From positions 1 through 64,000 of the forward strand of contig NZ_LXYG01000001.1 in NCBI RefSeq assembly GCF_001650905.1: 64,000 bases of DNA, written 5' to 3'. The translations under genes were made by a program, and so were the position numbers. Positions 1 to 64,000 of the stretch are shown here, piece by piece. Under the pieces are notes generated by a model. The model had not been told where the DNA came from. It saw only the letters and a program-made list of their open reading frames with translations, and did no database searches. This DNA is from Balneola sp. EhC07 (GTDB taxonomy: Bacteria > Bacteroidota > Rhodothermia > Balneolales > Balneolaceae). Numbering within the stretch: the stretch's first letter is position 1; the number at the start of each line of letters is the position of its first letter.

Positions 1-1050
1 GCATCAGGTGATGATGGATTTGAATTTTTTGGAGGAACGGTAAATACCAAGTACTTAATTTCTGCATTCAATAATGATGATTCTTTTGACTGGGATGAAG
101 GATTTAGAGGAAAAGGTCAATTTTGGTTTGCGATCCAAGATACAGATAATGCCGGTCGTGTAGCGGAAATGGATGGATCTTCAGTGTCATCAGAAGATAC
201 TAACCCATATGCATTCCCAGTGATTTCAAATGCTACGTACATTGGTCCTGGATCATCCAATATTCCAGCGGGTGATGGTAGTGGAGAGTTCATGTTATTC
301 AGAGATAATACTGGTGGTGAATATCACAATAGTATTTTTACAGCGCATTCAGCAATAGCCGTTGAAGTGGAAGAGAAGGGAACTGAGGTTGATAGTGAGT
401 CTCGATTAGCAGCAGATTCATTAAACATCAAGAATAGTATTTTCTTTGATTTTGGTGCAGGAACTGATTTCGCTTCAATTTCGAGTGCACCTTTTGTAGC
501 TACTGAATTAGGTCTTACTGCTAATGTTAATACCATTTCTGACCCTCTAATAAGAAGTATTGATAGAACCGCTAGTACATTTGGTTTAGATCCTCGATTC
601 AATGAAGGTAGTCCTGCATCATCAGGAGCAGTGATTCCTGATGATGAGTTCTTTACAGAAGTTACTTATAAAGGTGCTTTTGGAGTTAAAAACTGGATGG
701 TAGGTTGGACAGGGCTTGATGCTTTAGGTTTTATCAACCAAGGTATTGTTACAAACAATGAAGAAGAAGTAACAACAGTGCCGAGTTCAGTTGTTCTTGA
801 GCAAAATTATCCTAATCCTTTTAATCCGTCTACTCAAATTAGCTTCCAGTTGCCAAGTGCACAAAAAGTTACTTTGAAGGTATATGATATGTTAGGAAGA
901 GAAGTGGCTACATTACTAAATAACGAGCAATATAGTTCAGGTAGTTCTTCTGTAACATTTGATGCTACTAACCTATCAAGTGGTATTTACTTATACCGTT
1001 TAACTGGTGCTGATTTTACTAAAACACAAAGAATGACTTTAATCAAGTAA
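1..1050 (+). CDS. Secreted protein with T9SS sorting tail, C-terminal part
   Basis: The reading frame is open from base 1, so the gene begins outside the window. The visible part opens with a block (DDGFEFFGG, NDDSFDWDEG, GQFWF) that closely matches residues about 215-260 of the lipoprotein encoded at 4131-5423, so the two are paralogues, probably with a right-handed beta-helix fold. The last 80 or so residues form a T9SS type A sorting domain: the NYPNPFNPST core, a predicted beta-sandwich, and a basic end (QRMTLIK). The product is therefore probably exported by the type IX system and attached to the cell surface or released. Its function is unknown. The two-hairpin module at 1065-1136 follows the stop. 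Confidence 0.85.
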   Translation, partial: ASGDDGFEFFGGTVNTKYLISAFNNDDSFDWDEGFRGKGQFWFAIQDTDNAGRVAEMDGSSVSSEDTNPYAFPVISNATYIGPGSSNIPAGDGSGEFMLFRDNTGGEYHNSIFTAHSAIAVEVEEKGTEVDSESRLAADSLNIKNSIFFDFGAGTDFASISSAPFVATELGLTANVNTISDPLIRSIDRTASTFGLDPRFNEGSPASSGAVIPDDEFFTEVTYKGAFGVKNWMVGWTGLDALGFINQGIVTNNEEEVTTVPSSVVLEQNYPNPFNPSTQISFQLPSAQKVTLKVYDMLGREVATLLNNEQYSSGSSSVTFDATNLSSGIYLYRLTGADFTKTQRMTLIK

Positions 1051-1064
1051 TTCTTACTCTAGTT

Positions 1065-1136
1065 ATTACGTCTCACAACTATTGTGAGGTGTGCTGATCA
1101 CAAGAGAGTTCTGATGAATCGGAACTCTCTTTTTTT
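1065..1136 (+). terminator. Double-hairpin terminator module, copy 1
   Basis: Two hairpins follow the T9SS protein gene. The first is CTCACAA/TTGTGAG with a 3-base loop. The second is AGAGAGTTC/GAACTCTCT with a loop containing TGATGAATCG, and it runs straight into seven T residues as an intrinsic terminator does. Linker and loop sequences recur almost unchanged at 5450-5521. Confidence 0.8.
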
Positions 1137-1399
1137 AATGTCTAAAAGAGTTATTTATAATTTTTGTTTAAAACTACTTTGCGCTCAATATCAGAAAAAT
1201 AAAAAAGGGCAAAGAACAGTTTTTAAAAAAATAGTGAATAAAGCATTTTGAGAGGGATTTTACATTACAGCGCGCGACGCTTAACATTAAGGTAACAGTG
1301 CGGTAATTAAAGCATAAACTGCTGGTAACAGTATAGCAAAGTGCTGTTGGTATTTTTTGTTCACCAAATAAGGTGATCAAAATAAAATATCAGCACACA
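1137..1399. other. Intergenic region upstream of TonB receptor
   Basis: No gene is supported here. An AT-rich leader holds a small hairpin, TCACC/GGTGA, at 1361-1376. It lies just upstream of the likely ATG at 1400 and over an in-frame GTG at 1373. It could influence translation, but that is a guess. No promoter can be assigned with confidence. Confidence 0.4.
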
Positions 1400-4099
1400 A
1401 TGAAAAATCTAAAACACTTCTTAACATTACTGCTCTGGACATGCTCTATTGCAGTTTTTGCACAAGGAACCGGACAAATAACCGGGACCATTGTCGATGC
1501 CGAAAATGGTGAGACAATTATTGGCGCTAGCGTAGGAATAACCGGAACTACAAAAGGGGCAGCTACCGATCTGGACGGTCATTTCTCAATTCGTAATTTA
1601 GAAGCAGGAACGTATTCGCTAACAGTATCCTATATCTCGTATACGACTCAAACAGTAACGGGTATTGTCGTTTATGATGGTGAATCCACTTCTATCAACA
1701 TCGCATTGGAAACAAATGTAGCAGACCTCGATGAAGTTGTAGTTACAGCAGAGGCTATCAAAAGTGGTGAGGCCGGACTGCTTTCAATACAAAGAAAAGC
1801 TATAGCAGTTCAGGACGGAATTTCATCTGAAGAAATTTCACGTTCTACAGACGGAAACGTGGGTTCAGCCATGAAGAGGGTTTCAGGAGTATCTGTAATT
1901 GGTGGTAAGGACGTTTACGTTCGTGGACTTGGTAACAGATATAGTAATGTTCAATTGAATGGCTCACCAATTCCTTCCACTAATCCGAATAAAAAGGAAG
2001 CACCGGTTGATATTCTTTCAAGTGGCATAGTTGATAACATAGTTGTACAAAAAACTTACACTCCGGATCAGTCAGGTGAGTTTTCAGGCGGTTCTGTACA
2101 AATTATTACGAAAGAATTTCCTAACGATCCAAGCATTTCTTTCTCATACACTACAGGGTTCAACACTAACTCAACTTTCAAAAACTATTTGGGTTATAAC
2201 GGTGGTGGAACTGATTTCTTAGGATACGATAACGGCTTCAGAAGCCTCCCAAGAGATATAGAAGACAGCCAAATTACAAGTTCGCAAGAAGCGGGAAAAG
2301 TAGTGAGCGAGCTTAGTAACTCTTGGTCATCTAAAAATATTCAGTCTCTGCCCAGTCAAAAATTTGGTTTCAGTTACAGCAATCAGTTCAATCAGGACAA
2401 GATGCCGATCGGTATAGTTTCCAACTTAAGCTATAGATACAGCACTGATTCAAGAACAAATGAGACTTTAAGGTATATCAATAATTTTAATGAGAATACC
2501 GGCGAAACATTACTAGGGTCTGATTACATCAGAAATTCAGGGCAAGAAAATACCAGCTTGAATGGAATGTTGAACGTTTTTATGAAGCCGAATGAATTAA
2601 CAAAGATCGGTATCAAGAATTTGTACTCTAATTCCTCCGACAATCTGTTTTCAACTGTAGAAGGATCATACTACAATTTTGATAATGATAACAAGCAAAC
2701 GTTGTCAGAGTTTGACAGGAGAGCGATCTATTCAAGCACTTTAATTTTCGAAACGTATTTCCCGGATTTTCTGGAGTCCAGCCTAGACGCATCATTAACT
2801 TATTCGAAAGCAGTAAGAGACCTTCCGGATCGCAGAACTACTCAATATGTAAGAACCGATGCCGGTGATCTTGAAGTTATATTACCATTCCGCGGCAATT
2901 CTCACTTCTTTTCTTTCCAAAATGATAATAACTACTCTGCTAAGCTGGATTATGAGTTTAAGCCGGTTCAAAAAATAAGTGTAAAAGTTGGCGGATTTGG
3001 TTTATACAAAGACAGAGATTTTGAATCATTTAAATTGATCTATGATGCAAATCCTTCTTCAGGTGCACCGGATATAGATAAAACACTTTCTCCTGAAGAA
3101 ATTTTTACTCCGGAAAATATCCTAAATGAAAGTTTATTACTTACAGAGCGTACAAACTCCAGAGACTCATACAATGGTGAGCAGGAATTAGCTGCAGGAT
3201 ATTTCTCCTTAAACTGGTCGCCAAGCAGTAACTGGAATTTCGTTTCCGGGTTGAGAGTAGAAAATTCAATTCAGTCTATTAATAGTGAAGTTCTGGTTAA
3301 TGAGATCGACCTCTTACCTGCTTTTAATGCAACATTCAGACCAAGTGACAAGACAAATCTACGAAGTGCGTTCTCTATCACTTTAGCTCGCCCTGAGTTC
3401 AGAGAGCTGTCAGAATTTAGTTTTCAGGATGAATTAGGGGGGAGAACCGTTTTTGGGAATCCTGATCTTCAGCGAACTAAGATCTATAACTATGATCTTA
3501 GACTAGAAACATATCCTAATGTTGGTGAATTATTGGCCTTCAGTATGTTTTACAAAAAATTCGAGAACCCGATCGAGATATTTAATCGAATTACTCAGAA
3601 TAATGAAGTTCGCTATGATAATGTTGAATCAGCAGACCTATACGGAGTTGAACTAGAAGGAAGAAAGAACATCACTGAGAAACTGAGACTGAGTGGTAAC
3701 TTTTCTTATATCCTTTCAGCTGTTGAATATTCTGATGGAGAGTTTGAAGGCCGTCAGGCGAATGCAGAGAGACCAATGTACGGGCAATCTCCATACACAC
3801 TTAATATGAATGCATTCTACTTTTTTACTGCCATTGATTCCGAAATAACTCTGTCATTCAACAAGTTTGGAGATCGTATTTCTGCTGTAGGAAATAACGA
3901 ACAACCGGATGACGAGTATGAGCAATCTTTTAATAAGCTGGATCTGAGTTTTACTAAAAACTTCGGTAATGCATCAGTTAATGCAAGTGTGGAAAATATT
4001 TTGGGTGACAATGTGGTATTCCAGCAAGGCGATATCATTACTAACCAATATGAGATCGGAACCAGTTTCTCAATCAGTTTTAACTATTCATTTAATTAA
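1400..4099 (+). CDS. TonB-dependent outer membrane receptor with carboxypeptidase-regulatory N-domain
   Basis: About 899 residues. The ATG at 1400 is preferred over an in-frame GTG at 1373 because it directly starts a signal peptide ending VFAQ. Residues about 25-110 form a CarboxypepD_reg-like beta-sandwich (GTIVDAENGETIIGASV, DLDGHFSIRNL). A plug domain follows (DVYVRGLGNRY, FSGGSVQI), then a long barrel ending in aromatic-rich beta-strands (SFSISFNYSFN). This architecture fits energy-dependent uptake of a large or scarce substrate through the outer membrane. No SusD-like gene is adjacent. The partner is more likely the beta-helix lipoprotein 31 bp downstream in the same orientation. The substrate cannot be read from the sequence. 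Confidence 0.92.
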   Translation: MKNLKHFLTLLLWTCSIAVFAQGTGQITGTIVDAENGETIIGASVGITGTTKGAATDLDGHFSIRNLEAGTYSLTVSYISYTTQTVTGIVVYDGESTSINIALETNVADLDEVVVTAEAIKSGEAGLLSIQRKAIAVQDGISSEEISRSTDGNVGSAMKRVSGVSVIGGKDVYVRGLGNRYSNVQLNGSPIPSTNPNKKEAPVDILSSGIVDNIVVQKTYTPDQSGEFSGGSVQIITKEFPNDPSISFSYTTGFNTNSTFKNYLGYNGGGTDFLGYDNGFRSLPRDIEDSQITSSQEAGKVVSELSNSWSSKNIQSLPSQKFGFSYSNQFNQDKMPIGIVSNLSYRYSTDSRTNETLRYINNFNENTGETLLGSDYIRNSGQENTSLNGMLNVFMKPNELTKIGIKNLYSNSSDNLFSTVEGSYYNFDNDNKQTLSEFDRRAIYSSTLIFETYFPDFLESSLDASLTYSKAVRDLPDRRTTQYVRTDAGDLEVILPFRGNSHFFSFQNDNNYSAKLDYEFKPVQKISVKVGGFGLYKDRDFESFKLIYDANPSSGAPDIDKTLSPEEIFTPENILNESLLLTERTNSRDSYNGEQELAAGYFSLNWSPSSNWNFVSGLRVENSIQSINSEVLVNEIDLLPAFNATFRPSDKTNLRSAFSITLARPEFRELSEFSFQDELGGRTVFGNPDLQRTKIYNYDLRLETYPNVGELLAFSMFYKKFENPIEIFNRITQNNEVRYDNVESADLYGVELEGRKNITEKLRLSGNFSYILSAVEYSDGEFEGRQANAERPMYGQSPYTLNMNAFYFFTAIDSEITLSFNKFGDRISAVGNNEQPDDEYEQSFNKLDLSFTKNFGNASVNASVENILGDNVVFQQGDIITNQYEIGTSFSISFNYSFN

Positions 4100-4130
4100 T
4101 ACTTAACAAATAAAAACAATACAAAAAATC

Positions 4131-5423
4131 ATGAAATCTAATCTTAAGCTTCTAACTCTGTTTGCTTTAGCATTATCATTCGCATCTTGTAATGATAATA
4201 ACGGCAATGATCAAGACACTGAGTTACCGGCAATCTATGAAGCTCTGCCCGGCACTGTAATCGCTGAAGACACAAGGTGGTCTACAGATCAGGAATTAAC
4301 CGGACAATACTACGTACTTCCCGGAGTAACTTTAACTATTGATGCGGGAGTAGAAGTAAGCTTTACCTATCACAACAACGATGTAGATAAAGTAGGAGCA
4401 ATCATAACGCTACCTGCAGATGCGGAAAACTTTGACACACCTAAGTCTAGTGGAAGATTAGTTGCTGAAGGAACTGCAAACAATCCAATTGTATTTACTT
4501 CAGCTCGTGATACAAAACTACCGGGCGACTGGGGTGGCATCGTGCTGGCCGGAGAAGGGATCAACAATATCGATGGCGGAAAAGGAGAAGTTGAAGGTCT
4601 TCCTGATGCAATTCAGTATGGTGGTACCAACAATAACGATGACAGCGGAATCCTTAAATATGTTCGAATTGAATATGTAGGTTTCTCTTTCGCCGAAGGT
4701 TCAGAGCTAAATGGCTTAAGTCTTTATTCAGTTGGCTCAGGCACTACTTTAGAATACATACAAGTTTACAAGTGTACTGATGATGGTTTTGAGTGGTTCG
4801 GTGGCTCAGTAAACGCAAAATATCTGATCTCTTCTTTCAACGATGATGATTCTTTCGACATGGATGAGGGTTGGAACGGAAATGGTCAATTCTGGTTAGG
4901 TGTTCAGCTTGCCGGAGCAGATAATGGTTTTGAGTCTGATGGTGTTAAGACACTGGGTTCAGGTGGAGAAACTAACCCAACACTTTATAATGTTACTTTA
5001 GTTGGCTTGAAGCAAGATGGTGCAACCAAAGATGCTGAAGATAAAAACTACGGTATGCGTTTAAGAGAAGAATTCAACGGAACTCTTGAAAACTTCATTA
5101 TTACTGATTTTGATGGCTTGAACTTCAAGATCGAAGATGACACCAGAGCTATGTTCCCTAACGACCTTTCTATTGACAACACTATTGTTTGGAATAATGA
5201 AGGTTTCAACAATGCTGCTGATTCAACTGATTTCGGTGCAGTAACAATGGAACAAGCACCTGGATTCACAAATGCAGCAGGTTATGATTACACAGTTGCA
5301 AACCCGGTAACAGGTGCAACTCCTCCAAGTAACAGTTTCTTTAATTCAAGCGCTACATACGTAGGAGCCTTTGGTTCTACAAACTGGGCAACAGGAAATT
5401 GGGTTCGCTGGAGCGACAACTAA
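4131..5423 (+). CDS. Putative beta-helix lipoprotein paired with TonB receptor
   Basis: 430 residues with a SPII signal peptide and lipobox (LSFASC, Cys20), so probably anchored to the outer membrane. After an acidic linker the chain is rich in short beta-strand repeats typical of surface proteins with right-handed beta-helices (RLVAEGTANNPIVFTS, GDWGGIVLAGEG). It shares the DDGFEWFGG...NDDDSFDMDEG block with the T9SS protein at the left edge but carries a lipid anchor and no sorting tail. It is probably co-transcribed with the receptor 31 bp upstream and may capture ligand for it. That role is inferred from gene order. The double-hairpin module at 5450-5521 ends the unit. Confidence 0.8.
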   Translation: MKSNLKLLTLFALALSFASCNDNNGNDQDTELPAIYEALPGTVIAEDTRWSTDQELTGQYYVLPGVTLTIDAGVEVSFTYHNNDVDKVGAIITLPADAENFDTPKSSGRLVAEGTANNPIVFTSARDTKLPGDWGGIVLAGEGINNIDGGKGEVEGLPDAIQYGGTNNNDDSGILKYVRIEYVGFSFAEGSELNGLSLYSVGSGTTLEYIQVYKCTDDGFEWFGGSVNAKYLISSFNDDDSFDMDEGWNGNGQFWLGVQLAGADNGFESDGVKTLGSGGETNPTLYNVTLVGLKQDGATKDAEDKNYGMRLREEFNGTLENFIITDFDGLNFKIEDDTRAMFPNDLSIDNTIVWNNEGFNNAADSTDFGAVTMEQAPGFTNAAGYDYTVANPVTGATPPSNSFFNSSATYVGAFGSTNWATGNWVRWSDN

Positions 5424-5449
5424 ATTAGAGTTTGTAGCTAACTCTACAT

Positions 5450-5521
5450 ATTACGTCTCACAGAAATTGTGAGGTGTGCTGATCACATGAGAGCTCTGAT
5501 GAAATCGGGGCTCTTTTTTTT
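5450..5521 (+). terminator. Double-hairpin terminator module, copy 2
   Basis: This has the same layout as 1065-1136. A CTCACA/TGTGAG hairpin is followed by an identical linker (GAGGTGTGCTGATCACA), then an AGAGCTC/GGGCTCT hairpin with one G-T pair and the loop TGATGAAATCG, then eight T residues. It ends the receptor-lipoprotein unit. Confidence 0.8.
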
Positions 5522-5629
5522 GTCATTACTTTTCTGATTCATCCTGTAAATTTCTTTTATTAGCTATATAATTCGGGAACCGAAGTTCTTACTATTCGGT
5601 TAAGTGAGTAACTCAAAAAAGGGTAAGTT

Positions 5630-6061
5630 TTGGTACTTGTAACAAGAAAAACACATTTTAACGCTGCACATCGGCTGCATAATCCATCTAAAAGTGATGA
5701 GTGGAACAAGAAGACCTTTGGAAAGTGCAATCATCCAAACTGGCATGGACATAATTATGTTATGGAAGTAACAGTAGCAGGAGAGCCAAATCCTGAAACC
5801 GGTTTTATAATTGATCTTTCGGATCTAAAGCAGATCATTGAAGAAAATATAGTGGAACCTTGCGACCACAAAAATCTGAATCTGGATGTCCCTTTTTTGG
5901 AAGGAATCCTACCAAGTTCGGAAAACCTGGTTAAAGCGTTTTATGAAGAGTTAAAAGAAGAAGTAGAAGAAGCTTCTTCGGAAGGAGGAGTACTCTACAG
6001 CGTCAAACTCTACGAAACCGAAAGAAATATTGCAGAGTATTGCCCTTTTAAGAAGGTTTAG
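5630..6061 (+). CDS. 6-pyruvoyl-tetrahydropterin synthase family protein (PTPS/QueD)
   Basis: 143 residues. Zinc ligands fit His14 (FNAAHRL), His39 and His41 (WHGHNY), with the probable catalytic Cys33 in FGKCNHPN. The GFIIDLSDLK, CDHKNLN and ETERN motifs complete the T-fold family signature. The FGKCNHPNWHGHNY form and the length resemble 6-pyruvoyl-tetrahydropterin synthase more than the shorter QueD of queuosine synthesis, but the sequence alone does not decide between them. A stop codon lies two codons upstream and no early ATG exists, so the start is TTG at 5630, preceded by an AAAAAAGGG ribosome site. It stands alone after the terminator of the previous unit. Confidence 0.9.
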   Translation: MVLVTRKTHFNAAHRLHNPSKSDEWNKKTFGKCNHPNWHGHNYVMEVTVAGEPNPETGFIIDLSDLKQIIEENIVEPCDHKNLNLDVPFLEGILPSSENLVKAFYEELKEEVEEASSEGGVLYSVKLYETERNIAEYCPFKKV

Positions 6062-6118
6062 TTATGTAAATTTTACGCCTCTAATCAGCCACATCTGTAA
6101 AATCCGTGTTAATTCTCG

Positions 6119-6340
6119 TTCCGTAGCTCCGCTGCGGAATGCAATTTGGAAGCTCCTGCTTCCTGTAATAATGTGCCTTGATGATGGATTTTGAATAGCC
6201 TAAGGGAAGTCTGTGACTTCCATCCTTATGCTTGTTGAGGATTATAGATTTAGAAAGGCATGTCATAATTTAAAAACCAAAGCTGGTAATGCAAGTTACA
6301 AACTTGCTGAGCTGCTACTCTTAAGTCACAGACTTAAGAG
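6119..6340. repeat. Cluster of five short palindromes (REP-like element)
   Basis: Five hairpins with small loops lie in a 320-bp stretch without a gene: an imperfect TTCCGTAG/CTGCGGAA (6119-6139); GGAAGC/GCTTCC with loop TCCT (6148-6163); GGAAGTC/GACTTCC with loop TGT (6205-6221), extended by TAAGG/CCTTA; GCAAGTT/AACTTGC with loop ACA (6291-6307); and a perfect 10-bp CTCTTAAGTC/GACTTAAGAG with loop ACA (6318-6340). A decayed set with the same words occurs at 26642-26773. The arrangement resembles REP/BIME elements moved by Y1 transposases, but no transposase gene is in the window. Confidence 0.7.
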
Positions 6341-6384
6341 ATCTTTGGGGAGTCCGCTTGAAACGCTTATTAAGTTGTAATTTA
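6341..6384 (-). other. Possible truncated attC half-site
   Basis: On the reverse strand, just after the stop of the 163-codon gene, the sequence reads ...AATAAGCGTTTCAAGCGGAC. This resembles the left inner box (L'') of integron attC sites. No matching right half was found. The palindrome cluster begins about 10 bases further on, so the site, if real, is interrupted or decayed. Confidence 0.3.
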
Positions 6385-6873
6385 GGACGTGCCACCACTG
6401 GCTTCTCCAACTGGCCACCATTTGAAAAACCAAATAAAGCTCTGTTCATATTCAGCACCAAACCCATAGACAGAAACACCCGAAAAAAAGTTAACATAGA
6501 AGGGATAAGTATACTCTACATCTACACTGAAATTCAGACTACCAGATTGGTAGTCGCTAAATAGATCTGTTGATGAATCTTTAAATATTAGATTTTGAAC
6601 TTGGCTTTCAACTTTTAGCTTTTCTAAGAAAGATGATCTCGTTGATTCTTTAAAATGAGAGATATCATCAAATTCCACAATTCTACCATCTGAGGTTTCG
6701 AGTGTATAGGTAGAAAACACAAATAATGTATCAATATGGGGTATAGGCCCCCGGTAATCGAAATAATTTAAGGACAGATCTAAAGAATGCTCCTTACCAA
6801 TGAAATACCAAGAAATAGCATTTAAAAACAAAACACAGAATAAAACTATAAAGATGTATTTAATTAGTTTCAA
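6382..6873 (-). CDS. Hypothetical membrane-anchored protein, probable integron cassette gene
   Basis: 163 residues, not recognised. Residues about 4-24 form one hydrophobic segment (YIFIVLFCVLFLNAISWYF), either an uncleaved anchor or a signal peptide. The rest is a predicted extracytoplasmic domain rich in Asp, Ser and aromatics. An in-frame stop lies two codons upstream and no ATG occurs early, so the start is TTG at 6873. That start is 18 bases past the proposed attC site at 6892-7016, the spacing expected of a cassette gene. The gene has no relation to its neighbours, also typical of cassettes. Function unknown. Confidence 0.6.
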   Translation of the reverse strand: MKLIKYIFIVLFCVLFLNAISWYFIGKEHSLDLSLNYFDYRGPIPHIDTLFVFSTYTLETSDGRIVEFDDISHFKESTRSSFLEKLKVESQVQNLIFKDSSTDLFSDYQSGSLNFSVDVEYTYPFYVNFFSGVSVYGFGAEYEQSFIWFFKWWPVGEASGGTS

Positions 6874-6891
6874 TGGTTAATGGGTTTGGTA

Positions 6892-7016
6892 ACATAACGA
6901 CCCTGCGTTTAATGGGCACAGGGATTAAGTTTTTGTTGAAGTAACTGATTTATTTTATTGCACACAAGTTATTGATCGCACTCCGCCCGCGTCTGATTTA
7001 AAATGCTTTGTTATGT
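6892..7016 (-). other. Putative integron attC recombination site
   Basis: 125 bp bounded by the inverted 7-mers ACATAAC (6892-6898) and GTTATGT (7010-7016), close to the RYYYAAC/GTTRRRY core sites. Inside them lies a second, imperfect complementary pair: GCGTTTAAT (6905-6913) with ATTTAAAATGC (6996-7006), having bulged bases on one side, followed by GGGC (6914-6917) with GCCC (6985-6988). This nested layout with extrahelical bases, and the length, fit attC folded on the reverse strand. The TAA stop of the gene ending at 7011 lies inside the ACATAAC box, a common feature of cassette genes. No integrase is visible. Confidence 0.65.
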
Positions 7017-7229
7017 ACTGGGTTCTTGGAGCCATAGTTTGCCAGTTTTAACAACCTCACAATGGTAACAACCGCTGCTTTGATTATCAATTTTATACCA
7101 TTCATGTGAACCATCTTTCTTTTCGCAATCTTTTCCTTTCTTAGCAACACCAAGATTGATTAGAAACCATGGTAGGTTACTTCTAAGCCAAGTTCTTTTA
7201 CGATATGGACCACCAGTGAATTCAGGCAT
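7011..7229 (-). CDS. Small hypothetical protein, probable integron cassette gene
   Basis: 72 residues, basic N-terminal half (GGPYRKRTWLRSNLPWFL), then a Cys-containing compact region (KGKDCEKKDGSHEWYKID, SGCYHCEVV). The three Cys and a His suggest a small zinc-binding or disulfide fold; I do not recognise the family. It starts at an ATG at 7229 and its TAA stop is part of the outer box of the attC-like site, supporting a cassette origin. No clear attC-type site was found between this gene and the M28 peptidase gene, so one boundary of the cassette is not defined. Confidence 0.6.
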   Translation of the reverse strand: MPEFTGGPYRKRTWLRSNLPWFLINLGVAKKGKDCEKKDGSHEWYKIDNQSSGCYHCEVVKTGKLWLQEPST

Positions 7230-7272
7230 GTTTTAAATTTCCAGGCTTTTCATCTATTACTTTAAAATAGAA

Positions 7273-9000
7273 CTATAGGTTTTTCAAAAGATCAACCAGA
7301 GCATTTTTCTCCGAAATTATTTTTTGGGTTGCAGCATTGATCTGTTCGGTAAACATGGGATCATCTTTTGTAAGGATGTCGGAAGATCTCTCAATTGATT
7401 TAACATACCAATCTGCCCAGGTTTCTAAAATATCGATCTCCTTTTCAAGATCGCCATTTTCTGAGAGTTCATTTTTGCTTAATTCAAATTCAACATGTAG
7501 CCGGTCAATGGCAGCATTTGTGGTTTCCTCTAAAATTAAAGTAGCGGCTTTTTTCTGATCTCCTGTCAGTGTTAATGCACTTACTAATGCACCTGTGCCC
7601 ACATTTTTAAGAGTCGATTTGGAAACTTTGTCGATCCTGTCATTATCAGTGTGATAAAACTGATCTGTAAAATGCCACAGTAATAAACCTGGAATATCGT
7701 TTCTCAAAAACGGAACATGATCACTTCCGCCTTCATAGGGGTTTACATTAACGATCCAACCTTTTGCTTTTCCCTGTTCCTGAAATCTGTTTAAAATAAA
7801 ATCATTGAAGTAATGAGGAGTCATTTCTTCTTTAGTTAGTGGTCGACCACCCCATTCTGAATGTTTTTCATCTCCACGAGTCCAAATTGCTCCGGGATCG
7901 GGCATTTTCTCAATTAAAAAAGACCCGCCGGTGACATCGGTATTCTGACCAACCATATCGAGACTCATTCCCCATTTAATGGTTTTCGCTCTTTCTTCAT
8001 CTTCGGTGATGTACCGATTTGTAGATACGATCTCATCTCCGAATAAGTAAGTTATTGTTCTCTCCGGATCGATCTTGCCTGCTTTCAATAATCGCGCACT
8101 GCTGCTTGCAACTTCAGCCAAAACGCCCACTCCAGACGCATTATCGTTTGCGCCCGGTTCCTGAACATGTGCGCTGAATACAAAGCGGTCTTCAGGATAT
8201 TTACTTCCTTTTAGTTCGGCAACAATAGTCAGTTCTTCTGATTCATAGATCTTTGTGCTCAAATCTATTTTTAAAGAATTATTTCCATTTTTGAGCGCTT
8301 GCAAAAGGTTTTCTTTAGCCGCATAAGAAAGTAAAACTCCCCATGATTCTTTGTCTTCATCCAGTGAAATACCTGAAAACTGAATAGAAGTTTGATTCTT
8401 CTCCGGTTGTGTGTAATGGGGCATTCTGTAAGCAAGAACTCCGGCAGCTCCTCTTTTTACAACCGCTTCATTGAACAAATAACGAACTGAAGTTTCTGCA
8501 AATACGACTTTCCCTTTAACGTCGGTATCAAAATTTAGATCTCTTCCTTCGCCAACATTCACAACTTCATATTCCTCCACACCCTTTGTACTAAAAGAAT
8601 TGATAGCCATCATATTCCGGTTCTTATCAAAATTGAGTAAAGGCTCACCATTGCCTAATTCAAGCATTCCGGAAACAGGTTCCCATGTAGGTCTGTTTAG
8701 CTCCCTTTTTTCAATTCTGTATGTGAGACGATCATTCGAAGCTGCTTCAGATTCCTCAACAAACCCTTCATTTTTAAGAAGTTCTTCCACAAAATAAATG
8801 CTGTTGTTAAATCCTTCGTTACCAACTACACGGAAGTACTGTTCTATATAGGCAACGGTTTCGAAAGCTTGTTCTGCATTAAATTCTGCATCCGTCATTT
8901 CAAAATAGGGCTGGACTAACGGTACGTGAACTTGATCTGTCTTAGTACAGGAAAGAGAAAGGAATGCTATAATGAGCAGAGAAAGAGACTTAAGTTTCAT
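7273..9000 (-). CDS. M28 family zinc metallopeptidase, lipoprotein
   Basis: 575 residues with a lipobox (SLSC, Cys18), so an envelope enzyme. A protease-associated-like insert (GKVVFAETSVRYLFNEAVVKRGAAGVLAY) precedes the catalytic domain. The co-catalytic zinc region is visible as FSAHVQEPGANDNASG, FGDEIVST, SLDMVGQ and the late GGSDHVPF histidine. Family members are aminopeptidases or carboxypeptidases that trim peptides in the periplasm or outside the cell. The first zinc position reads SAHVQEP rather than the usual SAHxDS, so substrate or metal handling may differ. The C-terminal 90 residues look helical. It is transcribed alone, upstream of the two cassette-like genes. Confidence 0.88.
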   Translation of the reverse strand: MKLKSLSLLIIAFLSLSCTKTDQVHVPLVQPYFEMTDAEFNAEQAFETVAYIEQYFRVVGNEGFNNSIYFVEELLKNEGFVEESEAASNDRLTYRIEKRELNRPTWEPVSGMLELGNGEPLLNFDKNRNMMAINSFSTKGVEEYEVVNVGEGRDLNFDTDVKGKVVFAETSVRYLFNEAVVKRGAAGVLAYRMPHYTQPEKNQTSIQFSGISLDEDKESWGVLLSYAAKENLLQALKNGNNSLKIDLSTKIYESEELTIVAELKGSKYPEDRFVFSAHVQEPGANDNASGVGVLAEVASSSARLLKAGKIDPERTITYLFGDEIVSTNRYITEDEERAKTIKWGMSLDMVGQNTDVTGGSFLIEKMPDPGAIWTRGDEKHSEWGGRPLTKEEMTPHYFNDFILNRFQEQGKAKGWIVNVNPYEGGSDHVPFLRNDIPGLLLWHFTDQFYHTDNDRIDKVSKSTLKNVGTGALVSALTLTGDQKKAATLILEETTNAAIDRLHVEFELSKNELSENGDLEKEIDILETWADWYVKSIERSSDILTKDDPMFTEQINAATQKIISEKNALVDLLKNL

Positions 9001-9073
9001 AAAAGTTTAGTGAGTAGAAAATTGAAAATGAAAGTACTAAAATTATTTATCCTAAAAAGTGAGCAGCTAATAA

Positions 9074-9105
9074 AAAAGGGATGACCCTTGTGGACCATCC
9101 CTTTT
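9074..9105 (-). terminator. Terminator after the amidohydrolase operon
   Basis: A perfect 10-bp inverted repeat, AAAAGGGATG/CATCCCTTTT, lies 28 bases past the stop of the last amidohydrolase gene. Read on the reverse strand it is followed by a T-rich tract. Confidence 0.8.
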
Positions 9106-9132
9106 AATTTCAAGCAATAAAGAGTGTGTTAA

Positions 9133-10446
9133 TTAACCATCCACCTTAACTTCATTCTTATTTAATCCTGGAGTTCGATTTAAGAACTCATCATATAATT
9201 CTGTATGGCGGGATGTCATTGGAATTTTATATCCATCAATGAAAACATCCAGAATTTTTGTTGAAGTCTGGAAAGGGTCTCCGGTAGAAACAAAGATATT
9301 TGCTTTCTTACCTACCTCGATCGATCCAAGTTGATCTCCTACACCCATGATCTCAGCAGCATTGATTGTAATGGCTTTTAATGCTTCTTCTCTTCCCATG
9401 CCGTATGTAGCCGCAAAACCGGCATTGTATGGAAGATTACGTGAATTCTCAGTGTCCATAGTACGCAGAGCAACTTTGATTCCTGCTTTCTGCATCAAGC
9501 CCGGGTTTTTATAAGCTGTATCATAAGCATCAGAGCCACGGGTTGGAGTTGAAAGTACAGGTCCTGTAATAACAGGAAGTCCTGCTTCAGCTATTTCTTC
9601 AGCAACTCGCCAGCCTTCAGCAACACCTGTTAGTACCACGTTTTCGTATCCGCGCTCTTCAATCCATTCTAACGCACTAAGGATGTCTTTTGCTGAGTTT
9701 ACTTCTATATAAAGTAATACTTCTCCGTTAACAACTTTGGCGAGAGCTTCCATCTCCGGATAGTAGCGAGCATCATCTGATTCTTTGATCTTCGCATATA
9801 ATTCTGCTTTATCAAAAGCGTCGTTGATGGTTTCCTGAGCTTTTTCACGAGCTTTCTCGATCTGTTCAGGAGTTCTTCGTCTCCAACCGCGCTGTGCAGT
9901 AGAAGGGAAGTTCATGACCACACCCTTAGAGCCTGCAAACATTTGATCCGGAGTATAACCAAAAAGACTGATAGTAGCAGCAGTTCCCGGAAGTGGTCCA
10001 CCGGCAGGCATAGTTAAAGTAGAAGTTACACCACTAACTCTTGTAACAGGAATTGCTACAGAGTTTGGATTAACAGCGGTTAAAGCCTGCATATTCGGAG
10101 TTATTTCACCAAATTCTCTGAAGTCATTAGCTTCGGAAATACTGCCGATCTCGGATAGACCTAGGCGTGTTCCCGAATCGATCATTCCCGGATAGATCTC
10201 CTGTCCGGAATAATCAATAACCTGAGCATCGCCCGGAATGTTGATATCAGCTCCAACAGCTTCAATAATGCCATTGTTAATTATGATGGTACCATTTTCT
10301 ATAACTCCGTTTGTTACGGTATAGATCTTAGCATTGGTCAATGCAAATTTTGAATTATCGGCTCGTACTATTCCTCCATCATTTTGCGCAACGGCAAATA
10401 ATGGCAGCAGTACAAGTACACTTAATATGGATATAAATTTTTTCAT
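9133..10446 (-). CDS. Amidohydrolase-like protein lacking the HxH motif
   Basis: About 437 residues, last gene of a three-gene operon. The ATG at 10446 is preferred over a GTG at 10458 because AGGA sits just upstream and a clean signal peptide follows (MKKFISILSVLVLLPLFAVAQ). It keeps the composite beta-sandwich of the family (ALTNAKIYTVTNGVIENGT) and the C-terminal AITINAAEIMGVGDQLGSIE and GKKANIFV motifs. At the metal position, however, it reads PGMIDSGTRLG instead of PGxIDxHxH, so the usual metal pair cannot form. It may be a non-catalytic partner of the middle gene or act by another mechanism. Eight bases separate it from that gene. Confidence 0.85.
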   Translation of the reverse strand: MKKFISILSVLVLLPLFAVAQNDGGIVRADNSKFALTNAKIYTVTNGVIENGTIIINNGIIEAVGADINIPGDAQVIDYSGQEIYPGMIDSGTRLGLSEIGSISEANDFREFGEITPNMQALTAVNPNSVAIPVTRVSGVTSTLTMPAGGPLPGTAATISLFGYTPDQMFAGSKGVVMNFPSTAQRGWRRRTPEQIEKAREKAQETINDAFDKAELYAKIKESDDARYYPEMEALAKVVNGEVLLYIEVNSAKDILSALEWIEERGYENVVLTGVAEGWRVAEEIAEAGLPVITGPVLSTPTRGSDAYDTAYKNPGLMQKAGIKVALRTMDTENSRNLPYNAGFAATYGMGREEALKAITINAAEIMGVGDQLGSIEVGKKANIFVSTGDPFQTSTKILDVFIDGYKIPMTSRHTELYDEFLNRTPGLNKNEVKVDG

Positions 10447-10454
10447 TTGGTTCC

Positions 10455-11831
10455 TCACTTGTTATTAAAGAGGTCAGTGAAATTCACAACATTAGCACCT
10501 TCCATGCATCTGTCATGATCATTTGAGTAAAGGATCTGAACATCCTCAACAGTAGATTCAGGATCTATATAGATTCTCTGATCAGCAACATCATTCTCGA
10601 TATCAAAATACTTTACACCGTCCACGAAAGTCATTTGCGGTACAGCATAAATTGACAATGGATGGTTATCAAAAATAGCGATATCAGCATCTTTTCCTTT
10701 TTCCAAAGAACCTACTCTGTTATCAATGCCCAATTGTTTAGCCGGATTCAGAGTGATTAAAGCTAAAGCTTCGTTATCAGAAAGGTCTCCGTATTTTTGG
10801 GTTTTAGCTGCTTCGTGAAATAAGTGACGAATCAACTCGCCTGAATCTGAATTGATCGAAGTTGTTACTCCGTTTTCAGTCAGGATAGCTGCGTTATATG
10901 CAGTGGAATAGTAAACTTCCAGCTTATAAGCCCACCAGTCAGAAAACACAGAAGCTGATGCTCCGAATTCAGCCAGTTCAGGAGCTACTTTATATGCTTC
11001 GTTTGCATGTTGAAAAGTTAATTTTTCGATACCGAAATCAGAGAAGACTTTCATCAGCATATAGATCTCATCTGCACGATAGGAATGGCAATGAACCAGA
11101 ACTTCGCCTTCCAGAATGTCAACCATTGTTTCCATACGCAGGCTGTATTCAGGAGCTACTTTTCTTGAGCTTTTGTTTGAACGGTATGCATTCCATGCGT
11201 CACGATATTTGATGGCATCATTAAAAGTATTTCTGAGCATTGCTTCCACACCCATTCTGCTTTGAGGTTGAATACCTCTTGAACGTCCGCCGCGGGTTGG
11301 ATTTTCACCCAGTGCAAATTTTATAGTTCTGGGAGCGCCTTCAAAACGAAGATCTTCAGGATTTGTACTTCCCCAACGCAATTTTAAGGTTTCATTTTGT
11401 CCGCCGATTACGTTTGCAGAACCGTGCATTAAATGAATAGATGTTACACCACCTGCAAGTGCTCTGTAAATGCCTACATCAAGAGGATCAACTACATCTT
11501 CCATACTTACTTCCGCAGTAACCTGGCTGGTTCCTTCGTTTATGGAAGTTCCTGCGATATGCGAATGGGCATCAATAATCCCGGGCATTACAAATTTGCC
11601 GGTTGCATCTACTTCTTCAACGCCGTTTGGTGTTTTAAGGTTTTTGCCTATCCGGTCGATTTTGCCGTTGCGAACCAGAACATCTGTATTTTCCAGAGTT
11701 CCGTCAGTAATAGTAATTACAGTTCCATTCTTTATTAGTACATCACCCTTTTTTGTTTGTGCTTGTAATACAGAAGTACACAAAAACAGCATCAAAAAGG
11801 AGGATAGTTTTATCATATTTATTAATCTCAT
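10455..11831 (-). CDS. Secreted amidohydrolase with intact metal site
   Basis: About 458 residues, middle gene of the operon. The ATG at 11831 is chosen because GAGG lies six bases upstream; an ATG at 11843 overlaps the previous gene. A signal peptide follows (MIKLSSFLMLFLCTSVLQAQ). The metal-binding PGIIDAHSHIAG is intact, with later candidate ligands in EVLVHCHSY, FQHANEAY and INSDSGEL, so this is probably the active hydrolase of the three. The ending (AITLNPAKQLGIDNRVGSLE-type, then ADIAIFDNHP) is classic for imidazolonepropionase/dihydroorotase-like periplasmic amidohydrolases. The substrate is unknown; cyclic peptides or acylated amino acids are possibilities, not conclusions. Confidence 0.88.
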   Translation of the reverse strand: MRLINMIKLSSFLMLFLCTSVLQAQTKKGDVLIKNGTVITITDGTLENTDVLVRNGKIDRIGKNLKTPNGVEEVDATGKFVMPGIIDAHSHIAGTSINEGTSQVTAEVSMEDVVDPLDVGIYRALAGGVTSIHLMHGSANVIGGQNETLKLRWGSTNPEDLRFEGAPRTIKFALGENPTRGGRSRGIQPQSRMGVEAMLRNTFNDAIKYRDAWNAYRSNKSSRKVAPEYSLRMETMVDILEGEVLVHCHSYRADEIYMLMKVFSDFGIEKLTFQHANEAYKVAPELAEFGASASVFSDWWAYKLEVYYSTAYNAAILTENGVTTSINSDSGELIRHLFHEAAKTQKYGDLSDNEALALITLNPAKQLGIDNRVGSLEKGKDADIAIFDNHPLSIYAVPQMTFVDGVKYFDIENDVADQRIYIDPESTVEDVQILYSNDHDRCMEGANVVNFTDLFNNK

Positions 11832-11832
11832 T

Positions 11833-13518
11833 TTAAGCCTCATCTTTTGTTGCTTGAATTGGGAAAGTAAAATTGAAAGCAGCTACACTCGCTTCAGCTT
11901 CATAATTATTTCCATCTACCACACCAACTACTACAATGTCTACGGATTGTCCGCCGGCATCGATAGAAAAATCAAAGCTAAGTTCTCCATTTAAAAAACT
12001 TATGTTTTGAAGGTCTGTATCAGGAGTTCCATCTGAGCTTGTCATAGTTCCTGATAGGATATCGGACTCATTCGTAAAAATGAATTTCCCTGTTTGAGTT
12101 CCTTGAGGAGTGGTGAATTCGTAATTCCAGGCTCCTAAAATAGCATCCAGATCAGCAACAGGAGTTTCGTCACCTTCTTTTACTTTTGAACCATCTTTAA
12201 CGTCATATTCATGCTTTTCTCCATCAACAAAAACGTATTTGATCTGAGATTTTTTCTCGAAATAAGGACCTTTGGAGACAATTAAGTTACCGATCTTGCC
12301 TTCATCTAAAGTCCCGGCAATTTTACTTATTCCAAGTAGCTCAGCAGAATTTGTGGTTAATGCAGCGAGAGCTTGATCTTCGCTTAAACCGTTTTCGATA
12401 ATTGTAAGTAAATTATCTTTTAACTGGCTTGATCGAGCATCAATAGAAGAAAACCCGAATTTTATTCCGGCGTTTTGAAGTTCGGCATATTGAGATATAT
12501 ACTTTTTATAAAACTCCATACGTCTCTCTTCCAATCTTTTTACTTCGTCTGATTTGTCTTCTTCTTTGCTGCTTTTGGGTTCTTTTGGAAGCTCCAACGA
12601 CATAAATACTTTTGTATTAGTACTTTTAATTTCGTCTGCTAAATCCCAGCCTTCCTGAAGATTTCCTAGTACTAAATTGAAACCTAGTTCTTTTTGTAAT
12701 CGCATAGCTCTTCTGGCTTCCAAAGAATTTGATGCGTTATAAAAAATAGATTGTCTTTTTTCTATCACAGGGTAGAAAGCTTCTGAAACTCTGTCTCTGG
12801 TTGGACGAGCGACCCCTTCAGGATTTGAAGCATATAATTCTGAATGGTTTTTAGAAAGCTCCGCATTTTTGTAGAGGTTTCTGAATTTTGCCATAATCCC
12901 CAACGTATTTCCGGGATAAGCACCGGGAGCACCCGAAAATTGTGAATAAAGTGAAGATCCTTCGGTTAGGATCAATTTATCCGGATGGTCAGCATCTCTG
13001 AGAAGTATTAAAGCGCCTGAACCAGGAAGCATTCTGCCATAGGGCACAGTATGTGAAATTGTGAAACCAACTTTCCTCATAGCTTCAATACTGTTTTCGT
13101 CCACTTTGATCTGGTCGACCACCTGATTTTCAGGAGTAATACCGGCATAGTAATTTGGAGGGTCCGGAGTGAATAAATTGTCCGGTCGTTCCGGATTTGC
13201 AGGTCTTTCAGCTCCCGTATTGGACATTCCGTCAATAAAGCCCGGATAGACAAACATATCTGTTCCGTCAATAACTTCAGCAGTAACAGGGATATTTACG
13301 TTTTTTCCAACAGCTGTAATCAACCCGTCTGTAATTACAATAGTACCTTCTTCCATTAATTTACCCGGAGCTTGAACAATCGTAGCATTTGTGATCGCAT
13401 AAGTGCGAGTTGCCGGTGATTCACCGGTAGGATCACTTTGAGCTTTTATATTGCTGGTAAATCCTATTAAAGGAAGAATGAACAACAGACGAAAAAGTGT
13501 TTTTCGTAGTATTTTCAT
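11833..13518 (-). CDS. Amidohydrolase-like protein lacking HxH, with extra C-terminal beta-domain
   Basis: 561 residues, first gene of the operon, with a signal peptide ending NIKAQ. The amidohydrolase scaffold is clear (AITNATIVQAPGKLMEEGT, AALTTNSAELLGISK, GKIGNLIVSKG), but the metal motif is replaced by YPGFIDGMSNTG. After residue about 450 an added domain of roughly 105 residues (GAWNYEFTTPQGTQTGKF, LSFDFSIDAGGQSVDI) is predicted to be all beta, like a small lipocalin-type barrel. Its stop lies one base before the start of the middle gene, so the two are probably translationally coupled. It could bind substrate for the intact middle enzyme. Confidence 0.85.
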   Translation of the reverse strand: MKILRKTLFRLLFILPLIGFTSNIKAQSDPTGESPATRTYAITNATIVQAPGKLMEEGTIVITDGLITAVGKNVNIPVTAEVIDGTDMFVYPGFIDGMSNTGAERPANPERPDNLFTPDPPNYYAGITPENQVVDQIKVDENSIEAMRKVGFTISHTVPYGRMLPGSGALILLRDADHPDKLILTEGSSLYSQFSGAPGAYPGNTLGIMAKFRNLYKNAELSKNHSELYASNPEGVARPTRDRVSEAFYPVIEKRQSIFYNASNSLEARRAMRLQKELGFNLVLGNLQEGWDLADEIKSTNTKVFMSLELPKEPKSSKEEDKSDEVKRLEERRMEFYKKYISQYAELQNAGIKFGFSSIDARSSQLKDNLLTIIENGLSEDQALAALTTNSAELLGISKIAGTLDEGKIGNLIVSKGPYFEKKSQIKYVFVDGEKHEYDVKDGSKVKEGDETPVADLDAILGAWNYEFTTPQGTQTGKFIFTNESDILSGTMTSSDGTPDTDLQNISFLNGELSFDFSIDAGGQSVDIVVVGVVDGNNYEAEASVAAFNFTFPIQATKDEA

Positions 13519-13632
13519 TCTAGAGATTTTAGTTAGTTTTATAGGTTGAGGCTAATATATCTTATTGAAACCGTACTAGCTAAATATTCGACAGTCAAAT
13601 AAGTAAAAATGTGTTTAAAAAATAGAAGGGAG

Positions 13633-14499
13633 CTATTTCCCGTTTACAACTACGGCTATTTTATTCCTGTTTTTAGCCAGACGCGTAATTCCTGAAAGAC
13701 CAAATTCTGAAAGATCAGCAAATAGTTTCCAAGTAGTGGATTCTGAGTGGGTATCAAAATAATAGAGTTTATCATCTTTACCCATCAATATGGTGTGCAT
13801 ATTTAACCAAACCATATCTTCAGCTCCTGGAAGAGTTGAGGTGATCTCTTCAGTCCATTCTGAATTATTTGGAACAGCTTTCATTATTTTCCAATTATCG
13901 GGATCTGATTTATCAATATAACTATACCTTTTTGTGGCCGGAATATAGTGTATGGAGCGACCAGGGTTTTCATCTACAGCAACAATTTCGTTATGTGACA
14001 GATCAATTTCCTGAAGTGTAGCAGGCTCACCAAGTACAAAAGCAACAATACGCGAAGTTAAAAACCATGAATAGTATCCAATCTTTAAATTTGGAATCAA
14101 TACCTCTGACGAGCCATCTTTAATTGAATATTTATATAACAACTGAAGACCATCCGGGTCAAGCCGAACAGCAGAAATATGTTCTCCATCAGGCATTAAA
14201 ACAGGAGAGTATTCTCCACCGGGAGTATTTGTAATCCATCTTTTTGAACCGGATTCAATATCATACCACAGAATATCTGTTTGTTCGTTTCTGGTTGAAG
14301 CATAAAGCAATGATTTTCCATCTTCTGTAAATGAAGGTTGGTTATCATAACCTTCATTATCTGAAACATTGATGGGGTTATTCAGTTGATAACCGTTGTT
14401 TTTATAGGTGAATTCAAACAAATAGATCTCAGTGCTGTTTTGCGCAAAGGAAAAAAAGGGATGTAATGCAATGAATAAAAATAGAGCAACTTTCTTCAT
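13633..14499 (-). CDS. Secreted TolB-like beta-propeller protein
   Basis: 288 residues with a signal peptide ending FSFAQ. The chain has PD40/TolB-type blades: DNQPSFTEDGKSLLYAST, GEYSPVLMPDGEHISAV, then several less regular blades up to GITRLAKNRNKIAVVV. Such propellers are protein-binding or sugar-binding scaffolds in the periplasm; no catalytic motif is visible. It lies 114 bp upstream of the amidohydrolase operon and in the same direction, without an obvious terminator between, so it could feed into that operon. This is an inference from spacing. Confidence 0.75.
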   Translation of the reverse strand: MKKVALFLFIALHPFFSFAQNSTEIYLFEFTYKNNGYQLNNPINVSDNEGYDNQPSFTEDGKSLLYASTRNEQTDILWYDIESGSKRWITNTPGGEYSPVLMPDGEHISAVRLDPDGLQLLYKYSIKDGSSEVLIPNLKIGYYSWFLTSRIVAFVLGEPATLQEIDLSHNEIVAVDENPGRSIHYIPATKRYSYIDKSDPDNWKIMKAVPNNSEWTEEITSTLPGAEDMVWLNMHTILMGKDDKLYYFDTHSESTTWKLFADLSEFGLSGITRLAKNRNKIAVVVNGK

Positions 14500-14603
14500 A
14501 CAATTGGTTTATTTGGATGCTTAGATGTTTTCTAATTTATTATTATAGAATATATTTAAAAGGAATCTATAACAAACTTTGGTGAAATAATATAACCTCC
14601 TGA

Positions 14604-15308
14604 ATGAGAATGAGCGTACGAAATATATTGCTTTATACTTTATCGGTGATCTTTTTATTGATCAGTTGTTCGGATGATTCCAGTATAAATAGAACAGGTT
14701 CAATGGGGTTAGACACCTTTGTACCACCTGAATTATCAATAATTAAATGGCCTTTTACAGAAGTTGAAGGGTGGCTGATAACCAGAGGACATGGAGAAGC
14801 TACTCATAATGGATCGGATCATTTTGCAATAGACTATTCTTTGCCTATCGAATCAGAATGCTTCGGGCAGCCGTTCAGAGCCCCTTTTTCAGGGAAGGTG
14901 ATCTATTCTACTGTAACAGAAGTCCCAAATCATTTACTTACGGGATATGGAAATCAGGTGATCATTCAGTCTGATAGAGATTCAACTTTCGCACTCAGGG
15001 CAGCTCATTTTGAAATTTTAGAAGCTTTTAAAGGAGAATATGTAAATGAAGGAGATTTGATCGGTAAAATTGGAAGCACAGGAAATTCAACAGGATGTCA
15101 TGTCCATGTAGTTCTTTACAGAAATATTTACGGATATATATATGAGGGGCCCGCAAACGAATCTTTAAAAGCTGTTGAAATTCTGGAAACCGGCGGAGGT
15201 TTATACAGATCTTCTGAGAGTTCTCCGAAAGAAGCCTTTGCATCTCCATTTAAGTTTGTTAAAGAAGATTCAATACAGCTTAACAAAAACTTATTTCAGG
15301 GATTGTAG
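14604..15308 (+). CDS. M23 family peptidase lipoprotein
   Basis: 234 residues with a lipobox (LLISC, Cys22). The LytM/M23 zinc site is visible: His and Asp in NGSDHFAIDY, and HVHVVLY near residue 170. The surrounding beta-hairpins (FRAPFSGKVIYS, GEYVNEGDLIGKIGSTGNS) are typical. These are usually glycyl-glycine-type or DD-endopeptidases acting on peptidoglycan, or regulators of other cell-wall hydrolases. The intact ligands suggest an active enzyme. It is convergent with the small lipoprotein gene at 15353 with only 44 bp between and no evident terminator hairpin. Confidence 0.85.
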   Translation: MRMSVRNILLYTLSVIFLLISCSDDSSINRTGSMGLDTFVPPELSIIKWPFTEVEGWLITRGHGEATHNGSDHFAIDYSLPIESECFGQPFRAPFSGKVIYSTVTEVPNHLLTGYGNQVIIQSDRDSTFALRAAHFEILEAFKGEYVNEGDLIGKIGSTGNSTGCHVHVVLYRNIYGYIYEGPANESLKAVEILETGGGLYRSSESSPKEAFASPFKFVKEDSIQLNKNLFQGL

Positions 15309-15352
15309 AAGGTCAGGATAAGTTTAAAAAGTAATTCGAAAGAGGATCCAAA

Positions 15353-15787
15353 CTACTTTGTACTTGGTTTCATTCTGGAAAAGGGATAACCGTTACAGCC
15401 TGTTTTAGGATTATTTCGATCCGGTACAGCAGCAATCTCAGCTGAATCAGGAGTAGCAGCTTTATAAGCAGTTAAACAGAATCCCCACTCGAATGGCTGC
15501 ATTTCTTCAAACTTTACCCAATCTATCCGAGAGTATAAATTCGGATTATATGAATTAAGAGAATCATTTCGGGCTATAAAATACTGATCATCAATATTCC
15601 ACTTAAGGATATGGAATCTGGTTCCTGGTTTCTGAAAAAATAGTTTTTCAGTTAGTTCGTATTCAATATTGTAGTCATCTTGAAAAGAACCAACCAGATA
15701 ATCTGGTACTTTTTGAGTAGTGGAGGTGCAACTGACACATAGGGTTGCAGAAATAAACAAGGAAATTAAAATCTGAGAACAATTCAT
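15353..15787 (-). CDS. Small hypothetical lipoprotein
   Basis: 144 residues with a SPII signal peptide and lipobox (CVSC, Cys20). The mature part begins VPDYLVGSFQDDYNIEYELTEKLFF and looks like a compact beta-rich domain of about 120 residues. Two Cys (GFCLTAY and KTGCNGYPFS) could form a disulfide. The opening resembles small lipocalin-like lipoproteins of Bacteroidota, but I do not recognise the family. It is transcribed away from the T9SS nuclease gene at 15898, with a 110-bp divergent gap. Confidence 0.7.
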   Translation of the reverse strand: MNCSQILISLFISATLCVSCTSTTQKVPDYLVGSFQDDYNIEYELTEKLFFQKPGTRFHILKWNIDDQYFIARNDSLNSYNPNLYSRIDWVKFEEMQPFEWGFCLTAYKAATPDSAEIAAVPDRNNPKTGCNGYPFSRMKPSTK

Positions 15788-15897
15788 AAGCGAAGTTAAA
15801 GAAACTAAGCTTCATATTTTAATTCATTAATTTTTACGCAGAGTTAATATGAGAATGGTATCTTTAAGTCTGTTTTCAATACACATTTAAAATTTAT

Positions 15898-18501
15898 ATG
15901 AAATTACTACGCTATTCATTTTCACTTCTGTTTCTAACTTTATTATTAACCTCTTTAAGTCAAGCACAGTTCTTTGAGAACTTTGATAGTGGAGAAAAAG
16001 CCGGTTATACAGGCGCTTCTGTAACACTTTCCACAGGAAACTGGTTTTTAGACGATGCGCTTTTAGGAAGTTTAAGCAACGATAAATTCAATGGTTCTCA
16101 GAGTGTGAGGATGGATAGAAGAGATGGCAAGATGGGAAACATCTTCATGCAATTCGATAAACCAAATGGTGCTGATGAAGTTTCTTTCCTTCTCGCTCAT
16201 TATGGAAATAACTCTGAAGATGCAGCGCTTCAGGTTCAGTATTCAACAGATTCAGGTTCAAGTTGGACCAATGTAGGTGATGTAATTATCGCACCCGCAG
16301 AACTCACTGAGTATACTATTGCTGTAGAGGTAGAAGGAAATATCCGATTTAAATTCATACAGTCGGCCGGAACAGACAGAATGAATATTGATGATATAAG
16401 AATAACTGACTATGTAGAAGCATCTGCAGAAGCAACTATCAGTGTTTTAGTGGATAATGCCACAGCGAATAACTCTGATATGATTTCTTTTGGTTCCACA
16501 CTTGAAGGAAAACAGCTTACCAAAACAATGGAAATCAAAAATACAGGAAACCCTGACCTTGTTATTTCTGATGTAACAGTGACAGGTGAAGGTTTTTCAT
16601 CATCAACTCTTTCTGACAGTACATTAGCATTTAACGAAACCACAGATCTTACTTTGACTTTTGAGCCAACCAGTGATGGTACATTTCAGGGAAACATTAC
16701 CATTACCAGTAATGCAGATAATGCTTCAAGTTTTTCTCTTACTCTGAGTGGAGAAGGTTTTGCAGATGGAGATGTGATTTCTATAGTGGATGCACGTCAA
16801 CTTCCGCTTGGAACTAGAGTGACTGTTGCAGGACGTGTTACCGTAGCGAATCAGTTTGGTGGACCGCTATACATGCAGGATGCAACAGCAGGTATCGCCG
16901 TTTTTTGGCAGCCACTACATTTAGCAGCTGAGATCGGAGATTCTATTCAGGTATCCGGACCACTTACGGTATTCAAAGGAGGTGTTCCGGGAGCAGATGA
17001 AGACTTTTTACTTCAGATCTCAGATACAGAGGAAGATGATAACATTGTCTACGAAGTATTTGATGTAGAGAAAGTGGATGTAACACCAAGAATTGTAAAT
17101 CTTGAGCAACTTAATATGGAAGCTAACGAAGGTCAGTTAGTAGTTGTTCAAAATGTAACCATTGATCACTCCGGTGCTTTTCAGGGTAACCAGAATTATG
17201 CTATTGCCGATGGTATAGGAACTGCTGAAATGAGAATAGATAACAATACAAATCTTGTAGATGCTATTGCCCCAACCGAACCCGCAAATATAATTGGTGT
17301 TATAGGACAGTTTGGTGGGACTTATCAACTGCTACCGAGATTCACTGAAGACATGGGTGTTGAAGAAGTAAGTTATCCGGGAGATGAAGTTTCAAAAGAT
17401 CAGACTCTGGATATAGTTACCTGGAATGTTGAGTGGTTTGGTGATGCCGGAAACGGACCTGATGATGATGATCTGCAATTACGAAATGTGATCACTGTAG
17501 TTGAAACCATTGATGCAGATATTTACGCTCTTCAGGAAATTTCAAGCCCTAACAGATTTAATGCTTTGGTTGATAGCTTGGAAGGTTATGGCGGATTTCT
17601 TGCAAGTTTCTCACAAACTCAGGAAACTGCATATTTGTTTAAGCGTTCTACAATTGATTCACTAGAAAGCGCCACGCTAAGTTCAAGTGATGGGTTCACT
17701 CAGTCTAACTGGGCAAATGGTCGTTACCCATTAATGTTCAGATTTATGGCCGATATAAATAATGAGCAACAAGAGATTTATGCATTCAATATTCACGCAA
17801 AAGCCACAGTTAATGATCCGTCTTCGGATTACAATCAAAGATTGGTTGCTTCAGGAGAAATGAAAGAATATCTGGATAGAAATTTTGCTGATAAGAATGT
17901 GATCTTTTTGGGAGATTATAATGACGAAATCGTTGAGTCAATCGTAAACAGCAATGCTTCTCCTTATAAGAATTTTGATGATGATTCTGAATACACCATC
18001 GTAACTAAAGTGCTGGAAGAAAATGGATTTACTTCAAGATCCAGTACTTCAATGATCGATCACATTACATTTAGTTCAGAACTTTCAGATGAATATTTTG
18101 AAGGTACAGAACGCGTTGAGAATCCATTTTATGTTGGAAGTTTCCTAAGTGAAACATCTGATCACTTTCCTGTTTGGATGCGATTTAAATTCGGAGTTCT
18201 TACAAGTAACGAAGATGAGATTCTTGAAAGTCCAACTACTATTTCTCTGAATCAAAACTATCCAAATCCTTTCAATCCAAGCACAACAATTAGTTACACA
18301 TTGGATTCTTCAACAAATGTAAGTTTGAGTGTGTATGATATCACAGGAAGAAAAGTTGCTACATTGGTTAATGGAAGACAGGCAGCCGGTGCACAGGAAG
18401 TTAGGTTTGATGCAAGCTCACTGGCATCCGGTGTGTACATTTATAGACTGGAAACAGCAACAGGAGCGAATCTTACCAAGAAAATGGTTCTTATTAAATA
18501 G
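15898..18501 (+). CDS. T9SS-exported endonuclease/exonuclease/phosphatase-family nuclease
   Basis: 867 residues. Order of parts: signal peptide (ending SLSQAQ); a lectin-like beta-domain to about 170; a choice-of-anchor D/Ig-like domain (about 175-285); an OB-fold-like domain (RVTVAGRVTVANQFGGPLYMQD, about 295-400); an EEP catalytic domain from about 500 (LDIVTWNVEWFG, YALQEIS, IFLGDYNDE, SMIDHITFS, SDHFPVW); and a T9SS tail with NYPNPFNPST. The EEP residues Asn, Glu, Asp-x-Asn and Asp-His are all visible, so it is probably an active secreted DNase or phosphodiesterase for nutrient scavenging or biofilm DNA. The domain set matches known large secreted nucleases of this group. Confidence 0.9.
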   Translation: MKLLRYSFSLLFLTLLLTSLSQAQFFENFDSGEKAGYTGASVTLSTGNWFLDDALLGSLSNDKFNGSQSVRMDRRDGKMGNIFMQFDKPNGADEVSFLLAHYGNNSEDAALQVQYSTDSGSSWTNVGDVIIAPAELTEYTIAVEVEGNIRFKFIQSAGTDRMNIDDIRITDYVEASAEATISVLVDNATANNSDMISFGSTLEGKQLTKTMEIKNTGNPDLVISDVTVTGEGFSSSTLSDSTLAFNETTDLTLTFEPTSDGTFQGNITITSNADNASSFSLTLSGEGFADGDVISIVDARQLPLGTRVTVAGRVTVANQFGGPLYMQDATAGIAVFWQPLHLAAEIGDSIQVSGPLTVFKGGVPGADEDFLLQISDTEEDDNIVYEVFDVEKVDVTPRIVNLEQLNMEANEGQLVVVQNVTIDHSGAFQGNQNYAIADGIGTAEMRIDNNTNLVDAIAPTEPANIIGVIGQFGGTYQLLPRFTEDMGVEEVSYPGDEVSKDQTLDIVTWNVEWFGDAGNGPDDDDLQLRNVITVVETIDADIYALQEISSPNRFNALVDSLEGYGGFLASFSQTQETAYLFKRSTIDSLESATLSSSDGFTQSNWANGRYPLMFRFMADINNEQQEIYAFNIHAKATVNDPSSDYNQRLVASGEMKEYLDRNFADKNVIFLGDYNDEIVESIVNSNASPYKNFDDDSEYTIVTKVLEENGFTSRSSTSMIDHITFSSELSDEYFEGTERVENPFYVGSFLSETSDHFPVWMRFKFGVLTSNEDEILESPTTISLNQNYPNPFNPSTTISYTLDSSTNVSLSVYDITGRKVATLVNGRQAAGAQEVRFDASSLASGVYIYRLETATGANLTKKMVLIK

Positions 18502-18522
18502 AACTGAATCCAATAAGAATAT

Positions 18523-18578
18523 CCAACATCCAATTACCAATTAATTATTTAACTTGGTGATTGGATAATTGGCGTTGG
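18523..18578. repeat. Intergenic inverted repeat
   Basis: ATCCAATTACCAA (18528-18540) pairs with TTGGTGATTGGAT (18554-18566) with one mismatch, and an outer CCAAC/GTTGG adds to the stem. It follows the nuclease gene and could act as a terminator, although no T tract follows. Such ATTGG-rich palindromes look like a dispersed repeat type. Confidence 0.55.
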
Positions 18579-18590
18579 TTGTTGATTACT

Positions 18591-18703
18591 TTAGTTATAC
18601 TTAGCTCGTTCAATAAGCTTTGTCTTATCATAATATCTAAGAGTTCTAATTGAAAACCCTCGGACGCCTTAGCCAGTTCTCCAATTGAATATATTCTCAT
18701 CAT
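18591..18703 (-). pseudogene. MerR-family regulator remnant (truncated, frameshifted)
   Basis: The reverse strand from an ATG at 18703 reads MMRIYSIGELAKAS. After a frameshift at about 18657-18661 it reads FSIRTLRYYDKTKLIERAK and then stops at 18591. Joined, this is the DNA-binding helix-turn-helix and first wing of a MerR-type activator. The rest of the protein (linker, coiled coil, effector domain) is absent and unrelated sequence follows. The frame break and truncation make this a relic; the DNA-binding half alone would not dimerise normally. Confidence 0.75.
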
Positions 18704-18763
18704 TCTCTGATCTTTTCCAAAGACAGTACATGACGTTAGGGGAGAGTCAAGAAGAGAATAAAA

Positions 18764-19984
18764 CTACTTTTCAATCTCAATTACAGAGTCTCTTGTTTCA
18801 ATCTGAATACTGGTTTTATCTTTTAAATAAGTTGTAACCCAGTCGAAGTATCCACAAAATGAAGAATAGAATTGATCCGGAGTTTTACCATCTATCTTAG
18901 TGATCGTGTCTCCAAATTTTATACCGGATCTATGAGCAGGTGATCCCAATACTAAGTTTTCTACCGTCCAAACATTATCAGAATGATAGTACGGGATAAA
19001 ACCGAAATCTTGTTTTTTGGTTGAAGAATTAAACCGGGCATTTGGTTTAAGATAAATACGCTTTTTATCATAGTTCATGTATATATCATATTTTTCCCAA
19101 ACATCATTACCTACTTTTGGGAAACCTTTTTCAGCAAAATTAACATCTGCATTAGTAGACTCATAGCCGTTAAGTTTAATGTCTGACTGTACGGAGAAAA
19201 CGGAATCAAAATTAGTACCCCATATTCCTGAAGATGAATTGTCTAAAGTAGTATCCCATTGTGTGGTTTGAGCTTCAAAAATTGTGTTTTTCAATGATAA
19301 AGGTAAATCCACGCTTCCGTTCGAACCCAGATCAAAAAGGATATTCCCTAATTCTTGTCCATTTACTGAAATATCAATTTTTGGTGTTCCTGATAACAAT
19401 GGCTTTTTGAACTTAATAGCGGGTATGTTCTTTGTATCTAATTCATCAAATCTGGAAAAATCATCTGTGATCCAGATCTTATTATTTACGAAGTCGATCT
19501 TCCAGTTTGCTTCACGAATTAGATTTGCTCCAATAATTCCATCAGCTGCAATACATGGGGATAGTGAATTTTTAGGGAACTCGATAATGCCTGCTGCAGT
19601 GTTTTTGAAGTCAACATTACCTAATGATATCTGATCAATCAAAGTCATTGAGATCTCATTCGAATTACCTTGAGAGTCAGACTTATCTTTAGTAGCTCTT
19701 TCCTTTAGCTTGTAATCATCTGCCCAACTTTGAGTGATTTTATTGTCGAATGCTCCTGTATCGAATATAAATTCTAATGTATCATCATGTTCATTCACGA
19801 ACCCTTTAACAACAATCAGACCATGTCGGTTTTCAAAATCAATAGATTCAAGAAAATTACTTTGTTCAACACTTCCTCTGGATAGTAAATGAACATTCGA
19901 TATATAATTGCAGGATGAGATTATAAGAAGGAAAAGTAGGCCGGTACTGATACTATAGATTAAATTTTTTGCTTTCATAGCCAT
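18764..19984 (-). CDS. Retropepsin-like aspartic protease with PDZ domain, lipoprotein
   Basis: 406 residues with lipobox (IISSC, Cys25). Two aspartic-protease-like halves are visible: the first with EFIFDTGAFDNKI, the second with ILFDLGSNGSVDLP, where the usual DTG reads DLG. A PDZ domain occupies the last 90 residues (GSPAHRSGIKFGDTITKIDG). This arrangement is common in Bacteroidota envelope proteases of the clan AA type. One half keeps the full DTG and the other does not, so activity could depend on dimer formation or be reduced. It is followed by about 60 bp and the MerR relic; the start is about 60 bp from the terminator at 20046. Confidence 0.85.
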   Translation of the reverse strand: MAMKAKNLIYSISTGLLFLLIISSCNYISNVHLLSRGSVEQSNFLESIDFENRHGLIVVKGFVNEHDDTLEFIFDTGAFDNKITQSWADDYKLKERATKDKSDSQGNSNEISMTLIDQISLGNVDFKNTAAGIIEFPKNSLSPCIAADGIIGANLIREANWKIDFVNNKIWITDDFSRFDELDTKNIPAIKFKKPLLSGTPKIDISVNGQELGNILFDLGSNGSVDLPLSLKNTIFEAQTTQWDTTLDNSSSGIWGTNFDSVFSVQSDIKLNGYESTNADVNFAEKGFPKVGNDVWEKYDIYMNYDKKRIYLKPNARFNSSTKKQDFGFIPYYHSDNVWTVENLVLGSPAHRSGIKFGDTITKIDGKTPDQFYSSFCGYFDWVTTYLKDKTSIQIETRDSVIEIEK

Positions 19985-20045
19985 AGAAACGAAAAATAAA
20001 GTTCAGAGTTTCGGAAAATTTAGTAGTCGGGTATGGTAAATAAAA

Positions 20046-20073
20046 AAGCCCGATAAAATTAATTATCGGGCTT
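20046..20073 (-). terminator. Terminator after the helicase gene
   Basis: A perfect 11-bp stem, AAGCCCGATAA/TTATCGGGCTT, has loop AATTAA. On the reverse strand it is followed by TTTTTTATTT. It ends the helicase gene, whose stop is at 20101. The same hairpin in the same orientation occurs at 22767-22796. Confidence 0.85.
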
Positions 20074-20100
20074 AAACTAGAATATAAATCTCATTCTAAT

Positions 20101-22725
20101 TTAAGTCCATCTTCGAATCGTTTTTGGAGTGTTTTCAAATTCAGAAGAAAGGGAGTTGAATCTGGCTTTTAATAGAAGCTTTCTACCTTCATAATTTCTA
20201 ATGAATACCAATTTATTGTTTCCAACAAACCTATCCCAGTTTTTAGAGAAAAGGGAAGCCCGTGTTTTATTTTTCGACAGAAACTCAGGTACCGCATGAT
20301 AATCCCTTTGGGTATAAAGTTTCCACAGAGTAAATTTTCTTATAATTATATATCGGGGATTTTCAATCGGATTTACTATCTCAGTTAACATATCTATAAA
20401 GGTATTTTTCTCAGAATCTGAGCAGCCTTCTAGATGACAAATAACAGAGCCATCTGAAAGCATTTCGACTTTAATATCAGTTTTTGAAACAGGGCTGTTT
20501 ATGATTTTGAGTTCCAATAAAGTGTTTAAAAGTGCAATGGAGATATTCTTTATATCTTTAGAAATGTCGCGATATTTGATAAGTGCTCTAAGATGTTTAA
20601 ATAAGCCGACACTAAAAATACAGAACAGAATTACTGTTGTAATAAGTACCCAATCATAAAAGTGAGATTTAGTATTAGAGGTAGCAAAAGCTTGTAAGAG
20701 ACTCCAAAAATTGTCAAAGAAAAAACCAGTAAAGGCTGTTAAGAAAGCTCCAAAAGAGTACCCAATAGTTCTGGTTAAATGTAATGACTTAAGCTTTGAA
20801 TGTTCTTTGTTTGAAGGGAATGGAATTTTTACTTCTTTGACAAGTTGATCCCCGGATCTTATAGCTTGCATCCATCTTTCGCTGGTTACATTTCTGTTCA
20901 ACGCCAACCCAACAGATCGGTCATTGAACGCCTCTATTTTTTTAACATTTATAAGCCCTTTCGGGATATTGAGGCGATTCAAGCCATTTTCTATAGAGTC
21001 TTGGGTGTTTAATGAGAGTCCCAGGAAAGATTCGAACCGACGCTCTAAAAGCTTTACGTCGTAACCACCATTTTTAACAGAGGGATCAATAGTACTTAAG
21101 TGCCAAATATTTCCGGTCTTCGAAGGATTGGAAGGGTCTGTTCTGATCACTCTTCCTCGAAGTTGATTTGATGAAACAAAAGACCCAACCATAGTAGCCA
21201 GAATTAAAGTATTCAAAAAAGGAGCATCCCAACCTTCACCTAAGAGCGACTTTGTTCCAACAAGTACATTTAAACCTCCCATTTTAAAAAGATCAGTGAT
21301 GTAATGAATAATCCGACCACTTAAATTTCCCGACACCTCAATTTGTCTATATGAATTATCAATTTGGAACGGCTTGGTTTTTAGATCCTTTAAGAATCGA
21401 TCAGGGATAATATTCTTCAAAATTTCTGTAGACTCTTCAGGTAATACAATTAAACTACCTGTTAGTATTCCCATTTTATAGCTGGGATTTTTTCTTCGCA
21501 AAAATTCAAAAATCGGAGCTACACCAATGCTGTCGATAAGGGTGCCGTGTTGCTGAACTATTTCTTTGCGTATATAATCAGTAAGTATAACTAATCTAAG
21601 GTCATTCTTAAGGGCAGCATGTTCAATCTCTACAATCCTATCAATCGAGCCTAATTTATTTATACTTTTTATAAGCCCGTTTCTGATCTCCTTACTTTTA
21701 GAGAATCTTACCCTATTATTTTTGAGTAATCCGAACTTCCTTAAATCTTTTTCAAGTTGATGAAGATACTCTTGAAAAGGAGTGAAATAATGTTGCTGAT
21801 TTTGAATAAAAAACTCCAAAAGTATTTGAAACCAAAACTCATCCAGTTTTGGTACTTCAACTCCCGAATTTCCAATAATTTCTTTATGGTTTTCAGGAAT
21901 TTCTATTCCGGCTTCATTAAGAAAGACCAAAAGAGCTGCATAATTTCGAGGACTTGAATAAATACTTTCTAAGTTTTCATCAGGGTTTTGGAAGAAAGGA
22001 TGACCTTGAGCAATTTGTTTAAAATAATCGTCACTCTTTATTTTGTGATAGATTGCATGGCTTCCTTTTCTGAATGTATAAATAGTAGCAAGTTCTTGAT
22101 CAGTAGGCGAAGAAAGCATCACAAGATCCTGATGAGGACAAAGCTCTCCGGACTGAACGAGTTCAGGAACTGAGATTTCAGCATCAACAGGGCCATTAAA
22201 ATCAGAGTATCGTTTCCATTCAGAATATGATACGTCATAAGGTGGCGTTGCTGTAAGCCCAACCACGGTTGGGTTAAGATAATCACAAAGGTCAGTTAGT
22301 CTTCTCCACCACTCATTCCGAAGGTGGTGTGCTTCATCGGCGAGAATGGTTTTTATGTTTTTGTTTTTTAGCTTTTGCAGATCGCTTTCATCAAGTGAGA
22401 TAAGAGATTGATAAGTTGAAACCGTAAAAAATTCTGGCTTTTTGATATCATCTGAGATCCAATCAGGTCTTACATTTGTTTGTAGAAATAATTCGCAAAA
22501 ACGTTGTATCCATTGATCTTTGACTGCGAGGGTAGGGCTAAGTATCAGTACAGGTTGATTTAGCCGTTTTGCTACCTCTAGCCCTAATACAGTTTTTCCC
22601 GAACCCGGAGGAGCAATAACGTGTAATTTATTATCACCTAAATGATAATCTAATTCTTTTAAAACCCTTTCCTGATAACCCCTCCATGGAAACTTGAATC
22701 GAATATCTGATGGGAATTCCGTCAC
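20101..22725 (-). CDS. DEAD/DEAH-box helicase with two membrane segments
   Basis: 874 residues. Superfamily 2 motifs: Walker A (APPGSGKTVLG, about residue 37), motif Ia (ILSPTLAVKDQW), Walker B (LADEAHHLRNEWW), motif III (GLTATPP), and in the second RecA domain GTKSLLGEGWDAP and QLRGRVIRTDP. The ResIII-like form resembles restriction-type and DNA-repair helicases. An insert of about 200 residues separates the two RecA domains. Residues about 653-680 and 691-712 are strongly hydrophobic (GYSFGAFLTAFTGFFF; WVLITTVILFCIFSVGLF), which is unusual for a helicase and implies membrane attachment. A C-terminal domain of about 150 residues is not recognised. It stands alone between two identical terminators. 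Confidence 0.85.
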   Translation of the reverse strand: MTEFPSDIRFKFPWRGYQERVLKELDYHLGDNKLHVIAPPGSGKTVLGLEVAKRLNQPVLILSPTLAVKDQWIQRFCELFLQTNVRPDWISDDIKKPEFFTVSTYQSLISLDESDLQKLKNKNIKTILADEAHHLRNEWWRRLTDLCDYLNPTVVGLTATPPYDVSYSEWKRYSDFNGPVDAEISVPELVQSGELCPHQDLVMLSSPTDQELATIYTFRKGSHAIYHKIKSDDYFKQIAQGHPFFQNPDENLESIYSSPRNYAALLVFLNEAGIEIPENHKEIIGNSGVEVPKLDEFWFQILLEFFIQNQQHYFTPFQEYLHQLEKDLRKFGLLKNNRVRFSKSKEIRNGLIKSINKLGSIDRIVEIEHAALKNDLRLVILTDYIRKEIVQQHGTLIDSIGVAPIFEFLRRKNPSYKMGILTGSLIVLPEESTEILKNIIPDRFLKDLKTKPFQIDNSYRQIEVSGNLSGRIIHYITDLFKMGGLNVLVGTKSLLGEGWDAPFLNTLILATMVGSFVSSNQLRGRVIRTDPSNPSKTGNIWHLSTIDPSVKNGGYDVKLLERRFESFLGLSLNTQDSIENGLNRLNIPKGLINVKKIEAFNDRSVGLALNRNVTSERWMQAIRSGDQLVKEVKIPFPSNKEHSKLKSLHLTRTIGYSFGAFLTAFTGFFFDNFWSLLQAFATSNTKSHFYDWVLITTVILFCIFSVGLFKHLRALIKYRDISKDIKNISIALLNTLLELKIINSPVSKTDIKVEMLSDGSVICHLEGCSDSEKNTFIDMLTEIVNPIENPRYIIIRKFTLWKLYTQRDYHAVPEFLSKNKTRASLFSKNWDRFVGNNKLVFIRNYEGRKLLLKARFNSLSSEFENTPKTIRRWT

Positions 22726-22766
22726 AATTTTTTAATTTCGAACCTAACTACCTATTTCATAAAATA

Positions 22767-22796
22767 AAAGCCCGATAAAATTAATTATCGGGCTTT
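22767..22796 (-). terminator. Terminator after the 2-oxoglutarate dehydrogenase gene
   Basis: A perfect 12-bp stem, AAAGCCCGATAA/TTATCGGGCTTT, has loop AATTAA. Read on the reverse strand it is followed by TATTTTATG. It lies 23 bases past the stop of the dehydrogenase gene and upstream of the helicase start at 22725. The core hairpin is identical to 20046-20073. Confidence 0.85.
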
Positions 22797-22819
22797 AATA
22801 TTTAACATGATCTGAGTTG

Positions 22820-25800
22820 CTATCTCTTCAGTGCATCTTCAACTAAAGCATTTTGCTCAGCTTCATGTATTTTCTTTTGTCCGGCTGCAGGAGATGCAGA
22901 AGCCTGACGTCCAGCATATGTAAGAGTTTGTCCTTTTTCAAGAAGCTCTACAAAACGAGGAGCTACAAATGACCATGCCCCCATATTTTTAGGTTCTTCC
23001 TGACACCAAACGATTTCTTTCACATTTTTAAAAGTTTTCAGCTGCTCCGATATATCATCATCAGGGAAAGGATAGAACTGTTCCAGACGTGCAATAGCTA
23101 CGTCTTTAATGTCATTTTCCTTACGATATTTAAGCAGATCGTAATACACTTTTCCGGAGCAGATAACTAAGCGTTCAGCATCGGTAACTTCAGTATCAGA
23201 AATAAATGGTTGGAATTTTCCTTCCGCCAACTCCTGTGTATTTGAAGTTGCCATCGGGTGACGAAGCAAGCTTTTTGGTGTCATAAGGACAGTCGGCTTT
23301 TTTGCTTCCTGGAATGTTTGCTTTCTCAACATATGGAAATACTGAGCCGGAGTGGTCAGATTCATGACCTGCATGTTATCTTCGGCACAAAGCTGAAGAA
23401 AACGCTCCAATCTTGCCGATGAATGTTCCGGTCCCTGACCTTCATATCCATGAGGGAGATTTAAAACCAATGAAGTGGTTTGTCCCCATTTGGCTTCGCT
23501 TGATGAAAGGAACTGATCAATAATAATCTGAGCACCGTTCACAAAATCACCAAACTGAGCTTCCCATATAACAAGTGCATCTTTTTCCTGAGCACTGTAA
23601 CCGAATTCAAAACCCATTGCGGCATATTCACTTAATAAACTGTTGTGAACATGGAAATATCCCTGATCATCAGACAGGTTATTTAATGGGGTGAAAGTCT
23701 GGTTTGTTTCAGTTCCGTGTAATACAGAATGACGATGTGAGAAAGTTCCTCTTTCCACATCCTGACCGGTAATACGAATAGTTCTTCCGGATTTCAGAAT
23801 GGAACCAAATGAAAGTGCTTCAGCAAAACCCCAATCAATTTTCTTTTCATTCTTCTCAACAATATCTGCCCGTTTCGCTAATTGTTTCAGAAGCTTCGGA
23901 TTTGCGTCAAAGTCTTTGGGAACAGTATTAATTTTAACCGCAATGTCTTTTAACTCATCCACAGAATAAGTGGTGTCAGGAAACTTGGTACGGTTTTTCT
24001 GATCTGTTTCGGTACGATCGAAAATATCTTCGGTGATATCTACATTCGGTGATTTTTTGGCATCTTCAAAAGCTTCCAGAAGAAGTTTATCAAATTCATC
24101 AAAGATCTCCTGTGTCTCATCTTCTGTGAGCTCGCCGTTTTTCACTAAGAACTGAGTGTAAAGATCTCTTACCGGAGGCTGGTCGTTAATTTCTTTATAC
24201 ATGCCCGGTTGTGTAAATGCAGGTTCGTCACCTTCATTATGGCCATGTTTTCTGTATCCGATCAAATCAATGATCACATCTTTTCCGAACTTCTGTCGGT
24301 AATCAACAGCCATTTGAATAGCATGAACCGCAGCTTCCGGCTTATCACCGTTTACATGGAAGATCGGAGCTAAGATCATCTTGGCCAGATCAGAAGCATA
24401 CTCAGTAGAACGTCCGTCTTTTGGAAGAGTAGTAAATCCAATTTGGTTGTTGATGATAATATGAACAGTTCCGCCCGTTTTATATCCTTCCAGTTGAGAC
24501 ATATTTAATGTTTCAGGAACAACACCTTGTCCTGCAAATGCTGCGTCACCATGCATAAGAACCGGTAAGATCTTCTTCTCAGCGTCATCGCCATCATAGT
24601 GATCCTGCATCGCTCTTACAGCACCTTCAACCACAGGGTCAACTGCTTCCAGGTGGCTTGGGTTTGGCATTAGTTCCAGTTGAACTTCTTTGCCTTCTCC
24701 AGCTTTGTGAACGCCTTTTGTTCCCAGGTGATATTTAACATCGCCTGATCCCTGAATAGAATCCGGATCCACACTGCCTTCAAATTCAGCGAATACTCTG
24801 TGGTACGGTTTGTTCAAGATGTTCACCAACATATTCAATCTTCCACGGTGAGCCATTCCGAAAAATGCTTTCTCAATACCACTTTCAGCAGAGCGGTTCA
24901 GCATAAAATGAATCATTGGGATCAGCGTGTCGGCGCCTTCTAATGAAAACCGCTTGTGACCGATGTACTTTTTATGAAGAAACTCTTCAAAAGCCATTGC
25001 CTGATTCAGCTTGTGCAGAATCTGTTTTTTATCATCCTTATTAAGATCAGCTTTATTGGCGCTGGATTCCATTGTGTTTCTTAACCAGCGACGCTCTTCC
25101 AGATCAAGCAAGTGCATATAATCCGCACCAATGTTTCCGCAATAAGTATCACGCAGAAGTTTTACGATCTCGCGAAGAGGAGCTTTTTCTTTGCCACCGA
25201 ATCCACCACAATAAAATTCACGATCCAGATCCCATAATGAAAGTCCATAATATTCCAGATCCAATTCCGGAACATATTTAGGGTCTTTACCAAGCGGATC
25301 AAGATCAGAAAGAACATGACCACGCATGCGGTACATATTGATCAATCTCCAAACACCGATGGCACGTCTGTCATATTCCAGAGAGTCAGATTTTCCGCCA
25401 AACGGACCTGAGTAAGTATCCGTCGAATAAGGAATCGGCTCGTAAGGAATTTCAAGATCGCTGAAAATTTCTTCATAAAAATTTTCCTGTCCTGTAAGTA
25501 GATCATTGATCTTTTTCAGGAACGAACCGGATTCGGCTCCCTGAATCACGCGGTGATCGTATGTACAAGTCACCGTCATTACTTTACTGATTCCAAGTTG
25601 GTTCAGTATTTCTTTCGACATGGACTGATATTCAGCAGGGTAGTCGATAGCACCGGTTGCAATAATTGCACCTTGTCCCTGCATCAATCTTGGAACAGAA
25701 GAAACGGTTCCGATAGTCCCGGGATTTGTGATACTTATCGTTGTTCCCTGATAATCGTCAATTTTCAGTTTGCCGTTTCTGGCTTTGTTGATCAATTCGG

Positions 25801-26440
25801 CGTAGGCGTGCAGGAACTCCTTGAAGTTCATTTTATTTACGCCTTTAAGATTAGGAACTACAAGATTTCTGGTACCGTCTTTATTAGGAAGATCGATCGC
25901 AATTCCAAGATTTACCTGATCCGGAACAACTTTAAAATGATTGTCACCATCAAAATGGTAAGCATTATTTACAGATGGAAATTCGTCCAGGGCTTTGATA
26001 ATAGCCCATGCAATAAAATGAGTAAAAGACGCTTTCGGTTCATTGCGCTGAAGCAAATGCGTGTTGATGATGGTTCTGTCTTCGATCATCATTTTTACAG
26101 GAAGCACTCTCAAAGAAGTAGCTGTTGGAACCTCTAAACTGAGATCCATATTCTCAACGATCTTTGTAGCTACGCCTTTAATTTTTTCCAGCTCAGCATT
26201 TTTCGGAGCGCCAGAAGCTGATTCCGGTTTTTTTGGAGCCGGTTTTGCTTTTGGCTGAGGAGGAGTTTCAACAGCAGTAGCACTGCTTTCAGCTTTGGAG
26301 CCATTGGTTGACTTGCCATCATGCTCATCGAAAAAGTTTCGCCAATGCGCAGGTACTGAATTAGGGTTTTCTTTATACTGATCGTAAAGTTCTTCTACCA
26401 GGGCAGAGTTAGGACCGAAGACGGCTTCAAGAGATTTCAA
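22820..26440 (-). CDS. kgd: Fused 2-oxoglutarate dehydrogenase E2-E1 (KGD-type)
   Basis: 1206 residues. Order: an E1 N-terminal peptide (SLEAVFGPNSALVEELYDQY), a Pro/Ala/Lys linker (about 50-75), a dihydrolipoyl succinyltransferase catalytic domain (about 80-320, with YDHRVIQGAESGSF carrying the His-Asp motif), then the thiamine-diphosphate E1 part (about 330-1206, with HRGRLNML, GDAAFAGQGVVPETLN, NNQIGFTT). No lipoyl domain is fused, so lipoate must come from another E2. It catalyses 2-oxoglutarate oxidation in the TCA cycle. The fusion is known in Actinobacteria and in the Rhodothermota/Balneolota group; the gene is solitary here and ended by a strong terminator. Confidence 0.95.
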   Translation of the reverse strand: MKSLEAVFGPNSALVEELYDQYKENPNSVPAHWRNFFDEHDGKSTNGSKAESSATAVETPPQPKAKPAPKKPESASGAPKNAELEKIKGVATKIVENMDLSLEVPTATSLRVLPVKMMIEDRTIINTHLLQRNEPKASFTHFIAWAIIKALDEFPSVNNAYHFDGDNHFKVVPDQVNLGIAIDLPNKDGTRNLVVPNLKGVNKMNFKEFLHAYAELINKARNGKLKIDDYQGTTISITNPGTIGTVSSVPRLMQGQGAIIATGAIDYPAEYQSMSKEILNQLGISKVMTVTCTYDHRVIQGAESGSFLKKINDLLTGQENFYEEIFSDLEIPYEPIPYSTDTYSGPFGGKSDSLEYDRRAIGVWRLINMYRMRGHVLSDLDPLGKDPKYVPELDLEYYGLSLWDLDREFYCGGFGGKEKAPLREIVKLLRDTYCGNIGADYMHLLDLEERRWLRNTMESSANKADLNKDDKKQILHKLNQAMAFEEFLHKKYIGHKRFSLEGADTLIPMIHFMLNRSAESGIEKAFFGMAHRGRLNMLVNILNKPYHRVFAEFEGSVDPDSIQGSGDVKYHLGTKGVHKAGEGKEVQLELMPNPSHLEAVDPVVEGAVRAMQDHYDGDDAEKKILPVLMHGDAAFAGQGVVPETLNMSQLEGYKTGGTVHIIINNQIGFTTLPKDGRSTEYASDLAKMILAPIFHVNGDKPEAAVHAIQMAVDYRQKFGKDVIIDLIGYRKHGHNEGDEPAFTQPGMYKEINDQPPVRDLYTQFLVKNGELTEDETQEIFDEFDKLLLEAFEDAKKSPNVDITEDIFDRTETDQKNRTKFPDTTYSVDELKDIAVKINTVPKDFDANPKLLKQLAKRADIVEKNEKKIDWGFAEALSFGSILKSGRTIRITGQDVERGTFSHRHSVLHGTETNQTFTPLNNLSDDQGYFHVHNSLLSEYAAMGFEFGYSAQEKDALVIWEAQFGDFVNGAQIIIDQFLSSSEAKWGQTTSLVLNLPHGYEGQGPEHSSARLERFLQLCAEDNMQVMNLTTPAQYFHMLRKQTFQEAKKPTVLMTPKSLLRHPMATSNTQELAEGKFQPFISDTEVTDAERLVICSGKVYYDLLKYRKENDIKDVAIARLEQFYPFPDDDISEQLKTFKNVKEIVWCQEEPKNMGAWSFVAPRFVELLEKGQTLTYAGRQASASPAAGQKKIHEAEQNALVEDALKR

Positions 26441-26829
26441 TGGGTGTTAACCTCGTGCGGATTTTGTATGCAACTAAATGAATCTGTTTGTTTATGCTGA
26501 TAAATAATTTGTTCGATATCGAAGAAAATTTAAAAAGCGCTTAAAATTAAGGATTACAATCTTAAAAAACGATATTTCTTCTGTTGATTATCGTCATAGG
26601 TAAACACAAAGATTTTTAAGGAATAGTTTCCATAATAATATCTTAAGTCTGTGGATTAAGATTGATAATTTTGACCAGCTTTCATTCCGTAGATCGGTTC
26701 AAATATCTTTGTCATTAGCTCTCGTTCCGTACCTCCGGTGCGTAACGCCCACTGGAAGCTCTGCTTCTATACTCTGACTAATGTAATAAACAATAAGTTT
26801 GTAAGGAATTGCATCCAAGCCTTTCATAC
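26441..26829. other. Intergenic region between dehydrogenase and Asp-box lipoprotein genes
   Basis: No gene is supported in this 389-bp stretch. Its left part is plain AT-rich sequence that may hold the dehydrogenase promoter. The right part (26642-26815) carries the decayed palindrome cluster described separately. Confidence 0.5.
26642..26773. repeat. Decayed second copy of the palindrome cluster
   Basis: This contains the same words as 6119-6340 in mutated form: CTTAAGTC/GGATTAAG around TGT (26642-26660), CTCGTTCCGTACCTCCG at 26721-26737 with CGTACC/GGTGCG, and GGAAGCTCTGCTTC (26754-26767). AAGTTTGTAA follows at 26796. The shared CTCGTTCCGTA and TGGAAGCTC words show common origin; mismatches in the stems suggest an old insertion. 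Confidence 0.6.
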
Positions 26830-27942
26830 TTATTCTTCTGTTTTTAAAAAAAGTCCGTTCGTTCCAAAGTATTGATAAGAAGTATTATTAATATTATAGA
26901 CTTTAAGCTTCGAATAATAAAAGCTTTGATTAATAATCGGGGAAGGAATAGGATTCCAAACCTGATTGATAATATCATATTCAAATATATTTCCGCTGTC
27001 ATTATATGTTGTTATAACTAGAACAGAATTTTTGTGATTATCATACTCAATCTCTACTATACTGGTAGTATCAGAAAGAAAATCATTTGTTACTAGGTTC
27101 CAGTTTTGGCCATCATTTTGGGATCTGTATAGTCCTTTATTATTTAGTCCTGCGAAGCTGATTATCGAATCTTGTATTCTTAATGGGCTAATCAGAATGG
27201 AATGAACAATTGTGCCAGTATCAAATAAACCCGATTCTTTCCAAGTATTTCCGCCATCCGAACTAAGCAGTATGTCGCCTTTTGCTGTTGTTCCTACATA
27301 AATAGTATTAGAATCAAATGGACTTAAACTAATACTAGAAACACCAGCTTTGAACCAGTTTTCCTTTAAGCCGATTCCTTGAATCTCAGACCAGTTTTTA
27401 CCGCCATTATGACTTTTATAGAGACTCCCTTTAAAATTCCCAGAAGTGCCTGCGTATAAAGTTTCTGGGTTTTTAGCATTTAAGTGTATTGTAGATACAC
27501 TTACCCCTCCATTAAAATTTATTCCATCATTAGATATATCCCAATTTTTACCGTTATCTATACTTTTATAAATATTACCATTCGTTACATAAATTATATC
27601 CGTGTTTTTCGGATTTATCTGAATTTCTCTAAAACTTCCTCCTTGTAAAAGCAATTCCCAATTTTTACCACAATTAGTTGTTTTGAATAACTGTCCTTCA
27701 GTTCCAGTACTAAAGTCAGAACTTGTGCCTGCATAAATAACATCTGATTTATTAGGGTGGGTCTCTATCGCAGTAACTTCTAAACTGGAAAGGCCTAAAG
27801 AAGTCCATTCATTAGGAGAAATGAGATCAGTGCAATGGGAATACCCTGGTTGTGAATCTTCTTTAATCAAAGAACATGACACATTGAAAAATGTGCAATA
27901 CAGTACTAAGATTATAATAAGATTTGATTTAACATTTATCAT
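26830..27942 (-). CDS. Asp-box beta-propeller lipoprotein
   Basis: 370 residues with lipobox (NVSC, Cys23). Sialidase-type Asp-box turns repeat along the chain: TTNCGKNWELL, SIDNGKNWDIS, SHNGGKNWSEI, SSDGGNTWKES, SQNDGQNWNLV, each after an IYAGT- or IYVGT-like strand. This makes five or six blades of a propeller similar to Vps10/BNR-repeat proteins. No glycosidase catalytic residues are evident, so it is more likely a binding or scaffold protein of the cell surface. Function unknown. It lies near the decayed palindrome cluster and has no operon partners. Confidence 0.8.
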   Translation of the reverse strand: MINVKSNLIIILVLYCTFFNVSCSLIKEDSQPGYSHCTDLISPNEWTSLGLSSLEVTAIETHPNKSDVIYAGTSSDFSTGTEGQLFKTTNCGKNWELLLQGGSFREIQINPKNTDIIYVTNGNIYKSIDNGKNWDISNDGINFNGGVSVSTIHLNAKNPETLYAGTSGNFKGSLYKSHNGGKNWSEIQGIGLKENWFKAGVSSISLSPFDSNTIYVGTTAKGDILLSSDGGNTWKESGLFDTGTIVHSILISPLRIQDSIISFAGLNNKGLYRSQNDGQNWNLVTNDFLSDTTSIVEIEYDNHKNSVLVITTYNDSGNIFEYDIINQVWNPIPSPIINQSFYYSKLKVYNINNTSYQYFGTNGLFLKTEE

Positions 27943-28111
27943 TTTAATTGATGGTAATAAATAACGGTGATATTTATCAATTTTTTTATAATAATTGTTT
28001 GACTAATAAATCTCATTACAACTACTCATTATTTAGTTTAACATCGGCTTTAATTCCCATCCTACAACTGCTATATTCAAAGCTTACATTTAATCTTTGA
28101 GAAATACCTGT

Positions 28112-29905
28112 ATGAAGGCTGAAAACGGCGCAGAAAAAATTAACTGGGACTTGAGTGATCTTTACAAATCTTCAGACGATCCTCAATTACAAAAAGATAA
28201 AAAAGAGGTGTTGGCAGCGGCTGATAAGTTTGCTGATAAATACAAGGGTAAAATAGATTCACTTTCAGCTGCTGAGTTTAAAGAATTGCTTCAGGAATAC
28301 GAAGCAATTCAGGATAAAGGAGGGAAGATCGGATCTTTCGCTTATCTGCAATGGAGTACCAATACGTCAAATTCTGATTACGGAAAGTTAGTGCAGGAGT
28401 CGAATGAGTTATCTTCTGAGCTTAGTCAAAAACTGGTTTTCTTTGATGTGGAATGGCTGAAAGTGGATAAGAAAAAAGCACAGGCTTTGATCAATGATCC
28501 TCAACTTTCGTTCTATTCTCATTATCTGGATTCTTCAAGACGCTACAAAAAGCATGTTCTGGAAGAGCAACAGGAACAAATTATGTCTGCAAAGTCGGTG
28601 ACCGGCAGAAGTGCATGGGTTCGTTTCTTTGATGAAACACTCGGCGCTGCAGAATTTCATATTGACGGTGAATCGCTGACTGAACAGGAAGCTCTGAGTA
28701 AACTGCATGAAGGCGATCAAAAGATCAGGAAAAAAGCTCATGCCGCGCTATCAGAAACATTTAACGATCTGAGCAGAACACTGACTTTTATCTTTAATAC
28801 CGTTCTGGCTGATAAATCCACCAACGATCGTTTCAGAAATTATAAAAGCTGGGTTTCATCCAGAAATCTTGCCAACGAAACCGATGATGAGACAGTAGAA
28901 GCTTTAGTTGAAGCAGTTACATCAAATTACGATCTGGTTCAAAGATACTACAAGTTAAAAACCGACTTGCTTGGTTTGGATGAAATGAAGGATTACGATC
29001 GCTATGCTCCTATCATCCAAAATGAAGAAACGATTTCGTGGGATGAAGCCAAAGAAATGGTGTTAGACGCTTACACAAAATTTCATCCTGAAATGGGGGA
29101 GATCACCGCAAAGTTCTTTGAGAAAAATTGGATCGATGCAGCTATAAAACCGGGAAAAAGAGGTGGAGCGTATTCAGCAAGTACAGTTCCATCGGTGCAT
29201 CCGTATGTATTTATGAACTTTGACGGGAAGATCAGAGATGTTCAGACATTGGCTCATGAATTAGGGCATGGAGTTCATCAATATCTATCCAGACAGCAAG
29301 GTCCGTTGCAGGCCGGAACGCCGCTTACTACTGCGGAAACGGCGTCAGTTTTTGGCGAGATGTTGGTTTTCCAGAAATTGCTGAAGGAGATCAAAGATCC
29401 AAAAGAAAAGCTGGCATTGATCACCGGTAAAATTGATGATACTATCGCAACGGTATTCCGACAGATCTCTATGAACAGATTTGAAGATGCTATCCATACT
29501 GCCCGAAGAGAAGAAGGCGAATTAACAACTGAGCGTTTTTCAGAATTGTGGATGGAGCAACAAGAGAAACTATACGGTGATTCGGTTACTTTAACTGATG
29601 AGTATGGGATCTGGTGGAGCTACATTCCTCATTTTTTACACACTCCGGGTTATGTGTATGCGTATGCATTCGGTGAGTTGTTGGTGATGGCTTTGTATCA
29701 GGAATTTACAGAACGCCCTGATGGCTTTGCTGATAAATATATGGAACTGCTAAGCGCAGGTGGATCAGAATGGCCACACGAATTAGTGGCAAAAATGGGA
29801 TTAGATATTACTGATCCGAATTTTTGGAACAAAGGGTTGAAGTCGCTTGAGATGATGATCGAAGAAGCAGAAGAGTTGAATAAGCAAATCTCAAAAAACA
29901 AATAA
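28112..29905 (+). CDS. pepF: M3 family oligoendopeptidase F
   Basis: About 597 residues. The ATG at 28112 is preferred over an in-frame TTG at 28097. The M3 zinc motif HELGH lies in TLAHELGHGVHQYLS near residue 385, with the downstream Glu in ETASVFGEMLVF. The N-terminal half is the helical lid (INWDLSDLYKSSDDPQLQ) typical of PepF clade 3. It is a cytoplasmic enzyme that cuts short peptides, probably those imported or released by protein turnover. It heads a forward gene group, with a palindrome-rich 75-bp gap before the next gene. Confidence 0.93.
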   Translation: MKAENGAEKINWDLSDLYKSSDDPQLQKDKKEVLAAADKFADKYKGKIDSLSAAEFKELLQEYEAIQDKGGKIGSFAYLQWSTNTSNSDYGKLVQESNELSSELSQKLVFFDVEWLKVDKKKAQALINDPQLSFYSHYLDSSRRYKKHVLEEQQEQIMSAKSVTGRSAWVRFFDETLGAAEFHIDGESLTEQEALSKLHEGDQKIRKKAHAALSETFNDLSRTLTFIFNTVLADKSTNDRFRNYKSWVSSRNLANETDDETVEALVEAVTSNYDLVQRYYKLKTDLLGLDEMKDYDRYAPIIQNEETISWDEAKEMVLDAYTKFHPEMGEITAKFFEKNWIDAAIKPGKRGGAYSASTVPSVHPYVFMNFDGKIRDVQTLAHELGHGVHQYLSRQQGPLQAGTPLTTAETASVFGEMLVFQKLLKEIKDPKEKLALITGKIDDTIATVFRQISMNRFEDAIHTARREEGELTTERFSELWMEQQEKLYGDSVTLTDEYGIWWSYIPHFLHTPGYVYAYAFGELLVMALYQEFTERPDGFADKYMELLSAGGSEWPHELVAKMGLDITDPNFWNKGLKSLEMMIEEAEELNKQISKNK

Positions 29906-29957
29906 CAAACAAATTTCAAAGAACAAAAATCAATTGTTACATTGTAATTTGTTATTT
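29898..29957. repeat. Inverted repeat between pepF and the GAF-like gene
   Basis: CAAATAACAAA overlaps the pepF stop and pairs with TTTGTTATTTG about 35 bases later, an 11-bp stem. It may attenuate transcription or be a dispersed palindrome; no T tract follows. Confidence 0.4.
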
Positions 29958-29980
29958 GGAATTTATTCTACAGAATTTAG

Positions 29981-31444
29981 ATGGCATTAGACAGGCAGGA
30001 TAAAGCACTACGGGAATTTAAACAGATCATGGAAGATCTGGTACACTTGTTGAGAACTTCAACCAGAGTGCAACTTACGTACATGTGCTGGGTAAATCAC
30101 TCCAGGCAACAATTTGTATGGGAAACAAACAGCACAGTTTTGCCAAATGTGATGTTTCAGGATCGTGTGAATTTTGAGCATCATTTCCTGAACGACTATA
30201 AAGAGATCGAAGATATTACAGTCCTGAAAGTAGGTGAGGATATTGCCAAAGGTAAATTGATGCACTATTTCGATTTTGTACAGGCTAAAACCATGGTGCT
30301 GGTACCATTCAGAAACAAAGGAGAAACAGTTGCGATCACAGTTCTTGAAAGCGATCTGGATATTGAAGTAGAGCGGATCAAAGATCAGATACTTTCATAT
30401 AACAATGCACTTGTAAATGTATTGGATACCTATCTGGAAGTGGTAGATCTGCATGAGCAACAGAAAGAATGGGAAGTGTATGAAAAATCACTTTCGAAGT
30501 TCAATCCCCGTCAGCATAAAGTAGAAATTTTGAAAACCATGCTGAATGAAATGCAAAGTTGTATTCCCAAGGGAAACGTTTCACTGCTTTGTCATGGAAT
30601 GGATACCTGGAATGTTGTTTTGAATTCAGAAAAGTCAGCAAAACCGGGTAAAATTGGACTCAAAGTTGAGGACAAAAGTGTTGCTTACGACGCTCTTGAA
30701 AAAGGTGAGCCGGTATTTTCGATGCACTTCAATAATAACCCCAAGCGAATTTCCAGCGGAGAAGGAATTACAGAAGGGGCTAGTTATGCCATTCCGATCG
30801 TAATACATGACCGCAGACAAGCCGTGGTTGTTGTGAGTGATGATGATCCTCTGTCATTTAAAGATTCCACCAAACATAAACTTTCAAACTTAGTTCGTGT
30901 TGCAAGCTTAACTATTCAGGCCACGCTGAATAAAGCGTCAATGACCACGGATCTGCTCACGCACAGTTTCGATGCATATATGCCCGAGTTATGGGAAGCA
31001 ACGGTAGATACAGAATTAAAGAGAACAGGAAGTGCTTCCAGAACCAAAACTTGGTTTGGTTTGATTTCTCCGGATGATATTTCAGCTTTACGAACTAAAT
31101 TCCGACTTGAAGAGCTTCAGAAGATACAGGAAGACTTTGTTCGGTTTCTGAATCCAAGTGTATATGGTTTTCCGGGATTTATTGGCTTTAACTCGGATTA
31201 CGTGTACAGCTTCATCATTCAAAGTGATAAAGAAGATGCTGTTGAAGCATGGATAGAAAAATTTAAAACCCGTCTTGCACATGGACTCAGGTTATCGAAC
31301 GGACACACCATAAATATCAGGTTCAAAATAGGATTAACGCAGCTGAGTGAGGATTGCTCAAACTCTTATCAGGTTCTTACGAAAGCGAAAAAAGCACACG
31401 CGGAAGCTGTAAATGATTCTGAAGTGGTTGCGGTTGTGGCATAA
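29981..31444 (+). CDS. GAF-like protein with possible degenerate GGDEF domain
   Basis: 487 residues, family not recognised with certainty. Two regions (about 20-165 and 180-315) show the alternating strand pattern of GAF domains (MVLVPFRNKGETVAITVLE; ASYAIPIVIHDRRQAVVVVS), joined by helices. The last 120 residues resemble a nucleotide-cyclase fold of GGDEF type (FPGFIGFNSDYVYSFII; FKIGLTQLSEDCSNSYQVLTKAKKAHAEA), but the GG(D/E)EF signature is absent, so no diguanylate cyclase activity is expected. The stop overlaps the phosphopentomutase start by one base, so the two are co-translated. A sensory or scaffold role is an inference only. Confidence 0.6.
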   Translation: MALDRQDKALREFKQIMEDLVHLLRTSTRVQLTYMCWVNHSRQQFVWETNSTVLPNVMFQDRVNFEHHFLNDYKEIEDITVLKVGEDIAKGKLMHYFDFVQAKTMVLVPFRNKGETVAITVLESDLDIEVERIKDQILSYNNALVNVLDTYLEVVDLHEQQKEWEVYEKSLSKFNPRQHKVEILKTMLNEMQSCIPKGNVSLLCHGMDTWNVVLNSEKSAKPGKIGLKVEDKSVAYDALEKGEPVFSMHFNNNPKRISSGEGITEGASYAIPIVIHDRRQAVVVVSDDDPLSFKDSTKHKLSNLVRVASLTIQATLNKASMTTDLLTHSFDAYMPELWEATVDTELKRTGSASRTKTWFGLISPDDISALRTKFRLEELQKIQEDFVRFLNPSVYGFPGFIGFNSDYVYSFIIQSDKEDAVEAWIEKFKTRLAHGLRLSNGHTINIRFKIGLTQLSEDCSNSYQVLTKAKKAHAEAVNDSEVVAVVA

Positions 31445-32631
31445 TGGGAAACTTTTATCTCATAATAGTTGATGGATTAGGTGTCGGCGCTCAGGAAGAT
31501 GCTCATCTCTACGGCGACGAAGGGATGAACACGCTTGGTAATGTGAGTGAAGAAACTCAATGTAAACTTCCGAATCTGGGCAAGATGGGAATTGGAAATA
31601 TTATTCCTTTGTCATCAGTTCCTGAAGAAGAAAATCCGACTGCGGCTTTTGGAAAAATGAGGGAAGTATCCGCCGGCAAAGATTCCACAACAGGACATTG
31701 GGAAATAGCAGGTATTCATCTCGAAAAACCATTTCCAACGTACCCAAATGGATTTCCTGAAGATGTGATCGAGAAATTTTGTAAAGGAATTGGAGTCGAA
31801 AAAGCACTGTGTAATCTTCCCTATTCAGGTACAGATGTAATTCGGGATTATGGTGAGGAACATATCAAAACCGGATATCCGATTGTATATACATCTGCAG
31901 ACAGTGTTTTTCAGGTTGCTTGTCATGAAGACGTGGCCTCTGTTGAAATGCTTTATGAATGGTGTGAATTTGCCAGAAAGGAAATCTGTGTTGGTGAACA
32001 TGAAGTTGGCAGAGTTATAGCAAGACCTTTTACCGGAACGTATCCGTACGATCGAATTTCTGATCAGCGAAAAGATTATTCTGCAATTCCTCCTGAGAAT
32101 AATATTAACGAAGTGCTTCAGGCAAATGGAATTAAGACTTACTCTATTGGTAAAGTAGTAGATCTTTTTGCAGGGAAAGGGTTTTCGCAATACCGCAAAA
32201 CCAAAAATAATGCGGAAGGAATATCCCAGCTGCTTTCGGCGATGTCGGCAGTCAAAAATAGCTTTGTTTTTGTAAACCTGATAGATACCGATCAGTTATA
32301 TGGTCACAGGCTGGATCCTGAAGGTTTTGGTAAGAGTCTGGAAGAATTCGACAGAGCCATTCCTGCAATTCTTTCTAAGTTAAAAGCTGATGATGTGCTT
32401 GTAATTACCGGCGATCATGGTAATGACCCGTGCTCGAATTCCACCGATCATTCAAGAGAGTTTGTGCCTTTGTTGGTGTATCCAAAAAGCAAAACCCTCC
32501 ATCTGACGGATAACCCGTCAGACGGATCTATGAATTTGGGAACTCGGGGAACCTTTGCGGACGTTGCTGTATCTGTTGCTGATTTTTTTGAGGTCAAGTC
32601 TTCGTTTCCGGGAAAGAGTTTTCTAAAGTAA
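31444..32631 (+). CDS. deoB: Phosphopentomutase
   Basis: 395 residues, alkaline-phosphatase superfamily. Metal ligands and catalytic Thr are visible: VDGLGVGAQEDA at the N-terminus, AGKDSTTGHWEIAG (Thr nucleophile region), DTDQLYGHR and TGDHGNDP near the C-terminus. Length and motif order match DeoB, which interconverts ribose-1- and ribose-5-phosphate (and the deoxy forms) in nucleoside salvage. A secreted nuclease elsewhere in the window could supply nucleosides, a loose metabolic link. The ATG overlaps the previous stop by one base. Confidence 0.93.
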   Translation: MGNFYLIIVDGLGVGAQEDAHLYGDEGMNTLGNVSEETQCKLPNLGKMGIGNIIPLSSVPEEENPTAAFGKMREVSAGKDSTTGHWEIAGIHLEKPFPTYPNGFPEDVIEKFCKGIGVEKALCNLPYSGTDVIRDYGEEHIKTGYPIVYTSADSVFQVACHEDVASVEMLYEWCEFARKEICVGEHEVGRVIARPFTGTYPYDRISDQRKDYSAIPPENNINEVLQANGIKTYSIGKVVDLFAGKGFSQYRKTKNNAEGISQLLSAMSAVKNSFVFVNLIDTDQLYGHRLDPEGFGKSLEEFDRAIPAILSKLKADDVLVITGDHGNDPCSNSTDHSREFVPLLVYPKSKTLHLTDNPSDGSMNLGTRGTFADVAVSVADFFEVKSSFPGKSFLK

Positions 32632-32691
32632 ATCTGGTTTTCCTGAAAGCCTTCTTTGCATTCTATACAGAATTTCCTACCCTCTGATGTA

Positions 32692-33852
32692 ATGAATATC
32701 AAGAGCAACTCCCAGTTTTATTCCGAGCTTACCGAATACAGGCAATCCACCGGTTCATTGTTGCAGAAAGAAGAACTGTTTGCGGATGTACCCTCTGATT
32801 GGCACGTTGTTATAACTGATATTTTAGATTCCACTCGATCAATAAATTCAGGAAATCATGAAGTGGTGAATCTGATCGCCACCGGAAGCATTATTGCAGT
32901 TTTGAATATAGCTCATGAAGCTAAAATTACAATTCCTTTCTTTTTCGGCGGAGATGGAGCCACTCTTTTGATTCCTTCTGAAATACTGGAAGATTGCCTG
33001 AACGCTCTGAATGAACATCAGCACAACAGTTTTGATAATTTCGATCTTTTTTTGCGGGTAGGAAACATGCCTGTGTCGGAAGTTTATGAAAACGGATATA
33101 AGCTGAAACTGGCTAAAGGAAAGATCAATGAACATCTTTCTATACCGGTTATTCTTGGAGGCGGTCTTCATTATGTGGAAAGAATTATAAAAGGCGAAAA
33201 CGATTCTTATAAGTCGCCTGAAGTGCTGAAGAATATATTAAATCTGGAAGGAATGGAATGCAGGTGGGACCGAATCAAACCACCCCAAGATCAACATGAA
33301 ATTTTATGTTTATTGGTAAACGCCTGCAACAGAGACGATCAGGGTCCTGTGTATAAGAAAGTGCTGGATAAAATTGAGAAAATTTATGGTCCACATAAAA
33401 AGAGAAGCCCGATCAGTATCGCAGGATTAAGTCTGAACGCTACTCTGGATAGAATAAACTCAGAAATGAAAATAAAGCACGGTTCCAGAAATTTTAAATT
33501 TTTTCTGAAGAGAACATTCTCTACCGCTGTTGGTAAGTTTTATCTGCGATTCAATGAAGAAGGACAAGAATATCTGAATACGCTTGTAGAGCTAACAGAT
33601 ACATTAGTACTTGATGGACGCATAAATACAGTAATATCCGGGTTGAAAACACAGCACGATGAATTGGAAAAATTTCTGAACAAGATGGAATATGATGCAG
33701 AGATACAATTTGGTACACATCGGAGTAAAGAAAGCATTATGTCTTGCTACGTGAGAGACCGGAAAGATCAACATATACATTTCGTGGATGGAGGAGATGG
33801 TGGATATACCAAAGCTGCCGGAGTATTGAAGACAAAATTTGGTAGTAACTAG
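32692..33852 (+). CDS. DUF3095 family protein, cyclase-like
   Basis: About 386 residues. The ATG at 32692 is chosen over an in-frame TTG at 32656. The sequence VVITDILDSTRSI...HEVVNLIATGS...FFFGGDGATLLIP is the DUF3095 signature. It resembles the metal-binding DI-x-x-ST and GGDG turns of class III nucleotide cyclases, an observation rather than proof of activity. The C-terminal half repeats a smaller fold with FVDGGDGGYTKAAG. It follows deoB by 60 bp and precedes a large hairpin at 33877. Gene order with a GAF/GGDEF-like protein suggests a signalling link, but none is shown. Confidence 0.75.
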   Translation: MNIKSNSQFYSELTEYRQSTGSLLQKEELFADVPSDWHVVITDILDSTRSINSGNHEVVNLIATGSIIAVLNIAHEAKITIPFFFGGDGATLLIPSEILEDCLNALNEHQHNSFDNFDLFLRVGNMPVSEVYENGYKLKLAKGKINEHLSIPVILGGGLHYVERIIKGENDSYKSPEVLKNILNLEGMECRWDRIKPPQDQHEILCLLVNACNRDDQGPVYKKVLDKIEKIYGPHKKRSPISIAGLSLNATLDRINSEMKIKHGSRNFKFFLKRTFSTAVGKFYLRFNEEGQEYLNTLVELTDTLVLDGRINTVISGLKTQHDELEKFLNKMEYDAEIQFGTHRSKESIMSCYVRDRKDQHIHFVDGGDGGYTKAAGVLKTKFGSN

Positions 33853-33876
33853 AACCTGAAATTTAATCAAATAAGC

Positions 33877-33940
33877 TTTTAGCTGATAGCCGTTAGCAAA
33901 TGCTTCGAATTGGCTAACGGCTAAGTGCTAACAGCTAAAA
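33877..33940. repeat. Large palindrome of the AGCTGATAGC/GCTAACAGCT family
   Basis: Two stacked 9-bp stems, TTTTAGCTG/CAGCTAAAA (33877-33885 with 33932-33940) and GCCGTTAGC/GCTAACGGC (33889-33897 with 33913-33921), form a cruciform between the DUF3095 and DsrE-like genes. The words AGCTGATAGC and GCTAACAGCT recur around the four-helix-bundle gene near 61.5-62 kb. It may also terminate the upstream operon. Confidence 0.75.
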
Positions 33941-33950
33941 CAAAAAAGAC

Positions 33951-34484
33951 ATGAAATACTCAGTTACCATTTTTATAGTACTAGTTTGTACAGTGAACGC
34001 TTTTGCCCAAAAAGGAGTCAATCCGATTATTAAAAACTATGGCACCATATATGAAATTGAAGGAGCGATAAATCCCGATTCAGAAATTGAGTATAAAATT
34101 GTAGTAGATCTCAAAACTCTGCAGAGAGACAAAGAAAGCATAAATCCCGGACTCAATAATGTTGCCAGAATGTTGAATCTTCATGGATTAGGTGGAGTGA
34201 AAGCTGAAAACCTGAATGTGGCTGTTGCAATACATGGTGGTGCAACGGATGTGATCCTCAATAACGAAGCATATCAAAAGAAATACGAACTGGATAATCC
34301 TAATCTGCAACTAATCGACGAGTTAAAGGAAGCTGGTGTTGAGTTATACGTGTGCGGTCAATCTTTACTGGCCCGAAATTATGAACATGATGAAGTGAAT
34401 TCTCAGATAAAGATCGGACTTTCTATGTTGACAGTTGTGACAACATATATGCATAAAGGATATCATCAGATGGTTTTTAATTGA
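33951..34484 (+). CDS. Periplasmic DsrE-like protein
   Basis: 177 residues with a signal peptide ending NAFAQ. The fold matches DsrE/DsrF-like sulfur-transfer proteins: IVVDL near the start, NLNVAVAIHGGATDVI, LIDELKEAGVELYVCGQSL with the single conserved-type Cys, then VNSQIKIGLSMLTVV. Exported versions are common in Bacteroidota and their role is not settled. The Cys in YVCGQS is where family members carry a persulfide. It lies alone between the 33877 palindrome and a MITE-like inverted repeat at 34563. Confidence 0.82.
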   Translation: MKYSVTIFIVLVCTVNAFAQKGVNPIIKNYGTIYEIEGAINPDSEIEYKIVVDLKTLQRDKESINPGLNNVARMLNLHGLGGVKAENLNVAVAIHGGATDVILNNEAYQKKYELDNPNLQLIDELKEAGVELYVCGQSLLARNYEHDEVNSQIKIGLSMLTVVTTYMHKGYHQMVFN

Positions 34485-34562
34485 GTTGTTATATGGTTAT
34501 CCATTTAGATATCATATAATTAGTAGAAAAATTTATTTAGACCAATCTAAACATTGCAAGCA

Positions 34563-34670
34563 GGTCATTCCGAATTTATTTCGGGATCTTAAGGTGTGTC
34601 TCTGGCTATAAATCTGCCAATGTTTTAGATATAGGCTTCACAAAGATCCTGAAACGAGTTCAGGATGACC
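34563..34670. repeat. MITE-like element with imperfect terminal inverted repeats
   Basis: 108 bp start with GGTCATTCCGAA...TTTCGGGATCTT and end with AAGATCCTGAAACGAGTTC...GGATGACC. The outer 28 bases of each end pair with about eight mismatches. Sequences of the GTCATTCCGAA/TTCAGGATGAC type are widespread dispersed repeats in this part of the bacterial tree. No gene lies in the 275-bp gap. No transposase is present, so mobility would need a gene elsewhere. Confidence 0.6.
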
Positions 34671-34759
34671 TTAGCGTTTAATAAATATTACAGCAATTAC
34701 AAATTATCGAACTTCTTTCGGTTGGTATTTGTAGCTTCAAAAGAACTCAAAAGTCTTCC

Positions 34760-35575
34760 ATGTCCAAGACAAAAAAATCTTTACTAGCTACTTTTATCAC
34801 ATTTTGTATTTTGTACGTTGCAGTGTGTGTTTATTTCTATAACATTCAGAATTCAATTCTATTCAGTCCGCGCCCATTACCAGTAGATCATACTTATAAT
34901 TACGATTTTGATTTCGAAGAACGGTTTTTTGAAGCCACTGATAATGCTCAAATTCATGCTATACACGCAAAAGTAGAGGATTCAGCCAAAGGACTAGTGA
35001 TCTATTTTCACGGAAATGCAGGAAATAATGATACCAGTCCCGCAAAATTTAGCTTGTTCATGAACGAAGGATATGATGTCTTGTATCCTGATTACCGCGG
35101 ATTTGGTAAAAGTACAGGGATGCTCAAAAATGAAGAAGATCTGGTTGGAGACATGATGATTCTCTATAATGAAATGACCAAAGAGTACGAGGAATCGACT
35201 ATTTTTCTGCTTGGTTATTCTATGGGTTCAGGAATTGCGGCGCAGGTTGCTGCAGCTAATGATCCAAAAGGATTAATGCTGTGGACACCTTATTACAGCA
35301 TGGTGGATATGAAAAATGCAGCGTACCCTTTTCTGCCTTCATTTTTGGTTCGATATCCGCTAAGAACAGATCTGGCTCTGCAAAAGATCGATGAACCCAT
35401 TACTGTTTTTTATGCAGAAAATGATCAGGTGTTGCCTGTAGAAAGAGCAATAAAATTAAATCAATTCTTGGATGGAAACGATCAACATTATATGTTGGAA
35501 GGACAAAGACATAACGGACTTTTTTTCAATAAAGAAGTTCGGAGAAAAACACCTGAAATATTAAAAAACATGTAG
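34760..35575 (+). CDS. Membrane-anchored alpha/beta hydrolase
   Basis: 271 residues. An N-terminal hydrophobic segment (ATFITFCILYVAVCVYFY) anchors the protein, followed by an alpha/beta-hydrolase domain: oxyanion loop FHGNAGN, nucleophile elbow GYSMGSG, acid in AENDQVLP and His in GQRHNGLFF. This is the BEM46/ABHD13-like family of small esterases or peptidases with unknown natural substrate. It ends five bases before the NDH-2 gene in the same direction, so the two are likely co-transcribed. Confidence 0.88.
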   Translation: MSKTKKSLLATFITFCILYVAVCVYFYNIQNSILFSPRPLPVDHTYNYDFDFEERFFEATDNAQIHAIHAKVEDSAKGLVIYFHGNAGNNDTSPAKFSLFMNEGYDVLYPDYRGFGKSTGMLKNEEDLVGDMMILYNEMTKEYEESTIFLLGYSMGSGIAAQVAAANDPKGLMLWTPYYSMVDMKNAAYPFLPSFLVRYPLRTDLALQKIDEPITVFYAENDQVLPVERAIKLNQFLDGNDQHYMLEGQRHNGLFFNKEVRRKTPEILKNM

Positions 35576-35580
35576 TTAAA

Positions 35581-36864
35581 ATGTCAGCACTTAATATTCC
35601 TGAATCAAACTTAAAGAGAGTTGTAGTAATAGGAGGTGGTTTTGGTGGTTTGAAGATACTGAACCAAATCTCTTCAAAATATTATCAGGTAGTGCTTATA
35701 GACAAAAATAACTATCATAATTTTCAGCCCTTGTTATATCAGGTTGCAACCTCGGGACTGGAGCCTGACTCCATTGCATATCCTCTTCGAAAGATCCTCT
35801 GGAAAAAATCAGAATTCTATTTCAGAAATACCAAGGCACTTAAAATTGATTCAGAAAATAAAAGACTTGTCACCGAAGCTGGTCCAATTAATTATGATTT
35901 CCTGATAATAGCCACAGGGAGCAAAACAAACTACTTTGGTAATAAAGTGATTGAAGAAAAAAGCATGGCGCTTAAATCAGTGACGGATGCTTTGAATCTT
36001 CGGAGTCTTATTCTGGAAAATTGCGAAGCCTCACTTTTAACAAGTGATCTGGAGGAAAGGGAGCGTTTAATGAATTATGTGGTAGTAGGTGGCGGTCCTA
36101 CAGGAGTTGAGCTTTCAGGGGCTTTAGCAGAATTAAAAAAACATGTTTTACCCAAAGACTATCCTGATCTTGACTTGAGAAGAATGAATGTTCATCTGGT
36201 TGAGGCAACCGATACACTTCTGGGAACAATGGATCCCAAAGCCGGCGAAAAAGCCAAAGAGTATTTGACTAAAATGGGCGTTAATGTCTGGTTAAATACC
36301 AAAGTTGAAAACTTTGATGGTTCAACTGTAAAAACTAATAATAAAGAACTGCCTTCAAAAACATTAGTTTGGGCTGCGGGTGTTTCGGGAAATTTAATTG
36401 ACGGCTTAGATTCAAAATCTATCGAACGTGGGAGAGTCCTTGTCGATCAATATAATAGAGTTGAAGGTTATGATGAGATCTATTGTATCGGAGATGTGTG
36501 TTTGATGAAATCTGACGAAAACCCAAATGGCGATCCTATGGTAGCTCAAACGGCTATTCAACAGGGAGGTTTGTTAGCAAAAAATCTGAATAGCTTAGCA
36601 AAGGGAAAAGAAATGACACCCTTTTCATATTCTGATAAAGGTTCGATGGCTACGATAGGAAGAAACAAAGCTGTGGCAGAAGTCGGGAAGTTTTTCTTTG
36701 ACGGAATATTAGCATGGTTGGTTTGGATGTTCGTACACTTGATGGCTCTGGTAGGATTCAGAAACAGAGTTGTTGCTTTAATTAACTGGACCCAGAATTA
36801 CATAACTTACGATAAAGGGATTCGCCTGATAATTCGCCCTTTTAAAAATAGAGAAAAAGATTAA
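35581..36864 (+). CDS. ndh: Type II NADH dehydrogenase (NDH-2)
   Basis: 427 residues. The FAD-binding motif VVVIGGGFGGLK sits at the start and the NAD(P)H-binding VVGGGPTGVELSG at about residue 165. The YNFxPLLYQVATSG-type segment and the typical C-terminal amphipathic/membrane helix (ILAWLVWMFVHLMALVGFR) identify a single-subunit, non-proton-pumping NADH:quinone oxidoreductase bound to the inner membrane. It feeds electrons to the quinone pool. The stop overlaps the rmuC start by one base. Confidence 0.92.
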   Translation: MSALNIPESNLKRVVVIGGGFGGLKILNQISSKYYQVVLIDKNNYHNFQPLLYQVATSGLEPDSIAYPLRKILWKKSEFYFRNTKALKIDSENKRLVTEAGPINYDFLIIATGSKTNYFGNKVIEEKSMALKSVTDALNLRSLILENCEASLLTSDLEERERLMNYVVVGGGPTGVELSGALAELKKHVLPKDYPDLDLRRMNVHLVEATDTLLGTMDPKAGEKAKEYLTKMGVNVWLNTKVENFDGSTVKTNNKELPSKTLVWAAGVSGNLIDGLDSKSIERGRVLVDQYNRVEGYDEIYCIGDVCLMKSDENPNGDPMVAQTAIQQGGLLAKNLNSLAKGKEMTPFSYSDKGSMATIGRNKAVAEVGKFFFDGILAWLVWMFVHLMALVGFRNRVVALINWTQNYITYDKGIRLIIRPFKNREKD

Positions 36865-38171
36865 TGGATTACATTTTAGCAGTTATAGCATTGGCAGTAG
36901 GAGCAACCGCAGGGTTTTTCATCGCTCATTTTAAATCGAAATCAGAGACTTCCAGACTGGAAGAAAGGAATTCGAATTTGGATGAGCAGCTCACCGAAAC
37001 CGAGCAAAAGCTGGAAGCTCTTCAGCAGGAAAAAGAATCTCAGCTAAAAGAAGAAAGAGACAGAAGCGCTGATCTTGATCGACAACTAGCCGGTTTAAAA
37101 TCAGATTACAGTTCGCTTCAGGAAAAGCTAGCTGAGCAGAAAGGTGAACTGGCGAACATGCAGGAAGAACTGAAAGTTCAGTTCGAAAATCTTGCCAATA
37201 AGATACTGGATGAAAAATCAGAGAAATTTAGTAAACAGAATAAAGAGAGTTTAGATCAAATATTGAATCCGCTTGGGCTCAAACTGGAAGAGTTCAAAAA
37301 GAAAGTGGAAGAAACCTACGAAAAAGGAACTCAGGAGCGATCGGGTTTAAGGGAGCAGATCAAAAATATGGTTCAACTCAATCAACAAATGAGTGAAGAC
37401 GCTAAAAATCTGACCAAAGCTTTAAAAGGAGATTCCAAAGCACAGGGAAATTGGGGAGAAGTAGTGCTGGGCAGTATCTTGGAAAAATCCGGATTGCGTA
37501 AGGATGAAGAATATTTTACTCAACAAAGCGAAACCACCGATGACGGCAGAAGATTACAACCGGATGTAGTCGTTAAACTTCCGGACGAGAAATTCCTGAT
37601 CGTGGATTCCAAAGTGTCTTTAACTGCGTTTGAACGATTTACATCAGCTGAGGATGAAACAGAAATTCAGTCTGCATTGAAGCAGCATGTATTATCCGTA
37701 AAAGCTCATGTAAAAGGATTGAGTGATAAAAACTATCCACAGATCTACGCAGATAAAACCCCAGATTTTGTTTTGCTTTTTATTCCTGTTGAACCGGCAT
37801 TTGCAGCCGCATTGCAAAGCGAGCCGAATTTGTATAATGAAGCGTTCGAAAAGAATATAGTGATCGTGAGCCCTTCAACGTTGTTAGCCACACTCTTTAC
37901 CATAAATACCATCTGGAAGCGCGACAGGCAAAATAAGTACGCACTGGAGATTGCAGATCGTGGTGGTGCACTGTATGATAAATTCGTTGGTTTTGTAGAA
38001 AGCATGGATGACATCGGAACTCGAATTCGTCAAACCCAAGATAGCTACGATACAGCTATGAATCGTTTGTCGAAAGGAGCGGGAAACTTAGTAGGGCAAG
38101 TTGAGAAGCTGCGTAAATTGGGTGTTAAAGCTACAAAGAAACTTCCTGATAATTTCAAAAAACAAGAATGA
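36864..38171 (+). CDS. rmuC: DNA recombination protein RmuC
   Basis: 435 residues. An N-terminal membrane segment (LAVIALAVGATAGFFIAHF) is followed by a long coiled coil (about 30-115, LEERNSNLDEQLTETEQKL...) and the RmuC domain with GNWGEVVLGSILEKSGL, PDVVVKLPDEKFLIVDSKVSL, VLLFIPVEPAF and SPSTLLATL. The motif pattern fits the PD-(D/E)XK-like nuclease fold. RmuC limits inversion at short inverted repeats, notable because this window is rich in them. It overlaps the start of the next gene by four bases. Confidence 0.94.
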   Translation: MDYILAVIALAVGATAGFFIAHFKSKSETSRLEERNSNLDEQLTETEQKLEALQQEKESQLKEERDRSADLDRQLAGLKSDYSSLQEKLAEQKGELANMQEELKVQFENLANKILDEKSEKFSKQNKESLDQILNPLGLKLEEFKKKVEETYEKGTQERSGLREQIKNMVQLNQQMSEDAKNLTKALKGDSKAQGNWGEVVLGSILEKSGLRKDEEYFTQQSETTDDGRRLQPDVVVKLPDEKFLIVDSKVSLTAFERFTSAEDETEIQSALKQHVLSVKAHVKGLSDKNYPQIYADKTPDFVLLFIPVEPAFAAALQSEPNLYNEAFEKNIVIVSPSTLLATLFTINTIWKRDRQNKYALEIADRGGALYDKFVGFVESMDDIGTRIRQTQDSYDTAMNRLSKGAGNLVGQVEKLRKLGVKATKKLPDNFKKQE

Positions 38172-39505
38172 TGTCTCAGCTAACGTGTATCAAAATTCTA
38201 TTAGTCTTTTCATTATTTGGAATTAGCTCTTGTGGTGACGACAAAACTATATATTATGATTTAACTCTTGAGATTAATCCTGTGAATTCAGGTAATCTAA
38301 ATGTTTTAAATGATACATTGATTAAAAAGAATGAAGAAGTTGAATTGGTTGCTTATTCGAATGAATTTTTTGTCTTTTTGAATTGGGAAGGAAGTATTAA
38401 CTCTTCTGAAAATCCTCTGAAATTCTCTATGGCTAAAGATGAAAGTTTAATAGCTAATTTTACCAAGAGAAAGTATTCGTTGAATATATCGCAAGAAGGA
38501 ATGGGAGATGTACTGGAATCAGTTATAAAATCAAAAACCGATTATGAAGTAGGTACTAAGGTGAGATTAGTAGCAGTTGCTGAAGAGGGATGGAAGTTCG
38601 AGAAATGGACTGGATATATTGATTCTGAAAAAGACACTCTGGAAATTTTGATCACTGAAGAGGTGAACCTTACAGCTAGTTTTGTAGAGCTTGAAACGTA
38701 CTGTGTTCCAACTTCACTACAAGGGTTTAATTTAAAGAGCGATAGCGATTCGGTTAAAATTCTTGATTATTCTTTCGATTACGATGGGAGATATTTAATA
38801 AGCTATAGGAAAGAAATAGATTATTTACGAAATGGTGAAAACTCGCTGAATGGTGTTGATGTTTCTCTAGAGTATAGCAATGGAAATATGATTTACTTGG
38901 ATTATAAATATGATAGCGATGTGAGAGGTCAATACAATTTTATTTGGAATGATAAAAAACTTACGGAGTTTAGATTTCTTCATTCTCAATTCAATGGAAC
39001 TGAAGAATTTATTTCGGATAGGATAGACTACGACTCAGTGTGTGGTATGTCACATTTTGAGGGTAGAAATTTCCAAATTTATGGTGTATCAAGAGATACC
39101 TCTCATTACTATGTAGATTATACATACGAAAATGAATGTCTGACTAATGAGATAGGAACGACAACACATATAACTACCTTTGATGAAGCGCCCTCAATTT
39201 TTACCGATGTTTTAGGGAGAAATGGTTTTATCGGTGCAACGTACGATGCTTTAATGAGTGAAGGAGGTATTGTTTTAAATTATAATCCTGCTTCCTTAAG
39301 AATCGGAAAAATCGAAGAAGAGAGATATAGAAATAGAACTCTAGTCTTGGAAGAAGAAGTTTATAAGTATTCGAGTTTTTTAGAAGACAATAAATTTCCA
39401 AAATATTTTACAAGAGATAGAAAAGAAAGAAGCACGGGCAACCCAAAGAAAGATAGCTTCACTATTTCTTACAAATGTTTTAAAGATGTGAAACGAACGG
39501 ATTAA
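38168..39505 (+). CDS. InlB B-repeat lipoprotein
   Basis: 445 residues with a lipobox (GISSC, Cys22). After it lie two Listeria-Bacteroides (InlB B-type) repeats, recognisable by the WEGSINSSENPLKFSM and WTGYIDSEKDTLEILI motifs and the closing ANF/ASF, at about 35-95 and 100-165. The remaining 275 residues form a beta-rich domain with regular DYDGRY- and YTYENE-like turns that I do not recognise. It is probably an outer-membrane adhesion or binding protein. Its start overlaps the rmuC stop, suggesting co-translation, although the functions seem unrelated. Confidence 0.78.
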   Translation: MMSQLTCIKILLVFSLFGISSCGDDKTIYYDLTLEINPVNSGNLNVLNDTLIKKNEEVELVAYSNEFFVFLNWEGSINSSENPLKFSMAKDESLIANFTKRKYSLNISQEGMGDVLESVIKSKTDYEVGTKVRLVAVAEEGWKFEKWTGYIDSEKDTLEILITEEVNLTASFVELETYCVPTSLQGFNLKSDSDSVKILDYSFDYDGRYLISYRKEIDYLRNGENSLNGVDVSLEYSNGNMIYLDYKYDSDVRGQYNFIWNDKKLTEFRFLHSQFNGTEEFISDRIDYDSVCGMSHFEGRNFQIYGVSRDTSHYYVDYTYENECLTNEIGTTTHITTFDEAPSIFTDVLGRNGFIGATYDALMSEGGIVLNYNPASLRIGKIEEERYRNRTLVLEEEVYKYSSFLEDNKFPKYFTRDRKERSTGNPKKDSFTISYKCFKDVKRTD

Positions 39506-39551
39506 TTGTTAAACCTCAGAACAAAATCCGTTAGCAGGTCTATAAGAGGGT

Positions 39552-40502
39552 ATGGATTACATAGATTTTGAACATTCGGAAAATGAGGAGCAAAAAACCG
39601 ATCTTAGAGAAATTGCTTCAAAAACTTGGGTTTATACCAAAAAGACGATGAAGTGGGCTTCGATCAGCTTCGTCGGATTTGTTTTAATTTCTTTTTTAGT
39701 GCTGGTTTCTCTTAAATGGGTAAATCCATCTTTTACGGCATTTACTCTTCAGGAAGACTGGGAAGAGATCGGAGTGGAAAGATACAGCCTGAAAGAAAGA
39801 TGGGTAGAGTATGAAGATATTCCACAGAATATTAAGTGGGCTGTAGTTGCATCAGAAGATCAGAAATTCTGGGAGCACCCCGGAATTGATCTGGTGGCGA
39901 TAGCTGAAGCCTATCAGGAAATGGAAAAAGGGGAGAGAGTCCGTGGAGCCAGTACAATCACTCAACAAGTTGCTAAAAATCTTTTCTTGAGTAGCGATAA
40001 GAACTTTGTGAGAAAAGGTGCAGAAGCGGGATTGGCTTTAACCATAGATGCACTTTGGGGCAAAGAACGTGTGTTGGAAATCTATTTGAATATTGCTGAA
40101 TTTGGTCCGGGTGTATATGGAATAGGAAAAGCATCGGATCACTTTTTTGATAAAGAAGCTGAATTTTTGAAAGACGATGAGTCGGCGCGTATGGCGGCTG
40201 TTCTTCCCAACCCGAAAAGAATGAGAGTGGAGCCTGCTTCTCCATATGTGAAGGAAAGAAAGGATTGGATACTCAAGAATATGATGAACCTGAGTGGAAT
40301 TGCTTATTACAATTATCCTGAACCTGAAGTTATGCAAGACTCGGTACAAACAGATTCTTCTTTTACTTTTGATGCTCCATTTATAAACAGAATTCAGATT
40401 TCCAGAGTAGGGCTTTCACTAAGTGGGATAAGTTCTGATAGAACTGAAAAACCGGACAGTTCGACTACAGATTCTGTAAAAAATCGGGAATTCAGATTCT
40501 GA
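39552..40502 (+). CDS. mtgA: Monofunctional peptidoglycan glycosyltransferase MtgA
   Basis: 316 residues. An N-terminal cytoplasmic stretch and one membrane helix (SFVGFVLISFLVLVSL) precede a GT51 domain. The catalytic Glu is in VASEDQKFWEHPGID and the second conserved region is GASTITQQVAKNLF, followed by EIYLNIAEFGPGVYG and AAVLPNPKRM. No transpeptidase domain is present, so it only polymerises glycan strands. An extra 70-residue Ser/Asp tail follows the domain and is not recognised. Its stop and that of the convergent methyltransferase abut. Confidence 0.94.
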   Translation: MDYIDFEHSENEEQKTDLREIASKTWVYTKKTMKWASISFVGFVLISFLVLVSLKWVNPSFTAFTLQEDWEEIGVERYSLKERWVEYEDIPQNIKWAVVASEDQKFWEHPGIDLVAIAEAYQEMEKGERVRGASTITQQVAKNLFLSSDKNFVRKGAEAGLALTIDALWGKERVLEIYLNIAEFGPGVYGIGKASDHFFDKEAEFLKDDESARMAAVLPNPKRMRVEPASPYVKERKDWILKNMMNLSGIAYYNYPEPEVMQDSVQTDSSFTFDAPFINRIQISRVGLSLSGISSDRTEKPDSSTTDSVKNREFRF

Positions 40503-41381
40503 TCAACATTTTGTGCTTTCCAGAACATAGAATCCTTTAAGTACAGGAAGGTCAAGATTCATTTTTGAGATCAGTTCCTTTTCAATCTTTAAATAGCTCG
40601 TTTCATTTTCAACTTTAAGATCAAACTCATTCAATAGAGATATATACTCTTTCCTGTTAAGAGGAAGTTTTAATGTTTCACCGACCATAGCTACTCCGCT
40701 CGTAAACATAAACCGATGGAAGAAGTTCAGTTCACTCAGATCAAAAAAAGTACTGATCAGTTTTAGATCAGGACACATATCAGTTATGTTTTCCAGTATA
40801 ACCCGGGTACTGTCGAGGGATAAATAATCGAAGAAGCCTTCCGCAAGAAAAACGGTTTTTCTGTTGGGATCAAATTCCCCTGTTTCTGAAAGCACTTCTT
40901 TTATGTTCTGGTTAGCGGGGTCGATTGGGCACAAGTTCAGGAATTCTGAATTAAAACCATTTTGAGTAAGCATTTTTCGTTTATGCTCTATCATGGAAGG
41001 AGTGTCTATCTCGAAAGATGGTATATCTTCAGAGGCAAATAATGCTCCGTTATGATCAAATCCCGAACCGAGAACTACAAGTTGCTCACATCCCTCATTA
41101 ATGGCTTTCCGGACAGCATGCTCGACATAATATTTTCGGGAAATGATATGCATCAGGTCTCCGGGAAGCAGCAGTTCTTCCCACCAGACAAAGAAGTTTC
41201 TCCAAAACCGTACGCGGAATGCCGTTTGATTCCAGCTCAGTTTGGCTGGTAAATAAGACACTACCTTTCCATAGAAGCTGATAGTAAAAGGAGTGAAAAA
41301 GGAAGCGATCTTGGGATTCAACGTTAGCCCGTAAAACTTTACAGCGATGTATGATGCAGTAAGAGATAGTTTATTTGCCAT
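40503..41381 (-). CDS. SAM-dependent methyltransferase, LCMT family
   Basis: 292 residues. The class I fold motifs of the leucine carboxyl methyltransferase family are visible: LVVLGSGFDHNG (SAM-binding), SFEIDTPSMIEHKR, KTVFLAEGFFDYLS and ISTFFD. Bacterial members methylate unknown carboxylates or polyketide intermediates. It is convergent with mtgA and 60 bp from the end of the transport permease at 41442, in the same direction as that operon. The substrate is unknown. Confidence 0.82.
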   Translation of the reverse strand: MANKLSLTASYIAVKFYGLTLNPKIASFFTPFTISFYGKVVSYLPAKLSWNQTAFRVRFWRNFFVWWEELLLPGDLMHIISRKYYVEHAVRKAINEGCEQLVVLGSGFDHNGALFASEDIPSFEIDTPSMIEHKRKMLTQNGFNSEFLNLCPIDPANQNIKEVLSETGEFDPNRKTVFLAEGFFDYLSLDSTRVILENITDMCPDLKLISTFFDLSELNFFHRFMFTSGVAMVGETLKLPLNRKEYISLLNEFDLKVENETSYLKIEKELISKMNLDLPVLKGFYVLESTKC

Positions 41382-41441
41382 CTCTGAACTTAACCATAAA
41401 AATGAAAAAACTGTTTCGGATAATACAGATTAAATTTCGCT

Positions 41442-43904
41442 CTAATTATTTTGAATTGCATCAACAGGGTTTACAAGAGCAGCTTTTAATGCATGGTAGC
41501 TTATTGTAGCCAAAGCTATGATCATTATAAAAATACCTGAACCTATAAAAATGATGGGCAGAGTGAAAGTGATATCAAATCGATAAGGAAAGTTTTCGAG
41601 CCAGTTCTGAGCTATTATATATGTGAGTGGCCATGCAATGAGATTTGCAATGGCAATAAGAGTCAGGAAGTCTTTAGACAGTAATTTAACGATATCAGTA
41701 ACAGAAGCTCCCAGACTTTTCCTGATTCCGATCTCTTTTTCCTTAAGTTGAGCGGAGTAAGACGCAAGCCCAAGTAAGCCAAGTGAAGCGATAAGAATAC
41801 AGAGTATTGAAAACGCCAGAGAAAGTGTACTCATGGTTTTCTCCGTTTCATAGATCTGAGCTAAACGATCGTCAAGAAACTGAAATTCAAATGGATCTAT
41901 CGGGTTAACTTCTTTCCATACTTTTTCTATATGAGCAAGTGCTTCTTTTGGGTTTCCGGGAGCAATTTCCACAGCAGTGTGTTCTATATAGCCCAAAAAA
42001 GGGATAGTGCCTTCGACTAATGAAATAGTAAGAGGCTCGATTTCTTTTTTAAGTGAGGCGTAATTGAAGTCTTCCAAAACGCCGATCACTGATTTAGCTT
42101 TCCTTCCTCCGTCTTTAGGATAAAAATAGAAGACCTCACCCAAGGCTTCATCCGGGTTATTCAGCTCCAGCTTTTCCAGCATTTTACGATTGATCAGAAC
42201 CGCCTGTTCAGCATCAGTTGCAAAATCTTTGGAGAAAGACCGACCGGCGATTAATTTCAGATCAAATGTTTCTACAAGATCGTGAGTAGTATGAAATGCC
42301 AGATTCAATTCATCATTGCTTTCTCCAAATTTTTCAGGAACAACGTGATAATTTTCCTGTTTTTCAGAGCCTATAATTTTACTTAAACCTGTAATTGATT
42401 CGATCTGTGAAAAAGAAAGTACCTTCTCCTTAAAGGTCTCAAATTCCCAGGCTACCAGATTTTGTTTGGTTGGCAATAGTACAACAGAGCTTTCATCAAA
42501 TCCCAGATCTTTATTTTGAATAAATTGGATCTGTTTATAAATAACTGCAGTGCCAATTATCAAAACTATTGAAAGGGTAAACTGAAAGGTGACCAACATT
42601 TTACGAAACAGAGCACTTTTCTTTCCTTGTACAGCCGAACCCTTAAGAACATCCACAGGTTCAAAAGAGGAAAGATAAATAGCAGGATAGGATCCGGCAA
42701 ATAAGCCTACAAAAACAGTGAGCAGTAAAAGCCCGGGGATAATTGCAAAATGTGAGAAAAGATTTAAAGAAAGTTCAATTCCAACCATTTCTCCAAAGTA
42801 TGGCAGGGAGGCAAAAACCAGTAAAAGTCCGATTACAATAGCGATCAGGCAGATCAGGAATGACTCACCAATAAACTGATAAAACAATTGTTTTCTGTAG
42901 CCACCAAGAACTTTTCTCATTCCAACTTCCCGACTTCGTTCCAGAGATCGGGCTGTAGATAAATTCATAAAGTTTATACACGCTATGATCAAAATGAAAC
43001 CGGCAACGACTAATAAGATATACAGATAAAGATCGGAGCTGTTCACTTCCATTTCCTGATTCAGATCTGAGTATAAATGAATATCAGAGATAGGTTGTAA
43101 CGAAAGCGAAATGGTTTCACCAACCGGCCAACCAGAATAAGCGTAGAAATAATTTTCCTCGACAGCAGAGAGTTGAGCTTCCAGGTCAGTAGCATCGATT
43201 CCTTCTTCAAGGAGAAGGTAAGTCCAGATAGGGTTCCAAAGCCAGTTTTGGTCATATTCCTGATCAGCGCTGTATATTTGATTAAGACTGCTAAATGAAG
43301 CAATGAGATCCACTTCCATATGAGATCGATCCGGCCAGGGCTTCATAACTCCTGTAACTGTGAAGTCAATTACACCCTTGTAGTTGAGTATTTTGCCAAC
43401 AGGGTCTTCATTCCCAAAGTATTTTTCAGAAAGCTCTTCACTGATTACAAGTGAACCGGGATTTTTTAAAACCTCAGTTGGGCTTCCTCTAAGAAGTTCT
43501 GCAGAAAAGACGCTAAAAAAAGTAGAATCAACGAAATAGAAATTGCTCTCTTTAAAAGAGACTCCTTTTTGTTTATTTCTGAAGGTATGAGAATTCTCCT
43601 GAAGATTATAAAACCGAACTGATTTTTCGATCAGGTCCGGGAATTCAGCGTCCAGAACGGGCCCCAAAAGAAAAGGTGTAGTGGCATCTTCTTCAACATT
43701 AGTTTCAGACTCCATAGTTTGAACAACACGAAAAAGACGTTCAGATTTACTATGAAACAGATCATAACTCCATTCATTTACTACATACAACAATATCAGA
43801 AGGCTTGTTGCCAGACCAATAGAAAGACCTAAAATATTTATAAGAGAATACGCCTTATTTTTAAGGAGATTTCTTATAGCAATTTTAATATAATTTTTAA
43901 ACAT
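41442..43904 (-). CDS. MacB/FtsX-type permease, seventh copy (detached)
   Basis: 820 residues with the double FtsX layout: an N-terminal helix after MFKNYIKIAIRNLLKNK, a first periplasmic MacB_PCD domain (about 50-280), three helices with the EVGMRKVLGGYRKQ motif, a central helix, a second periplasmic domain (about 450-660), and three helices with EKEIGIRKSLGAS. It ends NPVDAIQNN, unlike the NPVKSLKSE ending of five of the other six. A 209-bp gap with a terminator separates it from the rest of the array, so it may have its own promoter. It lacks an adjacent ATPase and probably shares one. Confidence 0.9.
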   Translation of the reverse strand: MFKNYIKIAIRNLLKNKAYSLINILGLSIGLATSLLILLYVVNEWSYDLFHSKSERLFRVVQTMESETNVEEDATTPFLLGPVLDAEFPDLIEKSVRFYNLQENSHTFRNKQKGVSFKESNFYFVDSTFFSVFSAELLRGSPTEVLKNPGSLVISEELSEKYFGNEDPVGKILNYKGVIDFTVTGVMKPWPDRSHMEVDLIASFSSLNQIYSADQEYDQNWLWNPIWTYLLLEEGIDATDLEAQLSAVEENYFYAYSGWPVGETISLSLQPISDIHLYSDLNQEMEVNSSDLYLYILLVVAGFILIIACINFMNLSTARSLERSREVGMRKVLGGYRKQLFYQFIGESFLICLIAIVIGLLLVFASLPYFGEMVGIELSLNLFSHFAIIPGLLLLTVFVGLFAGSYPAIYLSSFEPVDVLKGSAVQGKKSALFRKMLVTFQFTLSIVLIIGTAVIYKQIQFIQNKDLGFDESSVVLLPTKQNLVAWEFETFKEKVLSFSQIESITGLSKIIGSEKQENYHVVPEKFGESNDELNLAFHTTHDLVETFDLKLIAGRSFSKDFATDAEQAVLINRKMLEKLELNNPDEALGEVFYFYPKDGGRKAKSVIGVLEDFNYASLKKEIEPLTISLVEGTIPFLGYIEHTAVEIAPGNPKEALAHIEKVWKEVNPIDPFEFQFLDDRLAQIYETEKTMSTLSLAFSILCILIASLGLLGLASYSAQLKEKEIGIRKSLGASVTDIVKLLSKDFLTLIAIANLIAWPLTYIIAQNWLENFPYRFDITFTLPIIFIGSGIFIMIIALATISYHALKAALVNPVDAIQNN

Positions 43905-44063
43905 GCATGAATCCTGCCAGACAGCAACTCAGAAAATTTGCTACAAACACCTAAGCCATTATTTTTTGTTCCCCGGAGAAGTTTATTCTCGTACAGGTAA
44001 TAGAGTAAATCAGGTTCAGATTGTTACAAATTATTAAAACTAGGATAACACAAAAACAATTTG

Positions 44064-44101
44064 AAAAACCAAATTCTGTCTAAGAAGTGTTTTTTGGTTT
44101 T
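44064..44101 (-). terminator. Terminator after serine hydrolase gene
   Basis: AAAAACCAAA and TTTGGTTTT form a stem of about nine base pairs around a 19-base loop, 13 bases past the serine hydrolase stop. On the reverse strand it ends in a short T run. It separates the permease at 41442 from the rest of the operon. Confidence 0.5.
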
Positions 44102-44113
44102 AAAAGTTCATTT

Positions 44114-45154
44114 TTAATTGATGCGAGATTCCAGAAAGGGAATTATATCAAACTGAACAAGCTCAAATACCGGAGTTTTATAACTTCTTCTGCGATCAGT
44201 AGTTGCAGTTGAAGAAGTGATCACAACTACCGTTTCAAGTTCGGGAATTATAAATATATATTGTCCACCGCTTCCCCAGGCAAAGAAAGTCTTGTAACCT
44301 CCAATTGATTGGTTCCACCATTGGTAACCATATCCATATGGATTGTAGTTACTGTAGGTATATGTACCGAATGACTCACTAACCCAATCTTTTGAGACTA
44401 GTTGTTCGTCACCATATCTTCCATTATCGAGCATTAATTGACCGATCTTGACCAGATCAGCAGGTTTTAAAGCAAGGTTATTACCACCCATATAATTTCC
44501 CTGTGGATCTTTATCCCAACCGCCCACACGAATGTTCATTGGACCGAACAAGTATTTTTCAGCAAAAGCTTTTGTAGATATTCCGCTCGCTTTTGTAATA
44601 ATGACAGACAACAGATGAGAAGTCCCGGTACTATATACCATTCTTCCGTCTATTTGAGATACGAAATCCTGATCCAGAGCATATTTAACCCAATTATCAC
44701 TAATTACCCAAGCTCCGTAGTTACCCGAGCTGGTTGACCTCAAACCTGTTTGCATAGTGAGTAAATTGCGGATGGTAATAGATTCTTTAAGGGAATCCGG
44801 GTTTTCTTCGAAATACTCAGGGAAATACGTTTTTATAGGTTCTTCGATGGAAGGGATAAATCCTTTTTCAATGGCAATTCCGGTTAGTAAACCAATAATG
44901 CTTTTTGAAGCAGACTTAATATTAAAAGGATGGCTTAGATTCCTCCCATCAAAGGATTTTTCTGCTAGTCTTGTACCCTTTTGTTGAATTATAAGGGTGC
45001 GAACCCGTTCAATTTGATCGGCTTTTTGGAAAATGGCATTCAGATCAGATCTTTCTACAGACTGACTTTTCAGTTCCGTATTCACGAAAAAGCAGAACCC
45101 CAAAAGGAGAATGTTTATTTGTAAATAAAATTTAGTTCTCAGAATTTTTTTCAT
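44114..45154 (-). CDS. Serine hydrolase, class C beta-lactamase/DD-peptidase fold
   Basis: About 346 residues. The ATG at 45154 is preferred over an upstream start because a signal peptide begins there (MKKILRTKFYLQINILLLGFCFF). The active Ser-Lys pair is in SASKSIIGLLTG, the Tyr motif is MVYSTGTSH, and the KTG-like element is FFAWGSGGQ. Members cleave or transfer D-amino acid peptides, esters or lactams, and most are not antibiotic-resistance enzymes. It overlaps the preceding small gene by 23 bases and closes the second ATPase's gene group. Confidence 0.85.
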   Translation of the reverse strand: MKKILRTKFYLQINILLLGFCFFVNTELKSQSVERSDLNAIFQKADQIERVRTLIIQQKGTRLAEKSFDGRNLSHPFNIKSASKSIIGLLTGIAIEKGFIPSIEEPIKTYFPEYFEENPDSLKESITIRNLLTMQTGLRSTSSGNYGAWVISDNWVKYALDQDFVSQIDGRMVYSTGTSHLLSVIITKASGISTKAFAEKYLFGPMNIRVGGWDKDPQGNYMGGNNLALKPADLVKIGQLMLDNGRYGDEQLVSKDWVSESFGTYTYSNYNPYGYGYQWWNQSIGGYKTFFAWGSGGQYIFIIPELETVVVITSSTATTDRRRSYKTPVFELVQFDIIPFLESRIN

Positions 45155-45404
45155 TGAATCGAAATGTAATCGGTATGCTATGTTCTTGCGGAGCACCAAT
45201 ATGATATAATTCCCATTGAGAATCATAATTTTGGATTCGGTCTCTCAGAATATTTACCAGATCTTCAGAACTGCCATTATCAGAATCCCAGTTGAATGTT
45301 TCAACCCGAAATTTAAGACTCCTTTGTTCTCCATTCACGTGAATATCAAGGTTAGCAACTTTTTCAACATTTGGGATCGTGAATTGAACTCTTACGTTTT
45401 GCAT
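45132..45404 (-). CDS. Small hypothetical protein in transport operon
   Basis: About 90 residues, not recognised. The ATG at 45404 is chosen over 45410 because AGGAGG lies seven bases upstream of it and only one base upstream of the other. No signal peptide or membrane helix is visible; the chain (VRVQFTIPNVEKVANLDIHV, SLKFRVETFNW) is predicted to form a small beta-rich domain. It begins just past the ATPase stop and ends inside the serine hydrolase gene, so it is translated as part of the operon. It could be a cytoplasmic partner of the second ATPase. Confidence 0.7.
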   Translation of the reverse strand: MQNVRVQFTIPNVEKVANLDIHVNGEQRSLKFRVETFNWDSDNGSSEDLVNILRDRIQNYDSQWELYHIGAPQEHSIPITFRFNEKNSEN

Positions 45405-45406
45405 GA

Positions 45407-46093
45407 TCATTCCTCCTCATAGGGATTGTTTTCGGTGACAGCACCATCCTGAAGATTGATGATCCGATCTCCATAGGATGCCATTTCATCAGAATGAGTT
45501 ACCTGAATAATAGTAACTCCGTCTTCTTTGTTTAATTTCTTAAAGGTTTCCATGATCTCTTTGCTTTGATCTGAATGCAGATTACCGGTTGGTTCGTCAG
45601 CTAAGATGAGTTTAGGGCTTCCGATCAAAGCTCGTGCTACTCCAACCAGTTGTTGTTGCCCACCGGAGAGCTGATTAGGAAACAGATCTTTTTTTGCGAC
45701 AATATTAAAACGATCCAGCATATCCGCGACCATACTTTTGCGCTGACTTCCTTTTACTTTTCGATAGAGGAGGGGCATTTCAATATTTTCATAAACAGTA
45801 AGCTCGTCAATCAAATGATACGCCTGAAAAACAAAACCTATATAAGATCTGTGATACTCTGATTTCTGCTTTTCATTCAGTCCATGAACAGGTTCATCCA
45901 AAAAATAATACTCACCTTCATTGGCATCATCCAGAAAACCAATAATATTAAGCAATGTGGATTTTCCGGCGCCACTGGGACCCATGATACTTATAAAATC
46001 ACCTTCAGCGATATCCAGATCAATTCCTTTAAGGATGAAGTTTCGCTGAAGTCGTTTGTCGATGTATCGGTCTATGTTTCTGAGTTTGATCAT
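45407..46093 (-). CDS. ABC ATPase, MacB/LolD type, with altered D-loop
   Basis: 228 residues. Walker A GPSGAGKSTLLN, Q-loop GFVFQAYHL, signature LSGGQQQLVGVARA, Walker [11 protein letters not shown] and H-loop VTHSDEM are all present. Two positions differ from the first ATPase of the operon (60779) and from the family norm: LV replaces RV after the signature, and the D-loop reads NLHSDQ in place of NLDSDH. The D-loop Asp normally couples the two nucleotide sites. It starts seven bases past the sixth permease and probably energises it or a subset of the permeases. Confidence 0.92.
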   Translation of the reverse strand: MIKLRNIDRYIDKRLQRNFILKGIDLDIAEGDFISIMGPSGAGKSTLLNIIGFLDDANEGEYYFLDEPVHGLNEKQKSEYHRSYIGFVFQAYHLIDELTVYENIEMPLLYRKVKGSQRKSMVADMLDRFNIVAKKDLFPNQLSGGQQQLVGVARALIGSPKLILADEPTGNLHSDQSKEIMETFKKLNKEDGVTIIQVTHSDEMASYGDRIINLQDGAVTENNPYEEE

Positions 46094-46100
46094 AAATTAT

Positions 46101-48563
46101 TTATTCATTTCTAAGATTTTCTACGGGATTTTGGAGCGCTGCTTTTACCGATTGCCAGCTTACAGTTGTTAAGGCTATTAAAAGAACTGTTAATCCACCG
46201 TATAAAAAGGGAAGAGCATCAAGGTCAATTTTGTAACTAAAACCGGTAAGCCATTGATTACTCAAGTACCAAGCAACTGGTGCAGAAATTGCAAATCCAC
46301 AAATAACCAATAGAACAAAATCTTTGGAAATCAGAACCAGAATATTCTTAATAGAGGCTCCGAAAACTTTTCGGATTCCAATTTCCTTAATCCGTCTTTG
46401 TGCTACTAATGCAGACAAGCCGAAAAGCCCAAAACAAGCCAATAAGATAGAAGCCATAGATGATATTCGGATAATACGATTCCAACGAATCTCTTCATTA
46501 TACTGACGTTGAACCATATCATCCATAAAAGCCAAATTAAAGGCTTCTTGTTCTGCAATGGAATTCCAGAGTGATTTCAGATTAGAAACCGTTTCCGACA
46601 TTCTATCTGAAGAAAGACGAACGAGGATAGTACCGGGATTTTGGTCACCGGTTTCAATATGTTGAAGAACCATTGGCTGAAGTGGATCGTACAGACTTTT
46701 AAAATGATAGTTTTCGATAACCCCAATTATTTTTTTTCCGTCAAATGGTCCAACCCAGCCCTGATTTTCAGGTTTATCTTCAAGGATTTGCCCAATCGGA
46801 TTATCCCAACCCATAGCGTCAACAAAAGCCTGATTAACAATTATCTCATCAGAAGGAAAGGTATTAGCTTGTTTTGAAAAATTTACTCCGGTCAGTAATT
46901 CGATATCCATTGTTTGAAGATACTGAGCATCAACAGCCTCAGAAGGGATTCCGTCTCCAAGTTGTGTAAGTGTTGTGGATGACATCATTTGTGCCATACC
47001 AATATCAACTATTCCATATTCAGAAAAATCTCGGTATTCTCCGGCGGTTACTGAGGTTGAAAGTACACCCGGAATTCTTTCTGCTTCAGTAGAATAAAGT
47101 TGTCCGATTTTCAACGCATTTTGGAGCTCAGAATTAATTTCTACAGCAACTACATTTTCAGGATTAAAGCCCAGATCTTTATTCAGGATAAAATTGATCT
47201 GACCTTGCATCACATAAGTGCCTATCATAAGGGTTATTGCAAGCCCGAATTGAACGACTATAAGTCCTTTGATCAGCATTGGGATTTTTTGTGCAGATCT
47301 GTCATCTGAAAAAAGAGAGGTGGCATTTTTTCCTGAGATCTTTACAGCAGGATACAAGCTAGTGATAAGAGTCAAAATTATTAAAAGCCCAAGCACTGAT
47401 ATCCACAGAACTGGGTCAGAAATAAGGCTGAGGTCAAGTTCTTTTTGAAACAAAACATCGGAAAAAGGAGCTAATAATTCAGCTAAAACTATTCCAAGGA
47501 TAATTGCAAAAGAACAGGTTATAAAAACTTCTCCGATAATTTGAAATTTAATTTGATGTCTGATGGCTCCTACAGTTTTTCGAATACCGATCTCGTGATA
47601 TCGGGAAGTGTATCGACTTAAAGTAAGTGACATGAAATTGATTCCTGCAATCAAGAGAATGACGAGAGCAATACTCCCAAGAATGAGTGAGTATGTTTTG
47701 TTCGAGCTTTGTGTAACCCCGGAACGATAGTTTTCATTAAAATACACTTGTGATAAAGGCTGTAGTGCATATTTAATCTGATTTCGTTCAACCCAACTAT
47801 TTCCATAATGGCGTTCCAGAAATGCCGGAAACTTAGCTTCGAGATCTTTTTTAGTAGCATCTTCTTTTAATGTGATCCAGGTTTCCAAAAAACCGATATA
47901 CCAACTTTCTCTTAAGGTTTTTTGTTCTTTTGCTGGAGCACTACTTATTTGATTTTCAAAAGGAAGTAAAAAATTAAATTGAATGCTTGAATTAGCAGGA
48001 ACATCTTTTGCGATTCCTGCAACCATAAAATCCTTGGGTTCGTCTCTCAAACGGATTGTCATTAATTCACCAACTGCGTTTGTTTTTCCGAAGTACTTAT
48101 TTGCAGCTGATTCCGTGATCACAATATTGTCGACATTGCTAAGAGCAGTTTTTGAATCTCCATAGATCAGCGGAAATGTAAATTCAGAAAGGAACTCAGG
48201 GTCTGCAAGCTTTATGGGTTCTAATATATATTTTCCATCTTTTAAGAACTGGGCACTTCCTCCGGAGATATTAATAAGAGTTTTAATTTCCGGGAATTCT
48301 TCTTCCAAAGCTATGGATTGAGGGTAGGGATGGACTGTGTTATGTCTAATCTCATTATTTCTGGAATTAACCGTCTGTTCCGTAAGTCGATAAATAGAAT
48401 CATTATTAGTATGAAAATTATCATAAGACCATTCAAAACGCACATACATGATAAGGATGATACAACAACAAAGACCGATAGCGAGTCCCGATAAACTAAT
48501 AAATGAATCTATCTTGTATTTCTTAAGATTACGCAGTGCAATTTTGAGATAGTTCCTAAACAT
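46101..48563 (-). CDS. MacB/FtsX-type permease 6 of array
   Basis: 820 residues, double FtsX type. The start reads MFRNYLKIALRNLKKYKID, with a Cys pair in the first helix (LAIGLCCCIILIMYV). Two EIGIRK motifs (YHEIGIRKTVGAIRH; IKEIGIRKVFGAS) mark the cytoplasmic turns that contact the ATPase. The ending is NPVENLRNE, unlike the NPVKSLKSE of neighbours, and the periplasmic domains diverge most here. It is seven bases from the second ATPase, so the two may form a dedicated pair. Confidence 0.92.
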   Translation of the reverse strand: MFRNYLKIALRNLKKYKIDSFISLSGLAIGLCCCIILIMYVRFEWSYDNFHTNNDSIYRLTEQTVNSRNNEIRHNTVHPYPQSIALEEEFPEIKTLINISGGSAQFLKDGKYILEPIKLADPEFLSEFTFPLIYGDSKTALSNVDNIVITESAANKYFGKTNAVGELMTIRLRDEPKDFMVAGIAKDVPANSSIQFNFLLPFENQISSAPAKEQKTLRESWYIGFLETWITLKEDATKKDLEAKFPAFLERHYGNSWVERNQIKYALQPLSQVYFNENYRSGVTQSSNKTYSLILGSIALVILLIAGINFMSLTLSRYTSRYHEIGIRKTVGAIRHQIKFQIIGEVFITCSFAIILGIVLAELLAPFSDVLFQKELDLSLISDPVLWISVLGLLIILTLITSLYPAVKISGKNATSLFSDDRSAQKIPMLIKGLIVVQFGLAITLMIGTYVMQGQINFILNKDLGFNPENVVAVEINSELQNALKIGQLYSTEAERIPGVLSTSVTAGEYRDFSEYGIVDIGMAQMMSSTTLTQLGDGIPSEAVDAQYLQTMDIELLTGVNFSKQANTFPSDEIIVNQAFVDAMGWDNPIGQILEDKPENQGWVGPFDGKKIIGVIENYHFKSLYDPLQPMVLQHIETGDQNPGTILVRLSSDRMSETVSNLKSLWNSIAEQEAFNLAFMDDMVQRQYNEEIRWNRIIRISSMASILLACFGLFGLSALVAQRRIKEIGIRKVFGASIKNILVLISKDFVLLVICGFAISAPVAWYLSNQWLTGFSYKIDLDALPFLYGGLTVLLIALTTVSWQSVKAALQNPVENLRNE

Positions 48564-48574
48564 AGTGTTATTCT

Positions 48575-50989
48575 TTATTCACTTTTTAATGACTTAACCG
48601 GGTCCATTAATGCCGCTTTTACTGTTTGAAAACTTATGGTAGCCCATGCAACAAAAAGAACTGTTAAAGAGCTGAACAGGAACAGCCAGATACTGACATC
48701 AATTCGTTCGGCAAAATTATTCAACCATTTTGAGGTGGCAAAGTATGCTACCGGAAACCCGATACATAAAGAGATGAAAACCAAAACTGTAAATTCTTTA
48801 CCCAATAAACGGACAATATCCGTGACCTTTGCTCCTAGTACTTTTCTAATTCCAATTTCTTTAAATCGTTGTTCAGTACTATAAGATGCCAGCCCGAATA
48901 ATCCTAAGCAGGCAATGAACACTGCCAGTACGGCAAAAATGTTGAAAATATTACTCAGTCTGGTTTCAGAGCGGTAAAGTGCGTCAAAGGTATCATCTAA
49001 AAAAGCGTATTCCATCGGTCTTTCCGGATTGAAAGCAGCCCATTTCGACTCCAGATCCGAGATAACAGATTGCAGATCATTAGTTGAAAGCTTCAGAGCC
49101 AGATAATCATGATAATAAGTTCCCTTTAGTACATGAATAATTACAGGGTCGATGGATGTATGAAGGGAGTTGTATTGGAAGTCGTCAACTACTCCAATTA
49201 CTTGACCTTTTTTAGAAACTTGATCTGCCAGCCAGTATTTTAAAGTAAGTTCTTCTCCTACCGGGTTTTCCCAATTGAATTTATTCGCAGCCGTTTTATT
49301 GATGATGAATGCTGAAGCTTCATCCGTTCCATATTCTTCTGAGAAATTTCTTCCTTGTTGCACATCTATTCCCAATGTGTTCAAATAGCCGAAATCAACC
49401 GTCAGTGTTTGTAAAATAGAAGAGTCTGCTCGATTGCTTTCAGGAATAACTGTAAACCCATGAATACCGGAAGCTATTCCCGGAACTCCTGAAGCGGCTG
49501 AAACACTCTTAACTCCTGGAACAGTCAATAATTCTTGTTTTAAAGAATTTGCATTGATCTGATCGGAAGTTTCGCGCATCTGAATCATGAGAACTTCTTC
49601 CTTATCAAAGCCAAGCTTAGAGTTTTTTAAAAAATCCAGTTGTTGTGTTACTATAACCGTTCCAAAGATCAAACCTGTTGATATGAAAAACTGAAAAACG
49701 ACCAATCCACGTCTAAAAAAGATACTGGAAAAGCTTTGTCGGGCTTTCTCTCCTTTTAAACTTTGTATTGGCCGAAATGATGACAGATAGAAGGCGGGGT
49801 AACTTCCGGAAATTGTTCCCACAACCAAGATCAGTCCAATAAATACAACAATAGGTTCCCAACTACTGAATAGAGAAAACTCAATGGATTTTTCTGCAAT
49901 AATATTAAAGTAGGGAAGTACAGCTTCAACAATGAATACCGCTATAGCCAAGCTAAGCGTCGTCATCAATAAAGACTCGCTTAAAAACTGTCTGATAAGT
50001 TGGCTTTTTTCAGCTCCAAGGGTTTTGCGCATACCAACTTCTTTTATTCTTTTCATAGAGCTGGCGGTAGCAAGATTCATAAAATTGATACAAGCAATGA
50101 TCAAGATAAAACCGGAAATAGCTAAGAATATATAGATGTATGTTATATCGAAGTTTGAAGAAAGTTCATTCTGAAGATTGGATCTCAGGTGAATATCAGA
50201 CAAAGGTTGAAGTGAAAAGGCATTCATATAGCTATTGTCTTCCCCATAATACAGAGATGAAAATTCAGGGAGATATGATTCAATTTTATCTGCTGTATTT
50301 GGATCAGAAATCTGTGCGTACGTATACATTGGAGGGTAATACTTTACATTGTACTCCCAAGGTCTTAACGATTTTAAGCTCTCATACGATATCACATAAT
50401 CAAAATTGATGTGCGAGTTAGAGGGTGAATCTTCCACTACTCCTGTTATCTCAAAGTCGAAAACATTTCTGGTATCTTTGAAACTGAGTGTTTTTCCGAC
50501 AGGGTTTTCATTTCCAAAAAACTTGGTAGCCACGGATGAAGTTATCACCATTGTTAACGGCTGATCAAGGGCGCTTTTTTCATCGCCTAGCAACATTTTA
50601 AACGAAAACATTTCCAAAAAGGAGGAGTCAGCTAAAATGATCTTATCTTCCTGAAATTTCTTGTTATTCGGTCCGGTCACCAGTCCTGCGACAGGGTATA
50701 GGTGAGTGATATTTTCAATTTCCGGGAAGGAGTTTTTCAATGATGGTGCTAATGCAGAAAAAGTACTGGCATATGTTTCTTCTTTTCCTTCAACTTCCAT
50801 GGTTTCTACAACACGATAAAGTTCATTGTAGTTATCATGGAACTTATCATAAGAAAGCTCATTAGTCACATATAGTGTAATTATTATACAACACGCCAAG
50901 CCTACTGATAAGCCTAAAACGTTTAGCACAGCGTAAGATTTATTACGGACTAAGTTTCTCCAGGCAATTTTGAAGTAATTTCTAAGCAT
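48575..50989 (-). CDS. MacB/FtsX-type permease 5 of array
   Basis: 804 residues. It opens MLRNYFKIAWRNLVRNKSY, carries EVGMRKTLGAEKSQ and EIGIRKVLGAK at the two ATPase-contact turns and ends DPVKSLKSE. The two periplasmic domains carry the family's VTGVVEDSPSNSHINFDY and VIGVVDDFQYNSL elements. Eleven bases separate it from permease 6. Such proteins take up substrates from the periplasm or inner membrane leaflet and push them toward an adaptor and outer-membrane channel; they do not pump across the inner membrane themselves (known for MacB). Confidence 0.93.
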   Translation of the reverse strand: MLRNYFKIAWRNLVRNKSYAVLNVLGLSVGLACCIIITLYVTNELSYDKFHDNYNELYRVVETMEVEGKEETYASTFSALAPSLKNSFPEIENITHLYPVAGLVTGPNNKKFQEDKIILADSSFLEMFSFKMLLGDEKSALDQPLTMVITSSVATKFFGNENPVGKTLSFKDTRNVFDFEITGVVEDSPSNSHINFDYVISYESLKSLRPWEYNVKYYPPMYTYAQISDPNTADKIESYLPEFSSLYYGEDNSYMNAFSLQPLSDIHLRSNLQNELSSNFDITYIYIFLAISGFILIIACINFMNLATASSMKRIKEVGMRKTLGAEKSQLIRQFLSESLLMTTLSLAIAVFIVEAVLPYFNIIAEKSIEFSLFSSWEPIVVFIGLILVVGTISGSYPAFYLSSFRPIQSLKGEKARQSFSSIFFRRGLVVFQFFISTGLIFGTVIVTQQLDFLKNSKLGFDKEEVLMIQMRETSDQINANSLKQELLTVPGVKSVSAASGVPGIASGIHGFTVIPESNRADSSILQTLTVDFGYLNTLGIDVQQGRNFSEEYGTDEASAFIINKTAANKFNWENPVGEELTLKYWLADQVSKKGQVIGVVDDFQYNSLHTSIDPVIIHVLKGTYYHDYLALKLSTNDLQSVISDLESKWAAFNPERPMEYAFLDDTFDALYRSETRLSNIFNIFAVLAVFIACLGLFGLASYSTEQRFKEIGIRKVLGAKVTDIVRLLGKEFTVLVFISLCIGFPVAYFATSKWLNNFAERIDVSIWLFLFSSLTVLFVAWATISFQTVKAALMDPVKSLKSE

Positions 50990-51001
50990 GGTGATACCTC
51001 T

Positions 51002-53443
51002 CTATTCGCTTTTTAATGATTTAACCGGGTTTGTCAGAGCTGCTTTTATGGATTGCCAGCTAACTGTAATAGATGCAATCAGGATGATTCCAATTCCTGA
51101 GATAAGGAATACATCAAATCCGATATTGGTCTTGTAAGTAAATTCCTTGAGCCATTGCTGCATAATGAAGTAACCAACCGGAGCTGCAATTAAGAAACTG
51201 ATCAGTATCAATTTGAGGAAGTCTTTTGAAACCAAAGAAACTATACCCGATACGCTGGCTCCCAGAACTTTTCGTATGCCAATTTCTTTAGTTCTTTGTT
51301 CAGCACTGTAAGCCGATAGTCCGAACAGACCAAGACAGGCTATAATTATTATCAAGACCGAAAAAGCAAAAACCAGATTACTCACTCTGTTTTCCGTTCG
51401 GTACATCCGATCAAAGCGCTCGTCCAGAAAAGAATAATTGAACGGTTGACCGGGAGCCATCTCTTTCCAGGAATTTTCAAGTTTGGCTAGTGCGGTTCCT
51501 GCATCCTGAGAGTCAATTTTAAAGATAACATTTCCTCTACTGTTACCTTTGAAAAGGCCAAGAGGAGCAATATTTTCCTTAAGCGATCTGAAATGAAAGT
51601 TCTTAACAATTCCAATTACTGTAAACTCGAGTAAGTTTTCGGTGTCAAAACTTCCATCAGGTCTTTGAGTGAAAGTTGTAATGACTTCACCTAAAGGCTC
51701 TTCAAACCCGAAGCGATTGGCAAGAGCTTCGTTCAGGATCACTGTGTTTTCATCAGCTCCTCGGTCTTCAGAGAAATTTCGTCCTTCAATGATCTCCATT
51801 CCTAAAGTAGGGATATAATCAGTGTCTACACGCCACACTTGAGACGAAGAAGTATTTCCCTGAACAGGATCGTCCCCTTTAGGCCAAAAGGTTTGATCGT
51901 TCATTGAAAAACCACTGACCGGTAAATAGCTTGAAATGGTAGCATTTTTGAATTCGGGCTCTTTCAGTAATTCTTCTTTATACACATTCAAATTGGTGTC
52001 CAGTGTATATGCATCGTGGATAATTACAGTTTGTTCTTTCTGAAATCCTAACGATTGATTTTGGATAAAGTCTAACTGCTTATTAATTACCAGTAATCCA
52101 ATAATTACAACCAAAGAAACACTAAATTGAAATACAACCAACAGACTTCTGAATCTGCTTGTACCTTTATCTAATACACCTTTTAAAACTTTTATAGGTT
52201 GAAATCCTGATAACATAACAGCGGGGTAGCTTCCGGATAATAATCCCGTTAGCAAAACAATTCCTGCAATTGAAAGAATCAAATTAGTGTTTGAAAAGTA
52301 GTTAGATATAAGGTTGGTTCCTGAGAGATTGCTAAAGAAGGGCAGAGTAAGTTCCACTATCAACAGAGCAATCAGAAAAGAAAACAAGCAAAGAAGTATA
52401 GACTCAGTAAAGAATTGAGTAACCAGTTGTTTTCTAACCGATCCAAGTGTTTTACGAATTCCAACTTCTTTAGCTCTTTTTACTGAACGTGCCGTTGATA
52501 AATTCATGAAGTTGATACAGGCGAGTATCAGGATAAACCCGGCCAGGCCTGAAAAGAGGAAAACGTATTTTATGTTTCCATTTGGCTCAAATTCTGCAAC
52601 TAGATCTGAGTATAAATGAATATCAGTAAGGGGTTGCAGTTCATATTCAATACTGTTCCCAGCTTCCTGAAAATCTTCAAGAGTATTTCCGGTAAACTGA
52701 ATAAGCTGAGGTTCTATATAAGTTTTTTTGATGCTTTTAAAATTCTCTTCAAAAGCATTTAAGTCGGTTCCTTCTTTAAGCAGTAAATAAGTTCTGAAGT
52801 TATTGCTAATCCAGACGCCGTTATTTGCCTCATCTGCATTAGTTTCCATGGAAAGAAGAAACTCGAAATTGAAATGAGAAGTCTCAGGCATATCTTCATA
52901 CACTGCAGTGATCTCAAATGTTTGATCATCATCCAGCAGAAGGGTTTTACCAACAACATATTCCGTTCCAAAATACTTTAAAGCTTTTGATCTGGATAAG
53001 GCTAATGTGTAGGGTTCTAATAATGCAGTTTCAGCATTGCCATGAATTACCGGAATTGTGAATACATTAAAGACGGATGGATCACTGAATATGATATCGC
53101 TTTCTTTGATATTTATGTCACCGGAGCGTACAAGGAATTCTCCTCTGGGACGAAAACGCACCATATCCTCTACTTCTGTGTAGTCGTTTCTCAGAGTTGG
53201 TCCCATGGGAGCTGAAGTAGTAGCTAACTCTAAATAACTACCTGAAAAATCAATAAAGGAGGCCACACGAGCTATCCTGTCCGCTTTTTTGTGATGCTTG
53301 TCGTAGCTTAATTCGTTGTTAACATACAAAAGAATAATGATACAGCTGGCTAAACCAAATGCCAGTCCTACTATATTTATGAACGAGTAGCTCTTATTAT
53401 TCCAAAGGTTTCTAAGTGTGATCTTCAGGTAATTTCTAAACAT
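51002..53443 (-). CDS. MacB/FtsX-type permease 4 of array
   Basis: 813 residues. It opens MFRNYLKITLRNLWNNKSY and shows the motifs EVGIRKTLGSVRKQ and EIGIRKVLGAS. The second periplasmic domain contains an insert (TTFTQRPDGSFDTENLLEF) absent from permeases 1-3, which is a candidate specificity loop. The ending NPVKSLKSE is shared with permeases 1-3. Twelve bases lie before permease 5. Predicted topology: four helices per half. Confidence 0.92.
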   Translation of the reverse strand: MFRNYLKITLRNLWNNKSYSFINIVGLAFGLASCIIILLYVNNELSYDKHHKKADRIARVASFIDFSGSYLELATTSAPMGPTLRNDYTEVEDMVRFRPRGEFLVRSGDINIKESDIIFSDPSVFNVFTIPVIHGNAETALLEPYTLALSRSKALKYFGTEYVVGKTLLLDDDQTFEITAVYEDMPETSHFNFEFLLSMETNADEANNGVWISNNFRTYLLLKEGTDLNAFEENFKSIKKTYIEPQLIQFTGNTLEDFQEAGNSIEYELQPLTDIHLYSDLVAEFEPNGNIKYVFLFSGLAGFILILACINFMNLSTARSVKRAKEVGIRKTLGSVRKQLVTQFFTESILLCLFSFLIALLIVELTLPFFSNLSGTNLISNYFSNTNLILSIAGIVLLTGLLSGSYPAVMLSGFQPIKVLKGVLDKGTSRFRSLLVVFQFSVSLVVIIGLLVINKQLDFIQNQSLGFQKEQTVIIHDAYTLDTNLNVYKEELLKEPEFKNATISSYLPVSGFSMNDQTFWPKGDDPVQGNTSSSQVWRVDTDYIPTLGMEIIEGRNFSEDRGADENTVILNEALANRFGFEEPLGEVITTFTQRPDGSFDTENLLEFTVIGIVKNFHFRSLKENIAPLGLFKGNSRGNVIFKIDSQDAGTALAKLENSWKEMAPGQPFNYSFLDERFDRMYRTENRVSNLVFAFSVLIIIIACLGLFGLSAYSAEQRTKEIGIRKVLGASVSGIVSLVSKDFLKLILISFLIAAPVGYFIMQQWLKEFTYKTNIGFDVFLISGIGIILIASITVSWQSIKAALTNPVKSLKSE

Positions 53444-53451
53444 AATGATTC

Positions 53452-55863
53452 CTATTCGCTTTTTAGAGATTCAATCGGATTTGCAAGTGCGGCTTTGAGC
53501 GACTTATATCCTATGGTTAATACAGATATCAATAAGATTCCCGAAAGTGCGATCAGAAAGATTCCAATTCCAAGCTCAATTTTATAAGCAAATTCTTCAA
53601 GCCAGTTTCTCATCAAATACCATGAAATAGGGGCCGCAATCACAAACGAAATTCCAGTTAAAAGAGCCAGTTCTGTTCCAAATAATTTTAGAATATCCAG
53701 TAGGTTTGCCCCCAGTACTTTTCGAACACCTATTTCTTTGGTTCTGGTTGTAGACATGTAAGAAACAAGCCCAAATAGTCCCAAAGAACCAATTATGATT
53801 GCAATTAAAGTAAATGCATTCATAATTTTTGCTGTACGTTGTTCATCTTCATACATGCTTTCTATCGATTCATCCAGAAATGAGTATTCAAATACCAAAT
53901 CCGGGAACGCTGAATTAAAAGCTCTTTCGATATCACCCAAAGCTTCTTTAGTTCTGGAGGTGTTAATTTTAACAGCTGAGAGAAAGAAGCTTTTTCTGGG
54001 AGCCAATAAAACCGGAGCCAAATCTTCATGTAAAGATTGAGTATTAAAGTCTTTAACTACTCCAACAATAGGGGCCTCTGTTCCCCACATGGAAGTTGTT
54101 TTACCGATCAAGCCCGATAGGTTATCCCCATACCCAACTTCTTTTGCAAATGACTGATTCACTATATAAGCGTTAACAGTATCGGATGGTTGTATATTTG
54201 TACCGGCCAGCAAGGTGAGTCCATAGGTGTCAATAAAATTTTCATCAATGAATTTGACTTGGCCAGAATTTTCGTGCCTAATGGAGTCTTCGGTCATTAT
54301 ATAATTTCCACCCCAAACACTGTTGCTTGTTGTTCCGGTGTTGGAGAAGCTGACATTTTGAATAGTAGTTTTATTCATTAATGAGCTTTTGAAAACATTA
54401 AGAATCGGCATATCCTCATTTTGGATGGGAACCTGAACAACAGCTTCTTTTTCAAAACCTAATTCCTGATCTTGAAAATATCTTATTTGTGAAGCCATTA
54501 TTAGTGTGCAAATAATCAAAATCTGAGTAATGGTAAATTGTACAACGATCAATCCTCTTCTTAAAGTTAGCCCTTTCCCATAGTTTGACTGAATTTGTTT
54601 TCGGATGGCTTCTATTGGATTAAAATTGGAGAGATGTTGAGCCGGATACCAACCCGCAAGCAAAGTTACCAACGGGAATATTGATACAATAAATAGTTGT
54701 AATTCAAAATTAGATAAGAAGTTCATCTCAGGAGAAAATCCTAAAACAGGGGATATGTTTTGAAGAACAATCTCTGATAAACCAACCCCAAGTACTAAGG
54801 CTATGAGAGTTATAAAAGCTGTTTCTCCAAAAAAGTGAAGCATTAATTGAGATTTTGTTCCTCCTAAGGTTTTTCGTAATCCTACTTCTTTCGATCTGCT
54901 TACAGCTATTGCCGTATTAAGGTTTATGAAGTTGATACAAGCTGCTATAAGTAAAAATAGACCAATTATACCAAGAGCAAACAACATGCTTTTTTCTATA
55001 ACGCGTCCATTATAATTACTGAAACGGCTGTCAAAATGAATTTCGGAAAGAGGTTGTAGAAAGAGATCTAACTCAGCAGCAACTTCCTCGTTTCGGTATT
55101 TTACGATCAGTGCTTCGAGTTGTTCATTGATTTGCTCTTCGGTAATGCCGGACTCCAACTTGACGTAAGTTTGCATCGAGCTTGAGTTACTTCCCCAACT
55201 AGGATTTTCAGCAGTTTCTCCATTTCTATCCATAGTTGAATTAGCTCCAATAAATGTGAAAGGGAAATCTGAGTTTTCAGGCATATCCTTAACTACGCCT
55301 GTGATTTCAATATCTGCAGCTGTACCGCCATTAAAGACTACTGATTTACCTACAACATCAGTTGTGCCAAACAATTTCATTGCAAAACTTTGAGTTACAA
55401 CAGCAGTATTAGGATTTTTAATAGCAGTTTCAGGGTTTCCTGATAACCAGGTATAAGTTAAGATGTTGAAGTAGTCGGGATCAGCAAAAGCGAAATCACT
55501 TTCTTTTAATTTCTTAACAAGATTGCCGTTGTCGTAATATGATATGATCGGTTCGTTAGCAAGGTTATTAAAAACTAAAGTAGAATTCTCAATACCTGTA
55601 ACATCATTTCTAATAGCTTCGGCAAGGGGATATGGACCTCCCCGATAGTAAACACTTTTTCCGAATTCAGTTTCGTGTCTAACCACTCGGTAAATTCTAT
55701 CGGAATCGTAATGCCATTTATCAAAACTGAGATCGAATTGAATGACCAGAAAAATGACAATAGCACAGATTATACCGAGTGTAAGTCCGCCAACATTGAT
55801 GAAAGTTTGGCTCTTATTCTTTAAGAGATTTCTAAACGCAATTTTGAAATAATTTTTAAGCAT
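53452..55863 (-). CDS. MacB/FtsX-type permease 3 of array
   Basis: 803 residues, opening MLKNYFKIAFRNLLKNKSQ and ending NPIESLKSE. ATPase-contact motifs are EVGLRKTLGGTKSQ and EIGVRKVLGAN. The first helix differs from the others (LTLGIICAIVIFLVI), and the first periplasmic domain has its own loop NGGTAADIEITGV. Eight bases separate it from permease 4. It is one of the most divergent copies in the array, which argues for a distinct substrate rather than simple dosage. Confidence 0.92.
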   Translation of the reverse strand: MLKNYFKIAFRNLLKNKSQTFINVGGLTLGIICAIVIFLVIQFDLSFDKWHYDSDRIYRVVRHETEFGKSVYYRGGPYPLAEAIRNDVTGIENSTLVFNNLANEPIISYYDNGNLVKKLKESDFAFADPDYFNILTYTWLSGNPETAIKNPNTAVVTQSFAMKLFGTTDVVGKSVVFNGGTAADIEITGVVKDMPENSDFPFTFIGANSTMDRNGETAENPSWGSNSSSMQTYVKLESGITEEQINEQLEALIVKYRNEEVAAELDLFLQPLSEIHFDSRFSNYNGRVIEKSMLFALGIIGLFLLIAACINFINLNTAIAVSRSKEVGLRKTLGGTKSQLMLHFFGETAFITLIALVLGVGLSEIVLQNISPVLGFSPEMNFLSNFELQLFIVSIFPLVTLLAGWYPAQHLSNFNPIEAIRKQIQSNYGKGLTLRRGLIVVQFTITQILIICTLIMASQIRYFQDQELGFEKEAVVQVPIQNEDMPILNVFKSSLMNKTTIQNVSFSNTGTTSNSVWGGNYIMTEDSIRHENSGQVKFIDENFIDTYGLTLLAGTNIQPSDTVNAYIVNQSFAKEVGYGDNLSGLIGKTTSMWGTEAPIVGVVKDFNTQSLHEDLAPVLLAPRKSFFLSAVKINTSRTKEALGDIERAFNSAFPDLVFEYSFLDESIESMYEDEQRTAKIMNAFTLIAIIIGSLGLFGLVSYMSTTRTKEIGVRKVLGANLLDILKLFGTELALLTGISFVIAAPISWYLMRNWLEEFAYKIELGIGIFLIALSGILLISVLTIGYKSLKAALANPIESLKSE

Positions 55864-55873
55864 AATCTATTCC

Positions 55874-58288
55874 TTATTCAGATTTAAGGCTCTTAACGGG
55901 ATTCAAAAGAGCGGCTTTATAAGCAACTATTGAAATGGTGCCTATTGAGATTAGAAAAATGATTGCGCCCGCTATTACGAATTCTAGCATACTTATTGGA
56001 ACACGGTATGCAAAGTCTTCTAGCCAATCTTTCATGAGAACATAAGCGATTGGCCATGCAAGAAGGTTTGAGATAATAATTAGTTGGGAATAGCTTTTAA
56101 CAAATGCCCAAATGATATCAACAACATTTGCTCCCAATACTTTTCGAATGCCAATTTCTTTCATTTTTTGATTTACAGCAAAAGCAACTAAACCAAGAAT
56201 ACCAAGACAAGAAATGATGATTGCTAGTGTTGTGAAAATCGAGAATAGCTGGAGAAACTTTTTTTCAGCGTCATATAAAAGTGAAATATCATCCTGTAAA
56301 AATGAATATTCAAAAGGCACCCCATTAGAAAATGTATTCCAGGTTCTTTCTAATCCAGAGATAGCGGTTTCTAAATCTTCTGCACGCACACGTACGGCTA
56401 AATTATTAAGAGGAGTTGTTTGCTCTGAGGAAAGCGAAAATACAACGGGCTGTATTTCATCGTGAAGTGATGTAAAATGGAAATCTTTAACCACTCCGAT
56501 AATTTCTGCATCTTTACTTCCCCATTCATTTCCTGTAAACGTACTTCCTACCAATTTAGAACCTACCGGATTAGTAAGATTAAGAAAACGAGCTGCCGCT
56601 TCATTTATCAAATAAGCATTTGTTCGATCAGAAATTCTATCTTTAGAAAAATTTCTACCTTCGCTAATTTCCGCTTCGATGGTTTCAATAAAATCATCAT
56701 GAACAACAATCGTTGGTATGGATAGGTTTTCATCACTCCCGTTAGTTCTATAGGGTCTCCAGTTGGTAATTCTACCGGGCAACGGGTTATTGGTAGCAGT
56801 AACACTAGAAACCCATGATTCTTTTATCAACTCTTCTTTAATTTCTGTGAACCGATTGGCGATTTCAGAATTTTGGAAGGGGATAACCAGAACTTGTTCA
56901 GGATTAATTCCAAGATTTTTGTTTTGAACAAACTGAATCTGTTTGGATATTAGGATGGTACTCACCAGAACGATTGCCGAAATACTGAATTGAAGCGTTA
57001 CTAATCCTCTTTTTAATAACTCTCCACCTCTATTAGACCCCAGACTGTTCGATTTAAGAGTTCGGATAATAGATAGTCTAGATAGCCAAAATGAAGGATA
57101 TCCACCTGAAATAAGACCGATAACAAGTACCGAAGCAAAAATTACGAAGATTAGAGGGAGGTCATTGGGGAAAATGACATCAATACTTTTACCGGTAATT
57201 TGGTTGAAGAAAGGAATAATGATTTCTACTGAAATTAGAGCTACTACAAAGGCTATTGTAGATATAAGTAGCGACTCACTTAAGAATTGCTTTTTTACAT
57301 GCCCTTTTTCGGCTCCTAAAACTTTTCTTATACCTACTTCTTTAGTGCGGTTAAGTGACTGTGCTGTAGCTAAATTCATATAATTAATGGCAGCAATTAC
57401 AACAATTATAAATCCTATTGCGCCAAAAATATAAACGTAGGTCAAATTTCCATTAGCTTGAATTTCATTAACAAGATTAGACTCGAGGTGGATCTTTGAT
57501 AATGGTTGAAGGGAAAACTCAGCATACTGGGCGATATCTCCATATTCTTTGAATGTGCTATCCCAATATTTATTTAATTCCTGCTCAAATACTTCAGGAG
57601 ATATATTTTTATCGAGAAGTATGTATGTGTAATGACTGGTTCCGCTCCAATTATCGCGTACCCAACTAGGATATTGATCATGTATGGTTTCCGATGAAAT
57701 TATCATACTGGCACTAAAGTGAGAGTTGGATGGAGTGTCTTCCATAATTCCAGAAATAGTAATAGGAATACCATCCATTTCTATGACAGAACCAATTGGG
57801 TTATCATCGCCAAACATTTTTTGGGCGGTAGATTGAGTAAGAACGGCTTCGTTGGCAACTTTAAAGAGATGTTTTTTATCCCCTTCGACTAATGGGAATG
57901 AAAAGACATCAAAGAAACCACTATCAGCAAAAACAATATTTTCTTGATGTATGTTTTCACCATTGATAAGAAAGTTAGAATTATTATTTGGGCTTATCCT
58001 AACTGCTTTTTCGACTTGTGGAAATTGAAAATCAATTTGAGGCCCCAATTGGTAAGTGGTTAATGCACTTTCTACTCTTTTCTGTTCTCCGCGATCATAA
58101 GAACCGGTAACTCTATATAATCGATCTTTATTTTCATGGAATTTGTCATAACTCAGCTCATCTTGTATAAAAAGAAGAATGAATATGAGTGACGTAATTC
58201 CAATAGCTAAGCCAAAAATATTGATAGCAGAGTAAGCTTTATTTTTTTTGAATGATCTGAAAGCAATTTTGAAATAATTTTTAAGCAT
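55874..58288 (-). CDS. MacB/FtsX-type permease 2 of array
   Basis: 804 residues, opening MLKNYFKIAFRSFKKNKAY and ending NPVKSLKSE. Contact motifs are EVGIRKVLGAEKGH and EIGIRKVLGAN. The periplasmic domains are rich in Asn and Ser. Ten bases separate it from permease 3. Its bases are more AT-rich in places than the neighbours (long runs such as near 57.3 kb), which could point to a different age of duplication, but I cannot quantify it. Confidence 0.92.
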   Translation of the reverse strand: MLKNYFKIAFRSFKKNKAYSAINIFGLAIGITSLIFILLFIQDELSYDKFHENKDRLYRVTGSYDRGEQKRVESALTTYQLGPQIDFQFPQVEKAVRISPNNNSNFLINGENIHQENIVFADSGFFDVFSFPLVEGDKKHLFKVANEAVLTQSTAQKMFGDDNPIGSVIEMDGIPITISGIMEDTPSNSHFSASMIISSETIHDQYPSWVRDNWSGTSHYTYILLDKNISPEVFEQELNKYWDSTFKEYGDIAQYAEFSLQPLSKIHLESNLVNEIQANGNLTYVYIFGAIGFIIVVIAAINYMNLATAQSLNRTKEVGIRKVLGAEKGHVKKQFLSESLLISTIAFVVALISVEIIIPFFNQITGKSIDVIFPNDLPLIFVIFASVLVIGLISGGYPSFWLSRLSIIRTLKSNSLGSNRGGELLKRGLVTLQFSISAIVLVSTILISKQIQFVQNKNLGINPEQVLVIPFQNSEIANRFTEIKEELIKESWVSSVTATNNPLPGRITNWRPYRTNGSDENLSIPTIVVHDDFIETIEAEISEGRNFSKDRISDRTNAYLINEAAARFLNLTNPVGSKLVGSTFTGNEWGSKDAEIIGVVKDFHFTSLHDEIQPVVFSLSSEQTTPLNNLAVRVRAEDLETAISGLERTWNTFSNGVPFEYSFLQDDISLLYDAEKKFLQLFSIFTTLAIIISCLGILGLVAFAVNQKMKEIGIRKVLGANVVDIIWAFVKSYSQLIIISNLLAWPIAYVLMKDWLEDFAYRVPISMLEFVIAGAIIFLISIGTISIVAYKAALLNPVKSLKSE

Positions 58289-58298
58289 AATGTTTTCC

Positions 58299-60758
58299 TT
58301 ATTCGGATTTGAGGCTCTTAACCGGATTTACCTGTGCAGCTTTAATAGATTGGATGCTAATCGTTATCCAGGAGATAGAAATTGCGATTGCTCCTGCTAA
58401 CAGGAACGTCCAAAAACCTATATCAGCTTTGTAAGCAAAGTCATCCAGCCAAACACCAATTGCATACCAGGCCATCGGTACAGCTAAAAGGATGGATACA
58501 AGTACAAGGATTGTAAATTCTTTATTAACTAAAAGAGTAATGCTTGCAGCAGAAGCACCAAGAACTTTTCGGATACCAATCTCTTTAACTCTTCTTGAGA
58601 TCATTAGCGAAGCGAGACCAAAAAGACCGAGGCAAGCAATAATAATGGCAAGAGCTGAACCTGATATTGCTATTTTTTGTAATCTCTCTTCCTGTCGATA
58701 TTGGCTGTCAATAGAACTATCCAGAAATTGAAAATCAAATGGAGCTCCGGGTGAAACTGCCGCCCAGGTTTGTTCCAATTCTCTGATCGTTTGGGGGATA
58801 TTGTCGGAGCTTATTTTTAATGAAATCCTAGGTGAAGGAGAGTTAAAAAATCCAATATTTGCAATACCACTTAATAGCAAAGAAGGGTTGATAGACAAAG
58901 CTAAAGGTTCAACAGCAGTCCGTAAGGATTGATAATTGAAGTTTTCAACTACACCTATGATCTCGTGGTCTTCAAAATTACTTCCCGGAAGTTTTTTGCC
59001 AATTGCATTTTTCCATCCATAATCATCTACCAGAGCCTGATTTACAATAATAGCTCTGCGCTCATCAGAAGTGATTTCATCGGAAAAACTTCTACCTGCT
59101 AAAACTTCAATCCCCATCATATTCAGATAATCAGCATCAACAAAATTGATATTCATTCGTCTTGTCTGTTGATCAGCATCTTTAAAATCAACTCCAATCC
59201 AACCTTGCTGTGCAGGAGTGTAAATGGAAGAAGCCAGATCCATAAAATTTGAATTCCCGGAGATTTGACTTTCAAGGAGTTCCTTTTTATGAGCAGATTC
59301 TTGCGTAATCCTTGAAAGTCCCATCTGCGGTCCAAGTTTGAGATCAGTCTGCAGGATCACTACTTGTTCTTTTTGGAAGCCCAGATCTTTTGAACGAAGG
59401 AAATCCAGCTGCTTATTGACCATAAGAGTGCAGGCGATCAGAAAAATGGAAATCGTGAATTGAAATACAACCATTCCTTTTCTGAAAAGGCTTTTATCTC
59501 CTTTTATCTGAAGCTTGCCTTTGAGTACTTCAATAGGTTTAAAATTTGACAGAACAAGAGCCGGATAAATACCGGCAATTAAGCTGATGAAAAGAGCCAA
59601 ACCTGAATAGAGTAGAATACTGTCAATACTTAGCTGAAGTGAAAGCTGTGTTCCGGAAAGTTGATTGAAAAAAGGAAGCAAAATCTCAGAAATAAGAGCA
59701 CCCAAACCGACTGAAAATACAGTCATCAACAGTGCCTCTCCCCAAAATTGGTACATAAGATGATGCCGTTCTGCTCCAATCGTTTTTCTGATCCCGACTT
59801 CTTTCGCCCTTGAAGTAGATCTGCTTATGGACAAGGTCATAAAATTGACACAAGCAATAATTAGTATTAAAAGAGCAATAGCTCCTAAAATGTAGGAGTA
59901 GGTCGGATCACTTACGGAAGCAATTCCAACCGGAAATTCTGTATTTAAATGAATATCAGTGATAGGCTGGAGCCCAACTTCATATTCTCCTTCATTATAA
60001 TCCTCACCAAGTGCCTGCTGCATCATTGCAGGGAACTTTGCTTTTACAGAAGATAAATCAGCTTGATCATTTAGAAGCACGTAAGTTTCAGGAGTAACGC
60101 TGTACCAATTCAGTAGTGAGTTTGGGTTTAGAATCGTCTTAGCCTTTTCCATTGGGATAAGCAATTCGTATTGAATACTGGAATTAGTTGGAGGCTCTTC
60201 TATTATCCCGGTAACAGTAAATGCTTGGAATTCACCTCCCATCATTATTAAAAGAGTTTTTTGTAATGGATCTTCATTCTCGAAGTATTGGCTTGCCAAT
60301 TCCGGTGTAAGTACAACTTCATTCAGCCCTGAAAAAAGCTGTTCAGAGTCGCCTCTCAATAGTTCAAAATCAAAAATGGAAAAGAATTCCGGGTCTACCG
60401 CTTGTATTGAAGTTGAAAAAGACTCATCAGATTCAGATCGTTTAACAAGATCATTGAATACATATCGTCGGGCTATTTGTTCAACTTCAGGTATGCTTTG
60501 CTCAAGAGTAGGTTTCAATACAAATGGCGTCACTGTATTGAAATAAATATCACCTTCCCCATAGTCTTCCAATGTCCATGCACGATATATCCGATCTGAT
60601 TTGGAGTGAAACTTATCAAAACTCCATTCATTTGTTGTATAGAGCAGGATCAACGCACAGCAAGCAACTCCTAAAGCCAATCCTGAAATATTGATAAAGG
60701 AGTACATCTTTTGTTTGAAAAGGCTACGAAGGGCGATCTTTATATAATTCTTAAGCAT
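58299..60758 (-). CDS. MacB/FtsX-type permease 1 of array
   Basis: 819 residues, opening MLKNYIKIALRSLFKQKMY and ending NPVKSLKSE. Contact motifs are EVGIRKTIGAERHH and EIGIRKVLGAS. It follows the canonical ATPase by 20 bases and so is the best candidate for the founding MacB-like pair. The second periplasmic domain carries a hydrophobic loop (INPSLLLSGIANIGFF) not seen in permeases 2-5. Ten bases lie before permease 2. Confidence 0.93.
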   Translation of the reverse strand: MLKNYIKIALRSLFKQKMYSFINISGLALGVACCALILLYTTNEWSFDKFHSKSDRIYRAWTLEDYGEGDIYFNTVTPFVLKPTLEQSIPEVEQIARRYVFNDLVKRSESDESFSTSIQAVDPEFFSIFDFELLRGDSEQLFSGLNEVVLTPELASQYFENEDPLQKTLLIMMGGEFQAFTVTGIIEEPPTNSSIQYELLIPMEKAKTILNPNSLLNWYSVTPETYVLLNDQADLSSVKAKFPAMMQQALGEDYNEGEYEVGLQPITDIHLNTEFPVGIASVSDPTYSYILGAIALLILIIACVNFMTLSISRSTSRAKEVGIRKTIGAERHHLMYQFWGEALLMTVFSVGLGALISEILLPFFNQLSGTQLSLQLSIDSILLYSGLALFISLIAGIYPALVLSNFKPIEVLKGKLQIKGDKSLFRKGMVVFQFTISIFLIACTLMVNKQLDFLRSKDLGFQKEQVVILQTDLKLGPQMGLSRITQESAHKKELLESQISGNSNFMDLASSIYTPAQQGWIGVDFKDADQQTRRMNINFVDADYLNMMGIEVLAGRSFSDEITSDERRAIIVNQALVDDYGWKNAIGKKLPGSNFEDHEIIGVVENFNYQSLRTAVEPLALSINPSLLLSGIANIGFFNSPSPRISLKISSDNIPQTIRELEQTWAAVSPGAPFDFQFLDSSIDSQYRQEERLQKIAISGSALAIIIACLGLFGLASLMISRRVKEIGIRKVLGASAASITLLVNKEFTILVLVSILLAVPMAWYAIGVWLDDFAYKADIGFWTFLLAGAIAISISWITISIQSIKAAQVNPVKSLKSE

Positions 60759-60778
60759 GGCAGATTCCTTTAATAGTT

Positions 60779-61468
60779 TTAGACGTGAAAGCCTTCTTGC
60801 ATATTTTCAGTAACTACATGTCCGTCAAATAAATGAATTACGCGCATCGCATAGTCCGCATCGTGTGGAGAGTGAGTTACCATTACGATTGTCGTTCCTT
60901 GCTCATTTAATTCTGCAAGCACTTTCATTACTTCATTACCGTGATCGGAATCCAAGTTACCGGTAGGCTCATCGGCAAGGATCAGTTTAGCATTTGCTAC
61001 AACTGCACGGGCAATGGCTACACGTTGTTGCTGTCCACCGGATAGTTGTTGAGGAAAGTGATTACGCCGGTGCATCATACTCATTCTTTCCAGTGCTGCT
61101 TCTGCTTTTTCTTTTCTTTCGTCTGATGACATTCCCAGATAGAGAAGAGGGAGTTCCACATTTTCGAACACAGTAAGCTCGTCGATCAGATTAAAGCTTT
61201 GAAAGATGAATCCGATATTTCCTTTGCGAAGCTGAGCACGTTCTCTTTCCGTTCTGTTAGAAACATCATGTCCCAGAAAATGATATTCGCCGTCACTGGG
61301 ATTATCCAGCAAACCCATAATATTCAGCAAAGTGGATTTTCCACAACCCGAAGGACCCATTATGGCTACGAATTCACCTTCTTTGATCTCGATATTCACG
61401 TTGTTCAAAGCAGTTGTTTCTACTTCTTCTGTTGAGTAGACCTTTTTTAGATTTCTTGCTTGTATCAT
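60779..61468 (-). CDS. ABC ATPase, MacB/LolD type, canonical
   Basis: 229 residues. Walker [14 protein letters not shown]-loop GFIFQSFNL, signature [14 protein letters not shown], Walker [17 protein letters not shown] and H-loop VTHSPHD are all intact. It would drive the mechanotransmission cycle of the FtsX-like permeases that follow. The adaptor gene (62040) would normally sit just upstream, but 571 bp containing the four-helix-bundle gene now separates them, so this ATPase may depend on read-through or a new promoter. Confidence 0.94.
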
Positions 61469-61524
61469 TGTTTTCTATGTTTTTATTAAAAGTTATGTAA
61501 GGAATTTGGTTTAGTGTGTCTTAC

Positions 61525-61572
61525 TTGGTTAAAGCAGTCAGCTTTTAGCGGACAGCTAACAGCTTTAACCAA
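61525..61572. repeat. Palindrome upstream of the four-helix-bundle gene
   Basis: A perfect 11-bp inverted repeat, TTGGTTAAAGC (61525-61535) with GCTTTAACCAA (61562-61572), encloses AGCT-rich sequence including GACAGCTAACAGCT. It lies 16 bp before the gene start and belongs to the same word family as 33877-33940. Confidence 0.8.
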
Positions 61573-61588
61573 TGAATTATATTGACTT

Positions 61589-61945
61589 ATGAAGAATTTC
61601 AGAGATTTGAAAGTATGGGAGAAATCACACAAAGTAGCACTGCGTGTATATGAGCTTACTACAAGCTTTCCAAAAGAAGAGATATATGGACTCGTGACAC
61701 AGATGCGACGCTCAGCATCTTCAATTCCAACAAATATTGCTGAAGGTTGTGGCAGAGGGAGTGATTCCCAGTTTGCATACTTCTTAAACATAGCACTTGG
61801 CTCTGCTTCAGAACTGGAATACCAAATTATTTTATCAAATGACCTACGGTTTGTAAGTGATGGTAATTGCCAAATAATTCTTGATGAATTAATAGAAGTA
61901 AAAAAAATGTTGAGCAAATTATATATAGCAGTTGGGAGAAAATGA
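61589..61945 (+). CDS. Four-helix-bundle protein (23S rRNA intervening-sequence family)
   Basis: 118 residues matching the family first found in 23S rRNA intervening sequences and related to the accessory Avd protein of diversity-generating retroelements: MKNFRDLKVWEKSHKVALRVYELT, FPKEEIYGLVTQMRRSASSIPTNIAEG, then three more amphipathic helices (FAYFLNIALGSASELEYQIIL). Here it stands free of any rRNA gene, flanked on both sides by strong palindromes (61525-61572 and 61951-61988). It lies opposite to the transport operon and splits the adaptor from the ATPase. The function of solitary copies is not known; they spread as small cassettes in many genomes. Confidence 0.88.
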   Translation: MKNFRDLKVWEKSHKVALRVYELTTSFPKEEIYGLVTQMRRSASSIPTNIAEGCGRGSDSQFAYFLNIALGSASELEYQIILSNDLRFVSDGNCQIILDELIEVKKMLSKLYIAVGRK

Positions 61946-61950
61946 GGAGG

Positions 61951-61988
61951 AAAAGCTAACAGCTGATAGCTAACAGCTGTTAGCTTTT
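61951..61988 (+). terminator. 15-bp hairpin after the four-helix-bundle gene
   Basis: AAAAGCTAACAGCTG (61951-61965) pairs perfectly with CAGCTGTTAGCTTTT (61974-61988) around the loop ATAGCTAA. Two more T residues follow, so it can end transcription on the forward strand, and by symmetry on the reverse strand. It contains the AGCTGATAGC and GCTAACAGCT words of the dispersed palindrome family. Confidence 0.85.
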
Positions 61989-62039
61989 TTGAAAAGTCTT
62001 TGGGTGATTCATTTTGGCAATATTTCTTTTTCAGAATGC

Positions 62040-63296
62040 TCATTGCAGTTCAAGAACCTCATTATCTCCAAAAGTGTCATAGCTTGATGTAATTACTTTA
62101 TCACCAGCTTCTAATCCCGACAATACTTCGTAATACTCAGGATTCAGTCGACCTAATCGAATATTCTGTTTTACTGCTTGAGTACCATCTTCATTAAGCT
62201 TGAATACCCAATTTCCTCCCGAGGTTTGATAAAAACCGCCTCTTGGGAGAAGCAAAGCATTTGAGGACTCTCCAAGTTCTAGTCGGATTCTTGCAGTTTG
62301 ACCTCTTCTTAATCCGGACGGCGCCTCATTCACAAATTCCATATCAACCTGAAATTGGCCATTATTGATAACCGGATAAACTTTCGTAATAACCAATTCA
62401 TTGGTTTGGCCGGCAAAATTGAAAGAGCCTTCCAGACCGGTAGTAATTCTGGACAAATGAAATTCATCCACACCAACTCTGATCTTATAATTATCTAAAA
62501 TGTCGACCTGTCCAATTCTTTCGCCTCTGTTTATTGATTGACCTTGTTGTAATTCTACAGTGGTAAGTTGTCCGTTAATTGGAGCAGTCACGATCAGATT
62601 TTCAAGAATAGCCTGAACTCCATCCAGACTTCTGAACATTCGTTTTTCAGATTCATCAAGTTGTCTGAGTTGCGATCTTGTTTGAACTGAATCACGTTTA
62701 AAGGACTCGGAGCTTATTTCATATCTCTTCTTCTGATACTCATAATTTTCTTTAGCCTGTTGAAATTCCTGTTCAGACGTGAGGTTTTTCTCGTACAAAG
62801 ATTTTTGTCTTTCAAATTCAGGCTTAGCAAGGTTCAATTGATTTTCTACACTGATCAATTGTTCTTTCAACCGAAGGTTATTCTGTTCCAGATTTAAACG
62901 GGAGTTTCTGACGTTGTTTATCTGATCATAAAGGCTTGCTTCCTGCTGAAGTACACTTAGTTGGAGAGCAGAATTTGTTAAAACAGCGATGGTGTCACCT
63001 CTTTCTACATTGGTTCCCGATTCCAGATTAACGGATTTGATCACACCGCCTTCCAGTGCATCCAGAAAAATGGTACGAATTGGTTGAACTGTTCCAGAGA
63101 CCTGAATAAACTCCTGAAACGAATTTTCAGCAACAGTGGAAATAGTCAGCTTTTCTTTTTCGACATTGAGTGTGGATCTGAAATCCATATAAGCAAAGCT
63201 GTAGATAGTAAATCCAATGAAGGCTAAAACGATAACAATTAGACCAATCCTTTTAGGCGTCCACTTTTTCTTTTCAATTTTCTTGTCCATTCCCAT
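62040..63296 (-). CDS. Periplasmic adaptor (HlyD/MacA-type)
   Basis: 418 residues. One N-terminal membrane helix (GLIVIVLAFIGFTIYSFAY) is followed by a first beta-barrel and lipoyl half (VQPIRTIFLDALEGGVIKSVNLESGTNVERGD), a long coiled-coil hairpin (about 120-225), the second lipoyl half (VTAPINGQLTTVELQQGQSINRGERIG) and the C-terminal barrel (LRRGQTARIRLELGE). This is the membrane-fusion partner joining the permeases to an outer-membrane channel, which is not in the window. It is the first gene of the operon, with the regulatory region at 63347-63467 upstream. Confidence 0.92.
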   Translation of the reverse strand: MGMDKKIEKKKWTPKRIGLIVIVLAFIGFTIYSFAYMDFRSTLNVEKEKLTISTVAENSFQEFIQVSGTVQPIRTIFLDALEGGVIKSVNLESGTNVERGDTIAVLTNSALQLSVLQQEASLYDQINNVRNSRLNLEQNNLRLKEQLISVENQLNLAKPEFERQKSLYEKNLTSEQEFQQAKENYEYQKKRYEISSESFKRDSVQTRSQLRQLDESEKRMFRSLDGVQAILENLIVTAPINGQLTTVELQQGQSINRGERIGQVDILDNYKIRVGVDEFHLSRITTGLEGSFNFAGQTNELVITKVYPVINNGQFQVDMEFVNEAPSGLRRGQTARIRLELGESSNALLLPRGGFYQTSGGNWVFKLNEDGTQAVKQNIRLGRLNPEYYEVLSGLEAGDKVITSSYDTFGDNEVLELQ

Positions 63297-63346
63297 GGGC
63301 TGTTCTTAAACTCTTTTAAAGATGAATGTTTTTCTTTCCTATATAA

Positions 63347-63363
63347 TGTCAACTACTGTGCCA
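63347..63363 (-). promoter_or_regulatory. Candidate sigma-54 promoter of the transport operon
   Basis: The reverse strand reads TTTGGCAC-N5-TTGAC. The spacing between the -24 GG and the -12 position is the required ten bases, and the -24 half is perfect; the -12 half is GA rather than GC. It lies about 50 bases before the adaptor start. An NtrC-type regulator gene is divergently encoded, which makes the assignment plausible but unproven. Confidence 0.45.
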
Positions 63364-63412
63364 AAGCATCAGAAACTCATCAGATCAGTGTTTTTGAGGC
63401 TTTAGTAGGATT

Positions 63413-63467
63413 TTACTGTTCATTTTGATACACTTACTGTTCGATATCGAACACCTGAAATTTCAGG
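63413..63467. promoter_or_regulatory. Tandem palindromes, putative activator sites
   Basis: A perfect 16-bp palindrome, TGTTCGATATCGAACA (63438-63453), abuts a perfect 14-bp palindrome, CCTGAAATTTCAGG (63454-63467). Two copies of TTACTGTTC (63413-63421 and 63434-63442) lie 21 bp apart, two helical turns. They sit 75-105 bp upstream of the candidate promoter, the usual place for enhancer sites of NtrC-type activators. Confidence 0.6.
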
Positions 63468-63559
63468 TTATTCGTTTTATATAAACCGGAATCGATTTTA
63501 ACAATAGAATTCATTTTAGGTACAGTATTTGATAAAAGGATGTGAACTAACAAATTGAT

Positions 63560-64000
63560 ATGACCTCCAAGAAAGGAAAGATCTTAGTAGTAGATGATGA
63601 TGCCGATGTTTTGCAGGCAGCCCGTTTATTTTTGAAGCAACATGTGAAATCCATAGAAACTGAAAAGGATCCGAATTCTATTCCAACACTTCTGAAAAAC
63701 AACAGATACGATCTGATCTTGTTGGATATGAATTTTACCGAAGATGTGAGTAGCGGTAAAGAAGGTTTCTTCTGGCTACAAAAGATTCTTGAAATAGACC
63801 CTTCCATAGCCGTGATTCTTATAACTGCTTATGGTGATATTGATAAAGCTGTACAAGCCGTAAAAGCAGGAGCCACCGATTTTGTATTAAAGCCCTGGAA
63901 GAATGAAAAGCTTCTTACAACGGTAATGTCCGCAATGCAACTCACGGATTCAAAAAGAGAAGTAGCAGAATTAAAAGAGACACAAAAGCAGATCAACAGC
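63560..64000 (+). CDS. NtrC-like response regulator, N-terminal part
   Basis: The 147 visible residues are a receiver domain: acidic pocket DDD at 12-14, phosphoacceptor Asp56 in LILLDMNFTED, Thr in ILITAYGDI and Lys in FVLKPW. A linker helix follows and the gene continues past the window. The receiver wording closely resembles the sigma-54-dependent, Fis-type regulators next to HlyD-ABC operons in Bacteroidota, so an AAA+ domain and a Fis domain probably follow outside. It is divergent from the transport operon with 263 bp between, containing the proposed activator sites. Confidence 0.88.
   Translation, partial: MTSKKGKILVVDDDADVLQAARLFLKQHVKSIETEKDPNSIPTLLKNNRYDLILLDMNFTEDVSSGKEGFFWLQKILEIDPSIAVILITAYGDIDKAVQAVKAGATDFVLKPWKNEKLLTTVMSAMQLTDSKREVAELKETQKQINS

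Follow-up and report, generated by a model that had tools for sequence, protein, structure and literature searches.

A probable eroded, integrase-less integron satellite with two gene cassettes in Balneola sp. EhC07

The window analysed here, the whole stretch of 64,000 nucleotides from Balneola sp. EhC07, contains between a PTPS gene and an M28 peptidase gene a locus that is very probably a satellite of the Balneola chromosomal integron system, small, eroded and lacking an integrase, with two cassettes, one intact attC site and half of a second. The genome of the window (G000) was compared with seven congeners (G001 to G007) and with G020 and G060, which represent two other genera. A first-pass annotation of this DNA had proposed an attC with two gene cassettes and no integrase, a reading that is supported in substance. 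The features of the locus are:

5630..6061, plus strand: PTPS gene, chromosomal flank (PF01242, E=2e-35), present in 8/8 Balneola genomes
6081..6348, no strand: short palindromic (REP-like) repeats, clustered between the PTPS gene and the half attC, borders approximate
6349..6375, minus strand: remaining half (R''-L'' side) of a second attC, located behind gene B and truncated at the palindromic repeat cluster
6382..6873, minus strand: gene B, cassette gene of 163 aa (open reading frame; relatives in G060 and G020 are flanked by attC sites)
6892..7016, minus strand: attC of gene A's cassette (53.6 bits, E=2.4e-13, model made without the window site)
Arms of this attC in the model alignment, minus strand: R'' 7010-7016, L'' 6993-7006, L' 6905-6916, spacer 6899-6904, R' 6892-6898
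6897..6898, minus strand: predicted joining point of IntI at the G/TT step of R', which we presume from general integron knowledge and from the matching of R boxes in the genus
7011..7229, minus strand: gene A, cassette gene of 72 aa (open reading frame; adjoins attC halves in G001)
7273..9000, minus strand: M28 peptidase gene, chromosomal flank (PF04389, E=3.2e-17)

Read on the minus strand, the site begins with the box ACATAAC (7016-7010) and ends with GTTATGT (6898-6892), and its length is 125 bp, in agreement with the first-pass annotation. The stop codon TAA of gene A lies within the first core box and the TTG start of gene B 18 bases beyond the second, both of which had been pointed out before and were found in the sequence. 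The same holds for the imperfect inner pair with a bulge: L'' (7006-6993) and L' (6916-6905) pair with an unpaired T in L'' at 7000 and several mismatches, and in this model-fitted alignment the spacers are AAA and AGGGTC. According to the description in PMC11641012, an attC hairpin has two integrase-binding boxes with a central spacer that stays unpaired, a variable tip, and two or three extrahelical bases. The window site has two inverted box pairs (R''/R' and L''/L') and a variable tip, and its match to the model extends over all 107 positions.

The core-box palindrome alone is at chance level and is not evidence by itself: two NNNTAAC/GTTANNN pairs at comparable spacing occur in the window, compared to a mean of 1.56 (range 0-4) in 50 dinucleotide shuffles. 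The exact palindrome, one of the features named in the earlier annotation, carries no weight by itself; in arrays, R'' usually agrees with the R' of the site before it and not with its own. Folding of a 139-base stretch gave no hairpin more stable than chance on either strand, with z = +1.42 on the plus strand (188/200 shuffles reach an equal or better fold) and z = +0.81 on the minus strand (154/200). attC sites with long tips may not need to fold more stably than chance. Rfam at gathering thresholds gave 0 matches across the window, and a scan of the window detected no tRNA or tmRNA.

A covariance-model search had been suggested as a check. The model (R1) was made from an alignment of nine other attC-like sites in this genome, excluding the window site, and the paired arms were supplied to it. 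It yielded a significant minus-strand match over 6892-7016 with 53.6 bits, corresponding to E=2.4e-13 in the 64 kb and 1.4e-11 genome-wide. Judged by this model score the whole site is beyond chance, which at the level of sequence identifies it as a genuine attC. BLAST against the own genome found eight other places that share part of the window site, and the sites around these matches have the common form TAACAAGCGTTTCAAGCGGAC...CGCCGCTTAAACGC.GGGTCGTTATGT. Altogether, the genome carries at least 21 sites at E<1e-3, confirming the expectation that the same kind of site would be present elsewhere. Since 150 of the 582 first-look candidates were scored in this genome, and 28 candidates per genome under stricter filters in the scan of the order, all site counts are lower bounds. 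The sites form three clusters and four singles:

C17:62668-68895: attC cluster, seven sites and one weak site
C18:148805-153903: attC cluster, six sites
C15:189639-191622: attC cluster, three sites
C2:16983, C17:79347, C17:399361 and the window site: single attC sites

Of 20 aligned sites only two are weaker than the window site, which has unpaired positions in L''/L'. An unpaired L'' base is present in 20/20 of these sites (14 C, 6 T) and their spacers have 2-3 and 6 bases, in an alignment that is fitted to the model. Per-site covariation over the 20 sites showed no excess over shuffles. The final six bases of each R' in an array are part of the cassette that follows; a lack of covariation in the R boxes is therefore expected if cassettes are circles and was not counted against the attC reading, while the L''/L' pairing remains without covariation support. 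A canonical attC of G000 had no match in plasmids. Right halves of attC were also found fused to another palindromic repeat (CCCATCCCTGTCCC...), a composite that is the same at three places (L021:14723-14818, L021:13332-13427 and L022:8671-8788).

If a cassette is a circle opened at G/TT in R', the R'' behind a given gene is expected to pair with the R' that precedes this gene and not with the R' of its own site. Of 54 cassettes, which are not all independent since some cassettes of G000 and G007 are homologous, 43 have all three variable R'' bases paired with the preceding R' and 2 with the R' of their own site; the matching total was reached by none of 10,000 shuffles. These cassettes were taken from G000, G007, G002, G003, G004, G006, G020 and G060, using 72 of 82 sites and pairing neighbours less than 1,500 bases apart. 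Eight lone sites (the window site, L018, L021, L227, L225, L236, L250 and L257) and two sites cut off by the end of a stretch (L238 and L244) were left out. In these sequences the R boxes match as expected for cassette circles across Balneola and the two other genera. The palindrome could also be an inverted repeat that arose by chance, or a repeat of another kind lying between two ordinary genes, and the chance-level count of box pairs, the chance-level folding energy and the missing covariation excess would agree with that. This explanation is extremely improbable: it is contradicted by the score of a site that was absent from the training set of the model, by the R-box matching and by attC sequences that adjoin both genes elsewhere.

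Gene B had no match over cut-off in Pfam (one match below the cut-off, E=0.075) and none in NCBIfam, in PADLOC or among plasmids; it is present in 5 of the 128 genomes of the order, the own genome included. A relative in G060 (47% identical, C1:1016953-1017426) is located between attC sites at 1017447-1017536 and 1016851-1016940. A second relative, in G020 (27%, C5:533163-533654), is directly followed by an attC at 533668 and preceded by another (L247:1350-1478), and the array that holds it has an intI gene at 529082. The relatives in G001 and G002 (42%) have no attC within the fetched flanks. Behind gene B of the window, the half site (6375-6349) consists of the R''-like ACTTAAT followed by AAGCGTTTCAAGCGGACTC, which is letter-identical in site L017:12669; against the model the half site scores weakly, with 14.8 bits and E=0.13.

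Gene A likewise had no match over cut-off in Pfam and none in NCBIfam or PADLOC. It is found in 4 of the 128 genomes, including its own, the fourth being a weak match with two stops. In G001 gene A is located at a contig end and is preceded by the right half of an attC ending in GTTAGGT (18.5 bits, E=0.048), a site that is seen in part. Behind it follows the R''-L'' half ACCTAACAAGCGTTTCAAGCGGGCG, 13 bases after TGGCTC compared to 12 in the window; this half gave no model match at E<=0.5. Thus, single genes joined to attC sequence, in arrays or at varied places, were found for gene A in G001 and for the relatives of gene B in G060 and G020. The two genes, which had been called orphans, are cassette genes that adjoin attC sequence in these three relatives. 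The claim of two gene cassettes stands insofar as both genes are seen beside attC elsewhere, although the second attC of the window is only half a site.

Comparison of sister genomes, also suggested before, showed that gene A and gene B are variably present. In the nearest sister, G007, whose M28 gene is 96% identical, gene A likewise follows the M28 gene; it has no attC there, and approximately 670 bp of the locus (window 6349-7018) are absent. Since gene A is joined to attC sequence in G001, the state in G007 is best read as a deletion, which is the most likely course judging from the sequences compared. We also considered gene A as an ordinary chromosomal gene next to which attC and gene B were freshly inserted; this was ruled out by the attC halves beside gene A in G001, at nearly the same distance. 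Between the M28 gene and gene A of the window, neither an attC nor a clear R' box was detected, and the left border of gene A's cassette is therefore lost or unrecognisable.

Integrase genes (intI) were called at the TIGR02249 cut-off of 265 bits. In the whole genome of G000 no match exceeded this cut-off (best match 80.7 bits), confirming the earlier statement that the site is without an integrase, and a complete integron was not found. A looser integrase search gave matches in 14/14 control genomes, over cut-off in none of them, so matches of the order of 80.7 bits are expected of other tyrosine recombinases. An open reading frame of this kind (tyrosine-recombinase-like, 375 aa, far below the IntI cut-off) is present in L014 (G000:C16:65486-65695), about 1.5 kb from an isolated attC-interior stretch at C16:67163.

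Parts of the G007 integron, which has intI at C18:74583-75524 and attC matches at C18:60176-72754, are syntenic with the C17 cluster in G000. In the latter, 82 bp of attI remain, extending approximately to the G/TT step and 90% identical to G007, while intI is gone, a short palindrome-rich stretch takes its place and the first cassette differs from that of G007. A single C17 stretch runs unbroken through attI, the first cassette and the sequence that borders intI on its far side in G007; the loss of intI is therefore not due to a contig break. As far as the assembled sequence goes, G000 has lost intI and has retained attI and the array at the main integron place. An intI gene that is present in the organism and missing from the assembly, which has 20 contigs and is 98.56% complete, is very improbable in view of this unbroken stretch.

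In the order, IntI over cut-off was detected in 64 of 128 genomes and attC-like sites in at least 78. Six of the seven Balneola congeners have IntI, the exception being G005. Both were present in 53 genomes, attC only in 25, IntI only in 13 and neither in 37 (Fisher p=4.5e-6, a test that ignores shared ancestry and takes IntI at E<=1e-60, giving 66 genomes instead of the 64 over cut-off). G005, the only congener besides G000 without intI, also has no attC match, and it may have lost the whole system.

On the chromosome, the place behind the PTPS gene is variable. The repeat cluster of the window abuts the half attC, and 6110-6352 has 23 other partial matches in the genome. A palindromic repeat cluster follows PTPS in G000, G007, G001 and G004, after which the content differs: genes B and A in G000, gene A in G007, and in G001 the genes X and Y, separated by an attC (49.6 bits). 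G004 has a SnoaL-like gene preceded by an R'-like remnant, and in addition a gene that is followed by an attC (53.6 bits). Gene X shares 63% identity with the cassette that comes first in the main array of G000. Behind PTPS, folE2 (PF02649) is found in G006, a like sequence in G003 and G005, and another gene in G002. A stretch of L215 (G002) is the end of an S-adenosylmethionine synthetase and has no bearing on the locus. Where G000 and G007 have the M28 gene, G001 and G004 have a preA-like gene, and the flank by this gene is 93% identical between the two over 383 bp up to ...TGTTATGTG, where two different genes begin, one of them with an attC behind it. No intI and no long array was found near PTPS in the eight Balneola genomes, within the fetched flanks.

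In the mechanism that we propose for the satellite, genes A and B would have arrived as circular cassettes moved by IntI. The integrase would bind the folded bottom strand of attC (the plus strand of the window) and join cassettes at the G/TT step of R', predicted between 6898 and 6897. The attC at 6892-7016 would stem from gene A's cassette, and the half site at 6349-6375 would be the remnant of gene B's. Before intI was lost, we infer, IntI acted here, either from the main integron in trans or within an array that was formerly larger, and the locus would now be frozen.

For the first of these routes, IntI in trans would have placed the cassettes, singly or together, at a non-classical (attG-type) place near PTPS. 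The change to different genes beyond the shared G001/G004 flank, the different cassette-like content behind PTPS in four genomes and the likeness of gene X to a cassette of the main array argue for it. However, the interval from M28 to gene A in the window shows no clear G/TT border, a set of four genomes is small, and the difference between M28 and preA mixes in rearrangement; we consider this route a serious candidate that falls just short of probable. Alternatively, the locus could be a fragment that genome rearrangement split from a larger array, without insertion in trans, as the truncated attC next to the repeat cluster and the varying neighbours of PTPS suggest. The lack of intI and of a long array at this place in the fetched flanks of the eight genomes speaks against such a break, which we regard as quite possible, if somewhat doubtful. 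The varied content behind PTPS fits repeated exchange of cassettes in trans, as far as four genomes can indicate. The PTPS flank could even be a satellite hotspot in Balneola, at which IntI of the main integron repeatedly swapped cassettes in trans, and REP-like repeats halve attC sites and lock cassettes in; this wider picture is tentative and on balance rather unlikely.

Strictly, the eroded satellite is a single-site element (SALIN, as defined in PMC12690207), having one attC and no integron integrase over cut-off, or an eroded two-cassette CALIN. IntegronFinder 2.0 reports CALINs by default from two sites up (PMC9024848), and because only one attC is intact and the half site is weak (E=0.13), a two-site threshold would miss the locus. 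Of the first-pass label of a CALIN/SALIN-type cluster, the SALIN part fits; the CALIN part would have to count the weak half site as the second of two. Such elements can arise by off-target insertion through an IntI elsewhere, by loss of intI or by rearrangement, routes given in PMC8618304. Like CALINs and SALINs, the Balneola locus has attC and cassette genes without an integrase nearby, here without one genome-wide; unlike them, it comprises one intact site plus a half site and both of its outer borders are eroded.

This kind of element is already known. For this lineage, a limited search of open-licence literature found no description of it and, among the papers listed, no study of integrons in Balneola, Balneolaeota, Gracilimonas, Rhodohalobacter and kin or in the order, in line with the earlier remark that little had been described. 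The main text of PMC9024848 mentions neither 'balneol' nor 'rhodotherm'. The locus points to a chromosomal-integron system spread through the order. In addition, G007 with intI and G000 without it, sharing the same attI and a syntenic array, are a natural before/after pair in which the fate of cassettes after loss of the integrase can be followed.

Among known systems, Salinibacter ruber M1 is named for a complete integron in PMC9024848 and is comparable, by description and not by sequence, as a complete integron within the Bacteroidetes/Chlorobi group. For Xanthomonas, PMC12444791 describes an ancestral integron, repeated inactivation of intI and CALINs at conserved loci. These sedentary chromosomal integrons belong to a different order, and the Balneola pattern comes from eight genomes, one per species; the two systems are alike in having a lineage-wide integron, the loss of intI in some members and chromosomal satellites (PMC12444791).
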